Shown piece after piece: positions 1-64,000 of a DNA stretch of 64,000 nt. The notes under the pieces are model-generated. The model was not told the DNA's origin. It was given only the letters and a program-made list of their open reading frames with translations, and did not search any database. The DNA is taken from positions 186,001 to 250,000 of the forward strand of contig CANMWT010000001.1 in NCBI GenBank assembly GCA_947501635.1, written 5' to 3'. The number at the start of each line of letters is the position of its first letter. Positions within the stretch are counted from its first letter, which is position 1. This stretch comes from an uncultured Roseobacter sp. GTDB taxonomy: Bacteria; Pseudomonadota; Alphaproteobacteria; Rhodobacterales; Rhodobacteraceae. Both the position numbers and the translations under genes were made by a program.

Positions 1-137
1 CCCCCGACAAGATCTTCGCTGACGTCAAACTGCATGCCGCGGTTGTCGCCGAACCACGCGATCACGCGCTTGACCTGTTCCATCACTTCGGGGCCGATGC
101 CGTCACCGGGAAGGATCAAAAGGGATGGGTTGGCCAT
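1..137 (-). CDS. leuB: 3-isopropylmalate dehydrogenase, N-terminal part (runs off window)
   Basis: Only the first 45 codons are present; the rest lies beyond base 1. The product reads [19 protein letters not shown] and continues through RVIAWFGDN, the typical N-terminus of the NAD-dependent isocitrate/isopropylmalate dehydrogenase family (GDGIGPEV loop). LeuB oxidises and decarboxylates 3-isopropylmalate, the third committed step of leucine synthesis in the cytoplasm. A CAGGAG ribosome site lies a few bases before the ATG. It is the last gene of a minus-strand series that also holds leuC and leuD, which supports LeuB over isocitrate dehydrogenase or tartrate dehydrogenase. Confidence 0.9.
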
Positions 138-214
138 GGTGGGTCTCCTGCATGAAATTTACAGCTGCGGCCTACCCTGCAGCATGCGCGGGGTCAAGCG
201 GCTGGGGCGGATGG

Positions 215-1276
215 CTACCGCGCCAGATCGACCCAGACCAGCCTGTGGCGGCTGGCAATCGCTGCCGTTTCGCCCGGTGCGCCTGACGGCCAGTACACGC
301 CCGTGCCGATGACACGCCACTCGGCAGAAGGCAGCACGTAGTCCACGCGCATGTTCCCCGGCACCGGATCATCCCAGTCCACTGTGTCGAACGGGTCGCC
401 TGTCAGCGCTTGGCTGCCTTCACTTTTCGGTTCGGGGTCTTGCAGGCGCGGGTCAGTCAGAACCCGCCTGATGGCTTCCTTTATGCCCTCGCCTTCGTCG
501 GGGTCCTGATTGAAATCGCCCAAAAGAACAAAACTGTCTGTTGCCGCGGGTCCGAAAGCACCATCCAGAAACTTCAGCCAGAATGTGATCTCGTCATGGT
601 TGCGCCGGCCGTTGCGGTCCTCTGGGCCGTCAAAGACGGGGGGCGTTGCGTGAAAGGTCAAAAGATCGACACGGCCCAAGTTCGGGACATCGACAGGCAC
701 CACCCAGTGACCTGTCGTGGGCAAGCGCTGGATGCTTTGTGCGTCCTCCGAAGGGAAGGGCGCGCCACCTGCCGTCGGCAGCAGTGCACCCGGAAAGTCG
801 CGCCACAGCAGGGCGGTAAAGTCTTGTACCTCGTCGGTGCGGATCGGATAGCGGGACAATACGGCCATGCCGCCCTGACCCCAAAATCGGCCATAACCTT
901 GAGCATCGCGTGGCTCGGCCCGGCGTCCGTTGCCGTCCATGTCGAAGGGCGTCGCCATACCGGTGTTTGGCCGGCTGAAAAAAGCATATGGGTAATCAAG
1001 CCCGGCATTGCGCAACAACGTGGTGAATGCCGCGATTGCGCGTCCGGTCAGATCGTAGTCAAAGCCCTGCAAAGAGACGATGTCGGGCTTCGTCTGTGCG
1101 AGAACCTCAACCACCGCTGCTACTTGCGGGTCTTCGCCGCGTAGAATGTCGCGCAGCAACAGGCCGGGCCCGTCACGCTGCAATTCGGTATTGAATGTCG
1201 CGATCCGCAGCGGCTCGGCCACAGCGGCGAAAGACCAAAGACACAGCGAAAGGACTGCTAGTAGGCGGCCTGATAC
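215..1276 (-). CDS. Exported endonuclease/exonuclease/phosphatase-family protein
   Basis: The protein has a hydrophobic export-like stretch (LLAVLSLCLWSFAAVAEP) followed by LRIATFNTEL, and later LLTFHATPP, LLGDFNQDPD and a C-terminal SRHRLVWVDL. These are the landmark strands of the EEP fold (Asn, Asp-x-Asn and terminal His of the DNase I/exonuclease III superfamily). It is likely a periplasmic or secreted phosphodiesterase or nuclease; the substrate cannot be read from sequence. The start is unresolved. No ATG, GTG or TTG lies just before the signal-like segment; the nearest in-frame ATG is at 1399, deep inside the upstream gene. I give the boundary only from the apparent beginning of the mature frame. 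It overlaps the end of the upstream membrane-protein gene and is followed by leuB. Confidence 0.7.
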   Translation of the reverse strand, partial: VSGRLLAVLSLCLWSFAAVAEPLRIATFNTELQRDGPGLLLRDILRGEDPQVAAVVEVLAQTKPDIVSLQGFDYDLTGRAIAAFTTLLRNAGLDYPYAFFSRPNTGMATPFDMDGNGRRAEPRDAQGYGRFWGQGGMAVLSRYPIRTDEVQDFTALLWRDFPGALLPTAGGAPFPSEDAQSIQRLPTTGHWVVPVDVPNLGRVDLLTFHATPPVFDGPEDRNGRRNHDEITFWLKFLDGAFGPAATDSFVLLGDFNQDPDEGEGIKEAIRRVLTDPRLQDPEPKSEGSQALTGDPFDTVDWDDPVPGNMRVDYVLPSAEWRVIGTGVYWPSGAPGETAAIASRHRLVWVDLAR

Positions 1277-2112
1277 TCGCGCTCTTCCTCGGCCGCGGCT
1301 GCGTTCGCATAGGCGCGGCGGCGTTTTGCCTCGATCAGATCGGCCACACGTTTCATCGCGATGCCGCGCATGATCATGCTGGCAGGAAGAAAGGCCCATG
1401 CTGTCACAGTCCAGATCAGGGTTTGCGGGTTTTGCAGTGTGATCGGGTCTAGCAGATCAGAGGTTGTCTTGACCACAGCGGGGATGAGAAACGGCAGTAA
1501 AAATCCGAACGCAATGTTGAAACGCGCGTCACGACGCAGGCGGACCAAGACGTCGCCGCCTGCTGTGGGGTCAAAGAGCGGCAGGTTGACCCAAACATTG
1601 AAGGGTCCGTTACGCACAGGCCAGCCCCCGATGCGGACGACCATGGCAAAAACGACCAGCGTCAGAAGCGAGATCATGTAAGCAAGGCCCGCAGCTACCC
1701 GCACATCGGAGATTGCTTCCATGGACACATGTGTCGGCAGCATCAACACGACCAGCCGCACGGGTGAATAGGGGAAATCAATTGTGTTACCGACGATTTG
1801 CCCAATCGAGGCAAGCCCTTCGGTCAATGCGGATGAATCCGTCTTACCCTTGGCAATCGCGGTCAGCACGAAGACGGTGACGAATAGCGCAACAAAGCGG
1901 ACACGGTTGAAAGGGGGAGCGTCGCGGAATTCTACAATACTGGGAGCGTTCGAATTGTATTCGACAAAGGTCAGGAAGGCTGCGAGCAACGCGACCAGAA
2001 CAACGATCTGAGACTGATCGCTTGCAACGTCAGGTAGCAATAGTGCTGGTGTCGCGATCAAAAGAGCTACAAGTAGCCCTCGCATCGCTGCGCCTGACAT
2101 ACGTACAAACAT
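1258..2112 (-). CDS. Conserved multi-pass membrane protein, function unknown
   Basis: This 284-residue protein has an N-terminal hydrophobic segment (GLLVALLIATPALLLP), further helices near residues 35-50, 75-90, 150-165 and 195-235, and an Arg/Ala/Glu-rich cytoplasmic tail (IEAKRRRAYANAAAAEEERE). I do not recognise a family with a known function; comparable proteins appear in roseobacters next to leucine genes. The ATG at 2112 has a GAAGGGA ribosome site about 10 bases before it. It lies between leuD and the exported EEP-fold gene, and its last bases overlap the latter, so the two are probably co-transcribed. Family membership is uncertain, but membrane location is well supported by sequence. 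Confidence 0.65.
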   Translation of the reverse strand: MFVRMSGAAMRGLLVALLIATPALLLPDVASDQSQIVVLVALLAAFLTFVEYNSNAPSIVEFRDAPPFNRVRFVALFVTVFVLTAIAKGKTDSSALTEGLASIGQIVGNTIDFPYSPVRLVVLMLPTHVSMEAISDVRVAAGLAYMISLLTLVVFAMVVRIGGWPVRNGPFNVWVNLPLFDPTAGGDVLVRLRRDARFNIAFGFLLPFLIPAVVKTTSDLLDPITLQNPQTLIWTVTAWAFLPASMIMRGIAMKRVADLIEAKRRRAYANAAAAEEEREYQAAY

Positions 2113-2424
2113 TCGTCTCTATCCCTTCAAACTGGCCAACTGCGATACGCGCCGCAGCTTGTTCCAACTTGATGCCACCGGGGTGATGGTCTGCCTCATT
2201 CTTGCCCCATTTGTGCCATCATTCGTCATAGTTCCGCAAGTCTTGTGGTTAACAAGACGCAACTGGTTTGGCCTTTTGAGGGAAGAGGTGGTGCCTTCTT
2301 GCATCAATTATATGGCGGAAATCAGGCATACCGCAACATATTGTGGGCGCCGAGTTGGCGCCCACAATCAATAAGTTAACTATTTCCAAACCGGCACGAA
2401 GGCGCGGGGCGGGTGGTTAATCTG
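2113..2424. other. Intergenic gap with two inverted repeats
   Basis: I see no convincing gene here; the short open frames have no ribosome site or family likeness. Two perfect hairpins are visible. TTGTGGGCGCC at 2341-2351 pairs with 2357-2367 around a five-base loop, just after leuD in transcription order, and could stop or stabilise the leuD message; no U-run follows on either strand. GTCTTGT at 2240-2246 pairs with 2252-2258 and could be an operator for the downstream membrane-protein/EEP/leuB series. Confidence 0.6.
2341..2367 (-). terminator. 11-bp perfect hairpin after leuD
   Basis: Bases 2341-2351 and 2357-2367 are exact reverse complements with a GAGTT loop. The position about 60 bases past the leuD stop suits a transcription end or a 3' stabilising structure. 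The lack of a U-tract makes classic intrinsic termination unsure. Confidence 0.4.
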
Positions 2425-3030
2425 TCATACCCAAGGACGGGCTTGCGCGGCGTGGGCCTCGAAAGTGTCGATCGCGCCGGCCTTTTCCATAGTCAAGCCG
2501 ATGTCGTCGAGACCTTCGAGCAGGCAGTGCTTTTTGAACGGGTCAACCTCGAAGCTGAAGCTTTCTCCGTCCGATGTCGTCACGGTCTGTGTCTCAAGGT
2601 CTATCGTCATGCGGGCGTTGGCACCTTTTTCTGCGTCCTTCATCAGCACGTCCACCTGTTCCTGGGGAAGCGCAATGGGCAGGATGCCGTTTTTGAAGCA
2701 GTTGTTATAGAAGATGTCCGCGAAGGACGGCGCGATGACACAGCGGATGCCGAAGTCCTTGATCGCCCAAGGAGCATGCTCTCGGCTTGATCCACAGCCG
2801 AAATTGTCACCGGCAACCAACACTTCGGCCTCGCGATAGGCGTCCTGGTTGAGAACAAAGTCGGGAATTTCCTTGCCGTCATCATCATAGCGCATCTCGT
2901 CAAAGAGGTTCACGCCAAGGCCTGACCGCTTGATGGTCTTGAGGAACTGTTTGGGGATGATCATGTCGGTGTCGATGTTGATGAGCGGCATTGGTGCCGC
3001 GATCCCGGTGAGGGTTGTGAATTTGTCCAT
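2425..3030 (-). CDS. leuD: 3-isopropylmalate dehydratase small subunit
   Basis: This 201-residue protein begins [20 protein letters not shown] and contains [11 protein letters not shown] and [17 protein letters not shown], the swivel-domain signature of the isopropylmalate isomerase small subunit. With LeuC it interconverts 2- and 3-isopropylmalate in leucine synthesis. Length matches the usual 200-residue form. I chose the ATG at 3030 because AAGGAGAGA sits six or so bases upstream and the family N-terminus aligns there. The longer frame to 3069 adds a non-conserved extension. An HdeD-like gene separates it from leuC, unlike the adjacent leuCD of many bacteria, but all lie on the same strand. 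Confidence 0.95.
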
Positions 3031-3156
3031 ATCGTCTCTCCTTGCCCTGAAAAGGGCAGTCGGTTGCATGTCGGTATAACGTCGGTATGACGTCGGTGCG
3101 CAGCGGGCGGTGCCTTAGCCGGTTCAACCGCCCGCGTTATTTTCTCAAAATCAGGC

Positions 3157-3720
3157 TCACTTTTTCGGCTCGAAACGTTTTTCCAGCTTGTCCTTCAGGA
3201 TGCCCTTGGCCGTGCGCAGGAAGATCGCCAGCACGATCAGCCCCGTTCCGTTGAACAGCAACTCGATCCCCAGCAGGATGCCCAGCAGCTGCGGTGCGAT
3301 ACTGCCAAAGTTGGCCAGAATATATCCGGCAAGCAGGATCGACACAGCACCTGAAATGAGCATCGGCCAGAACAGCGGTGTGTCGCGCATCTGCCAGCTG
3401 GTCATCAGACGCAGCACACCGTTGAGGCCTATAAAGATCGTCGCGAGCGTGGCCAGTGATATGATGCCTTGCAGCGGTTGGAACACGAAAGAAACCCCAA
3501 GGATGAGCATCAGCGCGCCAAGGCCAATCCCCATCAGTTTCGATGATGTTTCGTCCGCACCAACACCTGCCCAGATCTGAACGGCACCTGCCACGATAAA
3601 GAGCGTACCCGCAACGAGCGTCACCGCAAAAGAAGCGGCCACGGGGTTTGCCAGAACGAAAACGCCAAAGACGATCGACAGAACACCGACGACGAGCCAT
3701 TTCAACCAAAGTTTCATCAC
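3157..3720 (-). CDS. HdeD-family (DUF308) membrane protein
   Basis: The 187-residue protein is almost entirely hydrophobic, with about six helices: LVVGVLSIVFGVFVLANP, AVTLVAGTLFIVAGAVQIWA, LGALMLILGVSFVF, ISLATLATIFIGLNGVLRLM, PMLISGAVSILLAGYIL and LLGILLGIELLFNGTGLIVLAIF. This repeated two-helix pattern with a charged C-terminal tail is that of the HdeD/DUF308 family, linked in enterobacteria to acid resistance. Its role here is unknown. Two adjacent ATG codons (3720 and 3717) could start it. It sits between leuC and leuD, close to both, so it is probably co-transcribed with them. Confidence 0.75.
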   Translation of the reverse strand: MMKLWLKWLVVGVLSIVFGVFVLANPVAASFAVTLVAGTLFIVAGAVQIWAGVGADETSSKLMGIGLGALMLILGVSFVFQPLQGIISLATLATIFIGLNGVLRLMTSWQMRDTPLFWPMLISGAVSILLAGYILANFGSIAPQLLGILLGIELLFNGTGLIVLAIFLRTAKGILKDKLEKRFEPKK

Positions 3721-3769
3721 ACTAGGTCCTTTATCAGAGCGGCGACGGAATTGCGGGGTGGTCGGCCTG

Positions 3770-5176
3770 TCACATCAGGTCGCGCACATCCGTGAGCTTG
3801 CCGGTGATGGCTGCCGCCGCCGCCATGGCCGGGCTCATCAGATGAGTGCGGCCGCCACGGCCCTGACGCCCTTCGAAGTTGCGGTTGGATGTTGCGGCGC
3901 ATCGCTCGCCCGGCTGTAACTGGTCTGGGTTCATCGCAAGACACATGGAGCAACCTGCAAGCCGCCATTCAAAGCCTGCTTCCTTGAAGATATCCGCAAG
4001 CCCTTCTTCTTCTGCCTGAGCCCGGACCAGACCGGAGCCCGGTACGACCATGGCGCGCAGGCCGTCTTTCTTTTTCTTGCCCTTCAGGATCGCCGCCGCG
4101 GCGCGCAGATCTTCGATGCGCCCGTTGGTGCAGGAGCCTATGAAGACCGTGTCGATCTCGACCTCGGAAAGCGGCATGCCCGGCGTCAGACCCATGTAGT
4201 CGAGTGAACGTTGCGCTGCACCCACCTTGCCGCCTTCAAAGTCGTCGGCCGCAGGTACGGTCGCGGTGATCGGCAGCACGTCCTCTGGCGAGGTGCCCCA
4301 TGTCACGACCGGCGCGATATCTTCGCCTTTGATCGTGATGACCTTGTCCCAATGGGCGTCATCGTCGGAATACAGCGTTTTCCACCAGTTCATTGCGGCT
4401 TCCCACTGTGCGCCTTTCGGCGCGTGGGGGCGACCCATGCAGTATTCATAGGTCTTTTCATCCGGTGCAATCAGACCGGCGCGTGCACCGCCTTCGATGG
4501 CCATGTTGCAGACGGTCATCCGCCCTTCCATGCTGAGATCGCGAATGGCTTCGCCGCAATACTCGATCACATAGCCCGTGCCGCCCGCGGTGCCTGTGGC
4601 CCCGATCACGCTGAGGGTAATGTCCTTGGCTGTCACACCGGGGCGCAGTTTGCCGGTGATTTCGACCTTCATGTTTTTAGATTTTTTCTGGATCAGCGTT
4701 TGCGTCGCAAGAACATGTTCGACTTCTGAGGTGCCGATGCCATGTGCCAGCGCGCCAAAAGCTCCATGGGTCGCCGTGTGACTGTCACCGCAGACGACGG
4801 TCATACCCGGCAGGGTCCAACCCTGTTCGGGGCCGACGATGTGCACGATGCCCTGACGGATGTCGGACACGGGATAGTAGTGGATCCCGAAATCCTTGGC
4901 GTTCTTGTCAAGCGCCGCCACCTGAATGGCGCTGTCCTCTGTCATGTTCGAAGGGTCTTCACGGCCAGCGGTGGTCGGGACGTTGTGATCCGGCACGGCG
5001 ATGGTTTTTTCCGGCGCCCGTACCTTGCGGTTCGTCATGCGCAGGCCTTCGAATGCCTGGGGCGATGTCACCTCATGCACAAGGTGGCGGTCGATATAAA
5101 GCAGGCAGGTGCCGTCTTCGGCTTCGTGGGCAACGTGAGCGTCCCAGATTTTATCATAGAGCGTTTTGGGGGACAT
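3770..5176 (-). CDS. leuC: 3-isopropylmalate dehydratase large subunit
   Basis: This 468-residue protein is the catalytic aconitase-fold subunit of isopropylmalate isomerase. Visible landmarks are [14 protein letters not shown] at the start, [46 protein letters not shown] near residue 345 and [10 protein letters not shown] near 405; these Cys residues hold the [4Fe-4S] cluster. It works with LeuD. The ATG at 5176 fits the family start; the longer open frame upstream is unlike the family. It heads the minus-strand leuC-hdeD-leuD group. No leader-peptide attenuator is obvious in the 262 bases before it. Confidence 0.96.
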
Positions 5177-5438
5177 TGGTCCTCTCCCGTGTTTGAATAG
5201 CGATAAGGGTCTTTGCAAATGGCGGCGGGTTATAGGCGCGCCAACACCGTATGGGTCGCGCCAAAGAAGCGTTCGTTCAGGCGCACGCGGTCGCCAAGGT
5301 CGATTCTTTTTTGGGCGCACATGGACATGCCGCAGGTCTTATCGGGTCTGCAGATTTCTGGCAAGCCACACATAAAAGCGGTGACGCGGTATGTGCGTTC
5401 CGGTTGTGGCCGGTTTGGGCCTGTGCCACGGTGGGGGC

Positions 5439-6758
5439 ATGGAAAACCAGTCGCAGGATTTTGAGACCGTTTTGATGTCGGCAGACGAGATATGGCATCT
5501 TGTCACCGCCTTTATCGCGGGTATCGCGACGCCGGGGTGGCGGCAAAACCAGATTATCATTCTGCTTGTCATTGCGGCGATCGCGTGGTTGCTACACCAT
5601 CGTCTGGGGGCGCTCCTGGACGAGCGGGTGCGCGCGCGCGAAGGTTGGGCCAAGTGGCAGTTGCGCGTGATCGTTCAGATCAAACGGCGGCTGGGCGTGA
5701 TCCTCTTCGCCCTGATTGCCGGCGCCGTGTATCAGGTAATGCAACAGGTCACCTGGCCGTCGCGGTCCTATCTTATAGGACTGGCGGCCACGCTGGTTGC
5801 GGTCTGGGCCGTGATTGGTTTTCTGGGGCGTTTGATCCGCAACAAGACCTTGCGAAAATTCGTTTTGTGGGGGCTGTGGATTTTCGCCACGTTCCAGTTG
5901 ATCGGGCTGGGGGATGAGGCATCCGCCTTTCTCGACGGGATTGGGATCAGCATTGGCGAGTACCGGATTTCGCTGCTGACGCTCCTGACCGCGGGGGTGT
6001 TGATTGCGGTGTTCTTCACGGCGGCGCGTTTTGTCAGCAAGGCGACAGCCGCGAGCATCAGCCAAAACGAGGATATCAGCCCCTCGATGCAGGTGCTGGC
6101 CGTCAAGGCTGTGCAGGTGATCTTTTACGGTCTGGCGTTTTTCGCGGGTATCAACGCGCTGGGGTTGGACCTGACGGGGCTTGCTGTGCTGTCGGGTGCT
6201 ATCGGCGTCGGTCTTGGCTTCGGTCTGCAGAAGGTCGTATCGAACCTTGTCTCCGGTGTTATCATCCTGCTCGACAAGTCGATCAAGCCCGGCGACGTTA
6301 TCAGTCTGGGCGAGACTTTTGGCTGGATCAACAGTCTGGGCGCACGCTATGTCAGTGTGGTGACGCGCGATGGACGCGAATACCTGATACCCAACGAGGA
6401 CCTGATTACCGGTCAGGTTGTGAACTGGTCGCATTCCGACGAATATGTGCGGCTCGATATCTATTTCGGGACGTCTTATGGCTGTGACCCGCATGAGGTG
6501 CGGCGACTGGCGGTGGAGGCGGCCTCGGGCGTGGACCGCGTGCTGGGTCCGCCAAAACGGGCAGTGTGTCACATCGTGGGCTTTGGTGACAGTTCGGTGG
6601 ACTACATTCTGCGGTTCTGGATCAGGGATCCCACGGCGGGGCTGACCAATATTCGCGGCAATGTTTACCTTGCGCTTTGGGATACCTTTCAGGCCAGCAA
6701 CATCTCTATCCCCTTCCCGCAGCGCGAGGTGCGGCTGTTGGAGGATGAGACGCAATAG
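5439..6758 (+). CDS. MscS-family mechanosensitive ion channel
   Basis: This 439-residue inner-membrane protein has several N-terminal helices (NQIIILLVIAAIAWLL, LGVILFALIAGAVY, SYLIGLAATLVAVWAVIGFLG, FVLWGLWIFATF, SLLTLLTAGVLIAVFF). The conserved MscS pore and beta domain follow: GLAVLSGAIGVGLGFGLQKVVSN, SGVIILLDKSIKPGDVI, and DGREYLIPNEDLITGQVVNWS. It should release small solutes on hypo-osmotic shock. The ATG at 5439 has a GGTGGGGG ribosome site; the longer frame from 5391 adds a weak extension. It diverges from leuC. A second, shorter MscS paralogue lies at 42458. Confidence 0.9.
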   Translation: MENQSQDFETVLMSADEIWHLVTAFIAGIATPGWRQNQIIILLVIAAIAWLLHHRLGALLDERVRAREGWAKWQLRVIVQIKRRLGVILFALIAGAVYQVMQQVTWPSRSYLIGLAATLVAVWAVIGFLGRLIRNKTLRKFVLWGLWIFATFQLIGLGDEASAFLDGIGISIGEYRISLLTLLTAGVLIAVFFTAARFVSKATAASISQNEDISPSMQVLAVKAVQVIFYGLAFFAGINALGLDLTGLAVLSGAIGVGLGFGLQKVVSNLVSGVIILLDKSIKPGDVISLGETFGWINSLGARYVSVVTRDGREYLIPNEDLITGQVVNWSHSDEYVRLDIYFGTSYGCDPHEVRRLAVEAASGVDRVLGPPKRAVCHIVGFGDSSVDYILRFWIRDPTAGLTNIRGNVYLALWDTFQASNISIPFPQREVRLLEDETQ

Positions 6759-6827
6759 CGTTTGCGGCCTTGCCGGGTCGGGCGTGCAGGCTATGTAGCA
6801 GGACGCAAAGTAAGAAAAGGCGCGGCT

Positions 6828-7568
6828 ATGGCGCAGCAAACCGATATTGTCCTGATCCTTGGCAGCGGCCCGAATGCCGTGACGGCGCAGGACTGGCCGC
6901 GCAGCCGGTTCGACAGGATCGTTGCCATCAACAATGCCTGGCGTGTGCGTCCCGATTGGGATGATCTGGTCTTTCCCGAGGATTTCCCCGAAGACCGCAG
7001 GCCGACAGAGCGCCTTCCTGGCCAGCGCCTGATCGAGGCGGAGCAGTTCGTGCCGACGCAGAATGCTTACGGTGGGTTTGTCTTTGCCGGCGGCACGATG
7101 GCTTTCACGGCTGCGTATTGGGCGCTGCATGCGCTGCGCCCGAAGGTGATGGCCTTTATGGGTTGCGACATGGTCTACCCCGCGTCCGGGCCCACCCATT
7201 TTTATGGCAAAGGGACCGCCGATCCACTACGGGCTGACGTGACACTGCGCGATCTGGGCGCAAAATCTGCCCGCCTTGGGCTGATCGCAGCGGCGCAGCA
7301 CTGCCGCTGTGTCAACCTGTCAGAGGGTCCAAGCGAGCTGCTGTTCGAGCGTGCGCCAGCGGCGCACCTGCGGCACCTGACCGGACGTCTGCCGGACCCT
7401 GCAGCGGCCGGTTCCATTATCAGCCGCGAGGACGCACTGGGTTACTTTGTGCCCACCGGGCGTTACTGGCAGGAAGCCCACAGCTTTGACGCCACCGCGC
7501 TGGCCGAGATAGATGCCGCGTGGCGTGCGGCATGGGACGGCACGCATCAGGAGCGCTTTGCGGCCTAA
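6828..7568 (+). CDS. Rossmann-like protein of unknown function, possibly glycosyltransferase-like
   Basis: The 246-residue product starts MAQQTDIVLILGSGPNAV, a nucleotide-binding-like GxGxN turn, then VAINNAW. It later has GGFVFAGGTMAFTAAYWAL, KVMAFMGCDMVYP and THFYGKGTADPL. The LGSGPNA start, NNAW and GCDM-FYGKG order recall sialyltransferase-fold or DUF115-type proteins that act on nucleotide sugars, but I cannot name a family and do not claim activity. No signal peptide or membrane segment is visible, so it is probably cytoplasmic. The ATG at 6828 lies 69 bases after the MscS gene. rsfS follows. Function is left open. Confidence 0.6.
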   Translation: MAQQTDIVLILGSGPNAVTAQDWPRSRFDRIVAINNAWRVRPDWDDLVFPEDFPEDRRPTERLPGQRLIEAEQFVPTQNAYGGFVFAGGTMAFTAAYWALHALRPKVMAFMGCDMVYPASGPTHFYGKGTADPLRADVTLRDLGAKSARLGLIAAAQHCRCVNLSEGPSELLFERAPAAHLRHLTGRLPDPAAAGSIISREDALGYFVPTGRYWQEAHSFDATALAEIDAAWRAAWDGTHQERFAA

Positions 7569-7691
7569 TTAGGCGCGGCACCACATGCGAACGGTGCGTT
7601 TTCCAAGCTGTCATTGAATTGTTGCAAGCATATTGTTATTTTTGGTCTATCCCCAGCGCCGGGGGTCTGGCGGCGCGTTTTAAGGAGGACA

Positions 7692-7748
7692 ATGTCCTGT
7701 CAATGCATGCTGATGCAGCAAAAGCTGTGCATACCGAGGCTGCGGTAA
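7692..7748 (+). other. Possible 18-codon leader frame coupled to rsfS
   Basis: An ATG at 7692 stands three bases after the strong AAGGAGG at 7682-7688. The frame (MSCQCMLMQQKLCIPRLR) ends in TAA at 7746-7748, whose last A is the first base of an in-frame rsfS ATG (TAATG). This geometry allows translational coupling. The three-base spacing is short for initiation, and an in-frame rsfS ATG at 7703 could use the same ribosome site instead. Translation of the leader is inference only. Confidence 0.3.
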
Positions 7749-8113
7749 TGTCTGCCGCAACCGAAACAGCCACAAACGACCAGTTGTTGGCGACGATCCT
7801 GAAATCTCTGAATGATGACAAGGCCGAGGAAATCGTGCAGATCGATCTGCGCGGTAAAACCGAGATTGGCGACTTTATGGTCATCTGTTCCGGTCGGTCC
7901 ACCCGACAGGTGTCTGCGATTTCGGAAAAGCTCGCGCAGACGGTCAAGGATACATACGGGATCGTTTCCAAGACCGAAGGCAAGGATACCGGCGATTGGG
8001 TCCTGATCGATACAGGCGATGTGATCGTCCATGTGTTCCGGCCCGAGGTGCGTGAGTTCTACCAGCTGGAAAAGATGTGGCAACCTGTGGGCGCTGAGGC
8101 CACCGCGCACTAA
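7748..8113 (+). CDS. rsfS: Ribosome silencing factor (Iojap family)
   Basis: The core reads LLATILKSLNDDKAEEIVQI, DLRGKTEIGDFMVICSG and RSTRQVSAISEKLA, then DWVLIDTGDVIVHVFRPEVR, the full RsfS/DUF143 domain. RsfS binds ribosomal protein uL14 and blocks subunit joining in stationary phase or starvation. From 7748 it is 121 residues, normal for the family, with GAGG eight bases upstream. An alternative ATG at 7703 would add 15 residues and lies 14 bases after AAGGAGG. rlmH follows 26 bases downstream, the usual bacterial pairing. Confidence 0.93.
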   Translation: MSAATETATNDQLLATILKSLNDDKAEEIVQIDLRGKTEIGDFMVICSGRSTRQVSAISEKLAQTVKDTYGIVSKTEGKDTGDWVLIDTGDVIVHVFRPEVREFYQLEKMWQPVGAEATAH

Positions 8114-8139
8114 AGCGCGCCACGTGCAAGGGAGGCACC

Positions 8140-8610
8140 ATGCGTGTGCATATCATCGCGGTCGGGCGCTTGCGTGCCGGGCCGGAGAAGGACCTTGTTG
8201 ACGACTATATCACCAGATTTGACCGCACTGGCCGTGCGCTGGGTCTAGGACCTGCGCGGATGATCGAAGTCGAGGACCGCAAAGGTGGGGGAATGTCGGC
8301 CGAGGCCGATGTGATCCGGCGTGCTCTTCCGCAAGGTGCCCTTCTGGCTGTGATGGATGAGCGCGGGCGCGTGGAAAGCTCGCCCGAGTTTGCTGCCCGT
8401 CTGGCCGGGTGGCGGGATCAGGGGCGTGGTGATCTGGCCTGTGTGATTGGCGGAGCCGATGGTATTGATCCTGCGCTGCGGGCGGAGGCTGGTTTTGCGC
8501 TGTCTTTCGGCAAGATGGTCTGGCCTCACATGCTGGCGCGGGTCATGCTGTGCGAACAGCTCTACCGGGCCGCGTCGATCCTTGCGGGCGCGCCCTATCA
8601 CCGTGTCTAG
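8140..8610 (+). CDS. rlmH: 23S rRNA (pseudouridine1915-N3)-methyltransferase
   Basis: The 156-residue protein begins MRVHIIAVGRLRAGPEKDLV, and has the SPOUT-fold signature CVIGGADGIDPALR and a C-terminal SFGKMVWPHMLARVMLCEQLYRA. It methylates pseudouridine 1915 in helix 69 of 23S rRNA using S-adenosylmethionine. Length is typical. GGGAGG lies six bases before the ATG. It follows rsfS, a conserved ribosome-linked pair, and the two are likely one transcript. Confidence 0.96.
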   Translation: MRVHIIAVGRLRAGPEKDLVDDYITRFDRTGRALGLGPARMIEVEDRKGGGMSAEADVIRRALPQGALLAVMDERGRVESSPEFAARLAGWRDQGRGDLACVIGGADGIDPALRAEAGFALSFGKMVWPHMLARVMLCEQLYRAASILAGAPYHRV

Positions 8611-8704
8611 GCGCTGTCCTTCGTGCCCAACTGCGGTGCGCATGGCCCGGAACCACCTGAAACATGGGCCATTTTCGACCCGGTTTGCGTTTCGCGGTAC
8701 CTAC

Positions 8705-9082
8705 TCAGCGCAAGTTAACCGTGGTCGTCTGCGCGTTCCAGCCTGCTGGCGTCTCGCGGGCCTGTACCTGCACCTGCGTGATGCCTGCGGGGATGCGCAC
8801 GCCTGAAAGCGACCGTGTGAAGGGTTGTTCCTCTACATGAGGGTGATGCAACACGCGCATGCCCAACTCGTTGCCCTCCATGTCCAGCACGCGCCATCCA
8901 TCAGCGTAGTGATCCCAGCCGGTATCCGGATGCGATATGGTCACGTCAAAACGCCATGTCCCGTCTGCTGCTTGGCGGGCCGAAACATTGTCGATTTTCG
9001 GAGAGTCTGCGGCAGCGATGCCGGCCGCAGTCATCAGTGCCATAGTGAGGGGTATGAAAAGCATGTGTCGGATCATGTTCAT
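8705..9082 (-). CDS. Small exported protein of unknown function
   Basis: The product has an N-terminal signal peptide (MIRHMLFIPLTMALMTAAGIAAADS) and a mature part of about 100 residues with beta-like strands: RFDVTISHPDTGWDHYADGW, VLHHPHVEEQPFTRSL and a C-terminal TTTVNLR. I recognise no family by name. It looks like a single periplasmic beta-sandwich domain. An ATG at 9094 overlaps the upstream DUF599 stop, and further ATGs at 9082 and 9076 are possible. I chose 9082 because it precedes the signal peptide closely. It is evidently co-transcribed with the DUF599 gene. Confidence 0.65.
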   Translation of the reverse strand: MNMIRHMLFIPLTMALMTAAGIAAADSPKIDNVSARQAADGTWRFDVTISHPDTGWDHYADGWRVLDMEGNELGMRVLHHPHVEEQPFTRSLSGVRIPAGITQVQVQARETPAGWNAQTTTVNLR

Positions 9083-9086
9083 GAGG

Positions 9087-9779
9087 TTAAGCATCCAGAA
9101 GAATTTTACGAGAGTGTGAGGCGAATTCGCGGCGCCAGATCACAATGCTGGTTGCCACAGCTGCCGCGGCAAGCGCCCATGCGCCAATGAGCCAGGCTGC
9201 TGCAGCAAGGGCAAAATAGACTGATCTGAGGCCGCGGTTGAAGCTGCGCGCGGCGGTGATGTTCAGTTCGGCGGCCTGATCCGTGCGGTGGTATGCTTTT
9301 TCGTGCGCCACATCGTTGGGCACCGCCGCCATCAGGACCGAACAATAGCCGAAAAGCCGGTTCGACCAGATGAACTTGAGAAAAGCATTGGTCAGAAGCA
9401 GTGCAGGCACGAGCAGTTTGATTTCCCAGATGATGGCGGGTTGGCTTACGCTGGCGATATCGTCGGCGACGCCGGAAAGGCGTTCGGCATTGCCAATCAG
9501 CGCAAGCGTGCCGCCTAAAGCGATGACGCAGGTGGAGGCGAGAAAGGTTGTGCCTTGTCGCAGGGTAGAGAGGATTTGTGCGTCGAACACTCTTGGCTGG
9601 CGGGTCACCATTTCGCGCATCCACTCGCGACGGTACTCTGCCATCAGCAATGAGGTGGATGGATGCCGCGTGCCGGGATGTTCAATACGCCATCCAAGCA
9701 CCAGCCATAGCACGAACAGCAGTGCTACGGCAGCAACATCCAACGTCGAAAACAGGGCAAATCGGTCTATCATCGTCAT
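9087..9779 (-). CDS. DUF599 family membrane protein
   Basis: This membrane protein has helices DVAAVALLFVLWLVLGW, FLASTCVIALGGTLALIGNA, LLVPALLLTNAFLKFIWS and YFALAAAAWLIGAWALAAAAVATSIVIW, plus the cytoplasmic motifs MAEYRREWMREMVTR and YCSVLMAAVPND. These match the DUF599 family of four-helix proteins, whose function is unknown. The start could be any of several ATGs between 9773 and 9791, with no clear ribosome site; I use 9779. It is divergent from glcD and overlaps the start region of the small exported protein. Confidence 0.7.
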   Translation of the reverse strand: MTMIDRFALFSTLDVAAVALLFVLWLVLGWRIEHPGTRHPSTSLLMAEYRREWMREMVTRQPRVFDAQILSTLRQGTTFLASTCVIALGGTLALIGNAERLSGVADDIASVSQPAIIWEIKLLVPALLLTNAFLKFIWSNRLFGYCSVLMAAVPNDVAHEKAYHRTDQAAELNITAARSFNRGLRSVYFALAAAAWLIGAWALAAAAVATSIVIWRREFASHSRKILLDA

Positions 9780-9808
9780 GGCGTTACGCATGGCAGGTCG
9801 GATTATTC

Positions 9809-9845
9809 TTGCCAATGGGGTAAATTGGTAATAATAGTTTACCAA
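9809..9845. promoter_or_regulatory. Inverted-repeat operator before glcD
   Basis: TTGGTAA at 9825-9831 and TTACCAA at 9839-9845 form a perfect 7-bp inverted repeat around a 7-base spacer. A further half-site TTGCCAA lies at 9809-9815. TTGGT/ACCAA half-sites are characteristic of FadR-type GntR regulators such as GlcC, PdhR and LldR. The position immediately before the glcD ribosome site (GGAGGG at 9848-9853) suits repression of glycolate oxidation. No regulator gene is adjacent; assignment to a GlcC-like protein is inference. Confidence 0.5.
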
Positions 9846-9859
9846 ATGGAGGGATAATT

Positions 9860-11308
9860 ATGGAAATGCCGGTTCCTGACGCAGCGGTGCTTGCGCGAAA
9901 AACCCGTTTGGTCGAACGACTTCAGCAGGTTTTGCCATCTGATGCGGTGATTCACGATGAGCGCGAAACCCGCGCCTATGAGTGCGATGCGCTGACGGCT
10001 TACAAGTGTCCTCCGATGGCGGCGGTGCTGCCTGCGAGCACGGCTGAAGTGGCGGCGGTTTTGCGTATTTGCCATGAAGAAGGCGTGCCTGTCGTGCCGC
10101 GCGGTTCCGGTACTTCGCTGGCTGGGGGCGCCTTGCCGACAGCGGACAGCGTCATTCTGGGCGTGGCGCGCATGAATGACGTGATCGAGACCAACTATGC
10201 CGACAGGTACATCCGGGTGCAGACCGGACGCACGAACCTGAGTGTGACCGGCGCGGTGGAGCAGGACGGATTTTTCTACGCGCCGGACCCGTCGAGCCAG
10301 TTGGCCTGCGCAATTGCGGGGAACATCGCGATGAATTCAGGCGGCGCGCATTGCCTCAAGTACGGTGTGACGACCAACAACCTGATGGGCGTCAAGATGG
10401 TGATGATGGATGGTGAGATTGTCGAGATTGGCGGCGCCTACATGGATTCGGGCGGGTTGGACATGCTGGGTCTGATTTGCGGGTCCGAAGGGCAATTGGG
10501 TGTCGTGACCGAGGCCACGTTGCGAATTCTGCCTAAGCCCGAAGGCGCGCGGCCCGTTTTGATGGGATTTGATGACAATGAAGTTGCGGGTGCGTGTGTC
10601 AGCGATATCATCAAGGCCGGTGTTCTGCCGGTGGCGATCGAATTTATGGACCGGCCTTGTATCGAGGCCACGGAAGCCTTTGCCAAGGCAGGGTATCCGA
10701 TGTGCGAGGCCTTGTTGATTGTTGAGGTGGAGGGCTCGGAAGCGGAGATCGACCACCAGCTTGGACTGATTATGGAGATCGCGCGCAAACATGACCCTGT
10801 GGAGTTGCGCGAAAGCAAATCTGCCGATGAGAGCGCGAAAATCTGGCTGGGTCGGAAGTCGGCCTTTGGTGCCATGGGCCAGATCAACGATTACATGTGC
10901 CTTGATGGCACCATTCCCGTGTCGTCCCTGCCATTTGTGCTGCGCCGTATCGGGGAGATGTCAGAGGAGTTCGGGCTTAAGGTCGGCAACGTCTTTCACG
11001 CAGGTGACGGCAACATGCATCCGCTTATCCTGTTTGATGCGAATAAACCCGGTGATCTGGAGCTTTGCGAGGCATTCGGGGCGGAGATTCTGAAGCTGTG
11101 TGTCGAAGCGGGCGGGTGTCTGACGGGCGAGCATGGTGTCGGGATCGAAAAGCGGGACTTGATGGCGTATCAGTATGCGCCGGCCGATCTCGAGGCACAG
11201 ATGTCGGTGAAGGACGTTTTCGACCCCAGGTGGCTGCTGAACCCTGCCAAGGTGTTCCCGTTGTCTGTCTCCCGTTCGCGTCGCGAGATTGCGGTCGCGG
11301 CGGAATAA
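9860..11308 (+). CDS. glcD: Glycolate oxidase FAD subunit
   Basis: The 482-residue protein is a FAD-linked oxidase: VVPRGSGTSLAGGALP is the FAD-binding PP-loop region, followed by PDPSSQLACAIAGNIAMNSGG, CGSEGQLGVVTEATLRILP, and the C-terminal VGNVFHAGDGNMHPLILFD and GGCLTGEHGVGIEKRD. These mark GlcD of glycolate dehydrogenase, which oxidises glycolate to glyoxylate and passes electrons to the membrane quinone pool with GlcE and GlcF. Glycolate is a major phytoplankton exudate. The ATG at 9860 follows GGAGGG. It is the first gene of glcDEF. D-lactate dehydrogenase is the alternative, disfavoured by the complete DEF set. Confidence 0.95.
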   Translation: MEMPVPDAAVLARKTRLVERLQQVLPSDAVIHDERETRAYECDALTAYKCPPMAAVLPASTAEVAAVLRICHEEGVPVVPRGSGTSLAGGALPTADSVILGVARMNDVIETNYADRYIRVQTGRTNLSVTGAVEQDGFFYAPDPSSQLACAIAGNIAMNSGGAHCLKYGVTTNNLMGVKMVMMDGEIVEIGGAYMDSGGLDMLGLICGSEGQLGVVTEATLRILPKPEGARPVLMGFDDNEVAGACVSDIIKAGVLPVAIEFMDRPCIEATEAFAKAGYPMCEALLIVEVEGSEAEIDHQLGLIMEIARKHDPVELRESKSADESAKIWLGRKSAFGAMGQINDYMCLDGTIPVSSLPFVLRRIGEMSEEFGLKVGNVFHAGDGNMHPLILFDANKPGDLELCEAFGAEILKLCVEAGGCLTGEHGVGIEKRDLMAYQYAPADLEAQMSVKDVFDPRWLLNPAKVFPLSVSRSRREIAVAAE

Positions 11309-11311
11309 AAC

Positions 11312-11373
11312 CGGGCGTGGCGGGGCTTTGCCCCCGCGCTGCGCGCTCCCCCAGGATATTTTGGACCAAAGAA
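11312..11373 (+). other. GC-rich hairpin plus AT-rich motif between glcD and glcE
   Basis: The 65-base gap holds a hairpin in which GGCGGGGC pairs with GCCCCCGC around TTT (about 11319-11338). It then has CCCCCAGGATATTTTGGACC leading to AAAGAAATG. I recognise this combination as a recurrent intergenic element before genes in Rhodobacteraceae genomes, but its function is not established to my knowledge. Only one copy is evident in this window. Confidence 0.4.
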
Positions 11374-12519
11374 ATGATGAAACCTGATAGCGAAGCAGCC
11401 TTGGCTGATCTCATCAAGTCGGCCAATGGCCCCTTATCGGTTGAAGGGGGTGGGACGCGTGGGATGGCGCCAGAGGGCAACGCGGTGAGCGTTGCAGGTC
11501 TGTCGGGCATCACGCTTTATGAGCCCGGTGCCTTGACGCTTGTGGCGCAGGCTGGAACGCCGGTTGAGGAAATTGACCGCGTGCTTGCCAAGGAGGGGCA
11601 GCGGTTGGCTTTTGAGCCGATGGACCATCGTGTATTGTTGCGGACGCAGGGCCGCCCGACCTTTGGGGGGGTGATTGCGGCCAATGTCAGCGGGCCGCGG
11701 CGCATTCAGGGGGGCGCGGCGCGGGACTATGCGCTGGGCGTACGGTTCGTGGACGGGACCGGCGAGGTTGTCAAGAATGGTGGCCGCGTGATGAAGAATG
11801 TAACCGGGTATGATCTGGTCAAGTTGATGTCGGGGTCTTTCGGCACTTTGGGCGTATTGACTGAAGTGTCCGTGAAGGTGCTGCCGATCCCTGAAACGCA
11901 GGCGACGTTGATGTTGCGCAATCTGTCGGATGCGCAGGCGGTGGGGGCGATGTCGCGGGCGATGGCGTCTCCTTATGAGGTTACGGGGGCGGCGCATTGT
12001 GCGAAGATTGATAAGCAGACGCCGGTCACTTTGTTGCGTCTGGAGGGGTTCGAGGCGTCTGTGAAGTACCGCATTGACGCGTTGAAGGATCTGCTCGCAG
12101 AGACCCAGGCAGATATGGAAGTGGCATGTCGGGACATGTCGGAACGTTTGTGGGAGAGTGTCCGTGATGTATCGGAAATGGAGGAGTTGGAAGGCGATGT
12201 CTGGCGTGTGTCGTGCAAGCCTTCCGAGGCTGCGACGCTGGCTGCGGCCTCTGGGGCCAGCGGGTGGTACTTTGACTGGGGTGGTGGGTTGATCTGGGTC
12301 CGGATGCCGCGTGGGAGTGACTTGCGCGCGCGGTTGGGGGCCTTTGAGGGGCATGCCACGCTGGTGCGCGCGGACCGGGAGACCCGTCAAGCATTGGGTG
12401 TGTTCCAGCCTCAAAGCGCTGGGCTTGAGCGTCTTTCAGCCGGATTGCGGGCGCGTTTTGACCCACGCGGCATCCTGAATCGTGGATTGATGGAGCCGGT
12501 GTCGGCCGGAGAGATGTAA
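11374..12519 (+). CDS. glcE: Glycolate oxidase FAD-binding subunit
   Basis: The 381-residue product has a truncated FAD-binding domain (LSVEGGGTRGMAPEG, RPTFGGVIAANVSGPRRIQGGAARDY, GRVMKNVTGYDLVKLMSGSFGTLGVLTEVSVKVLP) and ends GILNRGLM, the GlcE pattern. GlcE works with GlcD and GlcF as membrane-associated glycolate dehydrogenase. Two consecutive ATG codons at 11374 and 11377 can start it; the long upstream extension of the frame overlaps glcD and is not family-like. Its stop TAA overlaps the glcF ATG (TAATG at 12517-12521), implying coupled translation. Confidence 0.93.
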   Translation: MMKPDSEAALADLIKSANGPLSVEGGGTRGMAPEGNAVSVAGLSGITLYEPGALTLVAQAGTPVEEIDRVLAKEGQRLAFEPMDHRVLLRTQGRPTFGGVIAANVSGPRRIQGGAARDYALGVRFVDGTGEVVKNGGRVMKNVTGYDLVKLMSGSFGTLGVLTEVSVKVLPIPETQATLMLRNLSDAQAVGAMSRAMASPYEVTGAAHCAKIDKQTPVTLLRLEGFEASVKYRIDALKDLLAETQADMEVACRDMSERLWESVRDVSEMEELEGDVWRVSCKPSEAATLAAASGASGWYFDWGGGLIWVRMPRGSDLRARLGAFEGHATLVRADRETRQALGVFQPQSAGLERLSAGLRARFDPRGILNRGLMEPVSAGEM

Positions 12520-13844
12520 TGCAGACGACTTTTACCGAAAAGCAGCTTGAAGATCCGTCGATTGCCCGGAGCAACGAAATCTTGAGGTCTTGTGTGCACT
12601 GCGGGTTTTGCACCGCGACCTGTCCCACCTATCAGGTGCTGGGGGATGAGTTGGACAGCCCGCGCGGCCGTATCTACCTTATCAAGGATATGCTGGAGAA
12701 CGACCGTGATCCGGATGCCAAGACGGTCAAACATATCGACCGCTGCCTATCCTGCCTTGCCTGTATGACAACCTGCCCGTCCGGCGTGCATTACATGCAC
12801 CTTGTCGATCATGCCCGCGAGTATATCGAAGAGCGCTACAAGCGCCCATTCAGCGACCGGGCGCTGCGTTGGATACTTGCACGAATTCTGCCCTATCCGA
12901 TGCGGTTTCGCGTGGCTTTGCTCGGGGCCAAAATTGGCCGGCCATTTGCCGCGCTGATGCCGGATGCGCGGCTGCGGGCCATGCTTGAGATGGCGCCAAA
13001 GAACATCCCGCCGGTCAGCCGCAATGATGATCCGCAGACCTTTGCGTCGGAAGGACCGCAGCGAATGCGAGTGGCGCTTATGACGGGCTGTGCGCAAAAG
13101 GCGCTGAACACCGATATCAACGATTCCACAATTCGCCTGCTGACACGGCTGGGCTGTGACGTTGTGGTGGCGGAAGGAGCCGGGTGTTGCGGTGCGCTCA
13201 CCCATCACATGGGCAAGACCGAGGAAAGCCATGCGACAGCGGCCAAAAACATCCGGGCGTGGGCGGCTGAGATGGATGGCGGTGGGCTTGATGCAATCGT
13301 TATCAACACCTCCGGCTGCGGTACCACTGTCAAGGACTACGGCCATATGTTCCGCAATGACGCGTCACTGGCTGAGGATGCGGCGCGCGTGTCGGCGGCG
13401 GCAATGGACGTTTCTGAGGTACTGATGAAGCTGGAGTTTCCCGAAGGCACCGACAAAGAGATGGTTGTGGCCTATCATGCGGCCTGTTCGCTGCAGCACG
13501 GCCAGCAGATCAAAACTTTTCCCAAAGACCTGCTGAAGCGGGCGGGCTTTACTATCGTGGAGCCGAGCGACCCGCATCTGTGCTGCGGATCAGCGGGTAC
13601 CTACAATCTGATGCAGCCGGAGATCTCCAAACAGTTGAAAGCGCGCAAGGTTCAGACGCTGGAGGCCAAGAACCCGGATGTCATTGCAGCGGGAAACATC
13701 GGCTGCATGATGCAAATCGGTGGCGGGACGGACGTGCCTATTGTGCATAGCGTTGAGTTGCTGGACTGGGCGACAGGCGGGCCGAAACCACCCGCATTGG
13801 ACGCCGGATACACCCGCGCGCCCGAAATCCCGATTCTGCGTTAA
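12519..13844 (+). CDS. glcF: Glycolate oxidase iron-sulfur subunit
   Basis: The 441-residue protein carries two [4Fe-4S] motifs, CVHCGFCTATCPTY near residues 26-39 and CLSCLACMTTCPSGV near 77-91. Two cysteine-rich CCG-type domains follow, with GAGCCGALTHHMGK and HLCCGSAGTYNLMQPE. This is the GlcF layout, which moves electrons from GlcD/GlcE toward quinones at the inner membrane. It is the last gene of glcDEF; the coupled TAATG junction with glcE supports one complex. No clear terminator follows before the protease genes. Confidence 0.95.
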   Translation: MQTTFTEKQLEDPSIARSNEILRSCVHCGFCTATCPTYQVLGDELDSPRGRIYLIKDMLENDRDPDAKTVKHIDRCLSCLACMTTCPSGVHYMHLVDHAREYIEERYKRPFSDRALRWILARILPYPMRFRVALLGAKIGRPFAALMPDARLRAMLEMAPKNIPPVSRNDDPQTFASEGPQRMRVALMTGCAQKALNTDINDSTIRLLTRLGCDVVVAEGAGCCGALTHHMGKTEESHATAAKNIRAWAAEMDGGGLDAIVINTSGCGTTVKDYGHMFRNDASLAEDAARVSAAAMDVSEVLMKLEFPEGTDKEMVVAYHAACSLQHGQQIKTFPKDLLKRAGFTIVEPSDPHLCCGSAGTYNLMQPEISKQLKARKVQTLEAKNPDVIAAGNIGCMMQIGGGTDVPIVHSVELLDWATGGPKPPALDAGYTRAPEIPILR

Positions 13845-13930
13845 CCAAAATGACGGATTTCGCTGAATAAAGGCCCTATTTTCGCCGCATCCCCGATGTA
13901 GTTCCGAGAGGAATTACGAGGGGATGATCT

Positions 13931-14740
13931 GTGCGGTACTGGATGGCAATTTTTACCCTTGGCGGGGTTCTGGCGGGCGCAGCTATCGCTCAGGATGCCG
14001 TTTTGCGGTCTTTGCAGAGCGGCGTTGATGCGAGCCCGTGGGAAGCTGTGGGCAGGCTGAACATTGGCGGAAACAGCTTTTGTACCGGCGCTTTGATCGA
14101 GCCCAATCTGGTGCTTACCGCTGCGCATTGCCTGTATAGCAAGGACTCCGGCCGCCAGATCAATCATGAAAACGTGGAGTTTCTGGCCGGCTGGCGCAAC
14201 GGGCGGGCCTCGGCTTACAGACGTGTGCGCCGGATTGCGGTGCATCCTGAGTATACTTTTGGCGAAGATGTATCTTCGGATCGGGTGCGCAACGACGTCG
14301 CACTGCTGGAGTTGGATCATGCGATCCGGAACACAACCGTCAAACCGTTCGGCACATCTGCGCGACCGGGGCGGGGCGACCGCGTTGGTGTTGTCAGCTA
14401 TGCACGCGACCGGTCGAATGCGCCATCATTGCAGGAAGTGTGCGAGGTGCTCGGGCAGCAGGAGGGTGTGCTGATCACCTCTTGTTCGGTTGATTTCGGG
14501 TCTTCCGGAGCGCCGATCTTCAGCTTTACCGGTGGGCGCGCGAAAATCGTGTCAGTTGTGTCGGCGAAGGCAGAGATTGACGGGCAGAAGGTGTCACTGG
14601 GCACCGATCTGGATGCACCACTGAAACACCTGAAGGCGGAACTGGACCGTCAGGAGGGTCATGTGCCTGTCGCGTCACGCGTCGGCATTGGAGATGGCCG
14701 CGGCAGTTCTGGTGCGAAGTTTGTGAAGCCGGAGGACTGA
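13931..14740 (+). CDS. Exported trypsin-like serine protease (first of tandem pair)
   Basis: The 269-residue protein has a signal peptide ending AGAAIAQ near residue 21. It carries the chymotrypsin-fold triad: His66 in LTAAHC, Asp122 in RNDVALLELD and Ser192 in FGSSGAPIF. Cys pairs at 51/67 and 171/185 suit disulfides. It is probably a periplasmic or secreted protease; the specificity pocket cannot be read. The start is GTG at 13931, supported by GAGGGG seven bases upstream; an ATG at 13943 is the alternative. It ends GAKFVKPED, a tail shared with the next protease. The spacing to that gene is one base, so they are an operon. Confidence 0.88.
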   Translation: MRYWMAIFTLGGVLAGAAIAQDAVLRSLQSGVDASPWEAVGRLNIGGNSFCTGALIEPNLVLTAAHCLYSKDSGRQINHENVEFLAGWRNGRASAYRRVRRIAVHPEYTFGEDVSSDRVRNDVALLELDHAIRNTTVKPFGTSARPGRGDRVGVVSYARDRSNAPSLQEVCEVLGQQEGVLITSCSVDFGSSGAPIFSFTGGRAKIVSVVSAKAEIDGQKVSLGTDLDAPLKHLKAELDRQEGHVPVASRVGIGDGRGSSGAKFVKPED

Positions 14741-14741
14741 T

Positions 14742-15560
14742 ATGCGCACTGCGTTTGCAAAACTCATTGTGCTTTGTGCGATATGCGTCGCGCAGCCGGG
14801 TGTTGCGCAGCAGAAGACGACCGGTTTGCGCGGCATGACTGCAGAGAATGATGCGCGCGTCTGGCAGGCTGTGGGCCGACTGGACGCGAAAGGCTCGGGG
14901 TTTTGCACCGGCACGCTGATTGCGCCGGAACTGGTTCTGACCGCCGCGCATTGTGTGTACGACCGCAAAAGCGATGCGTTGCTGGACCCTAAAACGCTGA
15001 CCTTTAGGGCGGGGTACCGAAATGGTGAGACGGCGGCCTCGCGTGCGGTTGTCCAGATCGAGGCGCACCCTGGCTATAATCCACGCTCTAACATCGGACC
15101 GAACAACATCCGGTATGATGTCGCCCTTCTGCGGTTGGCAAAACCTATCCCGACGCATGAGTTGGATCCCTTTGTGCTGCACCAATCCATCGTCTCCAGC
15201 GGGCCGGTCAGCGTCGTGTCTTATGGGCGTGCGCGTGAAAGCCTGCCGTCGCGGCAGGATGTGTGTCAGGTCGAACGCACGCAGGAAGACATCATGTTCA
15301 TGGACTGTGACGTGACGTTCGGATCGTCCGGATCGCCTGTTTTCAGCCACCGGAACGGGCGTGGGCAGATCGTTTCGGTGATCTCTGGGATGGCGAATAT
15401 TCGCGGCCGCAAGGTTGCGTTGGGGATGACACTGCCTGATGTGGTAGCGCAGTTGCGCCACCAGATGTGGGCGAATAAGGAAAAGCCTCTTGCCCGGGCC
15501 AAGCGCGTCTCTGTCGGTTCGGCTGGCAGTACAGGAGGCGCCAAATTCGTCAAGCCCTGA
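14742..15560 (+). CDS. Exported trypsin-like serine protease (second of tandem pair)
   Basis: This 272-residue paralogue of the preceding gene has a signal peptide (LIVLCAICVAQPGVAQ). Its triad is His70 in LTAAHC, Asp126 in RYDVALLRL and Ser196 in FGSSGSPVF, with Cys residues at equivalent places. GDSGGP is replaced by GSSGSP in this protein and GSSGAP in its neighbour, a divergent oxyanion-region sequence. Both end in a low-complexity Gly/Ser stretch and GAKFVKP. The tandem layout indicates duplication; sequence divergence is substantial, so it is not recent. Confidence 0.88.
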   Translation: MRTAFAKLIVLCAICVAQPGVAQQKTTGLRGMTAENDARVWQAVGRLDAKGSGFCTGTLIAPELVLTAAHCVYDRKSDALLDPKTLTFRAGYRNGETAASRAVVQIEAHPGYNPRSNIGPNNIRYDVALLRLAKPIPTHELDPFVLHQSIVSSGPVSVVSYGRARESLPSRQDVCQVERTQEDIMFMDCDVTFGSSGSPVFSHRNGRGQIVSVISGMANIRGRKVALGMTLPDVVAQLRHQMWANKEKPLARAKRVSVGSAGSTGGAKFVKP

Positions 15561-15564
15561 GGGT

Positions 15565-15593
15565 CTTGAACACGCGAAAATCCTACCCACATT
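15565..15593 (+). promoter_or_regulatory. Heat-shock (sigma-32 type) promoter candidate for hsp20
   Basis: CTTGAA at 15565-15570 and CCCACATT at 15586-15593 are separated by 15 bases, close to the RpoH pattern (CTTGAA, 13-17 bases, CCCCAT). It would give a leader of about 95 bases before hsp20. A TTGACA at 15592-15597 could be an alternative housekeeping -35 box. Pattern-based only. Confidence 0.4.
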
Positions 15594-15671
15594 GACAGTG
15601 TCGGAGTGCCTTGAAAGGGCTCTGGCACCTGAGAAACAGGGTACGTCCGATGTGCGGAGTGCCTGAAACCT

Positions 15672-15700
15672 TATCGCTCAATGAAGAGGATACACTGATG
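15672..15700 (+). promoter_or_regulatory. ROSE-like RNA thermometer hairpin masking the hsp20 ribosome site
   Basis: UAUC (15672-15675), a bulged G at 15676, and CUC (15677-15679) pair with GAGGAUA (15686-15692) across a six-base loop. The ribosome site AGAGGA (15685-15690) is thereby sequestered. The UCGCU in the 5' arm matches the UYGCU element of ROSE thermometers, including the characteristic bulged G opposite the ribosome site. Two more small hairpins lie upstream in the leader (15606-15628 and 15646-15658). Heating would melt the stem and allow hsp20 translation. Confidence 0.65.
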
Positions 15701-16165
15701 CGTAGTTTAGATTTTGCCCCCCTGTACCGTGCCACTGTTGGCTTTGACCAGATCGCCGACCTGATGGACCGGGTGCTGACAAACGAGGGTACACAACCTT
15801 CTTATCCCCCATACAACATCGAAAAACTGGACGATGATGCGTACCGGATCTCGATCGCGGTTGCCGGCTTTGCTGAAAGCGATCTCTCTGTTGAGGTGCG
15901 CGAGAACGCATTGATCGTTTCGGCACGCAAAGCGGATGACGATGGCGACCGCAGCTATCTGCACCGTGGTATCGCAACCCGCGCCTTTGAGCGTCGCTTC
16001 CATCTGGCGGACCACATGCAGGTGACGGGTGCAAGCCATGTGGACGGTATGTTGCATATCGAACTCGTCCGCGAGGTGCCCGAAGCGCTGAAACCTCGCC
16101 AAATATCGATTTCATCGACCAAGCAGATCGAAAAAGACGTGGTTGACACCAAAGCCGTCAACTAA
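15698..16165 (+). CDS. Small heat-shock protein (Hsp20/IbpA type)
   Basis: The 155-residue protein has the start MRSLDFAPLYRATVGFDQIAD, an alpha-crystallin domain (NIEKLDDDAYRISIAVAGFA, LSVEVRENALIVSARK, YLHRGIATRAFERRFHLADHM) and a C-terminal QISIS of the IxI class. It is an ATP-independent holdase that keeps unfolding proteins soluble in the cytoplasm. IbpA-type alphaproteobacterial class A proteins match closely. I start it at 15698 because AGAGGA lies seven bases upstream and the family N-terminus begins there. Regulation is probably dual, by the RpoH-like promoter and the ROSE-like leader hairpin. Confidence 0.95.
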   Translation: MRSLDFAPLYRATVGFDQIADLMDRVLTNEGTQPSYPPYNIEKLDDDAYRISIAVAGFAESDLSVEVRENALIVSARKADDDGDRSYLHRGIATRAFERRFHLADHMQVTGASHVDGMLHIELVREVPEALKPRQISISSTKQIEKDVVDTKAVN

Positions 16166-16185
16166 GTCACGGAACAGTCGATAGT

Positions 16186-16215
16186 GGGTGCATCCATGGG
16201 GGTGCGCCCCTTTTT
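16186..16215 (+). terminator. Probable intrinsic terminator after hsp20
   Basis: GGGTGC (16186-16191) pairs with GCGCCC (16204-16209, one G-U pair) and is followed by CTTTTT. It lies about 20 bases past the hsp20 stop and immediately before the convergent TetR gene end. Confidence 0.5.
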
Positions 16216-16216
16216 G

Positions 16217-16804
16217 TCAGGCATTCTCGACCAATCGAAGGGCCCCATCGCGAATAGCTTCAAGCGCGGGTATGCCGGCAGCACCACGTGCCAAAAGGCG
16301 CAGACCGACCAGCATCGAAAGAAGCGCCTGCGCCGTGGTGCGGGCTTCAACCGTCGCGGGGATCTGGCCCTTTGCCTGACCTTTCTCGATCATCTCGTGG
16401 AAAAAGCTTTCGATGTCGCCGAGGGATTGTCGCACCGTTTCGGCCACTTCGGGCGGTTGGTTCGGCAAGTCCTGGGCCGTGTTTATGATGAAGCAGCCCA
16501 TATTGCGGGGATCGCCCCGTGCCTCATCAATCAGACCGTCAAAAAGTGCCCGGATCGCTGCCACGGGATCGTCCCACTGTCTGAGCATCGCGATTTTGGC
16601 GGCGCGGTTTTGCTGGTCGTAGCGCGCCAAAGCACGGTCAAAAAGCGCTTTCTTTGAGCCGAAGGCATTGTAAAGGCTTCCTTTATTGATCTGCATCGCG
16701 TCGATGAGATCTGCCATGGACGTGGCCTCATAGCCTTTTTTCCAAAACACTTCGGTCGCTTTGTCGGTCGCTTTGTCGATATCGAACGTCTTTTCCCAGG
16801 GCAT
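16217..16804 (-). CDS. TetR-family transcriptional regulator
   Basis: The 195-residue protein begins MPWEKTFDIDKATDKATEVF and carries a TetR helix-turn-helix, ATSMADLIDAMQINKGSLYN AFG in residues 27-49. The C-terminal ligand domain includes the TetR_C-like GCFIINTA region. It diverges from the carboxymuconolactone-decarboxylase-family gene at 16962. The space between them holds three copies of ACCRAWYGKT, so it most likely represses both itself and that gene, with an electrophile or other small ligand as inducer (inference). The ATG at 16804 is preferred over an upstream one at 16837 on family fit. Confidence 0.9.
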   Translation of the reverse strand: MPWEKTFDIDKATDKATEVFWKKGYEATSMADLIDAMQINKGSLYNAFGSKKALFDRALARYDQQNRAAKIAMLRQWDDPVAAIRALFDGLIDEARGDPRNMGCFIINTAQDLPNQPPEVAETVRQSLGDIESFFHEMIEKGQAKGQIPATVEARTTAQALLSMLVGLRLLARGAAGIPALEAIRDGALRLVENA

Positions 16805-16852
16805 GACTGGCCTTTCTGCGATAGTCTGCAGATACATATATAGGGAGTTTAT

Positions 16853-16931
16853 ACCAATCGTTCAATAAAAGCCGCTCATGGTCTTGACCGATTGGTTCAT
16901 ACACCCTATCTCATTGTTCATACCGAATGGT
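16853..16931. promoter_or_regulatory. Three repeated operator-like palindromes between tetR and AhpD-like gene
   Basis: ACCAATCGTT (16853-16862), ACCGATTGGT (16887-16896) and ACCGAATGGT (16922-16931) follow one 10-base near-palindromic pattern. Their centres are 34 and 35 bases apart. The outer copy is extended to TTCATACCGAATGGTATAAA. The placement in a divergent TetR/target promoter is the classic arrangement for an autoregulated repressor. Confidence 0.6.
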
Positions 16932-16961
16932 ATAAACAATGCATCTCTGAAGGAGACACCG

Positions 16962-17528
16962 ATGACCGACTTTGCAACACATACTGTTGAGACCGCCCCC
17001 GAAGCGGCCAAACCGCTGCTGGAAGGCGCCCAGAAAAACTATGGCTTTGTTCCAAACCTGCTGGGCACGATGGCAGAGGCGCCTGCGCTGCTCGAAGGTT
17101 ACATGACCCTTGCTGGCATCGTGGGGAAAACCGCGTTAAGCGAAACAGAACGGCAAATCATCCTGATGACCAACAACCGTCTGAATGGCTGTACCTACTG
17201 TATGGCGGCCCATACAACCATCGCGCAAGGCGCTGGCGTCCCCGATGACGTGATCGAAGCACTGCGCAACAACAGCCCGATAGCGGATGCGAAACTAGAA
17301 GCGCTGCGTCAGTTTTCCATCGTGGTGAACGAGACACGCGGTTGGCCGACGGATGCGGATGTCAGCGCGTTGATTGCGGCGGGATACACCAAGCAGACGG
17401 TTCTGGAGGTCGTGTTGGCGACTGCGCTTAAGGTGCTGTCAAACTACACGAACCATATCGCATCGACGGATGTGGATGCGGCCTTTGCCAAAAACAAATG
17501 GTCGGCGGATCAGGCAAACGCGGCCTGA
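16962..17528 (+). CDS. Carboxymuconolactone decarboxylase/AhpD-family protein
   Basis: The 188-residue protein contains NYGFVPNLLGTMAEAPALLEGY and the AhpD-type redox motif CTYCMAAHT (Cys77, Cys80, His84). Family members reduce peroxides through the CxxC pair or act as decarboxylases; the CxxC-x3-H pattern favours a peroxidase-like thiol chemistry. No signal peptide is present. AAGGAGA lies before the ATG at 16962. It is expressed divergently from a TetR repressor and shares the operator array, so it is probably induced by the repressor's ligand. A related CxxC-x3-H protein lies at 49013. Confidence 0.85.
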   Translation: MTDFATHTVETAPEAAKPLLEGAQKNYGFVPNLLGTMAEAPALLEGYMTLAGIVGKTALSETERQIILMTNNRLNGCTYCMAAHTTIAQGAGVPDDVIEALRNNSPIADAKLEALRQFSIVVNETRGWPTDADVSALIAAGYTKQTVLEVVLATALKVLSNYTNHIASTDVDAAFAKNKWSADQANAA

Positions 17529-17542
17529 TGCGCATCAGATCA

Positions 17543-17572
17543 GACAGGGGCTGCATCCGCGCAGCCCTTGTC
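17543..17572. terminator. 12-bp bidirectional hairpin between convergent genes
   Basis: GACAGGGGCTGC (17543-17554) pairs with GCAGCCCTTGTC (17561-17572), one G-U pair, around ATCCGC. It sits between the convergent AhpD-like and TetR stops and overlaps the TetR stop codon. No U-run is present, so termination strength is unclear. Confidence 0.45.
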
Positions 17573-18197
17573 AGCCTTCGCCGGGGGGCGGAGCCGTTTC
17601 GGGAAAGTTGCGGAACGCCGCACCGATCAGATCATGCATGTACTGACGCGCCACTTCCGGCTGGATCATCACGATACTGGGCCTGCAGGCGAGTGACACA
17701 AGGCCGTGGACTGATGCCCAAAGCAACAGGAAAAACTGCCGGTGCTGTTCGTTTGTAGGGTCGCCGTCGCCGGCGCGGATAAGCATTTCCAGTAACCCCT
17801 CCTGCAGTTCGGTGGTTTTGAAGTCCAGTTGCAGGTCACTGTCCCGTTCAAACAGCATGTACCACCTGCGCGGCTCTGCATGGGCAAAATCGAAATAGGC
17901 CTCGCCAATGGCGATGACCCTACCGCGCGGTGTGTCTGGTGCGGTTTTCAAAGCGCCGCGCAGCGCCTGGGCCAGACGGTCTGCACAGCGAGCGTTGACC
18001 GCGCGCACGACACCGTCCAGATCACCAAAGGCATTGTACAAAGAGCCAACCGATATCCCCAATTCGTTTGCGAGGCCGCGCGCGCTGAGCGCACCGCCCC
18101 CTTTTTCGAGGACGATGCGTTCTGCCACGGTTGTCGCGCGGTTGCGGATATCAGCGAGATTTCGGTCGCGACGCGAAAGTTTTGCCTGTGTGCTCAT
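17571..18197 (-). CDS. TetR/AcrR-family transcriptional regulator
   Basis: The 208-residue protein has a basic start (MSTQAKLSRRDRNLADIRNR) and a TetR helix-turn-helix ALSARGLANELGISVGSLYN in residues 36-55. The C-terminal part RWYMLFERDSDLQL...QHRQFFLLLWASVHGLVSLAC resembles the TetR_C_33/WHG type. It is the third gene of a minus-strand unit with a DUF2145 protein and a small secreted protein. Two GTGAACAATGTTCAT palindromes flank the promoter of that unit and are the natural autoregulatory sites. The ligand is unknown. Confidence 0.9.
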   Translation of the reverse strand: MSTQAKLSRRDRNLADIRNRATTVAERIVLEKGGGALSARGLANELGISVGSLYNAFGDLDGVVRAVNARCADRLAQALRGALKTAPDTPRGRVIAIGEAYFDFAHAEPRRWYMLFERDSDLQLDFKTTELQEGLLEMLIRAGDGDPTNEQHRQFFLLLWASVHGLVSLACRPSIVMIQPEVARQYMHDLIGAAFRNFPETAPPPGEG

Positions 18198-18236
18198 GAT
18201 CTCCGTATCTGGGCGAGCCGCGCGCCATTGTCAAAT

Positions 18237-19037
18237 TCAGAACGCCTGCGCGCCCTTCGGGGTGAACCGGTAAATCTGATCTGACAGATCGTAGCCTGCC
18301 ATGAAGCGCGCAATGGAACTGAACGTTGCGGTTTCGATGCGCGACCCGTGATCCGTGGTGGTGAGAGCTGCTGATTTGGCTGGGGCGAATAGGCGCTTGA
18401 CCCCGCCGATTTTGACCGGCTGCGGGTCGAAATGCGCCGTAATGTTCGCCTTGATCTGAGCCGTCTCGCGCGTGTCATAGAGGCTTGCCATCAGCACATC
18501 CAGCGTGTGTTCCGTGCAGTTTTGGAATGTGGTGTTTCGTGGGTTGGCCAGTACCGCGTACTGGCTGTTATGCAACTCCGCGTAGGTGGGGCTTGCAATG
18601 ACGCCGAGCAGTTTCTTCTGTAGGCGCTGATCCGGGACGATCACACCCGCGTCGAGGGCATAGGCACCTGCGAAAAAATCTTTCGGGCTGTCCTGAACAA
18701 GGCGGCTGACAGTGCCGTCGTCTGCCTGCTGATACAGGTTATAGACCCTGTAACCTTTGTGTTTGCTGCCGTCTGCGCGGGTGATTTGTGAATACACCCA
18801 ATAGGCGACATGGGTGTATTCGATACCCGCAGGCAAGGTGCTGCGGTCACGTCCCACGCGCGCCACGATGGCCACATGGGCGCCCCGAGATGCAAGATCC
18901 TGTTCAAGGGCACTGGCGAATTCTTTCACCTCGGCGCGGGGCAGGGTCGGCGTTGTGGCCTGCTCACTGCCAGCAAGGGCCAGCGAGGGCAGGGCTATGG
19001 TGAGCGCAAGCGCGATGGCTTTCAGAAATCCAGTCAT
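18237..19037 (-). CDS. DUF2145 family exported protein
   Basis: The 266-residue protein has a cleavable signal peptide (LKAIALALTIALPSLALAGSEQ). The mature region includes VGRDRSTLPAGIEYTHVAYW, KGYRVYNLYQQADDGTVSRLVQDSPKDFF and NCTEHTLDVLMA. This matches the DUF2145 family; NCTEH, with earlier His residues, resembles a Cys/His active site of papain-like or NlpC-type hydrolases, though that is inference. It is probably periplasmic. It is followed by the TetR gene and preceded by the small secreted protein, all in one TetR-regulated unit. Confidence 0.8.
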   Translation of the reverse strand: MTGFLKAIALALTIALPSLALAGSEQATTPTLPRAEVKEFASALEQDLASRGAHVAIVARVGRDRSTLPAGIEYTHVAYWVYSQITRADGSKHKGYRVYNLYQQADDGTVSRLVQDSPKDFFAGAYALDAGVIVPDQRLQKKLLGVIASPTYAELHNSQYAVLANPRNTTFQNCTEHTLDVLMASLYDTRETAQIKANITAHFDPQPVKIGGVKRLFAPAKSAALTTTDHGSRIETATFSSIARFMAGYDLSDQIYRFTPKGAQAF

Positions 19038-19060
19038 GATTTTTCTCCTTTAGGGCAAGA

Positions 19061-19390
19061 TCAGTCCAGAGTGGGGGCTGCGTTAGGCATCACGGTGATG
19101 TTGATGGTCTGGTGCGGGCGGCCAACCTGGCTGAGTTCTGAGCCGGTGGCGATGGTGCTGGTACCCACTTCTTCGAGCACCTCGCCGGTGATGGCGATGG
19201 CTGACCCAACAGCGACGATTGGAACGGCCGCCACGGTTGCGACGCCCGAAACAGCGGCGGCGCCGGCATGGCTGGCCGCTTCGCCAGAGTGATACGTGGC
19301 CTCGGCAGAGTGTTGACCAGAAGGCCCTGCAAAGGCTGCTGTTGCGGTGGCTGCGAGTGCAAGACCGAAGAGGGCTGAACGGATAAGCAT
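19061..19390 (-). CDS. Small secreted protein, unknown function
   Basis: The 109-residue product has a signal peptide (MLIRSALFGLALAATATAAFAGPS). A His/Ser/Ala-rich stretch follows (GQHSAEATYHSGEAASHAGAAA), then an apolar glycine/valine-rich segment (VATVAAVPIVAVGSAIAITGEV) that could insert in a membrane, and INITVMPNAAP. I know no family function. The ATG at 19390 has AAGGAGA a few bases upstream; the frame from 19420 starts inside the operator and is rejected. It is the first gene of the DUF2145/TetR unit. Confidence 0.7.
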   Translation of the reverse strand: MLIRSALFGLALAATATAAFAGPSGQHSAEATYHSGEAASHAGAAAVSGVATVAAVPIVAVGSAIAITGEVLEEVGTSTIATGSELSQVGRPHQTINITVMPNAAPTLD

Positions 19391-19405
19391 TGTGGTTCTC
19401 CTTTT

Positions 19406-19474
19406 GTGAACAATGTTCATAATAGGTAGAAAGTGATGGCCTGCCCGTCAATGAAAAAAATGAACATTGTTCAC
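19406..19474. promoter_or_regulatory. Paired TetR-type palindromes around the promoter of the DUF2145 unit
   Basis: GTGAACAATGTTCAT at 19406-19420 and its exact reverse complement at 19460-19474 are 54 bases apart centre to centre. Each contains the palindrome TGAAC-N3-GTTCA. Between them, on the minus strand, lie a TTGACG box and AT-rich TACCTATTAT, a plausible promoter. The cognate regulator is probably the TetR protein encoded at the end of this unit. Confidence 0.6.
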
Positions 19475-19516
19475 AAAAATATCTTACCGCATTGATATTA
19501 TGGGAAAGAAAGTAAA

Positions 19517-19540
19517 AAGGGTCGCGAAATCGCGACCCTT
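19517..19540 (-). terminator. Intrinsic terminator after succinate-semialdehyde dehydrogenase gene
   Basis: AAGGGTCGCG (19517-19526) and CGCGACCCTT (19531-19540) form a perfect 10-bp stem around four bases. On the minus strand a TTTTTACTTTCTTT tract follows. It lies 21 bases beyond the stop at 19562. Confidence 0.8.
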
Positions 19541-19561
19541 CCACATGCCATTTTGGCAGTC

Positions 19562-21040
19562 TTAGACCGACATGCAGATGTATTTCATCTCCAGATAGTC
19601 TTCGATTCCGTGGTGCGATCCCTCGCGGCCCAGACCGGATTGCTTTACGCCGCCGAAGGGCCCGAGCTCGGTTGAGATGATGCCGGTGTTCACACCGACG
19701 ATCCCGTACTCCAGCGCTTCGGCCACTTTGTAAACGCGTGACAGGTCCTTGGCATAGAAATAGGATGCAAGCCCGAAGATCGTGTCATTTGCCATAGCGA
19801 TCACTTCATCTTCATCTTCGAACTTGAAAAGCGGCGCCAGTGGGCCGAATGTTTCTTCCTGAGCCACCTTCATGTCCTGCGTGACACCGGTGACAACCGT
19901 TGGCTCAAAGAAACTGCCGCCCAACCCGTGTGGCTTGCCGCCGGTCAGAATGCTGCCGCCGTTGTCGACCACGTCGTTCAGGTGCTCGACCACTTTGTCC
20001 ACTGCTTCGGCATTGATAAGCGGGCCTGTGGTAACGCCCTCGTTTAAACCATCGCCGATCTTGAGCTCTTCCACAGCTTTTTTCAACTTTTCGGCAAAGG
20101 CATCATAGACACCCGCTTGCACGTAGATGCGGTTTGCGCAGACGCATGTCTGGCCGTTGTTGCGGAATTTGCACAGCATCGCACCTTCGACGGCGGCATC
20201 CAGATCAGCGTCGTCAAACACGATGAAGGGCGCGTTGCCGCCCAGCTCCATCGAGCATTTCATGACCTGATCGGCGGCTTGTTTCAGCAAAATGCGCCCC
20301 ACTTCGGTGGACCCGGTAAAGGTTAGTTTGCGCACACCGGAGTTTTCGCAAAACTCCTTACCGATCTCTGACGCGGACGAAGACGTCACGACATTGAAGA
20401 CACCGGCCGGGACGCCGGCGCGTTCGGCCAGAACACCCATGACAATGGCAGACAGCGGAGTTTCTTTTGCCGGGCGGGCCACGAAAGCGCAGCCGACTGC
20501 CAGCGCGGGTGCTGCTTTGCGGGTGATCATCGCATTGGGGAAGTTCCAAGGGGTGATCGAAGCTGCGACACCAATGGGCTGCTTGAGCACCATGATCCGC
20601 TTGTCCCGCTGGTGCCCCGGCACCGTTTCACCGTAGACGCGTTTGGCTTGTTCGCCCATGAATTCGATAAAGCTGGCTCCGTATCCTATTTCGCCCTTGG
20701 CTTCGGCGATGGGCTTGCCCTGCTCGGCTGTCAGAATGGTTGCCAGATCGTCTGCGTTTTCCATCATCAGGTCGAACCAGCGGCGCATGACAGCAGCACG
20801 TTCCTTGCCGGTCCATTGGGCCCATGCCTTCTGTGCAGCTTCAGCCTGCGCGATTGCACCCGCCACCTGCGCGCGGCTCAGGTCCGCGACTTGGGCGATG
20901 ACGTCGCCGCGCGCGGGGTTCGTGACGTCAAAGGTGCCATTTTCCCCTTCTACCCAAGAGCCGTTGACATAGGCGCGGGTTTCCAGAAGGCTGGGATCTT
21001 TAAGCAGTGACTTTAAGTCTGTGGCCGGAAAATCTTTCAT
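19562..21040 (-). CDS. gabD: NAD(P)-dependent succinate-semialdehyde dehydrogenase
   Basis: The 492-residue aldehyde dehydrogenase has ITPWNFPNAMITRKAAPALA, FTGSTEVGRILL, MELGGNAPFIVFDDADLD (catalytic Glu) and FRNNGQTCVCANRIYV (catalytic Cys). It ends GPFGGVKQSGLGREGSHHGIEDYLEMKYICM, typical of GabD/SSADH, which ends YEIKY-like. It oxidises succinic semialdehyde to succinate in GABA and related catabolism. The ATG at 21040 follows GGGAGGATG; the longer frame to 21073 is not family-like. A glutarate-semialdehyde dehydrogenase role is the alternative. No gabT partner lies nearby. Confidence 0.88.
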   Translation of the reverse strand: MKDFPATDLKSLLKDPSLLETRAYVNGSWVEGENGTFDVTNPARGDVIAQVADLSRAQVAGAIAQAEAAQKAWAQWTGKERAAVMRRWFDLMMENADDLATILTAEQGKPIAEAKGEIGYGASFIEFMGEQAKRVYGETVPGHQRDKRIMVLKQPIGVAASITPWNFPNAMITRKAAPALAVGCAFVARPAKETPLSAIVMGVLAERAGVPAGVFNVVTSSSASEIGKEFCENSGVRKLTFTGSTEVGRILLKQAADQVMKCSMELGGNAPFIVFDDADLDAAVEGAMLCKFRNNGQTCVCANRIYVQAGVYDAFAEKLKKAVEELKIGDGLNEGVTTGPLINAEAVDKVVEHLNDVVDNGGSILTGGKPHGLGGSFFEPTVVTGVTQDMKVAQEETFGPLAPLFKFEDEDEVIAMANDTIFGLASYFYAKDLSRVYKVAEALEYGIVGVNTGIISTELGPFGGVKQSGLGREGSHHGIEDYLEMKYICMSV

Positions 21041-21118
21041 AACGCATCCTCCCAAAAGTGCTGTTGTCTCCATTTCAACTCTGGCAATGATTGTCCAGTT
21101 CCATCGCGCAGGGAGACC

Positions 21119-21913
21119 ATGATGCTACTTGATGATGCTTATGCAAACGCGGCGTATATTCCACAAGCGTCTGAGTATCCGCAGCGATGGGTAGACGCGG
21201 CAGCAGCATTCCGCCAAAGCCATGCCGCGCGCGCGACGCTTGATGTCTCTTATGGTGACAGTGCACGGCAGTGCTACGACTTTTTTGCGCCGGAAACGCC
21301 CGCGCGGGGCACTTTGATCTTTGTGCATGGCGGCTACTGGCTGAAGTTTGACAAAAGCTATTGGTCCCACCTGGGGCAAGGGGCGCTTGAGCGCGGCTGG
21401 AACGTGGCATTTGTACAGTACGATCTTTGCCCCGCAGTGAGCATCGCAGAGATTACCAACCAGATTGCCAAAGCCGTAACAGCAATCGCAGCAAGAGACA
21501 GCCTGCCGCTCAGCCTGTCGGGCCACTCAGCGGGGGGGCATCTGGTGGCGCGTATGCTGGCACCCGGGGTTCTGGCACCCGATGTTTTGTCGCGCGTCGC
21601 AGCCGTCGCCCCGATATCGCCGGTCGCGGATCTGCGCCCTTTGCTGCAGACGTCGATGAATTCTGATTTCAAGATGGACCTTGCCGCTGCCGAGGCGGAG
21701 AGCCCGGTTATGCAACCCGCACCGGACACGCCGGTGCACATCCGGGTCGGGCAGGATGAGCGGCCTGTCTTTGTCGAGCAGGCGCAAGCGCTGGCAGATG
21801 AGTGGAGCGTTCCGGTCGATATTGTCGCCGGACTGTACCATTTTGACATTATAGACGCCTTGCAAGACGCGCAAAGCGACGTGACAGGGTTTCTCACATC
21901 ACAAACTGCTTGA
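21119..21913 (+). CDS. Alpha/beta hydrolase, kynurenine-formamidase-like
   Basis: The 264-residue protein has the oxyanion motif HGGYWLKFDKSYW (residues 70-82), nucleophile elbow GHSAGGH with Ser137, and a late GLYHFDII His. HGGYW with a following DK and Trp is characteristic of kynurenine formamidase/arylformamidase of the AFMID type, which removes formate from N-formylkynurenine. The broader family also has esterases, so substrate is provisional. Two ATGs in a row begin it. Creatinase lies 115 bases downstream on the same strand; no other tryptophan-catabolic gene is near. Confidence 0.78.
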   Translation: MMLLDDAYANAAYIPQASEYPQRWVDAAAAFRQSHAARATLDVSYGDSARQCYDFFAPETPARGTLIFVHGGYWLKFDKSYWSHLGQGALERGWNVAFVQYDLCPAVSIAEITNQIAKAVTAIAARDSLPLSLSGHSAGGHLVARMLAPGVLAPDVLSRVAAVAPISPVADLRPLLQTSMNSDFKMDLAAAEAESPVMQPAPDTPVHIRVGQDERPVFVEQAQALADEWSVPVDIVAGLYHFDIIDALQDAQSDVTGFLTSQTA

Positions 21914-22028
21914 TCGGTCGGCCAGTTTCGGCAATGAGGAGAGCAGGCTGCGAGTGATGGCGTCGCTCGCGAAAGTATTAGCCGCGATGTCCTGAACGCC
22001 GGGACCTTTCTGAAAAGGAGGGTCTGAC

Positions 22029-23252
22029 ATGACCACAAAAAACTCAAATCTCCGCCCAGACATGTACCGTTTCCACAACGGTGAAAAGTCGCCCTTGCCG
22101 TTCGAGGCGGCAGAGTATGAGGGCCGTCTTGGTGAATTGCGCGAACGAATGGAGGCTGCGGGGGCGCAGGTCGCTGTTTTCACGTCGATGCATAACATCG
22201 CCTATTACGCGGGCTTTGTTTATTGCGCGTTCGGGCGGCCCTATGGTCTGGTCGTCACCGACACCGATTGCGTGACCATCAGCGCGGGCATTGACGCAGG
22301 ACAACCTTGGCGGCGGAGTTTTGCGGACAATATCACCTATACGGACTGGCAGCGTGACAACTACTGGCGGGCAATCGCCTCGGTCACGGGCAAGAACCGG
22401 ATCGTGGGCTATGAAGGGGATCATCTGACCCTGATGCAGCGCGACAAGATGGAAGACTATCTTACTCCGCTGACAATGGTCGATCTCGGCGAGACCACAA
22501 TGCGCCAGCGAATGCACAAGTCTGCAGCAGAGATCGCGCTGATCCGGCAGGGCGCTGCGGTTGCGGATGTGGGCGGCTATGCGATCCGCGATACCATCCG
22601 GGCAGGCGCGCGAGAGATCGACGTGGCCATGGCGGGTCGCGACGCGATGGAACTTGAGATCGCCAAACGGTTTCCCGAGGCAGAGTACCGCGACACTTGG
22701 GTTTGGTTCCAGTCTGGGCTCAACACGGACGGCGCGCATAATCCCGTCACCAGCCGCAAGCTTGAACCGGGCGACATCTTAAGTCTGAACACCTTTCCAA
22801 TGATCTCGGGCTATTATACCGCGCTGGAGCGAACGTTGTTTCTGGGATCGGTGGACGCGGCAAGCCTTGAAATCTGGGAGGCGAATGTGGCCGCGCATGA
22901 ACTGGGGATCAGCCTGTTGAAGCCGGGTGCATCCTGCGCGGATGTCACATCGCGGATCAACGCTTTCTTTGCTGAACGTGATCTCTTGCAGTATCGCACC
23001 TTCGGTTACGGGCATTCTTTCGGCCTGCTTAGTCACTACTACGGGCGCGAGGCCGGGTTGGAGTTGCGCGAAGACGTCGATACAATTCTAGAACCCGGGA
23101 TGGTCATTTCGATGGAGCCGATGCTGACCATTGCTGCCGGCAAGCCGGGGGCGGGCGGATACCGCGAGCATGATATCCTTGTCATTACCGAAGACGGGAA
23201 CGAGAACATCACCGGCTTTCCCTACGGACCTGACGCCAACGTTGTCGACTGA
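22029..23252 (+). CDS. Creatinase (creatine amidinohydrolase)
   Basis: The 407-residue protein has the pita-bread fold of M24 peptidases but matches Pseudomonas creatinase almost throughout. Landmarks are FTSMHNIAYYAGFVYCAFGR, YTDWQRDNYW, WFQSGLNTDGAHNPVTSRK, FGYGHSFGLLSHYYGREAG and GAGGYREHDILVITEDGNEN. His237 in DGAHNPV corresponds to the catalytic His of creatinase. It hydrolyses creatine to sarcosine and urea, with no metal needed. Metal-peptidase Asp/His ligands are not conserved as in Xaa-Pro dipeptidases. GGAGGG precedes the ATG. No creatininase or sarcosine oxidase lies within the window. Confidence 0.88.
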   Translation: MTTKNSNLRPDMYRFHNGEKSPLPFEAAEYEGRLGELRERMEAAGAQVAVFTSMHNIAYYAGFVYCAFGRPYGLVVTDTDCVTISAGIDAGQPWRRSFADNITYTDWQRDNYWRAIASVTGKNRIVGYEGDHLTLMQRDKMEDYLTPLTMVDLGETTMRQRMHKSAAEIALIRQGAAVADVGGYAIRDTIRAGAREIDVAMAGRDAMELEIAKRFPEAEYRDTWVWFQSGLNTDGAHNPVTSRKLEPGDILSLNTFPMISGYYTALERTLFLGSVDAASLEIWEANVAAHELGISLLKPGASCADVTSRINAFFAERDLLQYRTFGYGHSFGLLSHYYGREAGLELREDVDTILEPGMVISMEPMLTIAAGKPGAGGYREHDILVITEDGNENITGFPYGPDANVVD

Positions 23253-23266
23253 AGATAACACAAAAA

Positions 23267-23300
23267 GCGGTCTTTGCGGGTGCAAGCCCGTACAGACCGC
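23267..23300 (+). terminator. Long hairpin after creatinase
   Basis: GCGGTCT (23267-23273) pairs with AGACCGC (23294-23300), and inner CGGG (23277-23280) with CCCG (23287-23290). It lies just past the creatinase stop. There is no long U-run, so it may attenuate or stabilise rather than stop transcription. Confidence 0.45.
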
Positions 23301-23340
23301 CTATATGGTATAAGGATCAAGTGTAAAAAGAGGCTGGCCA

Positions 23341-23604
23341 GTGGTTTTCGCACGTCTGATGGGCATGGTTCTGATTGTTCTGACCATAGTGTTTGTGTGT
23401 TTGTGGTTTTACGCCCGCGCGGCAAAGCGCGAGAAACTCGAAGCGCAATGGGAAAAAGATCAGGGCCCCGGGCGGCGGGACAGTTTTGTCAGCGCAGAGC
23501 TTATGAGCTATGAGGCGACCCTGAAACGCAAGCTGATCTGGGGCGTTTACGTGGTGCCGAGTGCTCTGTTTGCGATCCTTATATATGTGACGAACATGGG
23601 TTAA
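23341..23604 (+). CDS. Small two-helix membrane protein
   Basis: The 87-residue product has an N-terminal helix (LMGMVLIVLTIVFVCLWFYA), a charged cytoplasmic-looking middle (RAAKREKLEAQWEKDQGPGRRD, then LKRKL) and a C-terminal helix (YVVPSALFAILIYVT). It starts with GTG at 23341, preceded by GGCCAGTG without a strong ribosome site. The family is not known to me by function; similar small proteins precede DUF1523 genes in roseobacters. It lies 12 bases before the DUF1523 gene. Confidence 0.65.
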   Translation: MVFARLMGMVLIVLTIVFVCLWFYARAAKREKLEAQWEKDQGPGRRDSFVSAELMSYEATLKRKLIWGVYVVPSALFAILIYVTNMG

Positions 23605-23616
23605 CGGGGGCAGAGC

Positions 23617-24264
23617 ATGGTTTACGTAAAATGGGTTTTCATCATCGCGTTCTGGCTGCTGATTGGCGGCTTTTTGCATTACACCTTGCCGCAGGTGGAC
23701 ATAGCTCGGATCACGGACACCTATGAAAAGCGGGTAAGCCCCGGTGCCAACGCGTTGTTTTGGTCTTCGGGCGAGGCGGGAAGCTCGTCAGAGGCCGTCG
23801 AGCGCGATGTGTTCTTTATACAGACCCGTTTGGCGAGTGACCGTGTGATGGTGTACCGCAACGAGGACACAGGCTGGATCTGGCCACCCTATTTCAAGTT
23901 CGACACCTCCAATCTGCAAGCCGAAGCCGCCGACTTGCGTTCCACGTCAACAGACGCGAAGTATGTCGCGATACGTCATTACGGCTGGCGACTTGAGTTT
24001 TTGTCGATTTTTCCGAATGCGGTTTCAATCTGGCCTGTGGACGGCCCAGAGGCCAGCAAACCCTTCCCATGGGTCAACAGCGTGGTTCTCACGCTTTTGG
24101 CGGCCCTGTTTTACGGGGTTTGGGTGCGGTGGCGGCGCTTTCGCGAAGCGCGGATCGATCCCGCGCTTGAAGACCTGCAAGACAGTTGGGAAGCCACCGA
24201 AGACGCCGTCGCTGAAAAGGGTAACAGCCTGAGGCGCTGGTTCGCATCGCGCAAAGGTCGGTAG
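23617..24264 (+). CDS. DUF1523 family membrane protein
   Basis: The 215-residue protein begins with a membrane anchor (WVFIIAFWLLIGGFLHYTLP) and QVDIARITDTYEKRV, the DUF1523 signature. It has a periplasmic middle rich in Asp and Trp (GWIWPPYFKFDTSNLQAEA, VAIRHYGWRLEFLSIFPNA). A second helix (SVVLTLLAALFYGVWV) and a basic cytoplasmic tail follow. Function is unknown. The tight spacing with the upstream small membrane protein suggests a two-gene unit. Confidence 0.75.
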   Translation: MVYVKWVFIIAFWLLIGGFLHYTLPQVDIARITDTYEKRVSPGANALFWSSGEAGSSSEAVERDVFFIQTRLASDRVMVYRNEDTGWIWPPYFKFDTSNLQAEAADLRSTSTDAKYVAIRHYGWRLEFLSIFPNAVSIWPVDGPEASKPFPWVNSVVLTLLAALFYGVWVRWRRFREARIDPALEDLQDSWEATEDAVAEKGNSLRRWFASRKGR

Positions 24265-24273
24265 ATGACCCGG

Positions 24274-24654
24274 CTAGTCGGCTTTGGCGACCATCCGGCC
24301 CATGTGGCGTGACCCAAGGATATGGACATGCAGATGCGGCACTTCCTGCACGCCGTGAGCACCAGCATTTGAAATAAGTCGGAACCCGTCGCCGGACGGC
24401 AGATCGACCCCTTCCAGGCGGCAGACTTCGCCAATGGCGCGGGTGTAGTCTATGATTTCAGCGTCTGACGCTTCGGAGGCGAAGTGATCGTAGCTGACAT
24501 AGGCCCCTTTGGGGATCACCAGCACATGTGTCGGTGCTTGGGGGTACAGGTCGCGAAAGGCCAGTGTGTGTTGCGTCTCTAGTACCGTAGTGTTGGGTAT
24601 CTCGCCGCGCAGTATCTTGGCGAAAATGTTCTGGTCGTCATAGGCATAGCTCAT
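24274..24654 (-). CDS. HIT-family nucleotide-binding protein
   Basis: The 126-residue protein starts MSYAYDDQNIFAKILRGEIP and has ALTHVLVIPKG-like segments and the histidine triad HLHVHILGSRHMGRM near the C-terminus. It is of the HinT/PKCI branch, which hydrolyses purine nucleoside phosphoramidates such as AMP-lysine. It is cytoplasmic, of usual length, and convergent with the DUF1523 gene nine bases away. Confidence 0.9.
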   Translation of the reverse strand: MSYAYDDQNIFAKILRGEIPNTTVLETQHTLAFRDLYPQAPTHVLVIPKGAYVSYDHFASEASDAEIIDYTRAIGEVCRLEGVDLPSGDGFRLISNAGAHGVQEVPHLHVHILGSRHMGRMVAKAD

Positions 24655-24681
24655 CTGTCTAGGCTCCGTTGCTGGAAAGCA

Positions 24682-26259
24682 TTAATCTGAGAACAATTGT
24701 TCACTGGTGGCGATTTCCCATGCGGTCGCGGGCGCCACGGAAAGGAAGGCGGACAAGGCCGATGTATTCTCGGCCGGGTCAGCCCCCTCGCGGATACGCG
24801 TCAGATTGTCGAAATCGGCGTCTCTTATACGGTCGCTTTCGAAAACCATGTCGTTGCGGATCGTGGGCAGCAGCCGGTCAAAGGTTTCCGGCGCGGTTTG
24901 CTCGCCCGCCAGCCCGACACGCATCGCGTGACCGACCAGATAGTCGTCGCTGAAAGAACAGTTAACCTCCAGTATCCGGGTCTTGGACCGGTCCGCGGCA
25001 AAATCCTGGAGCAGTTCAATGTTGGAGGGGTCCATACAAACAACCATGCGGTCTGTTTCGTAGTAGTCAAACAGCATCCGCATCAACGCGCGCCGGTGTC
25101 TCGTGCGTTTCTCCAACGAGCTCTGGATGCCCCCCAGATCGGGCAGCGGCGCACTTTCCTCATTGAAAATATACTCGATCGCGGGCAAATTTGTGACCTG
25201 CCGGATGCGTTCCAGAAGACGCTTTGCGACATGCCATTTCTTGCAGACGACGATCATCAGTTCGCGTTCGCGGCCCAAAGTGGATTCCGTTTCCCAGAAC
25301 CGTGCTGCAAAACGGCGGCCGATCCTGCCACGGCCCGTCAGGAATTTGAACAGGCCGGGCCCTTCGTCCGATATGGTGAAGGACACATCCGACGCCGCAT
25401 AGAGTAACCCCAGCCTGCGTTTGAGGTCTGTCGCGTCGGGGCTGATCTTGCGCGCAAACAAGTAATCCTGCCCGACCAGCATGTCGTAGTGGTCATTGTA
25501 AAAGGTCACCGGCATGCCGTAATCGGTGAACATCAGAAACGTCAGCGTCCGGCTTCGGATTTCGCTTTCCGGGATCAGATGCGGTACGATGGTCTGGAAA
25601 AAGGTTTCATCCGGAATCCACGTGGTTGCGAAAAAGCGTTTGATGTCTCGGCGCGCGCGCAGAAACTCAAGCACTTTTTCGACCGTCAGCCGCCGCAGGC
25701 ACCACCACTGGCTGCCGATCCGCATGTGCAGGTCTTTTGGCAGATCCCGTGTGAGCCCCAGTTTTTGCTGAACCGCAAGCGCGCTGTAAAACAACGCCTT
25801 GCGTTTGCGTTCGTTGAAGAAGTGGCGGTAAATCAACCGCTCTTCCTTCATGCCGGTCTTGATCCAGTCGCTTTCAAAGTAGTCGAAGCATTCGATGAAG
25901 TCGGCATCGTGCTGATCGAGATAGTCGTGCGTGTACTCTGCCGTTTTGATCGCCATGCAATCGCCCGACAACATGTAGAAATGCGTGGCGCGCGGGAAGG
26001 CATCGACCGCAGCTTCAAGCGCATACAGAGACGCCTGAACCAGTGACCATTCACCCCACCCGCATTTGATCCGCTTTCTTGAGAAGGTCACATTGGCGTT
26101 GCCGATCAGCGCCTCGCGGATTGCGGCGTAGTCCTCGGGTTTGGCATTCGCATCAAAGTGGATCGCCACACAGTCACCAACGCCGGTCAGCATCTCGGCC
26201 TGCCGAATTATGGCAGCGGGATCTTTGTGGCAAAGAAGGATATAGGCGATTTTGGCCAA
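24682..26259 (-). CDS. GT14-like (core-2/I-branching) glycosyltransferase with DUF5927/5928-type C-terminus
   Basis: The 525-residue protein begins AKIAYILLCHKDPAAIIRQ and has a Branch-type catalytic region: VAIHFDANAK, KCGWGEWSLVQASLYALEAA, THFYMLSGDCMAIKT, and SQWWCLRR with a late IPDETFFQT. These fit beta-1,6-N-acetylglucosaminyltransferase-like family 14 enzymes. About 260 additional residues form an uncharacterised C-terminal domain. It probably adds sugars to a surface glycan or exopolysaccharide. The only plausible start is TTG at 26259: upstream in frame there is a TAA with no ATG or GTG between. It diverges from a sulfotransferase, suggesting joint glycan decoration. Confidence 0.8.
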   Translation of the reverse strand: MAKIAYILLCHKDPAAIIRQAEMLTGVGDCVAIHFDANAKPEDYAAIREALIGNANVTFSRKRIKCGWGEWSLVQASLYALEAAVDAFPRATHFYMLSGDCMAIKTAEYTHDYLDQHDADFIECFDYFESDWIKTGMKEERLIYRHFFNERKRKALFYSALAVQQKLGLTRDLPKDLHMRIGSQWWCLRRLTVEKVLEFLRARRDIKRFFATTWIPDETFFQTIVPHLIPESEIRSRTLTFLMFTDYGMPVTFYNDHYDMLVGQDYLFARKISPDATDLKRRLGLLYAASDVSFTISDEGPGLFKFLTGRGRIGRRFAARFWETESTLGRERELMIVVCKKWHVAKRLLERIRQVTNLPAIEYIFNEESAPLPDLGGIQSSLEKRTRHRRALMRMLFDYYETDRMVVCMDPSNIELLQDFAADRSKTRILEVNCSFSDDYLVGHAMRVGLAGEQTAPETFDRLLPTIRNDMVFESDRIRDADFDNLTRIREGADPAENTSALSAFLSVAPATAWEIATSEQLFSD

Positions 26260-26403
26260 TGTTCTGATGTCTGCTGCTCGAGTTGCGTAATCTTATTATG
26301 TTGATAAGGGTGAAGGCCAATTGAATAAACCGCATTTATTTGCTTTTTTGACCTTCGACCGCCCATGCGACCCGCAAATGCGGAAAACTAGGAGAAGACG
26401 TAT

Positions 26404-27222
26404 ATGGGTTTCCCCGGAACCTGGATGACCGAAAGCGAAAGCATGGTGTATCGCGTGGTCCCCAAATGTGCGTGCTCCACGATTGGCCAGATCATGTACT
26501 ACTCTGATCACGGCGCATTTTTTGATGGCGATATCCATGACGCGCAGGACGGGTTGCACAAATGGGCGCTGGACCACAGCAAGGACCCCATCACCCAGAA
26601 TGTGCTGAATCATCGCTCTTATTCGTTCACTTGCGTGCGCAACCCCTACACACGGATACTCAGTTCATTTTTCGACAAGATTTGCGGTATTCAGCGCAAT
26701 GGCAACCGCTATCGCGGCAACCTTGTGCCGCAACTTGTGCAGAAATACGGGATTGATGTAGGTGGCGCGGACGGAAGCGAGCCGTTTGACCAGATCGCAT
26801 CTTTCCGTCGGTTTCTTCTTTTCGCGCGCGACACCATCAAGTTTCGCAAGCCGATGGATCCCGATATTCACTGGTCTGCCATGTCGGGTCATATCAGTAC
26901 ATTTATCGTGAACGGCGGCACGTACGACAACATCTTCTGGACGGAAAGCTTTAACGACGGCATGCAATCGGTGCTTTCGGAGGTGGAAACCCCGAAAGAG
27001 GTCGTTTTGAAAGACGTGCCAAGGTTCAATGAAAGCGAAGGGCATGGTCCCAAACGCGCACATGAAGTTGCCGATTACTTCGACGATCTGTCGATGCATC
27101 TGGTCTATGAAATCTACAAGCGGGATTTCGATCTGTTCAAATACGATTTCGAAAACCCTGCCAATAAGATGCCGGTCGGAGAGATTGATCTGGACGAGGT
27201 ACATGCAAAGCTTGGCGACTAG
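26404..27222 (+). CDS. Sulfotransferase family 2 protein
   Basis: The 272-residue protein has the 5'-phosphosulfate loop [12 protein letters not shown] (from residue 20) and the 3'-phosphate motif [17 protein letters not shown]. It uses PAPS to sulfate carbohydrates; the family (Sulfotransfer_2) covers chondroitin- and HNK-type enzymes and bacterial surface-glycan modifiers. No signal peptide is visible, so it is cytoplasmic. It is divergent from the GT14-like gene by about 145 bases, consistent with a shared surface-polysaccharide role (inference). Confidence 0.82.
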
Positions 27223-27266
27223 CCCATCGCCTTGCACCTTTGGGCCAAACTGCCTACATCCGCGCC

Positions 27267-27755
27267 ATGGCACAGGTAAAATCATCCTCCAAATCGGACC
27301 CAAACTACAAGGTTGTCGCTGAAAACCGCCGCGCGCGGTTTGATTACGCGATCGAGGAAGATGTGGAATGCGGGATCATTCTGGAAGGCTCCGAGGTCAA
27401 ATCCCTGCGCGAAGGTGGAGCTAACATCGCCGAAAGTTACGCGGCGGTCGAAGACGGTGAGCTTTGGCTGGTGAACAGCTATATCGCACCTTACAAGCAG
27501 GCCAAGACATTCCAGCATGAGGAAAGACGCCGGCGCAAGCTGCTCGTAAGCCGAAAACAACTGTCTGACTTCTGGAACGCGACCCAGCGCAAAGGTATGA
27601 CGCTTGTACCGCTTGTGCTCTATTTTAATCATCGAGGCATGGCCAAGATCAAAGTGGGCGTGGCCAAGGGCAAAAAACTTCATGACAAGCGCGAAACAGC
27701 CGCCAAGCGTGACTGGTCGCGTCAGAAATCCCGTTTGATGAAAGATCACGGCTAG
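27267..27755 (+). CDS. smpB: SsrA-binding protein
   Basis: The 162-residue protein reads [39 protein letters not shown] and [20 protein letters not shown], the complete SmpB beta-barrel plus basic tail. It carries tmRNA to stalled ribosomes for trans-translation. The ATG at 27267 fits the family; an upstream frame start at 27240 is unneeded. No tmRNA gene is seen in the window. Confidence 0.96.
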
Positions 27756-27840
27756 CCGGAACGCAGCGACGTTTCGCGGGCTTGCCTGTTCCATCCCGTA
27801 GCGTTAGGCAGAAACTGTTGTCTACCGTGGGGGTGCCGTG

Positions 27841-28695
27841 ATGGCCGATGATCCGAAAACGCTTGTATCGACAAGCTGGCTTGCCGCACATTTGAAGGAT
27901 CCGGATCTGCGTGTTCTGGATGCGTCGTGGTACTTGCCCGAAGCGGGCCGCAATGCCAAAGACGAATACGATGCCGCGCATATCCCGGGCGCACGGTTTT
28001 TCGACATCTCCGATATATCGGACCAGCGGTCTGACTTGCCGCACATGGCGCCTCCGATTGAAAAGTTCATGTCGCGGATGCGGGCCATGGGCGTCGGCGA
28101 CGGGCACCAGATTGTGGTGTACGATGGCGCGGGTCTGCTTTCTGCGGCGCGCGTCTGGTGGCTTTTCAAGCTGATGGGTTTTGAAACAGTTGCGGTGCTG
28201 GACGGCGGCTTTCCCAAATGGCAGGCTGAAGGGCACGAGGTGGAGGACATGCCGCCGATGGTCCGCGACCGGCACATGACCGTCAGGTTTCAGAACCAGC
28301 TTGTTCGGGATGTTACCCAGGTTTCTGCTGCGTCGAAGCTGAAAGACCACGTAATCGTGGATGCTCGTGCGGGAAACCGGTTCAGAGGCGATGCGCCAGA
28401 GCCGCGCGAGGGGCTGCGGGCCGGGCATATCCCGGGTTCCCGCTCGGTGCCCTACACAACGCTTTTGAACGATGACAAGACAATGAAACCCCCACAGGAA
28501 TGCCGCGAGATTTTTGAAGCGGCTGGCGTTGATCTGACCAAGCCGATCATCACTACTTGCGGCTCGGGGATCACGGCGGCCATTCTGGCACTTGCGTTAG
28601 AGCGTATGGGCCATAATCAGTGGTCTCTGTACGACGGATCTTGGGCCGAATGGGGGATGTTCCCCACCGTTCCCGTAGCGACAGGAGAAGCATGA
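27841..28695 (+). CDS. sseA: 3-mercaptopyruvate sulfurtransferase
   Basis: The 284-residue protein has two rhodanese domains: VSTSWLAAHLKDPDLRVLDA at the start and DHVIVDARAGNRFRGDAPEP in the second. The active loop TTCGSGITA (Cys240) is the CGSGVT type of 3-mercaptopyruvate sulfurtransferases, as opposed to the CRKGVT of thiosulfate rhodaneses. It moves sulfur from mercaptopyruvate to thiols or cyanide. GTG at 27838 or ATG at 27841 could start it. Its TGA overlaps the ATGATG of the aminotransferase gene, so the pair is coupled. Confidence 0.9.
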   Translation: MADDPKTLVSTSWLAAHLKDPDLRVLDASWYLPEAGRNAKDEYDAAHIPGARFFDISDISDQRSDLPHMAPPIEKFMSRMRAMGVGDGHQIVVYDGAGLLSAARVWWLFKLMGFETVAVLDGGFPKWQAEGHEVEDMPPMVRDRHMTVRFQNQLVRDVTQVSAASKLKDHVIVDARAGNRFRGDAPEPREGLRAGHIPGSRSVPYTTLLNDDKTMKPPQECREIFEAAGVDLTKPIITTCGSGITAAILALALERMGHNQWSLYDGSWAEWGMFPTVPVATGEA

Positions 28696-29879
28696 TGTTC
28701 GAAGCTCTTCAACCCCGCCCTGCCGACGGTATTCTGAAGCTTATGCAGATGTACCGCGAAGACCCGCGCGACGGAAAGATCGACCTTGGTGTGGGTGTCT
28801 ACAAGGATGCAAACGGCCTGACGCCGGTGATGCGTGCCATCAAAGCAGCCGAGCACAAACTCTGGGAGACGCAGGATACGAAAGTCTACACCGGCTTGGC
28901 CGGTGATCCCGCTTTTGCTGATGCGATGATCGATCTGGTGCTTGGCGATGCTGTGCCGCGCGACACGATTGCCGCGGTGGCAACGCCCGGCGGCACCGGT
29001 GCTGTGCGCCAGTCGTTTGAGTTGATCAAAACGGCACGGCCCGAGGCGCGGGTCTTTGTCTCTGATCCGACATGGCCCAACCATATCTCGATCCTCGGGT
29101 TTCTGGGCATTGAAGTCGCGCGCTACCGCTATTTCGACGAAGACACGCGCGGTGTCGATTTCGAAGGGATGATTTCCGATCTGAAAACCGCCAAGCCGGG
29201 TGACGTGGTCTTGTTGCACGGCTGCTGTCATAACCCGACTGGCGCAAACCTCAACATCACCCAATGGCAAGAGGTCGTGTCGGTGTTGCTGGAAACCGGT
29301 GCGGTGCCGATGATCGACATCGCTTATCAAGGTTTTGGTGACGGATTGCAGGAGGATGCGGCAGCCACGCGGCTGGTGGCGTCTTCGGTTCCTGAATGCC
29401 TGATCGCGGCCAGCTGTTCCAAGAATTTTGGTATCTACCGCGAGCGCACGGGCCTGCTTATGGCGATCAGTCAGAATGCTGCGGCGCGCAAGCTGCATCA
29501 GGACACGCTGAACTTTCTCAACCGTCAGAACTACAGCTTCCCGCCGGATCACGGCGCGCGGCTGGTCACGATGATCCTGACCGACGACACGCTGCGCGCG
29601 GACTGGCAGGCGGAACTGGAAGAGGTGCGGCTGAGCATGCTGAACCTGCGCCAGCAATTGGCGGATGAGTTGCAGCAACTCTCGGGCTCGGACCGCTTTG
29701 GGTTTCTGGCGCAGCACCGCGGTATGTTTTCCTTGCTTGGAACAAGTGCTGACAAGGTAGACGCCATGCGTGAGAAAAACGGAATCTATATGGTCGCGGA
29801 CAGCCGGATGAACATCGCGGGTCTGAATGCACAGACGATCCCGGTGCTGGCCAGGGCGATTGTGGATGCGGGTATCTAG
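28695..29879 (+). CDS. Aromatic-amino-acid/aspartate aminotransferase
   Basis: The 394-residue fold-type I aminotransferase begins MFEALQPRPADGILKLMQMY and has DLGVGVYKDANG, VATPGGTGAVRQSFELIK, LLHGCCHNPTGANL, MIDIAYQGFGDGL and SCSKNFGIYRERTGLL (PLP Lys). This is the TyrB/AspC branch that swaps amino groups between aromatic amino acids or aspartate and 2-oxoglutarate. AGGAG lies seven bases before this ATG; an ATG three bases earlier overlaps the sulfurtransferase stop. Substrate preference cannot be fixed, hence no symbol. Confidence 0.93.
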   Translation: MFEALQPRPADGILKLMQMYREDPRDGKIDLGVGVYKDANGLTPVMRAIKAAEHKLWETQDTKVYTGLAGDPAFADAMIDLVLGDAVPRDTIAAVATPGGTGAVRQSFELIKTARPEARVFVSDPTWPNHISILGFLGIEVARYRYFDEDTRGVDFEGMISDLKTAKPGDVVLLHGCCHNPTGANLNITQWQEVVSVLLETGAVPMIDIAYQGFGDGLQEDAAATRLVASSVPECLIAASCSKNFGIYRERTGLLMAISQNAAARKLHQDTLNFLNRQNYSFPPDHGARLVTMILTDDTLRADWQAELEEVRLSMLNLRQQLADELQQLSGSDRFGFLAQHRGMFSLLGTSADKVDAMREKNGIYMVADSRMNIAGLNAQTIPVLARAIVDAGI

Positions 29880-29897
29880 CCGTCGAGGCAAGGCGTG

Positions 29898-30722
29898 CTA
29901 TTTCCGCGCGAGCACAACCACATAGTTGCCCAGATAGGCCGAGGCATTCGGGAACCTGCCGTCACATCGGTCAAAAAAGGACCAGATAACGCGCCCTGCG
30001 CCCGAGTACTCCGTCACGTTTTGGTTAAAGTGTGTGGAGGCAAAGCTGTGATTAACGATCCTGAGGTCAGAACAGGCTCTGAGCTGTCGTTTGTACCAGC
30101 TAAGCTTAGCGGGATTGTAGGGAATGGGCGAGGGACCTTTGAGCTTTCTGGCCATCTTGTTCAGCCCCGGGGTATCGGCGACAATCCGGATCACCGCGCG
30201 CGCCGGAAAGAAAAGCGGTCGCGGGTTGGCTGTTGTCAGCACAAGGCTGCCGCCGGGGCGTAACACGCGCACCATTTCAGCCAGCGCGGCTGCCTGAGCG
30301 TGCCGATCCAGAATGTGGTACAGCATATGTGCGGAATAGACGGTATCAAAGGTATTGTCTTCAAAGGGCAGGGCGACCGCGTCTGCGTTCACAAAGCGCG
30401 CCTTTTCTCCAGCGTCTGCAAACTTCTGGCGTGCGATGTCCAGACCTTGAGTGGAAAAATCCGTTCCGGTGTAAGTGTCAAAAAGGTCGAGTATGCGGCG
30501 TTCGGGTGACCCTCCGCACCCGACTTCGAGTACTTCACCGCTCGGAGGGGATGACATGTAGTCCTTGATCCGTGACCAGCTTCGTTCATAGATCGCGCGG
30601 CGGCGTGGCCCTTCTTCTTTTACCCCAAAAAGATGGCCGTCGACCGTGTTGCCGTCTTCCAGCTTGCGCCAGCCTTCGCTGTCGTAGAATGACTTGGTCT
30701 CTGGCGTACCTTCGGGTGCCAT
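29898..30722 (-). CDS. Class I SAM-dependent methyltransferase
   Basis: The 274-residue protein has motif I VLEVGCGGSPERRIL, YTGTDFSTQGLDIAR, ADAVALPFEDNTFDTVYS and RVLRPGGSLVLTTANP, the Methyltransf_11 (UbiE-like) pattern. The substrate is unknown; the C-terminal region with an FPARAVIRIV stretch may contact membranes. It is convergent with the aminotransferase and isolated from an obvious pathway. Confidence 0.85.
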   Translation of the reverse strand: MAPEGTPETKSFYDSEGWRKLEDGNTVDGHLFGVKEEGPRRRAIYERSWSRIKDYMSSPPSGEVLEVGCGGSPERRILDLFDTYTGTDFSTQGLDIARQKFADAGEKARFVNADAVALPFEDNTFDTVYSAHMLYHILDRHAQAAALAEMVRVLRPGGSLVLTTANPRPLFFPARAVIRIVADTPGLNKMARKLKGPSPIPYNPAKLSWYKRQLRACSDLRIVNHSFASTHFNQNVTEYSGAGRVIWSFFDRCDGRFPNASAYLGNYVVVLARK

Positions 30723-30862
30723 CCGCTAAAAATCTCCCGTTTATCGCGCAAAATACTGGTGTTGGGGGCGCGTATTAAAATTGCATCAAACGCTACCTGC
30801 CGCCACGGCATCGCACAACACATTTCGCCAATGCATGACCCGCAGGCGCGACTGACGAAAAA

Positions 30863-30886
30863 ACCCGGGCGCTTTCACGCCCGGGT
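30863..30886 (-). terminator. Intrinsic terminator after amtB
   Basis: ACCCGGGCG (30863-30871) and CGCCCGGGT (30878-30886) make a 9-bp stem around six bases. On the minus strand the stem runs straight into TTTTTT. It is 28 bases past the amtB stop. Confidence 0.85.
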
Positions 30887-30913
30887 CAGTATCACCCCAA
30901 TGGGAGGAAGGGG

Positions 30914-32218
30914 TTAGCCTTTTGCGAACTCGGGGTACGCTTCCATACCCAGCTCGGATGTGTCGAGACCGTTGATCTCGTCCTCTTCGCTTACACGGAT
31001 GCCCATGGTCGCTTTGAGGATGAACCAGACGATCAGCGATGCGACGAAGGTAAAGACACCGTATGCCACGATACCCGTCAGCTGTGTCATCAGGCTTGCG
31101 TCGCCGTAGAAGATCACCGCAATTGTGCCCCAGATGCCTGCGAACAGGTGGACAGGGATCGCACCAACCACGTCGTCGATTTTGAACTTGTCGAGCATTG
31201 GTACGGTGAGAACCACGATGATACCACCGACTGCACCGATCCAGAGCGCACCAAACAGTGTCGGGGCCAGCGGTTCAGCTGTGATGGAAACAAGACCGGC
31301 CAGCGCGCCGTTCAGCACCATCGTGAGGTCAGGTTTCTTATACATGACGTTGCTGAGGATCAGCGCTGTCACAGCACCCGCAGCGGCTGCCATGTTGGTG
31401 TTGGCGAAGATACGCGATACGTCGGATACGTCGCCCACAGTGCCCATAGCAAGCTGTGAGCCGCCGTTGAAGCCAAACCAGCCGAGCCACAGGATGAATG
31501 TACCCAGTGTGGCCAGCGCAAGGTTGGAGCCGGGCATTGGATTGACTTTGCCGTCCTTGTACTTGCCCAGACGTGGACCAAGCACGATGGCGCCTGCCAG
31601 AGCGGCCCAGCCACCCACGGAGTGCACAACGGTAGAGCCCGCGAAGTCAGAGAAGCCTGCTTCGGACAACCAGCCGCCGCCCCACTGCCAGGAACCGGAG
31701 ATCGGGTACATGAAGCCGGTGAGTACGATCACGAAGATCAGGAAGGGCCACAGTTTAATACGCTCGGCCAGTGCGCCGGAAACGATCGATGCTGTCGCCG
31801 CAACGAAAACAAGCTGGAAGAAGAAGTCCGAACCCACGGACGCATAGTCAAGTGCAGCGTCTGCTGCCGCAACACCGACCGGGTCCAGTACCGTCTGGCC
31901 GCCAATGGCAAAGTAGCCATTGAAATCGCCGGGATACATCGTGTTGAAACCCACCAGCCAGTACATGATGGCCGCGATCGAGAAGAGTGCGATGTTCTTG
32001 GTCATTTGCATCGTTACGTTCTTGGAACGAACGAGGCCGCCTTCGAGCATTGCAAAACCAGCTGCCATGAAGAAAACGAGGAAACCTGCCATACAGAACA
32101 GCAAGGTCGTCATGATGTACGGGCCAATCTCGTCGAAGCCCGGCGCGTCTTGCGCGAACGCCAGCGACGGCAGCGAAATCAACGCTGCTGCAGTGGCGAG
32201 TGTCTTGAAGTTTGTCAT
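30914..32218 (-). CDS. amtB: Ammonium transporter
   Basis: The 434-residue protein has an N-terminal signal-like segment ([18 protein letters not shown]) and about eleven helices. Family signatures include [52 protein letters not shown] and GLVSITAEP; His in [13 protein letters not shown] is one of the twin pore His. It imports ammonium and is blocked by GlnK binding. It follows glnK closely on the minus strand, the standard nitrogen-control pair. A strong terminator ends it. Confidence 0.96.
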   Translation of the reverse strand: [434 protein letters not shown]

Positions 32219-32244
32219 AATCTTATCCCTAGGTTTCCGCGTCT

Positions 32245-32703
<459 letters not shown>

Positions 32704-32840
32704 TTAAAAAATGTGCAAAAAATGATATATGATTAATAAATAGGCAAATAATAGATGTGCTGAACCGGATGTAGCGGCTCAACAATGATGGCAAAGACGG
32801 TTAAACTGCCGAAAACAACGATGGGCCGGGCAGGTTCTTT

Positions 32841-35036
32841 ATGAGTGATTCATCCAAACGCAAGCGGCCGCTGGTCGCTGACAGGCGTTATGCGACGACC
32901 AAGGCCAAACCGGCCAAGCGCGCTAAGCCGAAAGCAAAGCCGCGTCGCAAGACTGTCCGCAGAACACGGCAACAACGCGGTGGGATTATCGGGTTTTTCC
33001 AGCGCATTGTAAGGTGGTGTCTGCGTCTTGTCTGGCGGATCACCTGGCGTCTGGGGGCGGTGGCGGCGCTGGCGCTGGCGTTGATGGTCGGGTACTACTA
33101 TACAACTCTGCCCCCCGCAGAAGAGCTTTTGGACGGGCGCGCGCGGGGATCGGTCACGCTGTTGGATGACCAGGGCGCGGTTTTTGCGTGGCGGGGCGAT
33201 CAATTCGGTGGCGTGGTTACGGCTGAAACGGTGTCACCCCACCTCAAGAACGCAATTGTTGCCACAGAAGACCGACGGTTTTACCGGCACTTCGGCATCA
33301 GCCCACGTGGCATTGCCAGCGCGGTGCGAATCAACCTGAGCGAAGGACGCGGACCTTTGTCAGGGCACGGGGGATCTACCATCACGCAGCAGGTGGCAAA
33401 GCTGCTGTGTCTGGGTGTGCCTTTTGATCCGGCCGTGCAGACGGAAGAAGAATACGAGCGCGATTGCCGGCGGGGCACAATCCAGCGCAAGGCCAGAGAA
33501 GCGATCTACGCCTTGGCGATGGAGGCAAAATACTCCAAGGATGAAATCCTGACGATCTACATGAACCGCGCCTTTCTGGGTGCAGGAGCACGTGGTTTCG
33601 AAGCCGCAAGTGAGCGGTATTTTGGCATATCCGCAGCCAATGTGTCACCCGCGCAAGCGGCGATGCTCGCTGGTTTGCTTGTGGCGCCTACACGGTTCGC
33701 CCCGACAAATGATCTCACACGCTCGCAAGGGCGTGCCGCCACGATCGTGCGGCTTATGAATGAACAGGGCTACTTGACCGATGCGCAAGCGCGCGACGCG
33801 CAAGCAAATCCGGCGCAACTGTCCGAAGCCGCCGAGGCACGGTCGGGCGGATACTTTGCCGATTGGGTTATGTCATCGGGTCCCGAGTTCTTTACCCGCA
33901 AAACCACGGAAGACGTGATTATCAAAACCACGCTGGACCAGCGCGTTCAAAAGAGCGCCGAAGACGCGCTGAAGTGGGTGTTCGAGAACAAAGTACGGTC
34001 TGGCAGCAAGGCGCAGGCGGCCATTGTTGTGATGTCGTCAGATGGTGCGGTGCGCGCTATGGTGGGTGGAAGAAACACCAAAGTTTCCGGGGCCTTCAAT
34101 CGCGCGGTGCAGGCCAAAAGGCAGACCGGTTCCGCTTTCAAACCCTTCGTCTATGCCGCTGCACTTGATCTGGGGTATTCGCCAAATGATACGGTGACGG
34201 ATGCGCCGCTCACGATTGATATTCCGGGTTCGGGGCCGTGGTCGCCCCGGAACTACACCAACAAGTATTATGGCGAGGTAACCCTCACCACCGCGTTGCG
34301 CGACAGCCTCAATATTCCCGCGGTGAAGGTGTCGGAATTTGTCGGGCGGGAACTGGTCCGGCAGGTGGCAACGGGGTTTGGTCTGGAAAGCGATCTGGCG
34401 GCAGGGCCTGCGCTGGCGCTGGGTGCGTCTGAAAGCACGCTCATCGAAATGACCGGCGCATATGCAGGTATTCTGAACGGTGGATCGTCGGTCCAGCCTT
34501 ATGGCTTGGTCGAACTGCGGCTTTTGGGCGAGGACGAGCCGCTGATGGGCACGGGGGGCGGTATCGGAGAGCGGGTGATCCAGCAAGACGCCGCGCGACA
34601 ACTGATTTACATGATGGAAAAGGTTGTCTCCGAAGGGACCGGGCAGCGGGCGGCTTTCGGTGAGTGGCAGCTTGCGGGAAAAACAGGAACAACACAGGCT
34701 GCGCGCGATGCCTGGTTTGTAGGGTTTTCAGCAGACTATGTGGCCGGGGTCTGGATGGGGTATGACGACAATACCCCGCTTACCGGCGTTACCGGTGGCG
34801 GTCTGCCCGCGGAAATCTGGCGCGAAACCATGGCCCGTGTGCACGAGGGCCTGCCGCCCAAGCCCTTGCCCATGCAGGGGCCATTCAACAACGGTCAGGC
34901 GCGCGAAGACCGCGGCGGGAGAAACGCAGGAGGCACGGGCGGGGCTGTCGGATTGCTGGAGAGCTTGCTGCGTGACATTCTGGGCAGCGGCGGTGGAAGA
35001 GAACCGGCGCCCAGTGTGAGCGGATCCGACCGCTAA
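32841..35036 (+). CDS. Penicillin-binding protein 1A (bifunctional transglycosylase/transpeptidase)
   Basis: The 731-residue protein has a very basic cytoplasmic start (about 50 residues rich in Lys/Arg), a single helix (LGAVAALALALMVGYYY), and then a family 51 glycosyltransferase domain: ATEDRRFYRHFGIS, GGSTITQQVAKLL and KAREAIYALAMEAKYSKDEI. The transpeptidase domain follows with GSAFKPFVYAAAL (Ser nucleophile), RDSLNIPA and KTGTTQ. It polymerises and cross-links peptidoglycan in the periplasm. The C-terminal GGRNAGGTGG tail is flexible. It is monocistronic, divergent from glnK. Confidence 0.94.
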   Translation: MSDSSKRKRPLVADRRYATTKAKPAKRAKPKAKPRRKTVRRTRQQRGGIIGFFQRIVRWCLRLVWRITWRLGAVAALALALMVGYYYTTLPPAEELLDGRARGSVTLLDDQGAVFAWRGDQFGGVVTAETVSPHLKNAIVATEDRRFYRHFGISPRGIASAVRINLSEGRGPLSGHGGSTITQQVAKLLCLGVPFDPAVQTEEEYERDCRRGTIQRKAREAIYALAMEAKYSKDEILTIYMNRAFLGAGARGFEAASERYFGISAANVSPAQAAMLAGLLVAPTRFAPTNDLTRSQGRAATIVRLMNEQGYLTDAQARDAQANPAQLSEAAEARSGGYFADWVMSSGPEFFTRKTTEDVIIKTTLDQRVQKSAEDALKWVFENKVRSGSKAQAAIVVMSSDGAVRAMVGGRNTKVSGAFNRAVQAKRQTGSAFKPFVYAAALDLGYSPNDTVTDAPLTIDIPGSGPWSPRNYTNKYYGEVTLTTALRDSLNIPAVKVSEFVGRELVRQVATGFGLESDLAAGPALALGASESTLIEMTGAYAGILNGGSSVQPYGLVELRLLGEDEPLMGTGGGIGERVIQQDAARQLIYMMEKVVSEGTGQRAAFGEWQLAGKTGTTQAARDAWFVGFSADYVAGVWMGYDDNTPLTGVTGGGLPAEIWRETMARVHEGLPPKPLPMQGPFNNGQAREDRGGRNAGGTGGAVGLLESLLRDILGSGGGREPAPSVSGSDR

Positions 35037-35044
35037 GGTATATC

Positions 35045-35644
35045 TTAGCCCATCTTTTTCAGGTCAGCGACAACGGCATTGATGTCACCACCCCGCCGGT
35101 CCAGCATGGATCCGATCTCTGTCCGTTCAGTCAAAAGCAGGTTCACGCCTTCAATATAGACGTTAAAGAACTTGTCCCTTCCTGACTTGTCCGACACATG
35201 AAACGCCACTTCAAAAGGGCTTTGCCCACGCAAATAGGCCTTGGTTTTCACCTCATAGCCTGAGCGGATCGTCTTGACCTCTTCCACTTCGACACGGCCA
35301 CCAATGAAATCTCTGAATTGCTTGCCGTATTTGCGTGCAATGTAGCCTTGAAAGGCGTCTTGGAACGCGCGCTTTTGCGAGGCGGAGGCGCTGCGCCCGT
35401 CTACACCAAGCGCATATTGCGCCATGATGTTTACGTCGGCGTATTTCACAAAAATGCGTTCCAGATCGCGTAGCACAGCGCTGTCTGATTTACCCGACCC
35501 GATGACTTTCTGAATCTCTTTGACAACCTGATCGACGAGAGATTTCGCAGCCTGTTCGGTCAGTGCCCGGAGCGGTGTCGCCATCAGGCCGAAGGCTGCG
35601 GTTACTCCTACGATAAAGCTGCGGCGTGTACGCTGGGCGGACAT
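35045..35644 (-). CDS. mlaC: MlaC/Tgt2-type phospholipid-binding periplasmic protein
   Basis: The 199-residue protein has a twin-arginine-like start (MSAQRTRRSFIVGVTAAFGL), then ALTEQAAKSLVDQVVKEI, VNIMAQYALG, AFQDAFQGYIARKYGKQF and a C-terminal GVNLLLTERTEIGSMLDRRGGDINAV. This is the MlaC (toluene-tolerance Ttg2D) family that ferries phospholipids between MlaA and the inner-membrane MlaFEDB. The ATG at 35644 precedes the export signal. mlaA lies ten bases upstream in the same unit; mlaFED are not in the window. Confidence 0.9.
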   Translation of the reverse strand: MSAQRTRRSFIVGVTAAFGLMATPLRALTEQAAKSLVDQVVKEIQKVIGSGKSDSAVLRDLERIFVKYADVNIMAQYALGVDGRSASASQKRAFQDAFQGYIARKYGKQFRDFIGGRVEVEEVKTIRSGYEVKTKAYLRGQSPFEVAFHVSDKSGRDKFFNVYIEGVNLLLTERTEIGSMLDRRGGDINAVVADLKKMG

Positions 35645-35654
35645 TGAAATCCTC

Positions 35655-36434
35655 TTACTCTGAGTATGGATCGTATGGGTCAAGATAGGGGTCTTCGGCC
35701 GCGGCGCTAGTCCCTTCCAGTTCAAATCTTCTGTTCTGCAAGTAAATTGTGCGGGATTGAGCGTAGCTGTCCGCGCTGTCATACAAAACAGAATCAATCG
35801 CGCCGCTCAGCCGTTCACGATCATTAAGCCACGCCATGCTTCTGGCAGTGGGCGGAACGAATTGTTCAGGGCTGGTATTGATTGTCACGAAAGTCAGCGG
35901 GTTGGTAAAGACGTCTGTCACCAAACCTACGGCATCGCGCTGCGTCGAGGGACCAAAGAACGGCAGTTCCACAAACGCCCCTTCCCCTACGCCCCACACG
36001 GCCAGCGTCTCACCAAAGTCCGTTTCGCGCTCTCCGATGTTCAGCTCTGTTGCCGGATCAAAAAAGCCCAGCAACCCAAGCGTCGAGTTCATCACAAAGC
36101 GTGTGCTCGATATCCCGACACTTCCCAGATCGCCCTGCAGCAGGCTGTTTATGATATTCCCCGGCTCTGACAGATTGTCCGAGAAATTGTTTACGCTGTC
36201 GCGCATCTCAACCGGAACCACCGTGGCGTAGCCTACGGACAGAGGGCGCACGATGTTCTTGTCCAGCCCTTTGTTGAACTCATGGACCTGACGGTTTTGC
36301 GCCTCATAGGGGTCGTTTATACCGTCTGTGCGCGTTGCGGGGTCCTGAGAGGTGGCACAGCCGGCGACGGTCACGACGAGCGCGAGCGCTGCGATACTAC
36401 GAAAAGCGGCACGGGAAAGAGCAATAACTGGCAA
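35655..36434 (-). CDS. mlaA: MlaA/VacJ family outer-membrane lipoprotein
   Basis: The 259-residue lipoprotein has a lipobox (ALVVTVAGC, Cys near residue 26) and the MlaA hallmarks DPYEAQNRQVHEFNKGLDK, VRDSVNNFSDNLSEPGNIINSLLQGD, and FGETLAVWGVGEGAFVELPFFGPS. It extracts phospholipids from the outer leaflet of the outer membrane. Length is usual. It is immediately followed by mlaC. Its C-terminus is rich in Asp/Tyr/Pro (DPYLDPYDPYSE). Confidence 0.93.
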   Translation of the reverse strand: MPVIALSRAAFRSIAALALVVTVAGCATSQDPATRTDGINDPYEAQNRQVHEFNKGLDKNIVRPLSVGYATVVPVEMRDSVNNFSDNLSEPGNIINSLLQGDLGSVGISSTRFVMNSTLGLLGFFDPATELNIGERETDFGETLAVWGVGEGAFVELPFFGPSTQRDAVGLVTDVFTNPLTFVTINTSPEQFVPPTARSMAWLNDRERLSGAIDSVLYDSADSYAQSRTIYLQNRRFELEGTSAAAEDPYLDPYDPYSE

Positions 36435-36622
36435 TAGCTTTATCCTACAAAACAGATTATGGCCTAGTTAGTCCTTTTATTGATGATGCCCATAGGGCAA
36501 AACTATGGAAAAATCGGTTGTGGCCATTCGGCGACAGAGTAAGTTCTTCGCAAATCAAGGTAAACCAGAAGATGTTTGCCGGGCGATAAAGTGAGCGCCT
36601 AGCCGCCATTGAGGGGTTCTGC

Positions 36623-38359
36623 ATGCAGGATGCATACGTAAAGTTGGGGCGTCAAGAACTGCGCAAAGTTCTTGGCAGGAACAGCGGTCTTTTCTGGGCT
36701 GTTGGCCTTTTCAGCCTGTTTGCTAATCTTCTGATGCTGACCGGGCCCATGTACATGCTGCAGGTTTATGATCGTGTATTGGGGTCGGGATCAGAGGAAA
36801 CGCTGATCGCTCTGTCGATGCTTGTGGTGTTTCTTTACGGCATTATGGGCATTCTGGACTACACCCGCGGGCGTGTGATGGCGCGGGTCGGTGCGCGTTT
36901 CCAATCGGATCTGGACCGGCGTGTGTTTGACGCAGTGATCCGCAAGTCCGCCGTGGCGCCGGATGTCAAAACCCAAACCGGGCTCGCCGATCTGGAATCG
37001 GTCCAGCGTTTCATCACTTCGCCTGTGCTGATGGCGTTTTTCGACATGCCGTGGACCCCTGTATTTTTCGCGGGCATATTTATCTTTCACCCATGGCTTG
37101 GGTATCTGGCGCTGGTGGGCGGTGGCATTCTGGTGTTGATAACCATTGCAAACCAGATGCTGTCGCGCGCGCCGCAGGCGGAGGCGACGGCCGCCGCGCA
37201 TAAGGCCGGTATCATGTCCGAGCAAATCCGGACCGAAGCGGAAATGGTGCAATCCATGGGGATGCGTGATGCCGCCTTTGCGCGCTGGCAAAAACAGCGC
37301 GGCGCCGCCTTGTCGGACCAGGTTGCCGCGACGGACGTAGGCGGCACCTTTACCTCGATGACCAAGTCCATCCGGCTGTTTTTGCAGTCTGCGATGCTGG
37401 GCTTGGGTGCCTATCTGGTACTGCAAAACGAACTGACGCCCGGTGCGATGATCGCGGCCTCCATCCTGCTGGGGCGTGCGCTGGCACCGGTCGAGATGGC
37501 ATTGAACCAATGGCCGGTGGCACAGCGGGCCAAAAAAGGGTGGGAGAACCTGGCTGAGCTGCTGGGCGCGGTGCCCGAACAAGCCGCCCGCACGCCGTTG
37601 CCCAAACCCCGCGCGAAACTTGTGGCGAAATCGCTGACGGTGGTGCCGCCGGGAGAAAAGCAGGCCTCTCTCAAGGCAGTCAACTTTGAAGTGAACCCGG
37701 GGCAGGCGGTCGGCGTCATTGGCCCGTCGGGGGCGGGTAAATCCACCCTTGCGCGCACGTTGACAGGTGTATGGGCACCGGCTGGCGGGTCTATCCGTCT
37801 GGATGCGGCAGCGCTCCATCAATACGAGCCTGCCGTACTGGGCAAACATATCGGCTATCTGCCGCAGCGGGTGCAGCTATTTGACGGCACGATTGCTGAA
37901 AACATCGCGCGGCTTGCCGAAACGCCGGATGCCGAGAAGGTCGTGGCTGCGGCCAAGGCTGCTGCAGCGCATGAAATGATACTGGAGTTTCCGCAAGGCT
38001 ACGATACGCCCGTGTCGTCGGGTCAGGTGCGCCTGTCGGGGGGACAAATGCAACGTATCGGCCTTGCGCGTGCGCTGTATGACGATCCGGTGATCGTTGT
38101 GCTGGACGAGCCGAACTCGAACCTTGACAACGTGGGTTCGCAGGCTCTGAACGCATCCATCCGAAAGCTCAAAGCCGAAGGGCGTTCGGTGCTTATCATG
38201 GCACACCGCCCGGCCGCTATTCAGGAGTGTGACACACTTATGGTTCTGGACGGTGGCATGCGCATGGCTTTTGGCCCGAAAGACGAAGTGCTCAAAGGCA
38301 TGGTTAAAAACCACGCGCAGATCAAGGCAGCACCATCATCTGCAGGAGGTGTAACATGA
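36623..38359 (+). CDS. Type I secretion ABC transporter (PrtD/HlyB-like)
   Basis: The 578-residue protein has an N-terminal membrane domain (FWAVGLFSLFANLLMLTGPMYML onward) and a nucleotide-binding domain with Walker A GPSGAGKSTLAR, signature LSGGQMQRIGLARALY and Walker B VIVVLDEPNSNLD. There is no C39 peptidase domain. It matches the PrtD/RsaD type I exporter branch, which exports RTX-like proteases, lipases or S-layer proteins. Its stop overlaps the ATG of the HlyD gene. No substrate or TolC gene is adjacent. Confidence 0.92.
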   Translation: MQDAYVKLGRQELRKVLGRNSGLFWAVGLFSLFANLLMLTGPMYMLQVYDRVLGSGSEETLIALSMLVVFLYGIMGILDYTRGRVMARVGARFQSDLDRRVFDAVIRKSAVAPDVKTQTGLADLESVQRFITSPVLMAFFDMPWTPVFFAGIFIFHPWLGYLALVGGGILVLITIANQMLSRAPQAEATAAAHKAGIMSEQIRTEAEMVQSMGMRDAAFARWQKQRGAALSDQVAATDVGGTFTSMTKSIRLFLQSAMLGLGAYLVLQNELTPGAMIAASILLGRALAPVEMALNQWPVAQRAKKGWENLAELLGAVPEQAARTPLPKPRAKLVAKSLTVVPPGEKQASLKAVNFEVNPGQAVGVIGPSGAGKSTLARTLTGVWAPAGGSIRLDAAALHQYEPAVLGKHIGYLPQRVQLFDGTIAENIARLAETPDAEKVVAAAKAAAAHEMILEFPQGYDTPVSSGQVRLSGGQMQRIGLARALYDDPVIVVLDEPNSNLDNVGSQALNASIRKLKAEGRSVLIMAHRPAAIQECDTLMVLDGGMRMAFGPKDEVLKGMVKNHAQIKAAPSSAGGVT

Positions 38360-39660
38360 GCGCGAAGAACCAATGGTCTGCCACCAAGTATCTGGTTATC
38401 GGTTTTGTCGGCCTTGCCGTGCTGGTGGGCGGTTTCGGCGGTTGGGCGGCGCTTAGCCAGATTTCAGGCGCTATCGTTGCGCCTGGCCGCTTTGAGGTCG
38501 ACCAGAACCGGCAAGTGGTCCAGCATCAGACCGGTGGAACAGTCGCTACGATCCTAACTGACGAGGGCGACACCGTTGAGGCAGGTCAGCTGTTGATCCA
38601 GCTTGACGGTGTCGAGTTGCGCTCGCAACTCGCGATCACCGAAGGGCAGCTGTTTGAGCTGATGGCACGCCGGGGGCGGCTTGAGGCGGAACGCGACGGG
38701 TCAGATGTTTTGTCATTCGAGCCCGAGTTGGTCGAGGTGGCGGCGCAAAACCCGGATGTGCGCGAACTGATCGACGGTCAGGCCAATCTGTTCAATGCGC
38801 GCCGCGAGTCGACCGCGCAGGAAGTCGAACAACTGGGCAAGCGCGCGGCCCAGACCGCCAGCCAGATCGACGGTATCGAAGCGCAAGAAGCTTCACTGGC
38901 CGAGCAATTGGCGCTGATCGAGGAAGAACTGGCCAACCAGAAGTCGCTTTTTGATCGGGGGTTGGCGCCGGCGTCGACGGTGCTGAACCTGCAGCGGGAA
39001 TCGGCCCGCCTGAACGGACAGCTAGGCGAGCTTGCCGCCAGCAAGGCGCAAGCCGAGGGCCGCATCACAGAGCTTGATATCGAGCGGATCAAATTGGGTA
39101 CACGGTTGCGCGAGGAGGCTATCACCCGCCTGCGCGATCTGCGCTACCGCGAGTTGGAGCTTGTCGAGCAGCGCAATGCCCTGCGCGGAGAACTGGACCG
39201 GATGGATATCCGCGCGCCGGTATCGGGAATCGTCTACGGGCTGCAAGTGCGCACGCCAAGATCCGTGGTGCGGGCGGCAGAACCCTTGATGTATCTCGTC
39301 CCGCAAGACCGCCCCTTGGTGATTGCGGCACGGGTGGATCTTATTCATATCGACCAACTCGTGTCCGGGCAGCAGGTGACACTGCGCATGTCGGCGCTGG
39401 ATCAACGTAACACCCCCGAACTATATGGTGAGGTGATCCAGATTTCCGCGGATGCCTTCGAGGACGAGGTCACAGGTCAAAGCTACTACCGCGCCGAAAT
39501 CACCCTGAACCAAGGTGAGATGGCAAAACTGCCGGAAGGGACCGTTCTGATCCCGGGTATGCCGGTGGAAGCTTACATCAGAACCGGCGACCGGACGCCC
39601 ATCGCCTATCTGGTCAAACCGCTCACCGATTACTTTACGCGCGCGTTCCGCGAAAGCTGA
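38356..39660 (+). CDS. HlyD-family periplasmic adaptor of type I secretion
   Basis: The 434-residue protein has an N-terminal helix (YLVIGFVGLAVLVGGFGGWAAL), a biotinyl-lipoyl-like segment (VVQHQTGGTVATILTDEGDTV), a long coiled-coil middle (residues about 85-280, rich in Glu/Gln/Leu) and the HlyD C-terminal beta domain (IRAPVSGIVYGLQV, PEGTVLIPGMPVEAYIRTGDR). It bridges the ABC transporter to an outer-membrane channel. The ATGA overlap with the upstream ATPase shows one unit. Confidence 0.93.
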   Translation: MSAKNQWSATKYLVIGFVGLAVLVGGFGGWAALSQISGAIVAPGRFEVDQNRQVVQHQTGGTVATILTDEGDTVEAGQLLIQLDGVELRSQLAITEGQLFELMARRGRLEAERDGSDVLSFEPELVEVAAQNPDVRELIDGQANLFNARRESTAQEVEQLGKRAAQTASQIDGIEAQEASLAEQLALIEEELANQKSLFDRGLAPASTVLNLQRESARLNGQLGELAASKAQAEGRITELDIERIKLGTRLREEAITRLRDLRYRELELVEQRNALRGELDRMDIRAPVSGIVYGLQVRTPRSVVRAAEPLMYLVPQDRPLVIAARVDLIHIDQLVSGQQVTLRMSALDQRNTPELYGEVIQISADAFEDEVTGQSYYRAEITLNQGEMAKLPEGTVLIPGMPVEAYIRTGDRTPIAYLVKPLTDYFTRAFRES

Positions 39661-39689
39661 CAGACGCCAACAACACCAAGGAGATACCC

Positions 39690-40148
39690 ATGAGCTTTTC
39701 ATCCCGTCTTGCAGAGCTTGGCGTCACGCTGCCCGATGCGCCGGCACCGGCTGCAAACTACGTGCCTTTCGTCAAGGTCGGCACAACGGTTTATGTATCG
39801 GGGCAGGTGTCCAGCGGCCCGGACGGTCTTATCACCGGCAAGCTGGGTGACACAATGGAAGTCGAAGCCGGAGCGGAGGCGGCGCGCAGCTGTGCCATCA
39901 GCCTTCTGGCGCAGGTAAAAGCCGCGTGTGACGGTGACATCGAACGGTTGGTGCGGGTGGTCAAACTGACTGGATTTGTAAACTCGACACCTGACTTCGG
40001 AGACCAGCCCAAGGTTATGAATGGCGCATCCGACTTTCTGGTCGACGCTTTGGGGGACGCAGGCAGGCATTCGCGCTCAGCCGTTTCGGCGGCTTCCTTG
40101 CCGTTCGGCGTCGCCGTCGAGATCGAGGGTATCTTCGAGGTCTCGTGA
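39690..40148 (+). CDS. RidA family protein
   Basis: The 152-residue protein starts MSFSSRLAELGVTLPDAPAP and has YVPFVKVGTTVYVSGQVSSGP, LAQVKAACDGDIERLVRVVKL, and ends RSAVSAASLPFGVAVEIEGI. It is the Rid7/YjgF-like branch, in which trimeric proteins deaminate reactive enamine intermediates or play related roles. It is cytoplasmic. The TGATG junction with the next gene suggests co-translation with the phosphodiesterase. Confidence 0.85.
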   Translation: MSFSSRLAELGVTLPDAPAPAANYVPFVKVGTTVYVSGQVSSGPDGLITGKLGDTMEVEAGAEAARSCAISLLAQVKAACDGDIERLVRVVKLTGFVNSTPDFGDQPKVMNGASDFLVDALGDAGRHSRSAVSAASLPFGVAVEIEGIFEVS

Positions 40149-40912
40149 TGCCGGCTCTGCACCGCAGTTTTTTGCAGGTGCCGCTGGCGCATCGGGCTTT
40201 GCACGATGTTTCGGATCGCCGGCCCGAAAACAGCCGTGCCGCGATCATGGCCGCCATGGCTGCGGGATATGGTGTTGAAATTGACGTGCAGCGCAGCGCT
40301 GACAATTGCGCGATGGTGTTTCACGACGAAGATCTGGCGCGACTTTCCAAGGCGCAGGGGCCGATCGGGGTACGGTCCTCGGAAGAGTTGGGCCGGATAG
40401 AGCTGCGTGGTGGAGACGAAGGCATTCCTACCTTTCGGGACGTGCTGTCTGTGGTGGCAGGCAAGGTTCCCCTGCTTGTCGAGATCAAGGATCAGGATGG
40501 CGCATTGGGCGAAAACGTCGGAGCGCTCGAAGCGGATGTGGCTGCCGCGCTCGATCGGTATGAAGGCCCCGTCGCAGTGATGTCTTTCAACCCGCATTCT
40601 GTTCGGAAAATGATGGAATACGCGCCCCATGTCGCACGCGGGTTGGTCACCTGTTCCTTTGCTGCCGATACGTGGGATATCCCGCAGGACCGCCGGCGAC
40701 AGCTGCGCGACATCCCCGATTATGCGGCGCTGGGGTGCAGCTTTATCAGCCACGAGTGGCATGATCTGACCCGTGACCGTGTGGCGGAATTGAAAAAAGA
40801 GGGGGCGGATGTCTTGTGCTGGACGGTCAAATCGCCTGCCGAGGAAGCACTGGCGCGCCAGATTGCCGACAATATCACCTTTGAGCAATACCTCGCACCC
40901 TTTACCGCTTGA
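40148..40912 (+). CDS. Glycerophosphodiester phosphodiesterase family protein
   Basis: The 254-residue TIM-barrel protein has PLAHRALHD, GYGVEIDVQRSADNCAMVFHDEDLARL and LLVEIKDQDG, the catalytic His, Glu-x-Asp and His of the GDPD family. It ends with FEQYLAP. It likely cleaves glycerophosphodiesters to glycerol-3-phosphate and an alcohol. No signal peptide, so cytosolic. The ATG overlaps the RidA stop; GTG at 40145 is an alternative. Confidence 0.88.
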   Translation: MPALHRSFLQVPLAHRALHDVSDRRPENSRAAIMAAMAAGYGVEIDVQRSADNCAMVFHDEDLARLSKAQGPIGVRSSEELGRIELRGGDEGIPTFRDVLSVVAGKVPLLVEIKDQDGALGENVGALEADVAAALDRYEGPVAVMSFNPHSVRKMMEYAPHVARGLVTCSFAADTWDIPQDRRRQLRDIPDYAALGCSFISHEWHDLTRDRVAELKKEGADVLCWTVKSPAEEALARQIADNITFEQYLAPFTA

Positions 40913-40943
40913 TCCGCAAGAAGGCAGGTCCAAGTAATCTGTC

Positions 40944-42149
40944 ATGACAAACGATCCGGCACTGCAAGAACAAGAAGTTGAAATCCGCGTGGTTTCATCG
41001 CTGCGCGACATTGACGCTGCACAGTGGGATGCCTGCGCATGTCCCGAAGCCGCAGCTGGTGAGCGGGCGCTGGACCCATTCACCACGCACCGGTTTCTCT
41101 CTGCCCTGGAAGACAGCGGGTCGGTCGGCGCAGGAACGGGCTGGCAACCGCAATATCTGACCGCTTGGATTGACGGCACTCTGATCGGTGTGGCGCCGAT
41201 GTATGTAAAGTCGCATTCTCAGGGCGAATACATCTTCGATCACAACTGGGCTCATGCCTACGAGCGCGCTGGCGGGCGCTACTACCCGAAACTGCAGATC
41301 GCGGTGCCGCACACCCCCGCAACCGGACGACGCTTTCTGGTGCGACCTGACTTTGAAGCGGCCGGTGTTGCCGCGCTGGCGCAGGGGGCCGTGCAGTTGG
41401 CCGCTGACAACCGTGTGTCGTCGGTGCATGTCACCTTCTGCACCAAACAAGAGGCGGAGCGCGGCGAAGCGTTGGGGCTGATGTTGCGCAAGACACAGCA
41501 GTTCCACTGGCTCAACGACAACTACGCTGATTTTGATGGTTTTCTGGCCAGTTTGAGCTCGCGCAAACGCAAGAATATCCGGAAAGAGCGCGCGGGCGCA
41601 CAGGCTTTTGGTGGGACGATCCAGACCTTTACAGGTGATGATCTGCAGCCAGAACACTGGGATGCCTTTTGGGAGTTCTATCAAGATACCGGCGCACGCA
41701 AATGGGGCACGCCCTATCTGACCCGCGCCTTCTTTGACATCGCTCAGCAGACCCTGCGTGACGACATGGCCCTCGTGCTGGCCGAACGCAACGGGCGCTG
41801 GATTGCGGGCGCGCTGAATTTCATCGGTGCCAAAACACTTTACGGCCGGTATTGGGGCTGTGTGGAGCATCACCCGTATCTGCATTTCGAACTATGCTAT
41901 TATCGCGCGATCGACATTGCCATCGCGCGTGGCATGGAGCGCGTTGAGGCCGGCGCTCAGGGGCAGCACAAGCTGGCGCGCGGATATCTGCCGACAGCGA
42001 CTTGGTCGTTGCACTGGATCGCCGATCCGGGTTTGAGTGACGCAATCGCGCGGTACCTTGAGGCCGAACGCGCAGCCGTGGATGAAGAAATCAGCGTATT
42101 GACAGACTACGGTCCCTTCAAACGCATCGAAGTAGAGGAGCAGGAATGA
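40944..42149 (+). CDS. GNAT/FemAB-like acyltransferase (peptidogalycan biosynthesis-like, DUF482)
   Basis: The 401-residue protein has [42 protein letters not shown] and [22 protein letters not shown], followed by [19 protein letters not shown]. This is the DUF482 family of double-GNAT proteins, annotated as peptidoglycan-related by similarity, with no settled reaction. It is cytoplasmic. It is the middle gene of a run from ridA to mscS; its stop overlaps the PhhB ATG. Confidence 0.8.
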
Positions 42150-42442
42150 CCGAAAAGCTAAGTACAGAGACACGTGGCCCGTTGCTTGAACCCCTCTTTG
42201 CGGAAGGATGGGTGCTGGTCGATGGGCGGGACGCGATCACCAAGACATTTGTATTCGACAATTTCGTCGAAGCATTCGGGTGGATGACGCGGGTTGCTAT
42301 TTGGGCGGAAAAATGGAACCACCACCCCGAGTGGGACAACGTTTACAAAACGGTGAACGTGGTGCTGACAACGCATGATGTCGGAGGCTTGAGTACGCTG
42401 GACACGAAGTTGGCACGTAAAATGGACAGTTTAGCAGGGTGA
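42146..42442 (+). CDS. phhB: 4a-hydroxytetrahydrobiopterin dehydratase
   Basis: The 98-residue protein has [28 protein letters not shown] in two adjacent segments, then [20 protein letters not shown]; the EKxxHHPEW-x-N core is the pterin-carbinolamine dehydratase active site. It recycles the pterin cofactor of aromatic hydroxylases or acts as a DcoH-like protein. No phenylalanine hydroxylase lies nearby. ATGA overlap with the upstream gene. Confidence 0.93.
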
Positions 42443-42457
42443 TTAACGGGGTGAATA

Positions 42458-43303
42458 ATGACCGGACTACTTGAGACCGAAATCTGGAATGGCCAGACGC
42501 TTTCCGACTTTTTGACGCTTGAATTTATGATGTCTGCGGTGGGCTCTGTCTTTGCCGCGGCCGGCATTCTGATTCTGGGCTGGATTGTTTCGGCGTGGTT
42601 GCAGGGACGCGTAAGAGCACTGGGCCGAAAGCATGCAAACCTTGATGACATGCTCTTTGACTTTCTGGCGGCCATTGTACGCTATCTGGTCCTTGGTTTT
42701 GCCATTCTCTTCGTGCTCAACACCTTTGGTGTCGAGACCACTTCGATTGTGGCTGTTATCGGTGCGGCGGGTCTGGCTGTCGGTTTGGCGCTGCAAGGCA
42801 CGTTGTCGAATATTGCGGCAGGTGTCATGCTGATCCTGTTCCGGCCGATCAAGCTTGAGGATTTTGTGGATGTGGGCGGCACAATGGGCACGGTCAAATC
42901 ACTCAACCTGAATTTTACCGAACTGGCGGATGTCAGCAACGCGCAGGTCATTATCCCCAACGCGCAGGTTTGGGGCAATGTCATCACCAACTATTCGGCG
43001 AATGACAAGCGCCGTGCAGAGTGGACTTTTGGTGTGAGCTATGGGTCTAATCTTGCGCAGGCAGAACAGATCATCCGCGACACGATCATGTCGGACCCAC
43101 GGTCCAAAACCGATCCCGAACCCTTTATTCAGGTGAACAATCTGGGCGATAGTTCGGTTGATTTTCTGGTGCGTGTCTGGGTCGATGCGAGCGAGCTTTT
43201 CGGGTATCAGGCGGATATGAAGCGCAAGGTCAAAGAAGCACTCGACGCCGGCGGGGTCGACATTCCCTTCCCCACAACGACGATCGTCCAAGCCGCCCAA
43301 TAG
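42458..43303 (+). CDS. Small MscS-family mechanosensitive channel
   Basis: The 281-residue protein is the compact three-helix MscS form: SAVGSVFAAAGILILGWIV, VRYLVLGFAILFVLNTFG, and pore helix SIVAVIGAAGLAVGLALQGTLSN. The beta domain EDFVDVGGTMGTVKSLNLNF and the C-terminal DIPFPTTTIV follow. It opens at high membrane tension to release osmolytes. Length equals E. coli MscS. A terminator follows. Confidence 0.94.
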   Translation: MTGLLETEIWNGQTLSDFLTLEFMMSAVGSVFAAAGILILGWIVSAWLQGRVRALGRKHANLDDMLFDFLAAIVRYLVLGFAILFVLNTFGVETTSIVAVIGAAGLAVGLALQGTLSNIAAGVMLILFRPIKLEDFVDVGGTMGTVKSLNLNFTELADVSNAQVIIPNAQVWGNVITNYSANDKRRAEWTFGVSYGSNLAQAEQIIRDTIMSDPRSKTDPEPFIQVNNLGDSSVDFLVRVWVDASELFGYQADMKRKVKEALDAGGVDIPFPTTTIVQAAQ

Positions 43304-43332
43304 GTGCAAATTATTTGCGCGTCGCGCAAAAA

Positions 43333-43361
43333 AAGGCCCGGTCACAGATGTGCCGGGCCTT
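43333..43361. terminator. Bidirectional intrinsic terminator
   Basis: AAGGCCCGG (43333-43341) pairs with CCGGGCCTT (43353-43361). Toward the plus strand it is followed by TCGTTTT; on the minus strand a run of seven T follows the stem. It serves the convergent mscS and peroxiredoxin genes. Confidence 0.8.
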
Positions 43362-43379
43362 TCGTTTTATCGTCTGAGC

Positions 43380-43868
43380 TTACATGTTGGCCAGCAAAGC
43401 CTCGCCGCCGGATACTTCACAGGTGCCGGGGCTTTCTTCGGCCTGTAACAGCGTCACCTTGCCGTCTTCAACGAGCATCGCATAGCGCTTTGAACGGTCG
43501 GTCAGACCTGCCGGCGGCGCGCTGAACTCCATTCCAAGGGCTTTGGTGAAGGAGCTGTCGGCGTCAGCAAGCATCGTAATGCCGGCACCGCTGGCACCGG
43601 TCGCCTCGCCCCATGCTTTCATAACGAAGGGGTCGTTCACAGAGATGCAGATGATCTCGTCAACGCCCTTGTCGTCAAATTGTTCTTTGGTGCGGATAAA
43701 GCTGGGAACATGTGCGGAATGACATGTCGGTGTGAACGCACCCGGCACGGCAAAGATCACGACTTTGCGACCTTTGGTTTTTTCTGCCACAGACACCTGC
43801 GCCGGTCCGTCCGCGCCAAGTTCGACAAGGTTTGCGTCGGGAAGCTGATCGCCCTGCGAGATCGTCAT
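43380..43868 (-). CDS. Peroxiredoxin (Prx5/AhpE-like, hybrid-type)
   Basis: The 162-residue protein starts MTISQGDQLPDANLVELGAD and holds VPGAFTPTCHSAHVPSF with peroxidatic Cys49, then DEIICISVNDPFVMKAWGE. The C-terminal GTCEVSGGEALLA has a second Cys that may resolve the sulfenate. It reduces peroxides using glutaredoxin or thioredoxin. The ATG at 43868 fits the family. It diverges from the flavoprotein reductase gene. Confidence 0.93.
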   Translation of the reverse strand: MTISQGDQLPDANLVELGADGPAQVSVAEKTKGRKVVIFAVPGAFTPTCHSAHVPSFIRTKEQFDDKGVDEIICISVNDPFVMKAWGEATGASGAGITMLADADSSFTKALGMEFSAPPAGLTDRSKRYAMLVEDGKVTLLQAEESPGTCEVSGGEALLANM

Positions 43869-43962
43869 ATGATACGCCTTTCTGTAATTGCGTTTGGTCT
43901 TGCCGCACATATAGGGTGCGGCGGGGGCGCGGACCACTAATTTCAAGCAGGAGACCAAGTCG

Positions 43963-45171
43963 ATGGGGCATGTGGTTGTGATCGGAGCGGGTCAGGCAGG
44001 GTCGTCCTGTGTGGCCAAACTGCGTAATGGTGGCTTTGAGGGGCAGATTACGCTGATCGGAGCTGAACCTGTAGCACCATATCAACGTCCACCCCTTTCC
44101 AAGGCCTATCTGATGGGAGAGATGCCGCTTGACCGGTTGTTCCTGCGGCCAGAGCGGTTTTACGCGGAAAACGATATCACCCTGCGGACAGGCTGCCGTG
44201 TAGACACAATTGATCCCGAGGGCCGGACACTGTCCATTGGCTCCGAGACGATCAGGTATGACGATCTGGTGCTGGCAACAGGTTCGCAGCCGCGACGCCT
44301 GCCTGCCGCGATTGGCGGCGCTTTGCAGAATGTCTTTACCGTGCGCGATTTGGCAGATGCAGATGCGATGGCCCCGCACTTCAAAGCGGGCGCGCGGGTC
44401 CTGATTATTGGTGGCGGCTACATCGGGTTGGAGGCGGCCGCGGTTGCTGCAAAGCACGGGTTGCACGTCACTCTTGTTGAAATGGCTGACCGTATTCTGC
44501 AGCGGGTGGCCGCGCCACAGACCAGTGACTATTTCCGTGCCCTGCACGAGGGTCATGGTGTCGATGTGCGCGAAGGAGTGGGTTTGACGCGCCTGTTGGG
44601 AGACACGGCCGTGACCGGCGCCGAACTCAGCGATGGCACAACGCTCTCGCTTGATTTCGCAATCGTGGGTGTGGGCATCACGCCGGCCACAGACCTGGCG
44701 GACGCTGCAGGTGCCGCTTTGGACAATGGGATTGCAACGGATGCGCAAGGGCGCACTTCGGTGGCGCACATCTGGGCTGCAGGGGATTGTGCGTCTTTTC
44801 CATACAAAGGCGAACGTATCCGGCTGGAGAGTGTGCCGAACGCAATTGATCAGGCCGAGGTTGTGGCGGAAAACATCATGGGGGCAGGCAAGGACTATGT
44901 GGCAAAGCCATGGTTCTGGTCGGATCAATATGATGTCAAGCTGCAGATCGCCGGGCTTAACAGCGGGTACACGGACGTTGTCAGCCGGGTCGGTTCAGGA
45001 CAAACAGCATCGTTCTGGTACTACAAGGATGACGCATTGCTGGCCGTGGACGCCATGAACGATCCCCGCGCATATATGATCGGCAAACGTCTGATCGAAG
45101 CGGGCAAAACGGCAGATCCGGCCGTGGTGGCAGATGTCGGCGCCGATCTGAAACCGTTGTTGCAGGCGTGA
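43963..45171 (+). CDS. FAD-dependent ferredoxin/rubredoxin-reductase-type oxidoreductase
   Basis: The 402-residue protein has two Rossmann folds: VVVIGAGQAGSSCVAKLR (FAD), PYQRPPLSKAYLMGEMPLDR, and VLIIGGGYIGLEAAAVAAKHG (NAD). The late TSVAHIWAAGDCASFPY and FWSDQYDVKLQIAGL complete the family. These are the BphA4/rhodocoxin reductase pattern that moves electrons from NADH to ferredoxins serving oxygenases or P450s. No partner ferredoxin is adjacent. rsmD starts within its last codons. Confidence 0.9.
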   Translation: MGHVVVIGAGQAGSSCVAKLRNGGFEGQITLIGAEPVAPYQRPPLSKAYLMGEMPLDRLFLRPERFYAENDITLRTGCRVDTIDPEGRTLSIGSETIRYDDLVLATGSQPRRLPAAIGGALQNVFTVRDLADADAMAPHFKAGARVLIIGGGYIGLEAAAVAAKHGLHVTLVEMADRILQRVAAPQTSDYFRALHEGHGVDVREGVGLTRLLGDTAVTGAELSDGTTLSLDFAIVGVGITPATDLADAAGAALDNGIATDAQGRTSVAHIWAAGDCASFPYKGERIRLESVPNAIDQAEVVAENIMGAGKDYVAKPWFWSDQYDVKLQIAGLNSGYTDVVSRVGSGQTASFWYYKDDALLAVDAMNDPRAYMIGKRLIEAGKTADPAVVADVGADLKPLLQA

Positions 45172-45725
45172 GGATCATTGCAGGCACGTTTCGCGGCGTT
45201 GCCTTGGCCTCTGTGGGCAAGGGTGACGCTGCTGCGCATCTGCGCCCGACCACGGACCGCGTGCGCGAAAGCCTCTTTAACGTGCTGGCCAATCATGATG
45301 TGATCGAAGGGGCGCGCGTGCTGGACCTGTTTGCAGGCACAGGGGCTTTGGGCCTTGAGGCGCTGTCACGCGGTGCCGCTCAGGTGACATTCGTCGATGA
45401 CGGCCGCGTGGCGCAGCGGCTGATCGGGCAAAACATTGCCAAGCTGCGGGTGCGTGATCGGGCCGAAATTATGCGCCGCGATGCACGGCATCTGCCCGGG
45501 CGCACTGGTGCCCCCTTCGATCTGGTGTTCATGGACCCGCCCTATCACAAGAACTACGGCGGGCTTGCGCTGGATGCTGCCCGAAAAGGTGGTTGGCTGG
45601 CGCAAGAGGCTTTTATCGTGTGGGAGGAAGCCTATCCAATTGATCCGCCGGAAGGCTTTGAACTGGCGGATCAGCGGAAATACGGCGACACCCATGTGAC
45701 ACTCTTGTCGAAATCCGCGTCCTGA
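45168..45725 (+). CDS. rsmD: 16S rRNA (guanine966-N2)-methyltransferase
   Basis: The 185-residue protein begins with GTG (MRIIAGTFRGVAL) and has LRPTTDRVRESLFNVL, VLDLFAGTGALGLEALSRGA and LVFMDPPYHKNYG; DPPY is the catalytic motif IV. It methylates G966 of 16S rRNA. Length is usual. Its start overlaps the upstream reductase by four bases. Confidence 0.95.
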   Translation: MRIIAGTFRGVALASVGKGDAAAHLRPTTDRVRESLFNVLANHDVIEGARVLDLFAGTGALGLEALSRGAAQVTFVDDGRVAQRLIGQNIAKLRVRDRAEIMRRDARHLPGRTGAPFDLVFMDPPYHKNYGGLALDAARKGGWLAQEAFIVWEEAYPIDPPEGFELADQRKYGDTHVTLLSKSAS

Positions 45726-45742
45726 TATGATAGTCTGCTGAC

Positions 45743-45925
45743 ATGTTCACAGCAGCGCTCACATCGTGGTGGGGCACTCAGGTCTATGACGAAGCAGTGC
45801 CTGAGCCCCCCAAAAAGCGGCCCACACCCATCTTCGTGGGGGACGCGGTGCATCCTTGGGCCGGTGAAACGATGCTCCTGTCCATTCTGCGCCGTGATGC
45901 GCGACGCCTCGAAGAGGACGATTAG
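45743..45925 (+). CDS. Small uncharacterised protein
   Basis: A 60-residue frame begins MFTAALTSWWGTQVYDEAVP and continues EPPKKRPTPIFVGDAVHPWAGE, ending LLSILRRDARRLEEDD. It lies 17 bases after rsmD and its stop overlaps the convergent map stop by four bases. The Trp/Pro-rich first half and acidic end look protein-like. No family known to me. No ribosome site is strong. I regard it as probably real on spacing and composition. Confidence 0.5.
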   Translation: MFTAALTSWWGTQVYDEAVPEPPKKRPTPIFVGDAVHPWAGETMLLSILRRDARRLEEDD

Positions 45926-46734
45926 CCGAAAGTCGGGTGGAACTTGCCCCCGGGCGAGAGCGTGAAGATATCCGCCCCGTCGCCGGTGACGCCGATCGAA
46001 TGCTCGAACTGCGCGGACAGCGATTTATCGCGGGTGACTGCCGTCCAGTCGTCGGCCAGTGTCTTGGTTTCGGGACGTCCGAGGTTCACCATAGGCTCGA
46101 TGGTAAAGAACATGCCTTCTTCCAATGTGGCACCCGCACCGGGGCGGCCGTAATGCAGCACGTTTGGCGGTGCGTGAAACACGCGCCCCAGACCATGGCC
46201 GCAAAAGTCGCGAACGACGGACATGCGATGGCTTTCAACATAGTTCTGGATTGCATGGCCGATATCACCGAATGTATTCCCCGGCTTGACCGCCTCGATC
46301 CCCAGCATCAGCGCGTCGTGCGTGACCTGGATAAGCCGCTCCGCTTTGCGCGGCAGCTTGCCGGCGACATACATGCGGCTGGTGTCGCCGAACCAGCCAT
46401 CCACAATAACCGTCACGTCGATGTTCAGGATGTCGCCATCCTTCAGTGTCTTTTCTCCTGGGATGCCGTGGCACACCACGTGATTGACCGAGATGCAGCT
46501 GGCATGTTTGTAGCCTTTGTACCCGATGGTGGCCGACGTCGCACCCGCCGCTTCGACCATTTCGGTGATCCGCTGGTCGATCGCGCCGGTCGTCTGTCCG
46601 ACAAAAACATGATCCGCGATGTCGTCCAGAATACGGGCGGCCAAAGCGCCGGCTTTGTGCATGCCGCCAAAGTCTGCCGCATCGTATATTCTGATGCCGT
46701 CTTTGGTCTGGCGGCCTTTGAGGTCTTGGGTCAC
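45922..46734 (-). CDS. map: Methionine aminopeptidase, type I
   Basis: The 270-residue protein has TIGYKGYKHASCISVNHVVCHGIP, GDILNIDVTVIVDGWFGDTS, GHGLGRVFHAPPNVLHYG and EEGMFFTIEPMVNLG, which contain the His/Asp/Glu metal ligands of type I enzymes. It removes N-terminal Met from nascent proteins. It starts with GTG at 46734, with GGAGAA just upstream. It is downstream of, and on the same strand as, sfsA. Confidence 0.96.
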   Translation of the reverse strand: MTQDLKGRQTKDGIRIYDAADFGGMHKAGALAARILDDIADHVFVGQTTGAIDQRITEMVEAAGATSATIGYKGYKHASCISVNHVVCHGIPGEKTLKDGDILNIDVTVIVDGWFGDTSRMYVAGKLPRKAERLIQVTHDALMLGIEAVKPGNTFGDIGHAIQNYVESHRMSVVRDFCGHGLGRVFHAPPNVLHYGRPGAGATLEEGMFFTIEPMVNLGRPETKTLADDWTAVTRDKSLSAQFEHSIGVTGDGADIFTLSPGGKFHPTFG

Positions 46735-46799
46735 TTACTTCTCCATCGCGCGTATGTGCGCGCGTTCTAGCGCGCATTCACGTCAAGGGCCAGTCCGTG

Positions 46800-47507
46800 T
46801 CAGATCAGGACGTCAATGGCGCTTGCGATCTCTATACTGTCAGGGCTGATATTGGTTCCCAGACACAAGGTTTCAACGCCTGATGCGGTGGCGCGGCGAT
46901 AAGCAGCGGCATATGCGGGGTCGATATCCTCGGCAAGCTTAAATCCAGTGCAATCTGTGCGTTGTACCAGATACAGCATCACGGCACGGTGGCCTTGCCG
47001 GGCCATCTCGGCCAACTCGGTCAGATGTTTTGCACCGCGCGCCGTCACACTGTCGGGAAACTCAGCAACGCCCTCGCAGCGGCTGAGTGTTACGCTTTTC
47101 ACTTCGACATATGCGTCTGGCAAGCCTGCTGCGCTCAGCAAAAAATCGATGCGGCTGTTTTGCCCGTATTTCACCTCTGGCCGCACCATCGTGTAGGCCG
47201 AGAGCGGCGCGATGGCCTGCGCGTTCAATGCCGTTTTCAGGGCGCGGTTGGGCAGTGATGTGTCAACGCCCGTAAAGTGCCCGTTTTCGTGATCCACAAG
47301 GCGCCAGCCGAATTTCAGCTTTTTGCGAGGGTCGTCGTTGGGCTCCAGCCACACGCGGGTTCCAAGTGTGGCAAGCCCCATCATCGATCCGGGATTGGCG
47401 CAATGGGCGGTAATCTCTTGACCGGACTGTTCCAAAACGCAGTCGGCGAGAAACCTTTTGTAGCGTTTGGTCAGCCGGGCGGGCACAAGTTCGGTTTGAA
47501 AGCGCAT
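46800..47507 (-). CDS. sfsA: SfsA family DNA-binding/sugar fermentation stimulation protein
   Basis: The 235-residue protein has MRFQTELVPARLTKRYKRFL, EQSGQEITAHCANPGSMMGLA, NSRIDFLLSAAGLPDAYVEVKSVTLS and FPDSVTARGAKHLTELAEM. The R-x-D…E-V-K core is nuclease-like in the SfsA family. Its role in Escherichia coli is regulatory for maltose genes; here unknown. It diverges from the CinA-type gene 50 bases away. Confidence 0.93.
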   Translation of the reverse strand: MRFQTELVPARLTKRYKRFLADCVLEQSGQEITAHCANPGSMMGLATLGTRVWLEPNDDPRKKLKFGWRLVDHENGHFTGVDTSLPNRALKTALNAQAIAPLSAYTMVRPEVKYGQNSRIDFLLSAAGLPDAYVEVKSVTLSRCEGVAEFPDSVTARGAKHLTELAEMARQGHRAVMLYLVQRTDCTGFKLAEDIDPAYAAAYRRATASGVETLCLGTNISPDSIEIASAIDVLI

Positions 47508-47557
47508 GACCCCACGTCTATACCTCGCTTGAAGTCAGACGCAAGGAGCGCAACACA

Positions 47558-48283
47558 ATGCAAAATCCCACCGCCGCAATGCTGGTGATTGGGGATGAAA
47601 TCCTCTCGGGACGGACCCGCGATGCGAATATGTTCCATCTGGCAGGCGTCTTAACCGAAGCCGGCATCAACCTGCGCGAAGTCCGCGTTGTCAGCGATGA
47701 CCAGCCGGCCATCGTTGCCGCAGTACAGGCGCTTTCAAAGGCCTATACCTATGTGTTTACCAGTGGCGGGATCGGCCCAACCCATGACGACATCACGGCA
47801 GATTGCATCGCGGCAGCCTTCGGACGCACCATTGATGTGCGCGCCGATGCCCGTGCGCTGCTGGCGGCGCATTACGCTAAATCGGGTTCAGAGCTGAACG
47901 CGGCGCGGTTGCGCATGGCCCGCATCCCCGATGGCGCTGCCTTGATCGATAATCCGGTATCCGTGGCCCCGGGGTTCATCGTTGAAAACGTCTATGTCAT
48001 GGCCGGGGTTCCGTCGGTCTTTCGCGCCATGGTCGACTCTGTGTTGCCGGCGCTTTCGGGCGGCGCGCCGCTGATCTCCGAGACGTTGGAAATTGAAAGA
48101 GGCGAGGGCGACATCGCCGGGCCTTTGGGCGCAGTGGCCGAAAAATACCCCAGCCTTAGCATCGGGTCATACCCGTTTCAGAAAAAGAACGGGGCTTACG
48201 GGTCGAACATCGTCGTGCGCGGAGCGGATATCGCCGCGGTCCGGCGCGCTGTACAAGAGCTTATGGCGGTTTTGAACGTATGA
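47558..48283 (+). CDS. CinA-type molybdopterin-binding-domain protein
   Basis: The 241-residue protein contains MLVIGDEILSGRTRDANM, VFTSGGIGPTHDDITADCIAAAFG and YVMAGVPSVFRAMVDSVLP, the MoCF-biosynthesis fold of the CinA N-terminal half. The pyridine-nucleotide amidase half of CinA is missing, so this is the stand-alone type seen in many alphaproteobacteria. AAGGAG precedes the ATG. It overlaps the following GNAT gene by ATGA. Confidence 0.9.
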   Translation: MQNPTAAMLVIGDEILSGRTRDANMFHLAGVLTEAGINLREVRVVSDDQPAIVAAVQALSKAYTYVFTSGGIGPTHDDITADCIAAAFGRTIDVRADARALLAAHYAKSGSELNAARLRMARIPDGAALIDNPVSVAPGFIVENVYVMAGVPSVFRAMVDSVLPALSGGAPLISETLEIERGEGDIAGPLGAVAEKYPSLSIGSYPFQKKNGAYGSNIVVRGADIAAVRRAVQELMAVLNV

Positions 48284-49020
48284 GCGACCGTCTCGCCCGT
48301 CTGTTTCAGGCGATAGACGCCACCTGGCCCGCAGCGCGTGAGGTTGAAAGCGGCCCGTGGCTGCTGCGAGAGGGGAAAGGGGGGGGCAAACGTGTGTCCG
48401 CGGCCACTGCATTGCAGCAGGCCACCCCAGAGGATATCGCATACGCGGAAGACCAGATGCAAAAGTTGGGGCAACCGCCACTTTTCATGCTGCACGACGG
48501 CGAAGATGCGCTTGATCAGGCGCTGGCCGGGCGAGGGTACGAAATTGTCGACCCCGTCGTGGTGCTGTCTTGTCCGATCTCCCGCCTGACCGATCGCCCC
48601 ATTCCAAGGCTGACAACCTTTGTGATCTGGGAGCCTCTGGCAATTATGCTTGAGATTTGGGCCGCTGGCGGCATTGGGCCCGCCCGGATTGATGTGATGC
48701 GCCGGGCGGAATCCAAAACAGCTATCTTTGCCCGAAACAATCAAAAACCGGCGGGCACCGGTTTTGTGGCGGTGGATGGCGAAATCGCAATGGTGCACGC
48801 GGTTGAAGTGTTGGCGCAGCACCGTCGGCAAGGGATTGCAGGCTGGATCATGCGGCAGGCCGCATTTTGGGCACAGGAACAGGGCGCGGCAGAGATGGTT
48901 GTGCTGTGCACCAAGGCAAACACGGCTGCGTTAGCGCTCTATTCCGGTCTGGGCTTTGCGCCTGCCACGCAGTACCATTACCGCCACAAACCAGACAGCG
49001 GAGACCTGCGTTATGGCTGA
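48280..49020 (+). CDS. GNAT-family N-acetyltransferase
   Basis: The 246-residue protein has GTGFVAVDGEIAMVHAVEVL, HRRQGIAGWIMRQAAFWAQE and LCTKANTAALALYSGLGF, a typical acetyl-CoA-binding GNAT C-terminal half. The N-terminal half (WPAAREVESGPWLLREGKGG) is a less conserved GNAT-like repeat. Substrate unknown. Overlaps its neighbours at both ends (47558 gene and the AhpD-like gene). Confidence 0.88.
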   Translation: MSDRLARLFQAIDATWPAAREVESGPWLLREGKGGGKRVSAATALQQATPEDIAYAEDQMQKLGQPPLFMLHDGEDALDQALAGRGYEIVDPVVVLSCPISRLTDRPIPRLTTFVIWEPLAIMLEIWAAGGIGPARIDVMRRAESKTAIFARNNQKPAGTGFVAVDGEIAMVHAVEVLAQHRRQGIAGWIMRQAAFWAQEQGAAEMVVLCTKANTAALALYSGLGFAPATQYHYRHKPDSGDLRYG

Positions 49021-49585
49021 CGACACACTTCCAACGGCGCTTGACCTGCCCATGCTGGACCCTTTGCCGGAGCCAACGCAGAAGTACTTTGATGTTTGCA
49101 TGGAAAAGCTGGGCATGATCCCCAATGTTTTGCGTGCCTATGCGTTCGACATCGACAAACTGGATGCCTTTACCGGGATGTACAACAATCTCATGCTCGC
49201 ACCTTCGGGGCTTAGCAAGCTTGAGCGGGAAATGATCGCGGTCGTCGTGTCGTCAATCAACAAATGTTTTTACTGTCTTGTGGCTCATGGTGCAGCCGTG
49301 CGGCAAATGTCCGGTGATCCGGCCCTGGGCGAGGCCTTGGTGATGAATTACCGCGTTGCCACCCTGGATACGCGCCAACGCGCCATGCTTGATTTCGCAG
49401 CCAAGATGACCCAGGCCAGCGCGACAATCGAAGAAGCCGACAGGCAGGCCCTGCGTGATGCGGGTTTCTCTGATGCCGATGTCTGGGACATTGCGAATGT
49501 GGCGGGGTTTTTCAACATGACGAACCGCGTTGCCAGCGCCACCGCGATGCAGCCCAACCATGACTACCACGCGCAGGCCAGATGA
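49013..49585 (+). CDS. Peroxidase-related AhpD-like protein
   Basis: The 190-residue protein has YFDVCMEKLGMIPNVLRAYAF and CFYCLVAHG with Cys85, Cys88 and His92, the AhpD redox motif, ending NRVASATAMQPN. This matches the uncharacterized peroxidase-related enzyme branch of the carboxymuconolactone decarboxylase superfamily. It may reduce peroxides via the CxxC. The ATG at 49013 overlaps the GNAT stop. Paralogue at 16962. Confidence 0.88.
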   Translation: MADDTLPTALDLPMLDPLPEPTQKYFDVCMEKLGMIPNVLRAYAFDIDKLDAFTGMYNNLMLAPSGLSKLEREMIAVVVSSINKCFYCLVAHGAAVRQMSGDPALGEALVMNYRVATLDTRQRAMLDFAAKMTQASATIEEADRQALRDAGFSDADVWDIANVAGFFNMTNRVASATAMQPNHDYHAQAR

Positions 49586-50547
49586 ACCCGCTGCGCACCC
49601 TTTCGTTATGGATCTTGCTGGCCGTTTGGCTGTCAGGAACGCCGGGGGCCGCGTTAGAGATCGAGCTCCCGGTCGGGGCGCGGTTGACGGCGGAGCGCAA
49701 CAGCACGCTTGACAGTTTCAGCGCGCCGGTCGGGGTATTCGACGGCGATACCGTGCCCTCCGTTGTCATCGAAGGCGGCATCGAGCGGCGTGCGTGGCGC
49801 ATCACGGCACCGGGTCTGACACCCTTACAGGTTATCCTGCCGCTGCGCACTCAACTTGAGTCGCAAGGTTATGATCTGGCTTTCGAATGTGCGGCGCGCG
49901 CGTGCGGAGGGTTTGACTTTCGTTTTGATATCGAGGTGCTGCCCGGTCCGAACATGTACGTCAATATTGCGGAGTACAGGTACCTCACAGCGTTGCGCGG
50001 CGCGCGTGGCGCGCCCGATTCCGCTGTGGGTGTGCTGGTCAGCGTGACGCGGGGCGCGGCCTATGTTCAGGTGATCAGTGCGCTATCAACGGGCGCTTCC
50101 GAGGTCGCGATGCCCGCGCTCGAGGCGCCTCCGAAAACGGATACAGGTGTGAGCCAGACGGTGACCGGTCGCGCGATGGGAGACAGGTTGCTCAGCGCAG
50201 GGCACGCCGCTTTGGCCGAACTTGCCTTTGCGACCGGTACGACGCAACTGGGCGAAGGGCCATTCGCGTCCTTGGCGGAACTGGCTGAATTCATGCAGCA
50301 AAATCCGGACTACCAAATCGCGCTGGTGGGCCATACGGATGCTGTCGGGGGGTTAAGCGGAAACATCCGGCTGTCGCGCGAGCGCGCGCAGTCTGTGCTC
50401 GACCGCCTTGTCGGTGAATATGGCGTATCGCCTGACCGGCTGTCCGCTGAAGGCATGGGCTATCTTGCGCCGGTCGCCTCGAACCTCACCGAAGAGGGCC
50501 GAGAGCTAAACCGTCGTGTCGAGGCGGTCTTGCTGCCGGCACAATGA
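49582..50547 (+). CDS. OmpA-family exported protein
   Basis: The 321-residue protein has a signal peptide (SLWILLAVWLSGTPGAALEIE), a beta-rich N-terminal domain and a C-terminal OmpA domain (FASLAELAEFMQQNPDYQIA, LVGHTDAVGGLSGNIRLSRE, RAQSVLDRLV, LNRRVEAVLL). The OmpA domain binds peptidoglycan, so it is a periplasmic cell-wall-anchored protein. The N-terminal domain is unassigned. ATGA overlap with the AhpD-like gene. Confidence 0.88.
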   Translation: MNPLRTLSLWILLAVWLSGTPGAALEIELPVGARLTAERNSTLDSFSAPVGVFDGDTVPSVVIEGGIERRAWRITAPGLTPLQVILPLRTQLESQGYDLAFECAARACGGFDFRFDIEVLPGPNMYVNIAEYRYLTALRGARGAPDSAVGVLVSVTRGAAYVQVISALSTGASEVAMPALEAPPKTDTGVSQTVTGRAMGDRLLSAGHAALAELAFATGTTQLGEGPFASLAELAEFMQQNPDYQIALVGHTDAVGGLSGNIRLSRERAQSVLDRLVGEYGVSPDRLSAEGMGYLAPVASNLTEEGRELNRRVEAVLLPAQ

Positions 50548-50548
50548 A

Positions 50549-50585
50549 AAACCCCGGCACTTGAAAAAGCACCGGGTTTTTTTTC
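50549..50585 (+). terminator. Intrinsic terminator after OmpA-family gene
   Basis: AAACCCCGG (50549-50557) pairs with CCGGGTTT (50572-50579) with one bulged C, followed by a long T-run. It closes the four-gene set from the CinA-type gene. Confidence 0.75.
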
Positions 50586-50600
50586 TGACGGGATAGGGGA

Positions 50601-51506
50601 TTACCAGTCAGAGGGTCCTTTTTCCGCAAAAGAATGCACCAGAAAATCAATGAAAGCGCGGACCTTTGGCTGCGTGAAGCGGCCGGGCGGGTACACCGCG
50701 TAGATGCCCTGTGTTTCCATCGGCAAGTCCGGGATTGCGTCTTCGACCAATCCTTTTTCCATGGCTTCGGAATAAAGAAAGCTGGGAAGATAGGCGATTC
50801 CCAGACCGGAGATGGCTGCATTCAGCAAAGACTGTCCGTCGTTTACACTCAGCCAGCCCGCCGTCCGAACCTGACGTTTTTCGCCCGAAGGTGCCGTGAG
50901 TTTCCACACATTGCCCGAGGACTGGTTGGAATAGTGCAGCAGTTTGTGTTCGTTCAGATCGTCGATCTTTTCGGGGCGGCCATACTGTTCAAAGTATTTC
51001 GGCGACGCAATCATGCGCTTGGTTGTTTCGGTAAGCTTGCGCGCGCGCAAAGTGCTGTCTTCCAATTCGCCAATGCGCACGGCCATGTCGAAGCCTTCGG
51101 AAATCAGCTCTACGTACCGATTATTAAGCACCATATTGACGGTAATATCGGGAAAATCGGACAAAAACTCACTAAGTACGGGTGACAGGTGGTTCACGCC
51201 AAAATCGGTCGCCACAGAGATGCGCAGCAACCCTGAAGGCGCGCTTTGCATCGATGTGACCAGCGCGTCGGCTTCGCCTGCATCGTTCAGCACACGACGC
51301 GCGCGATCGTAGTATGCAAGCCCAATCTCGGTCGGGCTGACCCGACGTGTCGTGCGGTTCAGCAGACGGGCTCCCAAACGCGCCTCGAGCGACGACACGT
51401 GTTTCGATACAGCAGATTTGGAGATGCCCATCTTTTTCGCAGCATCCGTAAATCCGCCTTGATCGACCACTGTCGCAAAGGCTTCCATTTCTGTGAGACG
51501 ATCCAT
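50601..51506 (-). CDS. LysR-family transcriptional regulator
   Basis: The 301-residue protein has the N-terminal LysR helix-turn-helix (MEAFATVVDQGGFTDAAKKM, GISKSAVSKHVSSLEARLGARLLNRTTRRVSPTEIG in parts) and a substrate-binding domain (LLRISVATDFGVNHLSPVLSEFL, GLGIAYLPSFLYSEAM). It is of the CrgA/AaeR-like LysR branch. I start it at 51506, six bases after AAGGG. It diverges from the DUF4399 gene across 300 bases, but the target is unknown. Confidence 0.93.
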   Translation of the reverse strand: MDRLTEMEAFATVVDQGGFTDAAKKMGISKSAVSKHVSSLEARLGARLLNRTTRRVSPTEIGLAYYDRARRVLNDAGEADALVTSMQSAPSGLLRISVATDFGVNHLSPVLSEFLSDFPDITVNMVLNNRYVELISEGFDMAVRIGELEDSTLRARKLTETTKRMIASPKYFEQYGRPEKIDDLNEHKLLHYSNQSSGNVWKLTAPSGEKRQVRTAGWLSVNDGQSLLNAAISGLGIAYLPSFLYSEAMEKGLVEDAIPDLPMETQGIYAVYPPGRFTQPKVRAFIDFLVHSFAEKGPSDW

Positions 51507-51806
51507 CGCCATTCCCTTCAATTCTTCTTCCCACTGTTGTGATCGTGAATTCGGGCATGATCTGGGCAGGTCTTAGACAGTTCCGCGGTTTTTGCGTGGA
51601 TCGTTCGGGGCGTGGAAACACTTTTATAAAGTTTTCGTTAAGAAATGCTTACAACAGAGCAAAATGTTAACCTTTTGCGCGCAGCCGCAACCGACTGTTT
51701 CCCGTGTCGTTACGCGCGTATGCCGCAAACTTGCTTTGCATCTGTCAGTGGAACTGTCTGCACGAAGCTCTACCTGTGCTACCTTAAGAAAACGGGAGGA
51801 TCGACT
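51507..51806. other. Divergent intergenic region of LysR and DUF4399 genes
   Basis: I see no gene or strong repeat here. An AT-rich stretch (51620-51675, with TTTTATAAAGTTTTCGTTAAG) may hold promoters. LysR T-N11-A boxes cannot be fixed by eye. An open frame upstream of the DUF4399 start lacks a signal peptide and is dismissed. Confidence 0.5.
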
Positions 51807-52250
51807 ATGAAAAGCTTACTACACGTCCTTGCGGCGACAGTTGTGCTAGCTGCGCCTGCCTTTGCGGGCGGTGAAACACCTGCAAACCCCGATGCGGAAG
51901 TCTACTTCATCAACCTTGGCGATGGGCAGACCGTCTCATCGCCGGTACTGGTGCAATTTGGACTGCGCGGAATGGGTGTCGCGCCGGCGGGGACCGAAAA
52001 AGAAATGACTGGCCACCACCATCTGTTTATCAACCGCCCGCCCTTGGGAGAGGGTGAAGATGGGGCGGATGAACTGGCAAATGGCATCCCGTCTGATGAC
52101 AATCACAAGCATTTTGGCGGCGGTCAGACGGAAACCGTGATCGAATTGCCGCCGGGTCAGCACACGTTGCAACTGGTTCTGGGCGACGCGGGGCACGTCC
52201 CACACAGCACGCCCATTGTGTCCGAGGTGATCACCGTCACCGTGGAGTAA
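51807..52250 (+). CDS. DUF4399 exported protein
   Basis: The 147-residue protein has a signal peptide (LLHVLAATVVLAAPAFAGG), then YFINLGDGQTVSSPVLVQFGL, GHHHLFINRPP, DDNHKHFGGGQTETVIELPPG and HTLQLVLGDAGHVPH. The many His residues (HHH, HKH, HVPH) suggest metal binding. DUF4399 proteins have no settled function. The ATG at 51807 follows GGGAGGA. It is divergent from the LysR gene. Confidence 0.88.
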   Translation: MKSLLHVLAATVVLAAPAFAGGETPANPDAEVYFINLGDGQTVSSPVLVQFGLRGMGVAPAGTEKEMTGHHHLFINRPPLGEGEDGADELANGIPSDDNHKHFGGGQTETVIELPPGQHTLQLVLGDAGHVPHSTPIVSEVITVTVE

Positions 52251-52259
52251 CAGAATTCT

Positions 52260-54302
<2,043 letters not shown>

Positions 54303-54377
54303 TCATAGTTGTCGTGACATGACATTTTCCGATAAAGCCTGTCACGCACAACGCCGCGTCACAATCGGAAAGAATAC

Positions 54378-54839
54378 ATGCAGCTCAGATGGGCCACAGA
54401 AAGCGATGCACCGGCACTCGCGCAAGTGTTGTTTGAGGCCATCCGCGAGGGGCCCAGTCCCTATACTGAAGCGCAGCGCACGGCGTGGATGCCGCACCCG
54501 CCCGACCCGGTGCGCTGGCAGGCCCGGTTGCGGCAGAAACAGACGGCTCTGATCGCCTGTGCCGGTCGCCCTGCAGGCTTTATGACGTTCGAAGACGGGG
54601 GCTGTATCGATCTGGCGTTCGTTTTGCCGTCGCATCGCGGCAAAGGTATCTTTCGCGTGCTTTACACTGCTATTGAGACGCTGGCCCGGCAACGGGCCGA
54701 ACCGCGGCTCTGGACCTTTGCAAGCCTGTCGGCACAAGCACCCTTTCAGGCCATGGGCTTTGGGGTTATCTATCACGAAACGGTGTCGTACGCGGGCGAG
54801 TATCTGCCGCGCGCCAAGATGGAAAAGGTGCTGCCATGA
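54378..54839 (+). CDS. GNAT-family N-acetyltransferase
   Basis: The 153-residue protein has the GNAT fold: [37 protein letters not shown] is split across the core, and [14 protein letters not shown] ends the domain. The R/Q-x-x-G-x-A acetyl-CoA loop appears as HRGKGI. Substrate unknown. It overlaps rppH by ATGA. Confidence 0.85.
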
Positions 54840-55318
54840 CCCCAGAAGAGATCGCCAAGCTGCCCTACCGCCCCTGTGTCGGTGTCATGTTGATGAACAC
54901 AAAGCGCCACGTCTTTGTCGGCCAGCGCATCGACAGCAAAGTTGACGCATGGCAAATGCCGCAAGGCGGCATTGAAAAGGGTGAGGACCCGCGCGCGGCT
55001 GCCCTGCGCGAGCTCTGGGAAGAAACCGGCGTTCACCCCGAGCGCGTGCGCGTCATCGCCGAAACCGACACTTGGCTGCCCTACGAGTTGCCGCATGATC
55101 TCGTGCCGAAGCTATGGAAAGGCCGTTTTCGCGGCCAAGAGCAAAAGTGGTTTCTGATGCGCTTTGATGGCACCGATGCGGATATCAATATCCGCACGGA
55201 GCATCCGGAGTTCTCGCAGTGGCGCTGGCTACCTGCGGTCGAGCTGGTTGAGAACATTGTGCCTTTCAAACGCGATGTATACGCCGCTGTTCTCGACGCG
55301 TTTGACGGACACATCTAG
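54836..55318 (+). CDS. rppH: RNA pyrophosphohydrolase
   Basis: The 160-residue protein has the Nudix box [22 protein letters not shown], and [28 protein letters not shown] and [10 protein letters not shown]. It removes pyrophosphate from 5' ends of transcripts to trigger decay (or acts on dinucleoside polyphosphates). Length and motifs match RppH/NudH of alphaproteobacteria. It is coupled to the upstream GNAT and its stop overlaps the convergent GNAT's stop by four bases. Confidence 0.95.
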
Positions 55319-55905
55319 CCTCTGAACAAAGGTACATGCGGCCCTGCAGATTCTGGCAGGAGGCCAATCACGCGCGGATCGTCAGCAATTTCTATTTGCT
55401 GGCGCACGGGCACGAACCCGCAGCGCCGGTAGAACCCAAGCGCCTGAGGGCTGTCCAACGTGCAGGTATGAACGTGAAAACGGGTGATCTCTTGGTCAAA
55501 AGCGCGATCAACGGCCTGATCCATCAGGTAACTGCCCGCGCCCTGTCCGATCAAGGCATCGGATAATCCGAAATAGGCCAACTCACAGGCACCGGCGACG
55601 CGAAAATCCAGCTCGAGCAGGGCCTCCGGGGTGCCATCCTTCAGCAGCGTGAAAAGATGAACGCGCGCGTCGTCCAGAATGGCTTGCAGCTCTTCATCGG
55701 GCATACGCAAGCGCCCGAACCACAGCCATGGCTGCCCGATACGCCTGAAAAGCCCGCGGTAGATGTCGGTATCCCGCGGCAGGGACGCGAACGCCAAACC
55801 TTCGGGCAGCGGTGTCCCGCGCCGCTGTGGTGCACGCATTTCCAGATGGGTCACGACCGTCGCAACCTTGCCCGGTGGCACGTCGAAAAAACCGTTCTGC
55901 AGCAT
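55315..55905 (-). CDS. GNAT-family N-acetyltransferase
   Basis: The 196-residue protein starts [20 protein letters not shown], which is unusual for GNAT, then has [38 protein letters not shown] and [20 protein letters not shown], the acetyl-CoA loop and C-terminal GNAT signature. Substrate unknown. It sits three bases past adenosine kinase on the minus strand, so the three minus genes (nth, kinase, GNAT) form one unit. Confidence 0.85.
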
Positions 55906-55907
55906 GT

Positions 55908-56894
55908 TCAGACCAGGCCAGCTGCGGCAAATTCCTTCAACATGTCCTTTTGCGGCCGCGGGCCCACATGGCTGATGACTTCAGCCGCGCACAGATTACC
56001 CATTTGCGCGCAAACTTCGAGATCGCGACCCGTGGCGATACCGTACAAAAACCCTGCTGCGAACTGATCGCCCGCGCCTGTCGCATCGACGGGTGTGATC
56101 TGCGTGACGGGAACATCGACCCGGCGGCCTTCGGCCAGAATGCTCACACCATCGCCGGACCGCGTCGCGACAACCATGGGACAGATTTCAGCAGTTTTGG
56201 CCAGCGCGGTTTCAAAATCGGTCTGGAACAGCGATTCAATCTCGTGTTGGTTTCCGATGACATAGTCCAGATCATGTTCGATCAGCGACAGGAAATCGGC
56301 GCGGTGCCGTTCCACGCAGAAAGGGTCGGATATGGCGATGCCTGCAATGCCGCCCCCGGCTTTGGTCGCGCGCGCGGCCTCGCGGAAAGCTGTTTTGCCG
56401 GCGTCATGATCAAACAGATAGCCCTCGAGGAACATGATGCGGGCGTTGCCTGCCACGTCTGGTGGTACATCCGCAGATGTCAGCCCCGTCGATATCCCCA
56501 GGTAGGTGTTCATCGACCGCTCGCCGTCAGGGGCGACAAAGATCATGCTGCGCGACGTGGGCACGTCGCTGCCCGTCACTGGCTTGTTCACAAAGTCGAT
56601 GCCGTTGTCTGTCATGGCGCTGGCGTAAAACTCGCCAAGCGCGTCGTCACGGACGCGCCCGATGAAGGCCGTTTGCAAACCCAGAGCGCCGACACCGGCC
56701 ACCGTATTGGCCACCGCGCCCCCGGGGGTCTGCAGCCGGTCATTCATGGCAGCATAAAGCGTTTCGGACCGTTCCCGCTCCACCAGTTGCATGATGCCTT
56801 TCTCGATTCCCATAAGATCAAGAAAGCTGTCATCTGCGTGGGTGATGACGTCCACAACAGCGTTTCCGATGCCGACAAGTTGATAGTGTTTCAT
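55908..56894 (-). CDS. Adenosine kinase (PfkB family)
   Basis: The 328-residue protein begins YQLVGIGNAVVDVITHADDS and has GGAVANTVAGVGALGLQTAFIG, GERSMNTYLGISTGL and ITPVDATGAGDQFAAGFLYG, the PfkB anion hole with catalytic Asp. Of PfkB enzymes the SFLDLMGIEKG...ML-like segment and N-terminus fit the alphaproteobacterial adenosine kinase. It phosphorylates adenosine to AMP. Ribokinase or fructokinase are alternatives. It overlaps nth by ATGA. Confidence 0.85.
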   Translation of the reverse strand: MKHYQLVGIGNAVVDVITHADDSFLDLMGIEKGIMQLVERERSETLYAAMNDRLQTPGGAVANTVAGVGALGLQTAFIGRVRDDALGEFYASAMTDNGIDFVNKPVTGSDVPTSRSMIFVAPDGERSMNTYLGISTGLTSADVPPDVAGNARIMFLEGYLFDHDAGKTAFREAARATKAGGGIAGIAISDPFCVERHRADFLSLIEHDLDYVIGNQHEIESLFQTDFETALAKTAEICPMVVATRSGDGVSILAEGRRVDVPVTQITPVDATGAGDQFAAGFLYGIATGRDLEVCAQMGNLCAAEVISHVGPRPQKDMLKEFAAAGLV

Positions 56895-57535
56895 TCAGTT
56901 TTGTCCTCGAATGGGCAGAGATCGCGGATGATGCAGGTCGGGCATTGCGGCTTGCGGGCCTTGCAGTGATAGCGCCCGTGCAAAATCATCCAGTGATGCG
57001 CATGCAGCTGGAAATCGGCCGGAATGTTGTCTTCGATGGCGCGCTCAACGGCTTCGACGGTTTTACCCGGTGCAATGCCTGTGCGGTTGCCAAGGCGAAA
57101 GATATGCGTGTCGACGGCCTGTGCTGGCTGCTGCCACCACATGTTGAGAACAACATTCGCCGTTTTGCGCCCCACTCCAGGCAGGCTTTGCAGCGCCGCG
57201 CGGCTGTTTGGCACCTCGCCACCGTATTCCTCGACCAAAATGCGGCTGAGTTTCATGACATTCTTGGCCTTCTGGCGGAATAGCCCGATCGTCTTGATAT
57301 GCTCTGTCAGCCCTTCGAGCCCCAGATCAAGCATCTTTTGCGGCGTGTCGGCGACTTTGAACAATGCCCGGGTCGCCTTGTTCACGCCTGCGTCAGTGGC
57401 CTGCGCGCTCAAGGCGACGGCAACCACCAATGTGTAGACGTTGACATGCTCCAGCTCACCCTTGGGGGCAGGGTCCGCCTGCTGAAACCTCTCGAAAATC
57501 TTGCGGATGGTATGGTAGTCAAGTTGTTTGGCCAT
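56891..57535 (-). CDS. nth: Endonuclease III
   Basis: The 214-residue protein has the helix-hairpin-helix LPGVGRKTANVVL with the catalytic Lys, VDTHIFRLGNRTG with the catalytic Asp, and a C-terminal [4Fe-4S] site in CKARKPQCPTCIIRDLC. It excises oxidised pyrimidines from DNA. The ATG at 57535 is preferred over an upstream frame start at 57586. Adenosine kinase overlaps its end. It diverges from the Hint gene. Confidence 0.96.
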   Translation of the reverse strand: MAKQLDYHTIRKIFERFQQADPAPKGELEHVNVYTLVVAVALSAQATDAGVNKATRALFKVADTPQKMLDLGLEGLTEHIKTIGLFRQKAKNVMKLSRILVEEYGGEVPNSRAALQSLPGVGRKTANVVLNMWWQQPAQAVDTHIFRLGNRTGIAPGKTVEAVERAIEDNIPADFQLHAHHWMILHGRYHCKARKPQCPTCIIRDLCPFEDKTE

Positions 57536-57610
57536 GGCGCAACCTATGCGGATTTTCCCCGCGCAGGGCAAGGCAACAGCCAGCATTTTGCTAAATATTG
57601 CGCTAATTGC

Positions 57611-57630
57611 AGCCGCTTTTTTCAGCGGCT
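57611..57630. repeat. 7-bp perfect hairpin before Hint gene
   Basis: AGCCGCT (57611-57617) and AGCGGCT (57624-57630) flank TTTTTC, followed by TATTAACCTTAG. It lies in the divergent space between nth and the Hint gene. It could be a promoter-proximal structure; no function is assigned. Confidence 0.35.
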
Positions 57631-57683
57631 TATTAACCTTAGTCTGCGCAAGCTTGCTCTTTGCTCTCTAACTGGCAAGTCAC

Positions 57684-58772
57684 ATGGTAGACCGCACATT
57701 TTACGGCTATGCACCCGGCGCGTTGTCGATTGACCCGGTCACGGGTGATGTGCGTCTGGAAGATGGCTACAGCCCGGCCAGCGGGCGATCACGCTTTGAA
57801 GTTTCCGACAACGACAATTTCGCCGACGGGGACAGCCGCAACGACGAGATTGGCGATGACAGTAACCAGACCGCCAGCGTGACAGGGCCGGACGGCAGTT
57901 TGCTGGGTGCAGGACGCATATACGTGGAAGAAGTGCGCTGGTACGAAACGTCGGACGGCGATGCCTTCACGGTCACAGTTTTCGAAATTGATGGCGAAGT
58001 CATGGGATTTGTGCCCAGCCAACCGCTTGAGCCTGGCCAGACCTATACCTACACGGGCGCCACCGACGCAGGTGAAAAGGTAAGCGGGCAAGGCAACAAC
58101 AACTCGCAAAACAACTACACCTTTTATGAAAGAAACAGCGTCCCCTGCTTTGGCCCCGGTACCATGATTGCAACGCAAAACGGTGAAATTCCTGTAGAAT
58201 GGCTGGACACATCCGACATGGTTCTGACCCGTGACAACGGGTTCCAGCCAATCCTGTGGATCGGGCGCTCGCGGATGCCGCGCGGGTACTTCAGGCAATA
58301 TCCCGATGAAATCCCGATCGAGCTTCCGGTGGGCGCGCTTGGCCGGGGTTGCCCTTCACATCCGCTGCGTCTGACGGGCGATCATCGCGTCCTGATCCGC
58401 GCCCCGCAGGCCGAACTGCTGTTTTTTTGTGACGAAGTGCTGGCACCCGCCAAAGCCTGGGCTGATGCCGGGCGCGCACAGCGGACAGACCCCGATGGGC
58501 AAATCGTGCTGACCCATATTTTGCTCGCGCAACATCACGCGATCATGGCCGAAGGGGCCTGGGTAGAAAGCATGTTTCCCGGCAAAGAGACGCTGCGACG
58601 CGTGGGCGCAGACGTTGTCGCCACGCTCGAAGCGCTGCTGGGGCCGGACATGTATACCCTGCAAACCGCACGTCCTTCCCTGACGCGCAAAGAGGCTGTG
58701 TTTCTGTTGTCGCAATTGCCGCCGCCGCCTGCGCAGTCCTATGCCGAAATGAGGCCGCGCAAAGAGGCGTAG
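57684..58772 (+). CDS. Hint-domain protein (Hint_2, hedgehog/intein type)
   Basis: The 362-residue protein has an acidic Asp/Asn/Gly-rich N-terminal segment (residues 1-150, with GDSRNDEIGDDSNQTA). Its Hint module starts VPCFGPGTMIAT with Cys155, continues EIPVEWLDTSDMVLTRDNGFQPILWIGR and SHPLRLTGDHRVLI, and ends AQHHAIMAEGAWVESMFPG. Cys155 is the conserved first Hint residue, consistent with autocatalytic cleavage of the chain. No classic signal peptide is visible. Such proteins are multi-copy in roseobacters and often ride type I secretion; the exporter at 36623 is a candidate (inference). Confidence 0.82.
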   Translation: MVDRTFYGYAPGALSIDPVTGDVRLEDGYSPASGRSRFEVSDNDNFADGDSRNDEIGDDSNQTASVTGPDGSLLGAGRIYVEEVRWYETSDGDAFTVTVFEIDGEVMGFVPSQPLEPGQTYTYTGATDAGEKVSGQGNNNSQNNYTFYERNSVPCFGPGTMIATQNGEIPVEWLDTSDMVLTRDNGFQPILWIGRSRMPRGYFRQYPDEIPIELPVGALGRGCPSHPLRLTGDHRVLIRAPQAELLFFCDEVLAPAKAWADAGRAQRTDPDGQIVLTHILLAQHHAIMAEGAWVESMFPGKETLRRVGADVVATLEALLGPDMYTLQTARPSLTRKEAVFLLSQLPPPPAQSYAEMRPRKEA

Positions 58773-58824
58773 TTTCCGCATGAATCGGGTCGCACGATAA
58801 CGCGTATCCCGTTAGGTTCAGGCC

Positions 58825-59691
58825 ATGACACAGCACCAGCCACTCTCCCAAGACGCCGAAAGCGCATATCACTACAGGGTGATCCGCCGCGCAATTGATC
58901 TGATTGACGAAACCGACGGTCCGCTGTCGCTTGAAACCATTGCGCAGGAAATGGGGATGAGCCCCGCACATTTCCAGCGGTTGTTCTCCCGCTGGGTCGG
59001 CGTATCGCCCAAGCGGTATCAGCAGTATCTGACCTTGGGGCACGCAAAGACGCTGCTGCGCGAGCGCTTCACGACACTTGAAGCCTCGCACGCCGTCGGG
59101 CTGTCTGGCAGCGGGCGTTTGCACGATCTGTTTGTCCGCTGGGAGGCCATGAGCCCCGGCGACTTTGCCCGCAAGGGCGCGGGGCTGCGGATCTTTTGGG
59201 GTTGGTTCGAAAGCCCCTTTGGCCCGGCCATTGTCATGGGCACTGAAAAGGGTATCTGCGGCATGGGGTTTTCCGCCGAGATGGGCGAAGAAGAAGCATT
59301 TGAAGACCTGCTGCAGCGCTGGCCGCTGGCCGAGTTCATCGAAGATCCCATGATGTTGCGGCCATGGGTTTTGCAGGCCTTTGGCGCAGCGGATGGCACG
59401 CTGGACAAGGCACCGTTGTTTCTGATGGGGGCCCCGTTTCAGATCAAGGTGTGGGAAGCGCTCTTGTCGATCCCTTCAGGCTGCGTCACGACCTACTCCG
59501 AAATTGCACAGGCAATAGGCTCTCCCCGCGCGGTCAGGGCAGTGGGTACGGCAGTTGGCCGCAACCCGATCAGCTGGCTTATCCCGTGCCACCGCGCATT
59601 GCGCAAGTCCGGCGGATTGGGCGGTTATCACTGGGGCCTGCCCGTGAAACGAACGATGCTGGCCTACGAAAGCGCGCATACCGAACCTTAA
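58825..59691 (+). CDS. AraC-type regulator fused to methylated-DNA cysteine methyltransferase (Ada-like)
   Basis: The 288-residue protein has an AraC helix-turn-helix (LSLETIAQEMGMSPAHFQRL FSRWVGVSPKRYQQY) and a C-terminal alkyltransferase domain with PCHRALRKSGGLGGYHWG, in which Cys255 accepts the alkyl group. The Ada methylphosphotriester domain with four Cys is absent, so the protein lacks the classic phosphotriester sensor. It repairs O6-methylguanine and may still regulate genes. The ATG at 58825 fits. Confidence 0.9.
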   Translation: MTQHQPLSQDAESAYHYRVIRRAIDLIDETDGPLSLETIAQEMGMSPAHFQRLFSRWVGVSPKRYQQYLTLGHAKTLLRERFTTLEASHAVGLSGSGRLHDLFVRWEAMSPGDFARKGAGLRIFWGWFESPFGPAIVMGTEKGICGMGFSAEMGEEEAFEDLLQRWPLAEFIEDPMMLRPWVLQAFGAADGTLDKAPLFLMGAPFQIKVWEALLSIPSGCVTTYSEIAQAIGSPRAVRAVGTAVGRNPISWLIPCHRALRKSGGLGGYHWGLPVKRTMLAYESAHTEP

Positions 59692-59816
59692 GGCCATGCG
59701 CGTGATCTTGCCGGTCCATTTTTCCCCTTTCTTTGCGCGCTGCCCGTTCCCATATTAAAGATCGTGATATAACGACGCTTCGCCCGAACGGAGCAGCAAC
59801 CACGAAGGCAGGACCT

Positions 59817-60473
59817 ATGACATTGAACACAACGAAACTCGCATGTGCCGCGGTTGGCATTCTGGCGCTGACGGCATGTACCGATCCGGCGCAACTGAAC
59901 GACGGCACGGGGTTAAACAACACGCAGCAGGGCGCATTGATCGGTGCCGGCGTCGGCGCGATCGCCGGTCAGATCATCGGGGGCGACACCGGTGCGACTG
60001 TCCTTGGTGCGGCCGTCGGCGGCGCGGTTGGCGCGGGTGTCGGCTATAACCTTGACCAGCAAGAGGCCGACCTGCGCCGCGATCTGGACAATGGCGACGT
60101 GCAGATCACCAACACAGGCGACCGTCTCATTGTAACGATGCCGCAAGACGTCCTGTTTGCGACAGATAGTTTCTCTGTGCGGCCAGACCTGCAGGATGAT
60201 CTTTACACGGTGGCTGCAAATCTGCAGCAGTATCCTGCCTCGACCATTCAGGTGATCGGCCACACCGACAGCGACGGATCGGCGGACTACAACCAGCGTT
60301 TGTCCGAACGGCGCGCAACAGCGGTGGGTGGTATCCTAGTCGATGCCGGCGTGCCTTTTGGCCGGGTGCAAACCATTGGCCGCGGCGAAAGCCAGCCGGT
60401 GGCAAGCAACCTGACGCCTGAAGGCAAAGCGCAAAACAGACGGGTCGATATCGTCATTTTGCCGAACGCCTGA
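59817..60473 (+). CDS. OmpA-family outer-membrane lipoprotein (YiaD-like)
   Basis: The 218-residue protein has a signal peptide and lipobox (AVGILALTAC), a glycine-zipper membrane segment (GALIGAGVGAIAGQIIGG, GAAVGGAVGAGVGYNL) and an OmpA domain (VIGHTDSDGSADYNQRLSER, RGESQPVASNLTPEGKAQNR RV). It probably anchors to peptidoglycan while crossing or associating with the outer membrane. The ATG at 59817 is chosen to place the lipobox properly. Confidence 0.9.
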   Translation: MTLNTTKLACAAVGILALTACTDPAQLNDGTGLNNTQQGALIGAGVGAIAGQIIGGDTGATVLGAAVGGAVGAGVGYNLDQQEADLRRDLDNGDVQITNTGDRLIVTMPQDVLFATDSFSVRPDLQDDLYTVAANLQQYPASTIQVIGHTDSDGSADYNQRLSERRATAVGGILVDAGVPFGRVQTIGRGESQPVASNLTPEGKAQNRRVDIVILPNA

Positions 60474-60544
60474 CGCGAGCTCCCTTGTTTTTTGCAGGCC
60501 CAGCAACAGGTTCTGACCCAAACAGATAACCAAGGGTCAAAAAC

Positions 60545-61087
60545 ATGACGAAACACACATTGCTGGGCCTCTCAGGCTCGCTCCGCTCCGACGCGACCAA
60601 CCGCAAATTGCTACGCGAAGCGGCGCGACTTTTCGGAGAGTGCACATACGCCGAGGCAGACCTGCGTCTACCGTTGTACGACGGCGACGCCGAAGCGGCA
60701 GACGGCGTGCCCGGCAAGGTGATGGACTTGGCGGGGCAGATTGCTGCCGCGGATGCCGTATTGATATCCACACCCGAGTATAACAAAGGGCCGTCCGGTG
60801 TGCTGAAAAACGCGCTGGACTGGGTGTCGCGTACCAAACTTGCACCCTGGAAAGGCAAACCTGTCGCCGTGATGTCAGCAGCGGCCGGGCGCGCGGGCGG
60901 TGAACGGGCGCAAATGGTGCTGCGCGGCTTTATGGTGCCGTTTCAACCGCGTATTCTGCAAGGCCCCGAAGTACACCTGGCTGACAGCAGCAATCAGTTC
61001 GACGAAAACGGCCGTCTGACGTCAGAGCAGTATACCAAAACGATTACCGATCTGATGGCGGCTTTGCGCGCCGAAATCGGGCGCTAG
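60545..61087 (+). CDS. NAD(P)H-dependent FMN reductase family protein
   Basis: The 180-residue protein has LGLSGSLRSDATNRKLLREA (FMN phosphate loop) and ISTPEYNKGPSGVLKNALDW, the NADPH_dep_FMN_red signature. It likely reduces flavins, quinones or chromate. It is convergent with the VOC protein, whose stop overlaps its own by four bases. Confidence 0.9.
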   Translation: MTKHTLLGLSGSLRSDATNRKLLREAARLFGECTYAEADLRLPLYDGDAEAADGVPGKVMDLAGQIAAADAVLISTPEYNKGPSGVLKNALDWVSRTKLAPWKGKPVAVMSAAAGRAGGERAQMVLRGFMVPFQPRILQGPEVHLADSSNQFDENGRLTSEQYTKTITDLMAALRAEIGR

Positions 61088-61500
61088 CCTGCGGGTGCGG
61101 ATATCTCGATCAGGTTCCGGTCGGGGTCTCTGACGTAGATAGAGACAATCGGGCCGGTGGCTCCCGTCCGCGGGACAGGCCCTTCTTCCACCGCGATCTC
61201 CAGCGCTGCCAGATGTATGATCCAGTCTTCCAGTGGCGCGTCGCTCAGAAAACAAAGATCGGCAGAGCCCGCGACAGGCTGTGCGGCATGCGGGGCGAAG
61301 GGGCGTGCGGCATCGTGCAGATTGATCTTGTGCGCGCCAAAGTTAAGCGCGTGGCGTTTGGTGCCGTCAGCAGCTGTGAACTGGGCAACTTCCATGCCCA
61401 AAGCGGTCTTGTAGAAGGCGCAGGTGGCAGAGATGTCGCGCACGGTCAGAACCAGATGATCGATGCGGCTGACACGGCATTTGGTTTGGGATTGCGGCAT
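61084..61500 (-). CDS. VOC (glyoxalase/dioxygenase-superfamily) protein
   Basis: The 138-residue protein has ISRIDHLVLTVRDISATCAF, YKTALGMEVAQF and GPIVSIYVRDPDRNLIEIS, the paired beta-alpha-beta-beta-beta units of the vicinal oxygen chelate fold. Metal ligands His and Glu (HLVLTV and LIEIS) are present. The substrate is unknown; virulence or resistance functions are not supported. It is divergent from the MaoC-like gene. Confidence 0.85.
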   Translation of the reverse strand: MPQSQTKCRVSRIDHLVLTVRDISATCAFYKTALGMEVAQFTAADGTKRHALNFGAHKINLHDAARPFAPHAAQPVAGSADLCFLSDAPLEDWIIHLAALEIAVEEGPVPRTGATGPIVSIYVRDPDRNLIEISAPAG

Positions 61501-61529
61501 GTCGTCCTGAACTGTTACGCATTTAATCT

Positions 61530-62342
61530 ATGCAGAATGCGACGCCTGACCACCGAAGTCAAAACGACCTGATTGACCCTGCCCGTGCAAACGCGCTGGC
61601 CGTTACACTTCGCATCGAACAAGCGTTTTCAGTCGGCGACGCCTTGCCCCCTTTTTTCCACCAAATCTATTTTTGGGACCCACAACCAGCGCAGGCACTT
61701 GGCCGTGATGGCCACCCCAGGGTCGGCGGGATCATCCCCGATATGGGGCTGCCGCGGCGCATGTGGGCGGGGGGTCGACTTGCCTTTCACGCACCTCTGT
61801 CCGTGGGCGAGCCGGCGCTCAAGCTCACCACATGCGAAAAGGCCGAGCGCAAAGCGGGGCGGTCGGGTGCCCTGGCATTGGTCACCTTGCGGCATGAGAT
61901 TTCGCAGGCTGGCGTGCTGCGCGTCACGGAACGGCAAGACCTTGTCTACCGCGAAGATGCCCGGCCAGACGCTGCCAGCCCGCAACCACCTGATGCCGCG
62001 ACGGATGAGGAAAGCCGGCGGCAGTTTTCGTTTTCTTCAACGCTGCTGTTCAGATATTCGGCGCTGACCTTCAACGGGCACCGCATCCACTATGATCTGC
62101 CATATGCACAGAAGACCGAGGGGTATGACGGCTTAGTGGTGCACGGACCCCTGCTGGCTCAGCTTCTGATGCTGATGGCGCAGCAGGAACTCGGCCCGCT
62201 CGCGGCGTTCGGTTTTCGGGCCACTGCACCTCTGATGCATTTTGAAGAGGCCACATTGTGTCGCAAGGGCCAAAGGTTTTGGGTGCGCGCCCCTGATGGC
62301 CGCCAGTGTATGACCGCAACGGCGGAGTTGCTGTCAGAGTGA
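61530..62342 (+). CDS. FAS1-like/MaoC dehydratase, mesaconyl-CoA-hydratase-like
   Basis: The 270-residue protein has MWAGGRLAFHAPLSVGEPALK, LLFRYSALTFNGHRIHYDLP YA, YDGLVVHGPLLAQLL and FEEATLCRKG. SALTFNGHRIHYD with GLVVHGP is the hot-dog hydratase signature of the 3-methylfumaryl-CoA (mesaconyl-C4-CoA) and itaconyl-CoA hydratase-like family. It may hydrate a branched dicarboxyl-CoA, but the substrate is open. Its stop overlaps the flavoprotein stop by nine bases. Confidence 0.75.
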   Translation: MQNATPDHRSQNDLIDPARANALAVTLRIEQAFSVGDALPPFFHQIYFWDPQPAQALGRDGHPRVGGIIPDMGLPRRMWAGGRLAFHAPLSVGEPALKLTTCEKAERKAGRSGALALVTLRHEISQAGVLRVTERQDLVYREDARPDAASPQPPDAATDEESRRQFSFSSTLLFRYSALTFNGHRIHYDLPYAQKTEGYDGLVVHGPLLAQLLMLMAQQELGPLAAFGFRATAPLMHFEEATLCRKGQRFWVRAPDGRQCMTATAELLSE

Positions 62343-63368
62343 TGCACTGACCTCAAAGCCGTCGGGAATGCTGTCGTTCCCGTCAAGCATAAGATCCGCC
62401 ATGGTCTGCGCGATCTTTGGTGCCATCCCAAAGCCTATTTTAAACCCGCCGTTGGCGATAAAATGGCCGGGACGGTCGGGCCAGTGTCCCAGCATTGGTG
62501 CGCGACTGCGGGCGCGCGGGCGCGCGCCGGCCCAGCGTTCGATCACTTGCGCATGCTGTAGCACAGGCAAAGCGCTGCGCGCTTTTGCGATTACAGCGTC
62601 GAGTTGGTGGTCCGTCGCGGCGGGGTCGGAATAATCGCGTTCCGACGTTGAGCCGACGGCGACAGTGCCATCGGCATGGGGAATGATATGCAGACCGTCG
62701 ACAAAAAGCTGAGGCTGCGCACGCGCATCAAGCGCAAAGACCGCGGCCTGCCCCTTGACACCATTGCCGACGGCGCGGCCATGCCCTGCCGTCAGTGCCT
62801 CAAGCCCGGACACACCCGTTGCCCACAGAACTTTGCCGCGGTCCGGCGCCTTTGCCATCACCGGCACGCCGCGGGCTTTAAGCGCCGCAACCAGGGCCGC
62901 CACTGCCCGGCGTGGATGCAGCAATGCACTGAGCGTGTCTCGTATCACCCATCCGCTCTCACTCTGCGGGATCCAGTCCGCCTGCGGGTCACTCTTTTCA
63001 ACCGACCAGACCGCCTTGCCCTGCCACAGAGTTTCCGCCTGCTGTGCCCGTGCATGCGCCAGGTCCAGTGCCGTTTGGCCCGCCACCGGCTGCAGCCGAC
63101 CGCTGCGGACATAGCCCGGGTCTACGCCTGACGCGCTTTGCACGCCGGCCCAGAACGTCTCTGCCATCAGCAGGCTGTCAAGCTGGAATGCCTTTTTGGC
63201 GTTCCAGTTCTCTGGCACATGCGGGGCAAGTGCGCCGACGACCCCGCCACTGCTGCCGGCACCCGCGCCGAAAGGATCAACGACCTGAACCGCAGCGCCC
63301 TTTTGAATGCAGGCCCAAGCCGTGGACAGGCCAAAAATGCCTGCCCCGCGCACAGTAATATCGACCAT
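62334..63368 (-). CDS. FAD-dependent oxidoreductase, MnmC C-terminal-domain-like
   Basis: The 344-residue protein has DITVRGAGIFGLSTAWACIQ (FAD binding), GVVGALAPHVPENWNAKKAF QLDSLLMAETF and FIANGGFKIGFGMAPKI, a DAO-fold protein. E. coli MnmC joins such an oxidoreductase to a methyltransferase; here the two are divergent neighbours (mnmD at 63443), which strongly suggests this is the stand-alone oxidase half making nm5U from cmnm5U in tRNA (inference). The ATG at 63368 follows AGAAGG; a TTG two codons earlier is an alternative. Confidence 0.75.
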   Translation of the reverse strand: MVDITVRGAGIFGLSTAWACIQKGAAVQVVDPFGAGAGSSGGVVGALAPHVPENWNAKKAFQLDSLLMAETFWAGVQSASGVDPGYVRSGRLQPVAGQTALDLAHARAQQAETLWQGKAVWSVEKSDPQADWIPQSESGWVIRDTLSALLHPRRAVAALVAALKARGVPVMAKAPDRGKVLWATGVSGLEALTAGHGRAVGNGVKGQAAVFALDARAQPQLFVDGLHIIPHADGTVAVGSTSERDYSDPAATDHQLDAVIAKARSALPVLQHAQVIERWAGARPRARSRAPMLGHWPDRPGHFIANGGFKIGFGMAPKIAQTMADLMLDGNDSIPDGFEVSASL

Positions 63369-63442
63369 TGCCAAATTGCACCTTCTGCCTCAGTGTCCCG
63401 CCAGTTCGCGACAGTCTACAAGGTGCTTGGGTGCAGAACCAG

Positions 63443-64000
63443 ATGGCAGATATCGCTTGGCGCGACGGGGCGGTTCCCGTGTCCAAGCGGTTTGATGACC
63501 CCTATTTCAGTCTGGACAACGGGCTTGATGAAACACGCTATGTCTTTTTGCAGGGCAACGGTCTGCCGGCCCGGTTCTGTGACGGGTTTCACGTGGCCGA
63601 ACTGGGTTTTGGTACCGGTCTGAGCTTTCTTGCCACCCTTCAGGCGTGGGAAGCTGCGGGTTGTGCGGGCAAGCTGCACTTTACCAGTTTCGAAGCCTTT
63701 CCGATCACCTCCGCCGACATGTCCAAAGCTTTGGCTGCCTTTGACGGTGCCGGGTTGAAAGCCGATGTGTTGTCAGCGGTGTGGACACCCCAAGGCGGTG
63801 TTTTCGATGTAACGCCCGCCGTCAGGCTTCATGTTGTGATCGGCGATGCGCGCGAAACTGTTGCACGCTGGCAAGCGCGTGCGGATGCATGGTATCTGGA
63901 CGGCTTTTCGCCGGCAAAAAATCCCGAGCTATGGGATGCACGGCTGATGTCTGATGTCGCAGCCCGCACCGTCCCGGGTGGAAGCTTTGCAACTTATACC
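63443..64000 (+). CDS. mnmD: tRNA mnm5s2U34 methyltransferase, N-terminal part (runs off window)
   Basis: The frame is open to the last base (186 codons shown). It has FDDPYFSLDNGLDETRYVFL, VAELGFGTGLSFLAT (SAM-binding motif), FTSFEAFPITSADM and WYLDGFSPAKNPELW, the DGFSPAKNP hallmark of MnmC/MnmD, which methylates nm5U34 of tRNA to mnm5U. The ATG at 63443 follows weakly GGTGC; GTG at 63431 is an alternative. It diverges from the putative oxidase half. Confidence 0.93.
   Translation, partial: MADIAWRDGAVPVSKRFDDPYFSLDNGLDETRYVFLQGNGLPARFCDGFHVAELGFGTGLSFLATLQAWEAAGCAGKLHFTSFEAFPITSADMSKALAAFDGAGLKADVLSAVWTPQGGVFDVTPAVRLHVVIGDARETVARWQARADAWYLDGFSPAKNPELWDARLMSDVAARTVPGGSFATYT

Follow-up and report, generated by a model that had tools for sequence, protein, structure and literature searches.

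The ROSE-like element of Pseudomonas ibpA has been tested experimentally, showing that its two-hairpin leader gives heat control and that deletion of a G in the motif represses expression (PMC3669281, available text). The role of the upstream hairpins in ROSE elements is described there as not fully understood. ROSE-like motifs, called typical, were also reported upstream of ibpA and hspD in the roseobacter Nautella R11 (PMC3230580, available text). They come from the same clade and precede the same type of gene as the leader analyzed here, a likeness that is drawn from the published description only, since the available text gives it without structure, alignment or covariation. Because these motifs are in print, our leader is not a new kind of element. 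The ROSE-like motif of roseobacters is already known; new are the clade-wide comparative support and a bulged G that is repeated within the leader. Waldminghaus 2005 may also include members of this family. A search of the open-licence literature revealed no structural or comparative account of the leader for this family.

The Rfam family RF00435, which we take to be the Bradyrhizobium ROSE1 type, resembles our leader in the first hairpin, where GCC with a bulged G faces GG in both model and leader, and in the pairing of UYGCU with the Shine-Dalgarno sequence (SD), again with a bulged G, as in the model structure. It differs in that the SD hairpin of our leader is shorter and leaves the AUG outside; in addition, a bulged G is present in hairpin II here, one that is missing from the RF00435 consensus structure. 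Likeness to the Pseudomonas ibpA element extends to U(U/C)GCU opposite the SD, a short SD hairpin, an unpaired start codon, a stable upstream hairpin and the small heat-shock protein (sHSP) gene; however, that element consists of two hairpins and was tested by experiment, whereas the leader described here is predicted from sequence to form three (PMC3669281, available text). ROSE_2 (RF01832) and ROSE_3 (RF02523) gave sub-threshold matches in relatives but none above cut-off among those scanned.

The hsp20 locus and the folds of its leader

The leader, about 100 nt long, is located upstream of hsp20 (start codon ATG at 15698) in a 64-kb window (the whole stretch of DNA analyzed) from a marine bacterium that we take to be a Roseobacter. 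Each of the 19 genus genomes, the one studied here among them, has a match to this Hsp20. The following features were assigned:

15565..15570, plus strand: CTTGAA, the -35 element of a predicted RpoH (sigma-32)-like promoter; motif in 103 of 107 leaders
15586..15592, plus strand: -10 element CCCACAT of the RpoH-like promoter; same leader-wide motif count
15600..15626, plus strand: hairpin I, bulged G15608, YGCC against GGG; from folding, 7 of 9 pairs with changes on both sides, 89.3% of cells paired, G in 95/95
15641..15662, plus strand: hairpin II, bulged G15645, YGUCC against GGAR; from folding, 5 of 7 pairs with changes on both sides, G in 90/95
15672..15692, plus strand: hairpin III, predicted to be thermosensing, UCGCUC against GAGGA, bulged G15676; from folding, motif in 107/107, 99.1% paired, G in 95/95
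15685..15690, plus strand: Shine-Dalgarno sequence AGAGGA, 7 nt before the ATG; GAGGA lies within the paired strand of hairpin III
15698..16165, plus strand: hsp20, small heat-shock protein, 155 aa (PF00011, E 1.4e-18)
16186..16209, plus strand: terminator-like hairpin after hsp20, from a consensus scan only

Immediately ahead of the hsp20 promoter are two tandem genes for trypsin-like serine proteases (PF00089; 13931-14740 and 14742-15560). In relatives, a tail AKFV at the C-terminus is found again upstream of hsp20, in 39 of 107 cases by a strict pattern. This regular expression for the C-terminus of the upstream protease, which found 3 of 19 in the genus, was too strict and was discarded as a count of synteny.

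UAUC-G-CUC (15672-15679) can pair with GAGGAUA (15686-15692) and thereby covers the SD. The pairs of the resulting hairpin III are U15672-A15692, A73-U91, U74-A90, C75-G89, C77-G88, U78-A87 and C79-G86, with G15676 bulged and AAUGAA as the loop. Folding was carried out on five stretches around the leader, and a z-score was computed for each. The minimum free energy (MFE) structure of 15600-15700 (z-score -1.74) contains hairpin III minus its outermost pair, as well as hairpins I (15600-15626) and II (15639-15664), and hairpin III is likewise found in the MFE structures of 15660-15710 (+0.52) and 15666-15700 (-1.97). It is absent from the MFE structure of 15600-15720 (-0.83), where an alternative fold is seen once 20 nt of coding sequence are included, and from that of 15560-15700 (-1.01), a stretch that includes untranscribed DNA. 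Since the predicted fold varies with the stretch supplied, single-sequence folding was rejected as proof, and because of this ambiguity 107 leaders were collected from the genus and family for comparison.

An exact direct repeat of 10 nt, CGGAGTGCCT, occurs on the 5' side of hairpin I (15602-15611) and on the 3' side of hairpin II (15655-15664); it may permit a strand-swapped fold in the source species. A second lock, in which the 5' strand of hairpin II would capture the SD, was dropped because it requires GGAGGA at the SD, a sequence present in 47 of the 107 leaders and not in this one.

Partition function calculations at 25 °C gave an unpaired fraction of 0.37 for the SD of this leader, barely below the 0.41 in shuffles. 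Across the 107 leaders the mean was 0.17 versus 0.38 in shuffled sequences, with the lower value for the leader in 92 of 107. The computed mean for the 107 leaders rises weakly, from 0.17 to 0.25, between 20 and 50 °C, with an energy model that cannot handle non-canonical pairs. For the isolated hairpin III a stability of -5.1 kcal/mol was computed at 37 °C, and of -8.9 kcal/mol once the bulged G was removed (both values are computed only).

The conserved CTTGAA and CCCANAT-like motif is presumably an RpoH-type promoter, judged by the RpoH consensus. CTTGAA, GTTGAA or CTTGAC, followed by a spacer of 13-17 and a CCCANAT-like box upstream of hairpin I, was detected in 103 of 107 leaders, and the spacer is 15 or 16 in 100 of these 103; the pattern, which was composed after the alignment had been seen, occurred in 399 of 10700 mononucleotide shuffles. 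The median distance from the end of the -10 box to the start codon is 98 nt (86-110). This conserved position points to a transcript start near 15599, so that hairpin I would stand at about the 5' end of the transcript. Such a start lies far upstream of about 15672; a start downstream of that position would be at odds with the thermometer proposed in the first-pass annotation. A scan of 15400-16300 for sigma-70-type promoters found none.

Conservation and covariation among relatives

Relatives were taken from the family of the host (Rhodobacteraceae) and, beyond it, from the class Alphaproteobacteria. The 107 leaders consist of 19 from the genus, 28 from the family search and 60 further ones chosen down the family list; they were drawn from the better-scoring matches among the 292 of 295 family genomes with a match, leaving out the weakest. 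YGCUY opposite RAGGA, at most 45 nt from the start codon, is present in all 107 leaders, and the start codon of the genes is ATG in 106 cases and TTG in one. The first-pass annotation had described a pairing of UAUC-G-CUC over the ribosome site of hsp20 with one bulged G; the sequence is as described, and the motif is shared by every leader collected.

Alignment A1 comprises 95 leaders, 12 of the 19 genus rows having been removed. A three-hairpin structure of 22 pairs was defined on it once A1 and an initial RNAalifold prediction had been inspected, and 93.8% of its cells are paired. Compensatory substitutions, which the first-pass annotation had suggested looking for in relatives, are present: 13 of the 22 pairs show changes on both sides. 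As many were reached in 1 of 500 shuffles, and the covariation score of 0.320 compares with 0.175 ± 0.006 after shuffling (0/500 as high), in a comparison where the shuffles ignore relatedness and the 95 rows do not amount to 95 independent events. Sliding the structure by 1-3 columns reduced the score to 0.056-0.150. RNAalifold on A1 recovers 19 of the 22 pairs and lacks only the upper three of hairpin II.

In hairpin I, pairing is frequently lost at the outer positions, two of which are broken in 29 and 21 of the 95 rows. Hairpin III is nearly invariant: three of its six pairs never vary and one varies on both sides; at its top pair, C-G is replaced by U-A in 8 of 95 rows. This near-invariance is expected if the strand must match the SD. 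In 42 leaders from outside the family, which were aligned to a covariance model built from A1 (termed R1), 19 of 22 pairs show changes on both sides, including four of the six pairs of hairpin III, whereby such a fitted alignment leans to the model. The positions of the bulges in hairpins I, II and III are occupied by G in 95, 90 and 95 of the 95 rows of A1 and in 41, 33 and 41 of the 42 leaders outside the family. Taken together, all three hairpins are supported by covariation; the two additional upstream hairpins seen by the first-pass annotation are real, and each carries its own bulged G. This predicted bulged G in all three hairpins is a new detail.

Reach of R1 and of the Rfam ROSE models

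In the genome studied here R1 has one strong match, which is this leader (70.9 bits, E 5.5e-21), followed by matches with E 0.33 and 1.94. Within the family, 276 of 295 genomes are matched at E<=0.001. Training rows were supplied by 90 of the 295 (lists compared by eye), none of which is among the 19 misses, so that 186 of 205 held-out genomes match. The misses comprise three genomes without an Hsp20 match, ten with matches at paralogue level only (E 1e-33 or weaker) and six at orthologue level. In a class-wide sample R1 matches 110 of 289 genomes at E<=0.1, four of them members of the family, with about 28 chance matches expected outside the family at this threshold; at E<=0.001, 90 of 285 non-family genomes are matched (counted from the match list). 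At 46 non-family loci (26 supplied by the search itself and a further 20 fetched from the weaker matches), we looked for an Hsp20 frame on the strand of the match, at any place in the fetched stretch. Such a frame was present at 42 of them, which are all 42 loci with E<=0.0011, and at none of the four with E 0.0014-0.0071.

A search with the Rfam ROSE models, proposed by the first-pass annotation, came out negative. No Rfam family, RF02523 and RF01832 included, is above cut-off in the 64-kb window, none matches 15300-15900 at E<=10, and the gathering cut-off of RF00435 (45 bits) is not reached by this leader. One of twelve genus leaders scanned scores with RF00435, at a sub-threshold 26 bits of the 45 needed. 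RF00435 is above cut-off in 2 of 295 family genomes, the genome studied here not being among them, in a run with stricter filters where weak matches may be lost. RF02523 is above cut-off in 0 of 100 family genomes and has one sub-threshold match, which falls on the hsp20 leader in G098 (E 9.6e-4). None of 40 Hsp20-linked non-family leaders found by R1 passes RF00435, RF01832 or RF02523 (run at E<=1); seven of the 40 have sub-threshold ROSE matches, among them two to ROSE_2 and two to ROSE_3. The leader has no Rfam match because nearly all of the clade escapes the ROSE models of Rfam, a gap that is likewise a new detail, and since family and non-family leaders are both affected, Rfam was rejected as the deciding test.

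The two family loci with RF00435 above cut-off, L035 (G119) and L036 (G276), are the only ones in 295 genomes, and R1 finds both of them (E 1.8e-8 and 1.7e-7, 53-kb search). The same two genomes also hold much stronger R1 matches (1.5e-14 and 1.2e-17, places not listed), so the RF00435-type ROSE may be a second one that was gained by transfer.

The features by which an element is classed as ROSE-like are found here as follows: the leader forms the 5' UTR of a gene for a small heat-shock protein, with the PF00011 gene directly downstream; UCGCU faces AGGA with a bulged G; the number of hairpins is three, within the two to four of such elements; and homology to established ROSE elements is visible in the R1 matches to the RF00435 loci and in the common layout of hairpin I. 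Judged by its sequence, the leader has defining features in common with ROSE and is measurably homologous to it, yet falls short of the numerical cut-offs of Rfam. The ROSE-like reading of the first-pass annotation is thus upheld by covariation, by the R1 matches to RF00435 loci and by the linkage to Hsp20 genes.

The pattern TCGCTY-N2-8-RAGGA-N5-10-ATG occurs eight times in the own genome and not at all in the reversed control. Two of the occurrences precede sHSP genes, namely this leader and C2:288846. The remaining six open frames of 252, 5, 10, 61, 14 and 284 aa, where R1 gives no match in three cases and weak matches in three (10.7-15.0 bits); they were rejected as thermometers on these weak or absent scores. 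By eye, the frame of 252 aa seems to lie inside a LysR-like gene, and that of 284 aa resembles a xanthine-dehydrogenase FAD subunit. The leader of the second sHSP gene (G000:C2:288846-288874; L259, L027) is shorter and has UCGCUU opposite AAGGA. R1 matches 11 of 11 loci of this paralogue fetched from genus relatives (L024-L034 range; E 8.6e-7 to 8.6e-3, 53-kb search). The own copy scores 16.0 bits, out of register at hairpin III, compared with 15.0 for an unrelated frame, and the genome-wide R1 search does not list it. This leader is possibly a two-hairpin ROSE-like element. Two further Hsp20 genes, L001 (G000:C20) and L003 (G000:C2:107320-107628), have no R1 match.

Proposed mechanism and rival explanations

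We consider it highly probable that the hsp20 leader is a ROSE-type RNA thermometer, in which RpoH-like transcription would be combined with translation that is opened by heat. The RpoH-like promoter would start transcription of hsp20 near 15599 on heat shock. The leader of the mRNA would fold into three hairpins, the third of which pairs UCGCU with the SD and leaves one G bulged, and at normal growth temperature ribosome binding would be blocked. Upon heat shock hairpin III, weakened by its bulged G, would open, and the transcript made with RpoH could be translated at once; this temperature response we infer, as the first-pass annotation did, by analogy to ROSE elements studied experimentally. 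A probable role of hairpins I and II is to maintain correct folding or stability of the RNA. All three hairpins have a weak point in common, a single bulged G in the 5' strand that faces a purine-rich strand and is separated from the loop by two or three pairs, and for this reason hairpins I and II may respond to temperature as well. That they are themselves temperature-responsive, melting in a graded manner or cooperatively with the SD hairpin instead of being passive folding aids, seems unlikely to us.

The thermometer with hairpin III as its sensor has to be weighed against readings that do not involve temperature sensing. A conserved, structured 5' UTR could stabilise the hsp20 mRNA or fix a low rate of translation, for which the strong covariation of hairpins I and II and the suggested protection of the transcript by hairpin I of the Pseudomonas ROSE (PMC3669281, available text) can be cited. 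It would, however, leave unexplained why a bulged G is kept opposite the SD in 95 of 95 leaders, as its loss would merely stabilise the hairpin, and why the strong matches are linked to Hsp20 (42/42 at E<=0.0011), and we regard it as quite improbable. A three-hairpin leader over the SD would also suit a riboswitch for a metabolite or ion, or the target of a small RNA; nothing specific to either was found. The lack of any Rfam family above cut-off in the window, the linkage of the 42 strong non-family matches examined to Hsp20 genes and the absence, by eye, of any core of conserved unpaired positions in A1 beyond the bulged Gs all speak against such a function, which we hold to be very improbable.

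Even less credible is a regulator-binding DNA site as the main function of the conserved stretch, with its pairing as RNA being incidental. In favour of this, ROSE was initially regarded as such a site (PMC4166951, available text), and part of the leader is invariant in A1. Compensatory changes and variable loop lengths, however, are predicted by RNA pairing and not by a DNA site, and therefore disfavour it.

For the ROSE-type thermometer, covariation yields a concrete consensus of three hairpins, including the bulged Gs of the upstream hairpins. With RF00435 above cut-off in two and R1 matching in 276 of the 295 genomes, this sHSP gene seems to be under ROSE-type control in nearly all of the sampled family, a feature that annotation based on Rfam would miss.
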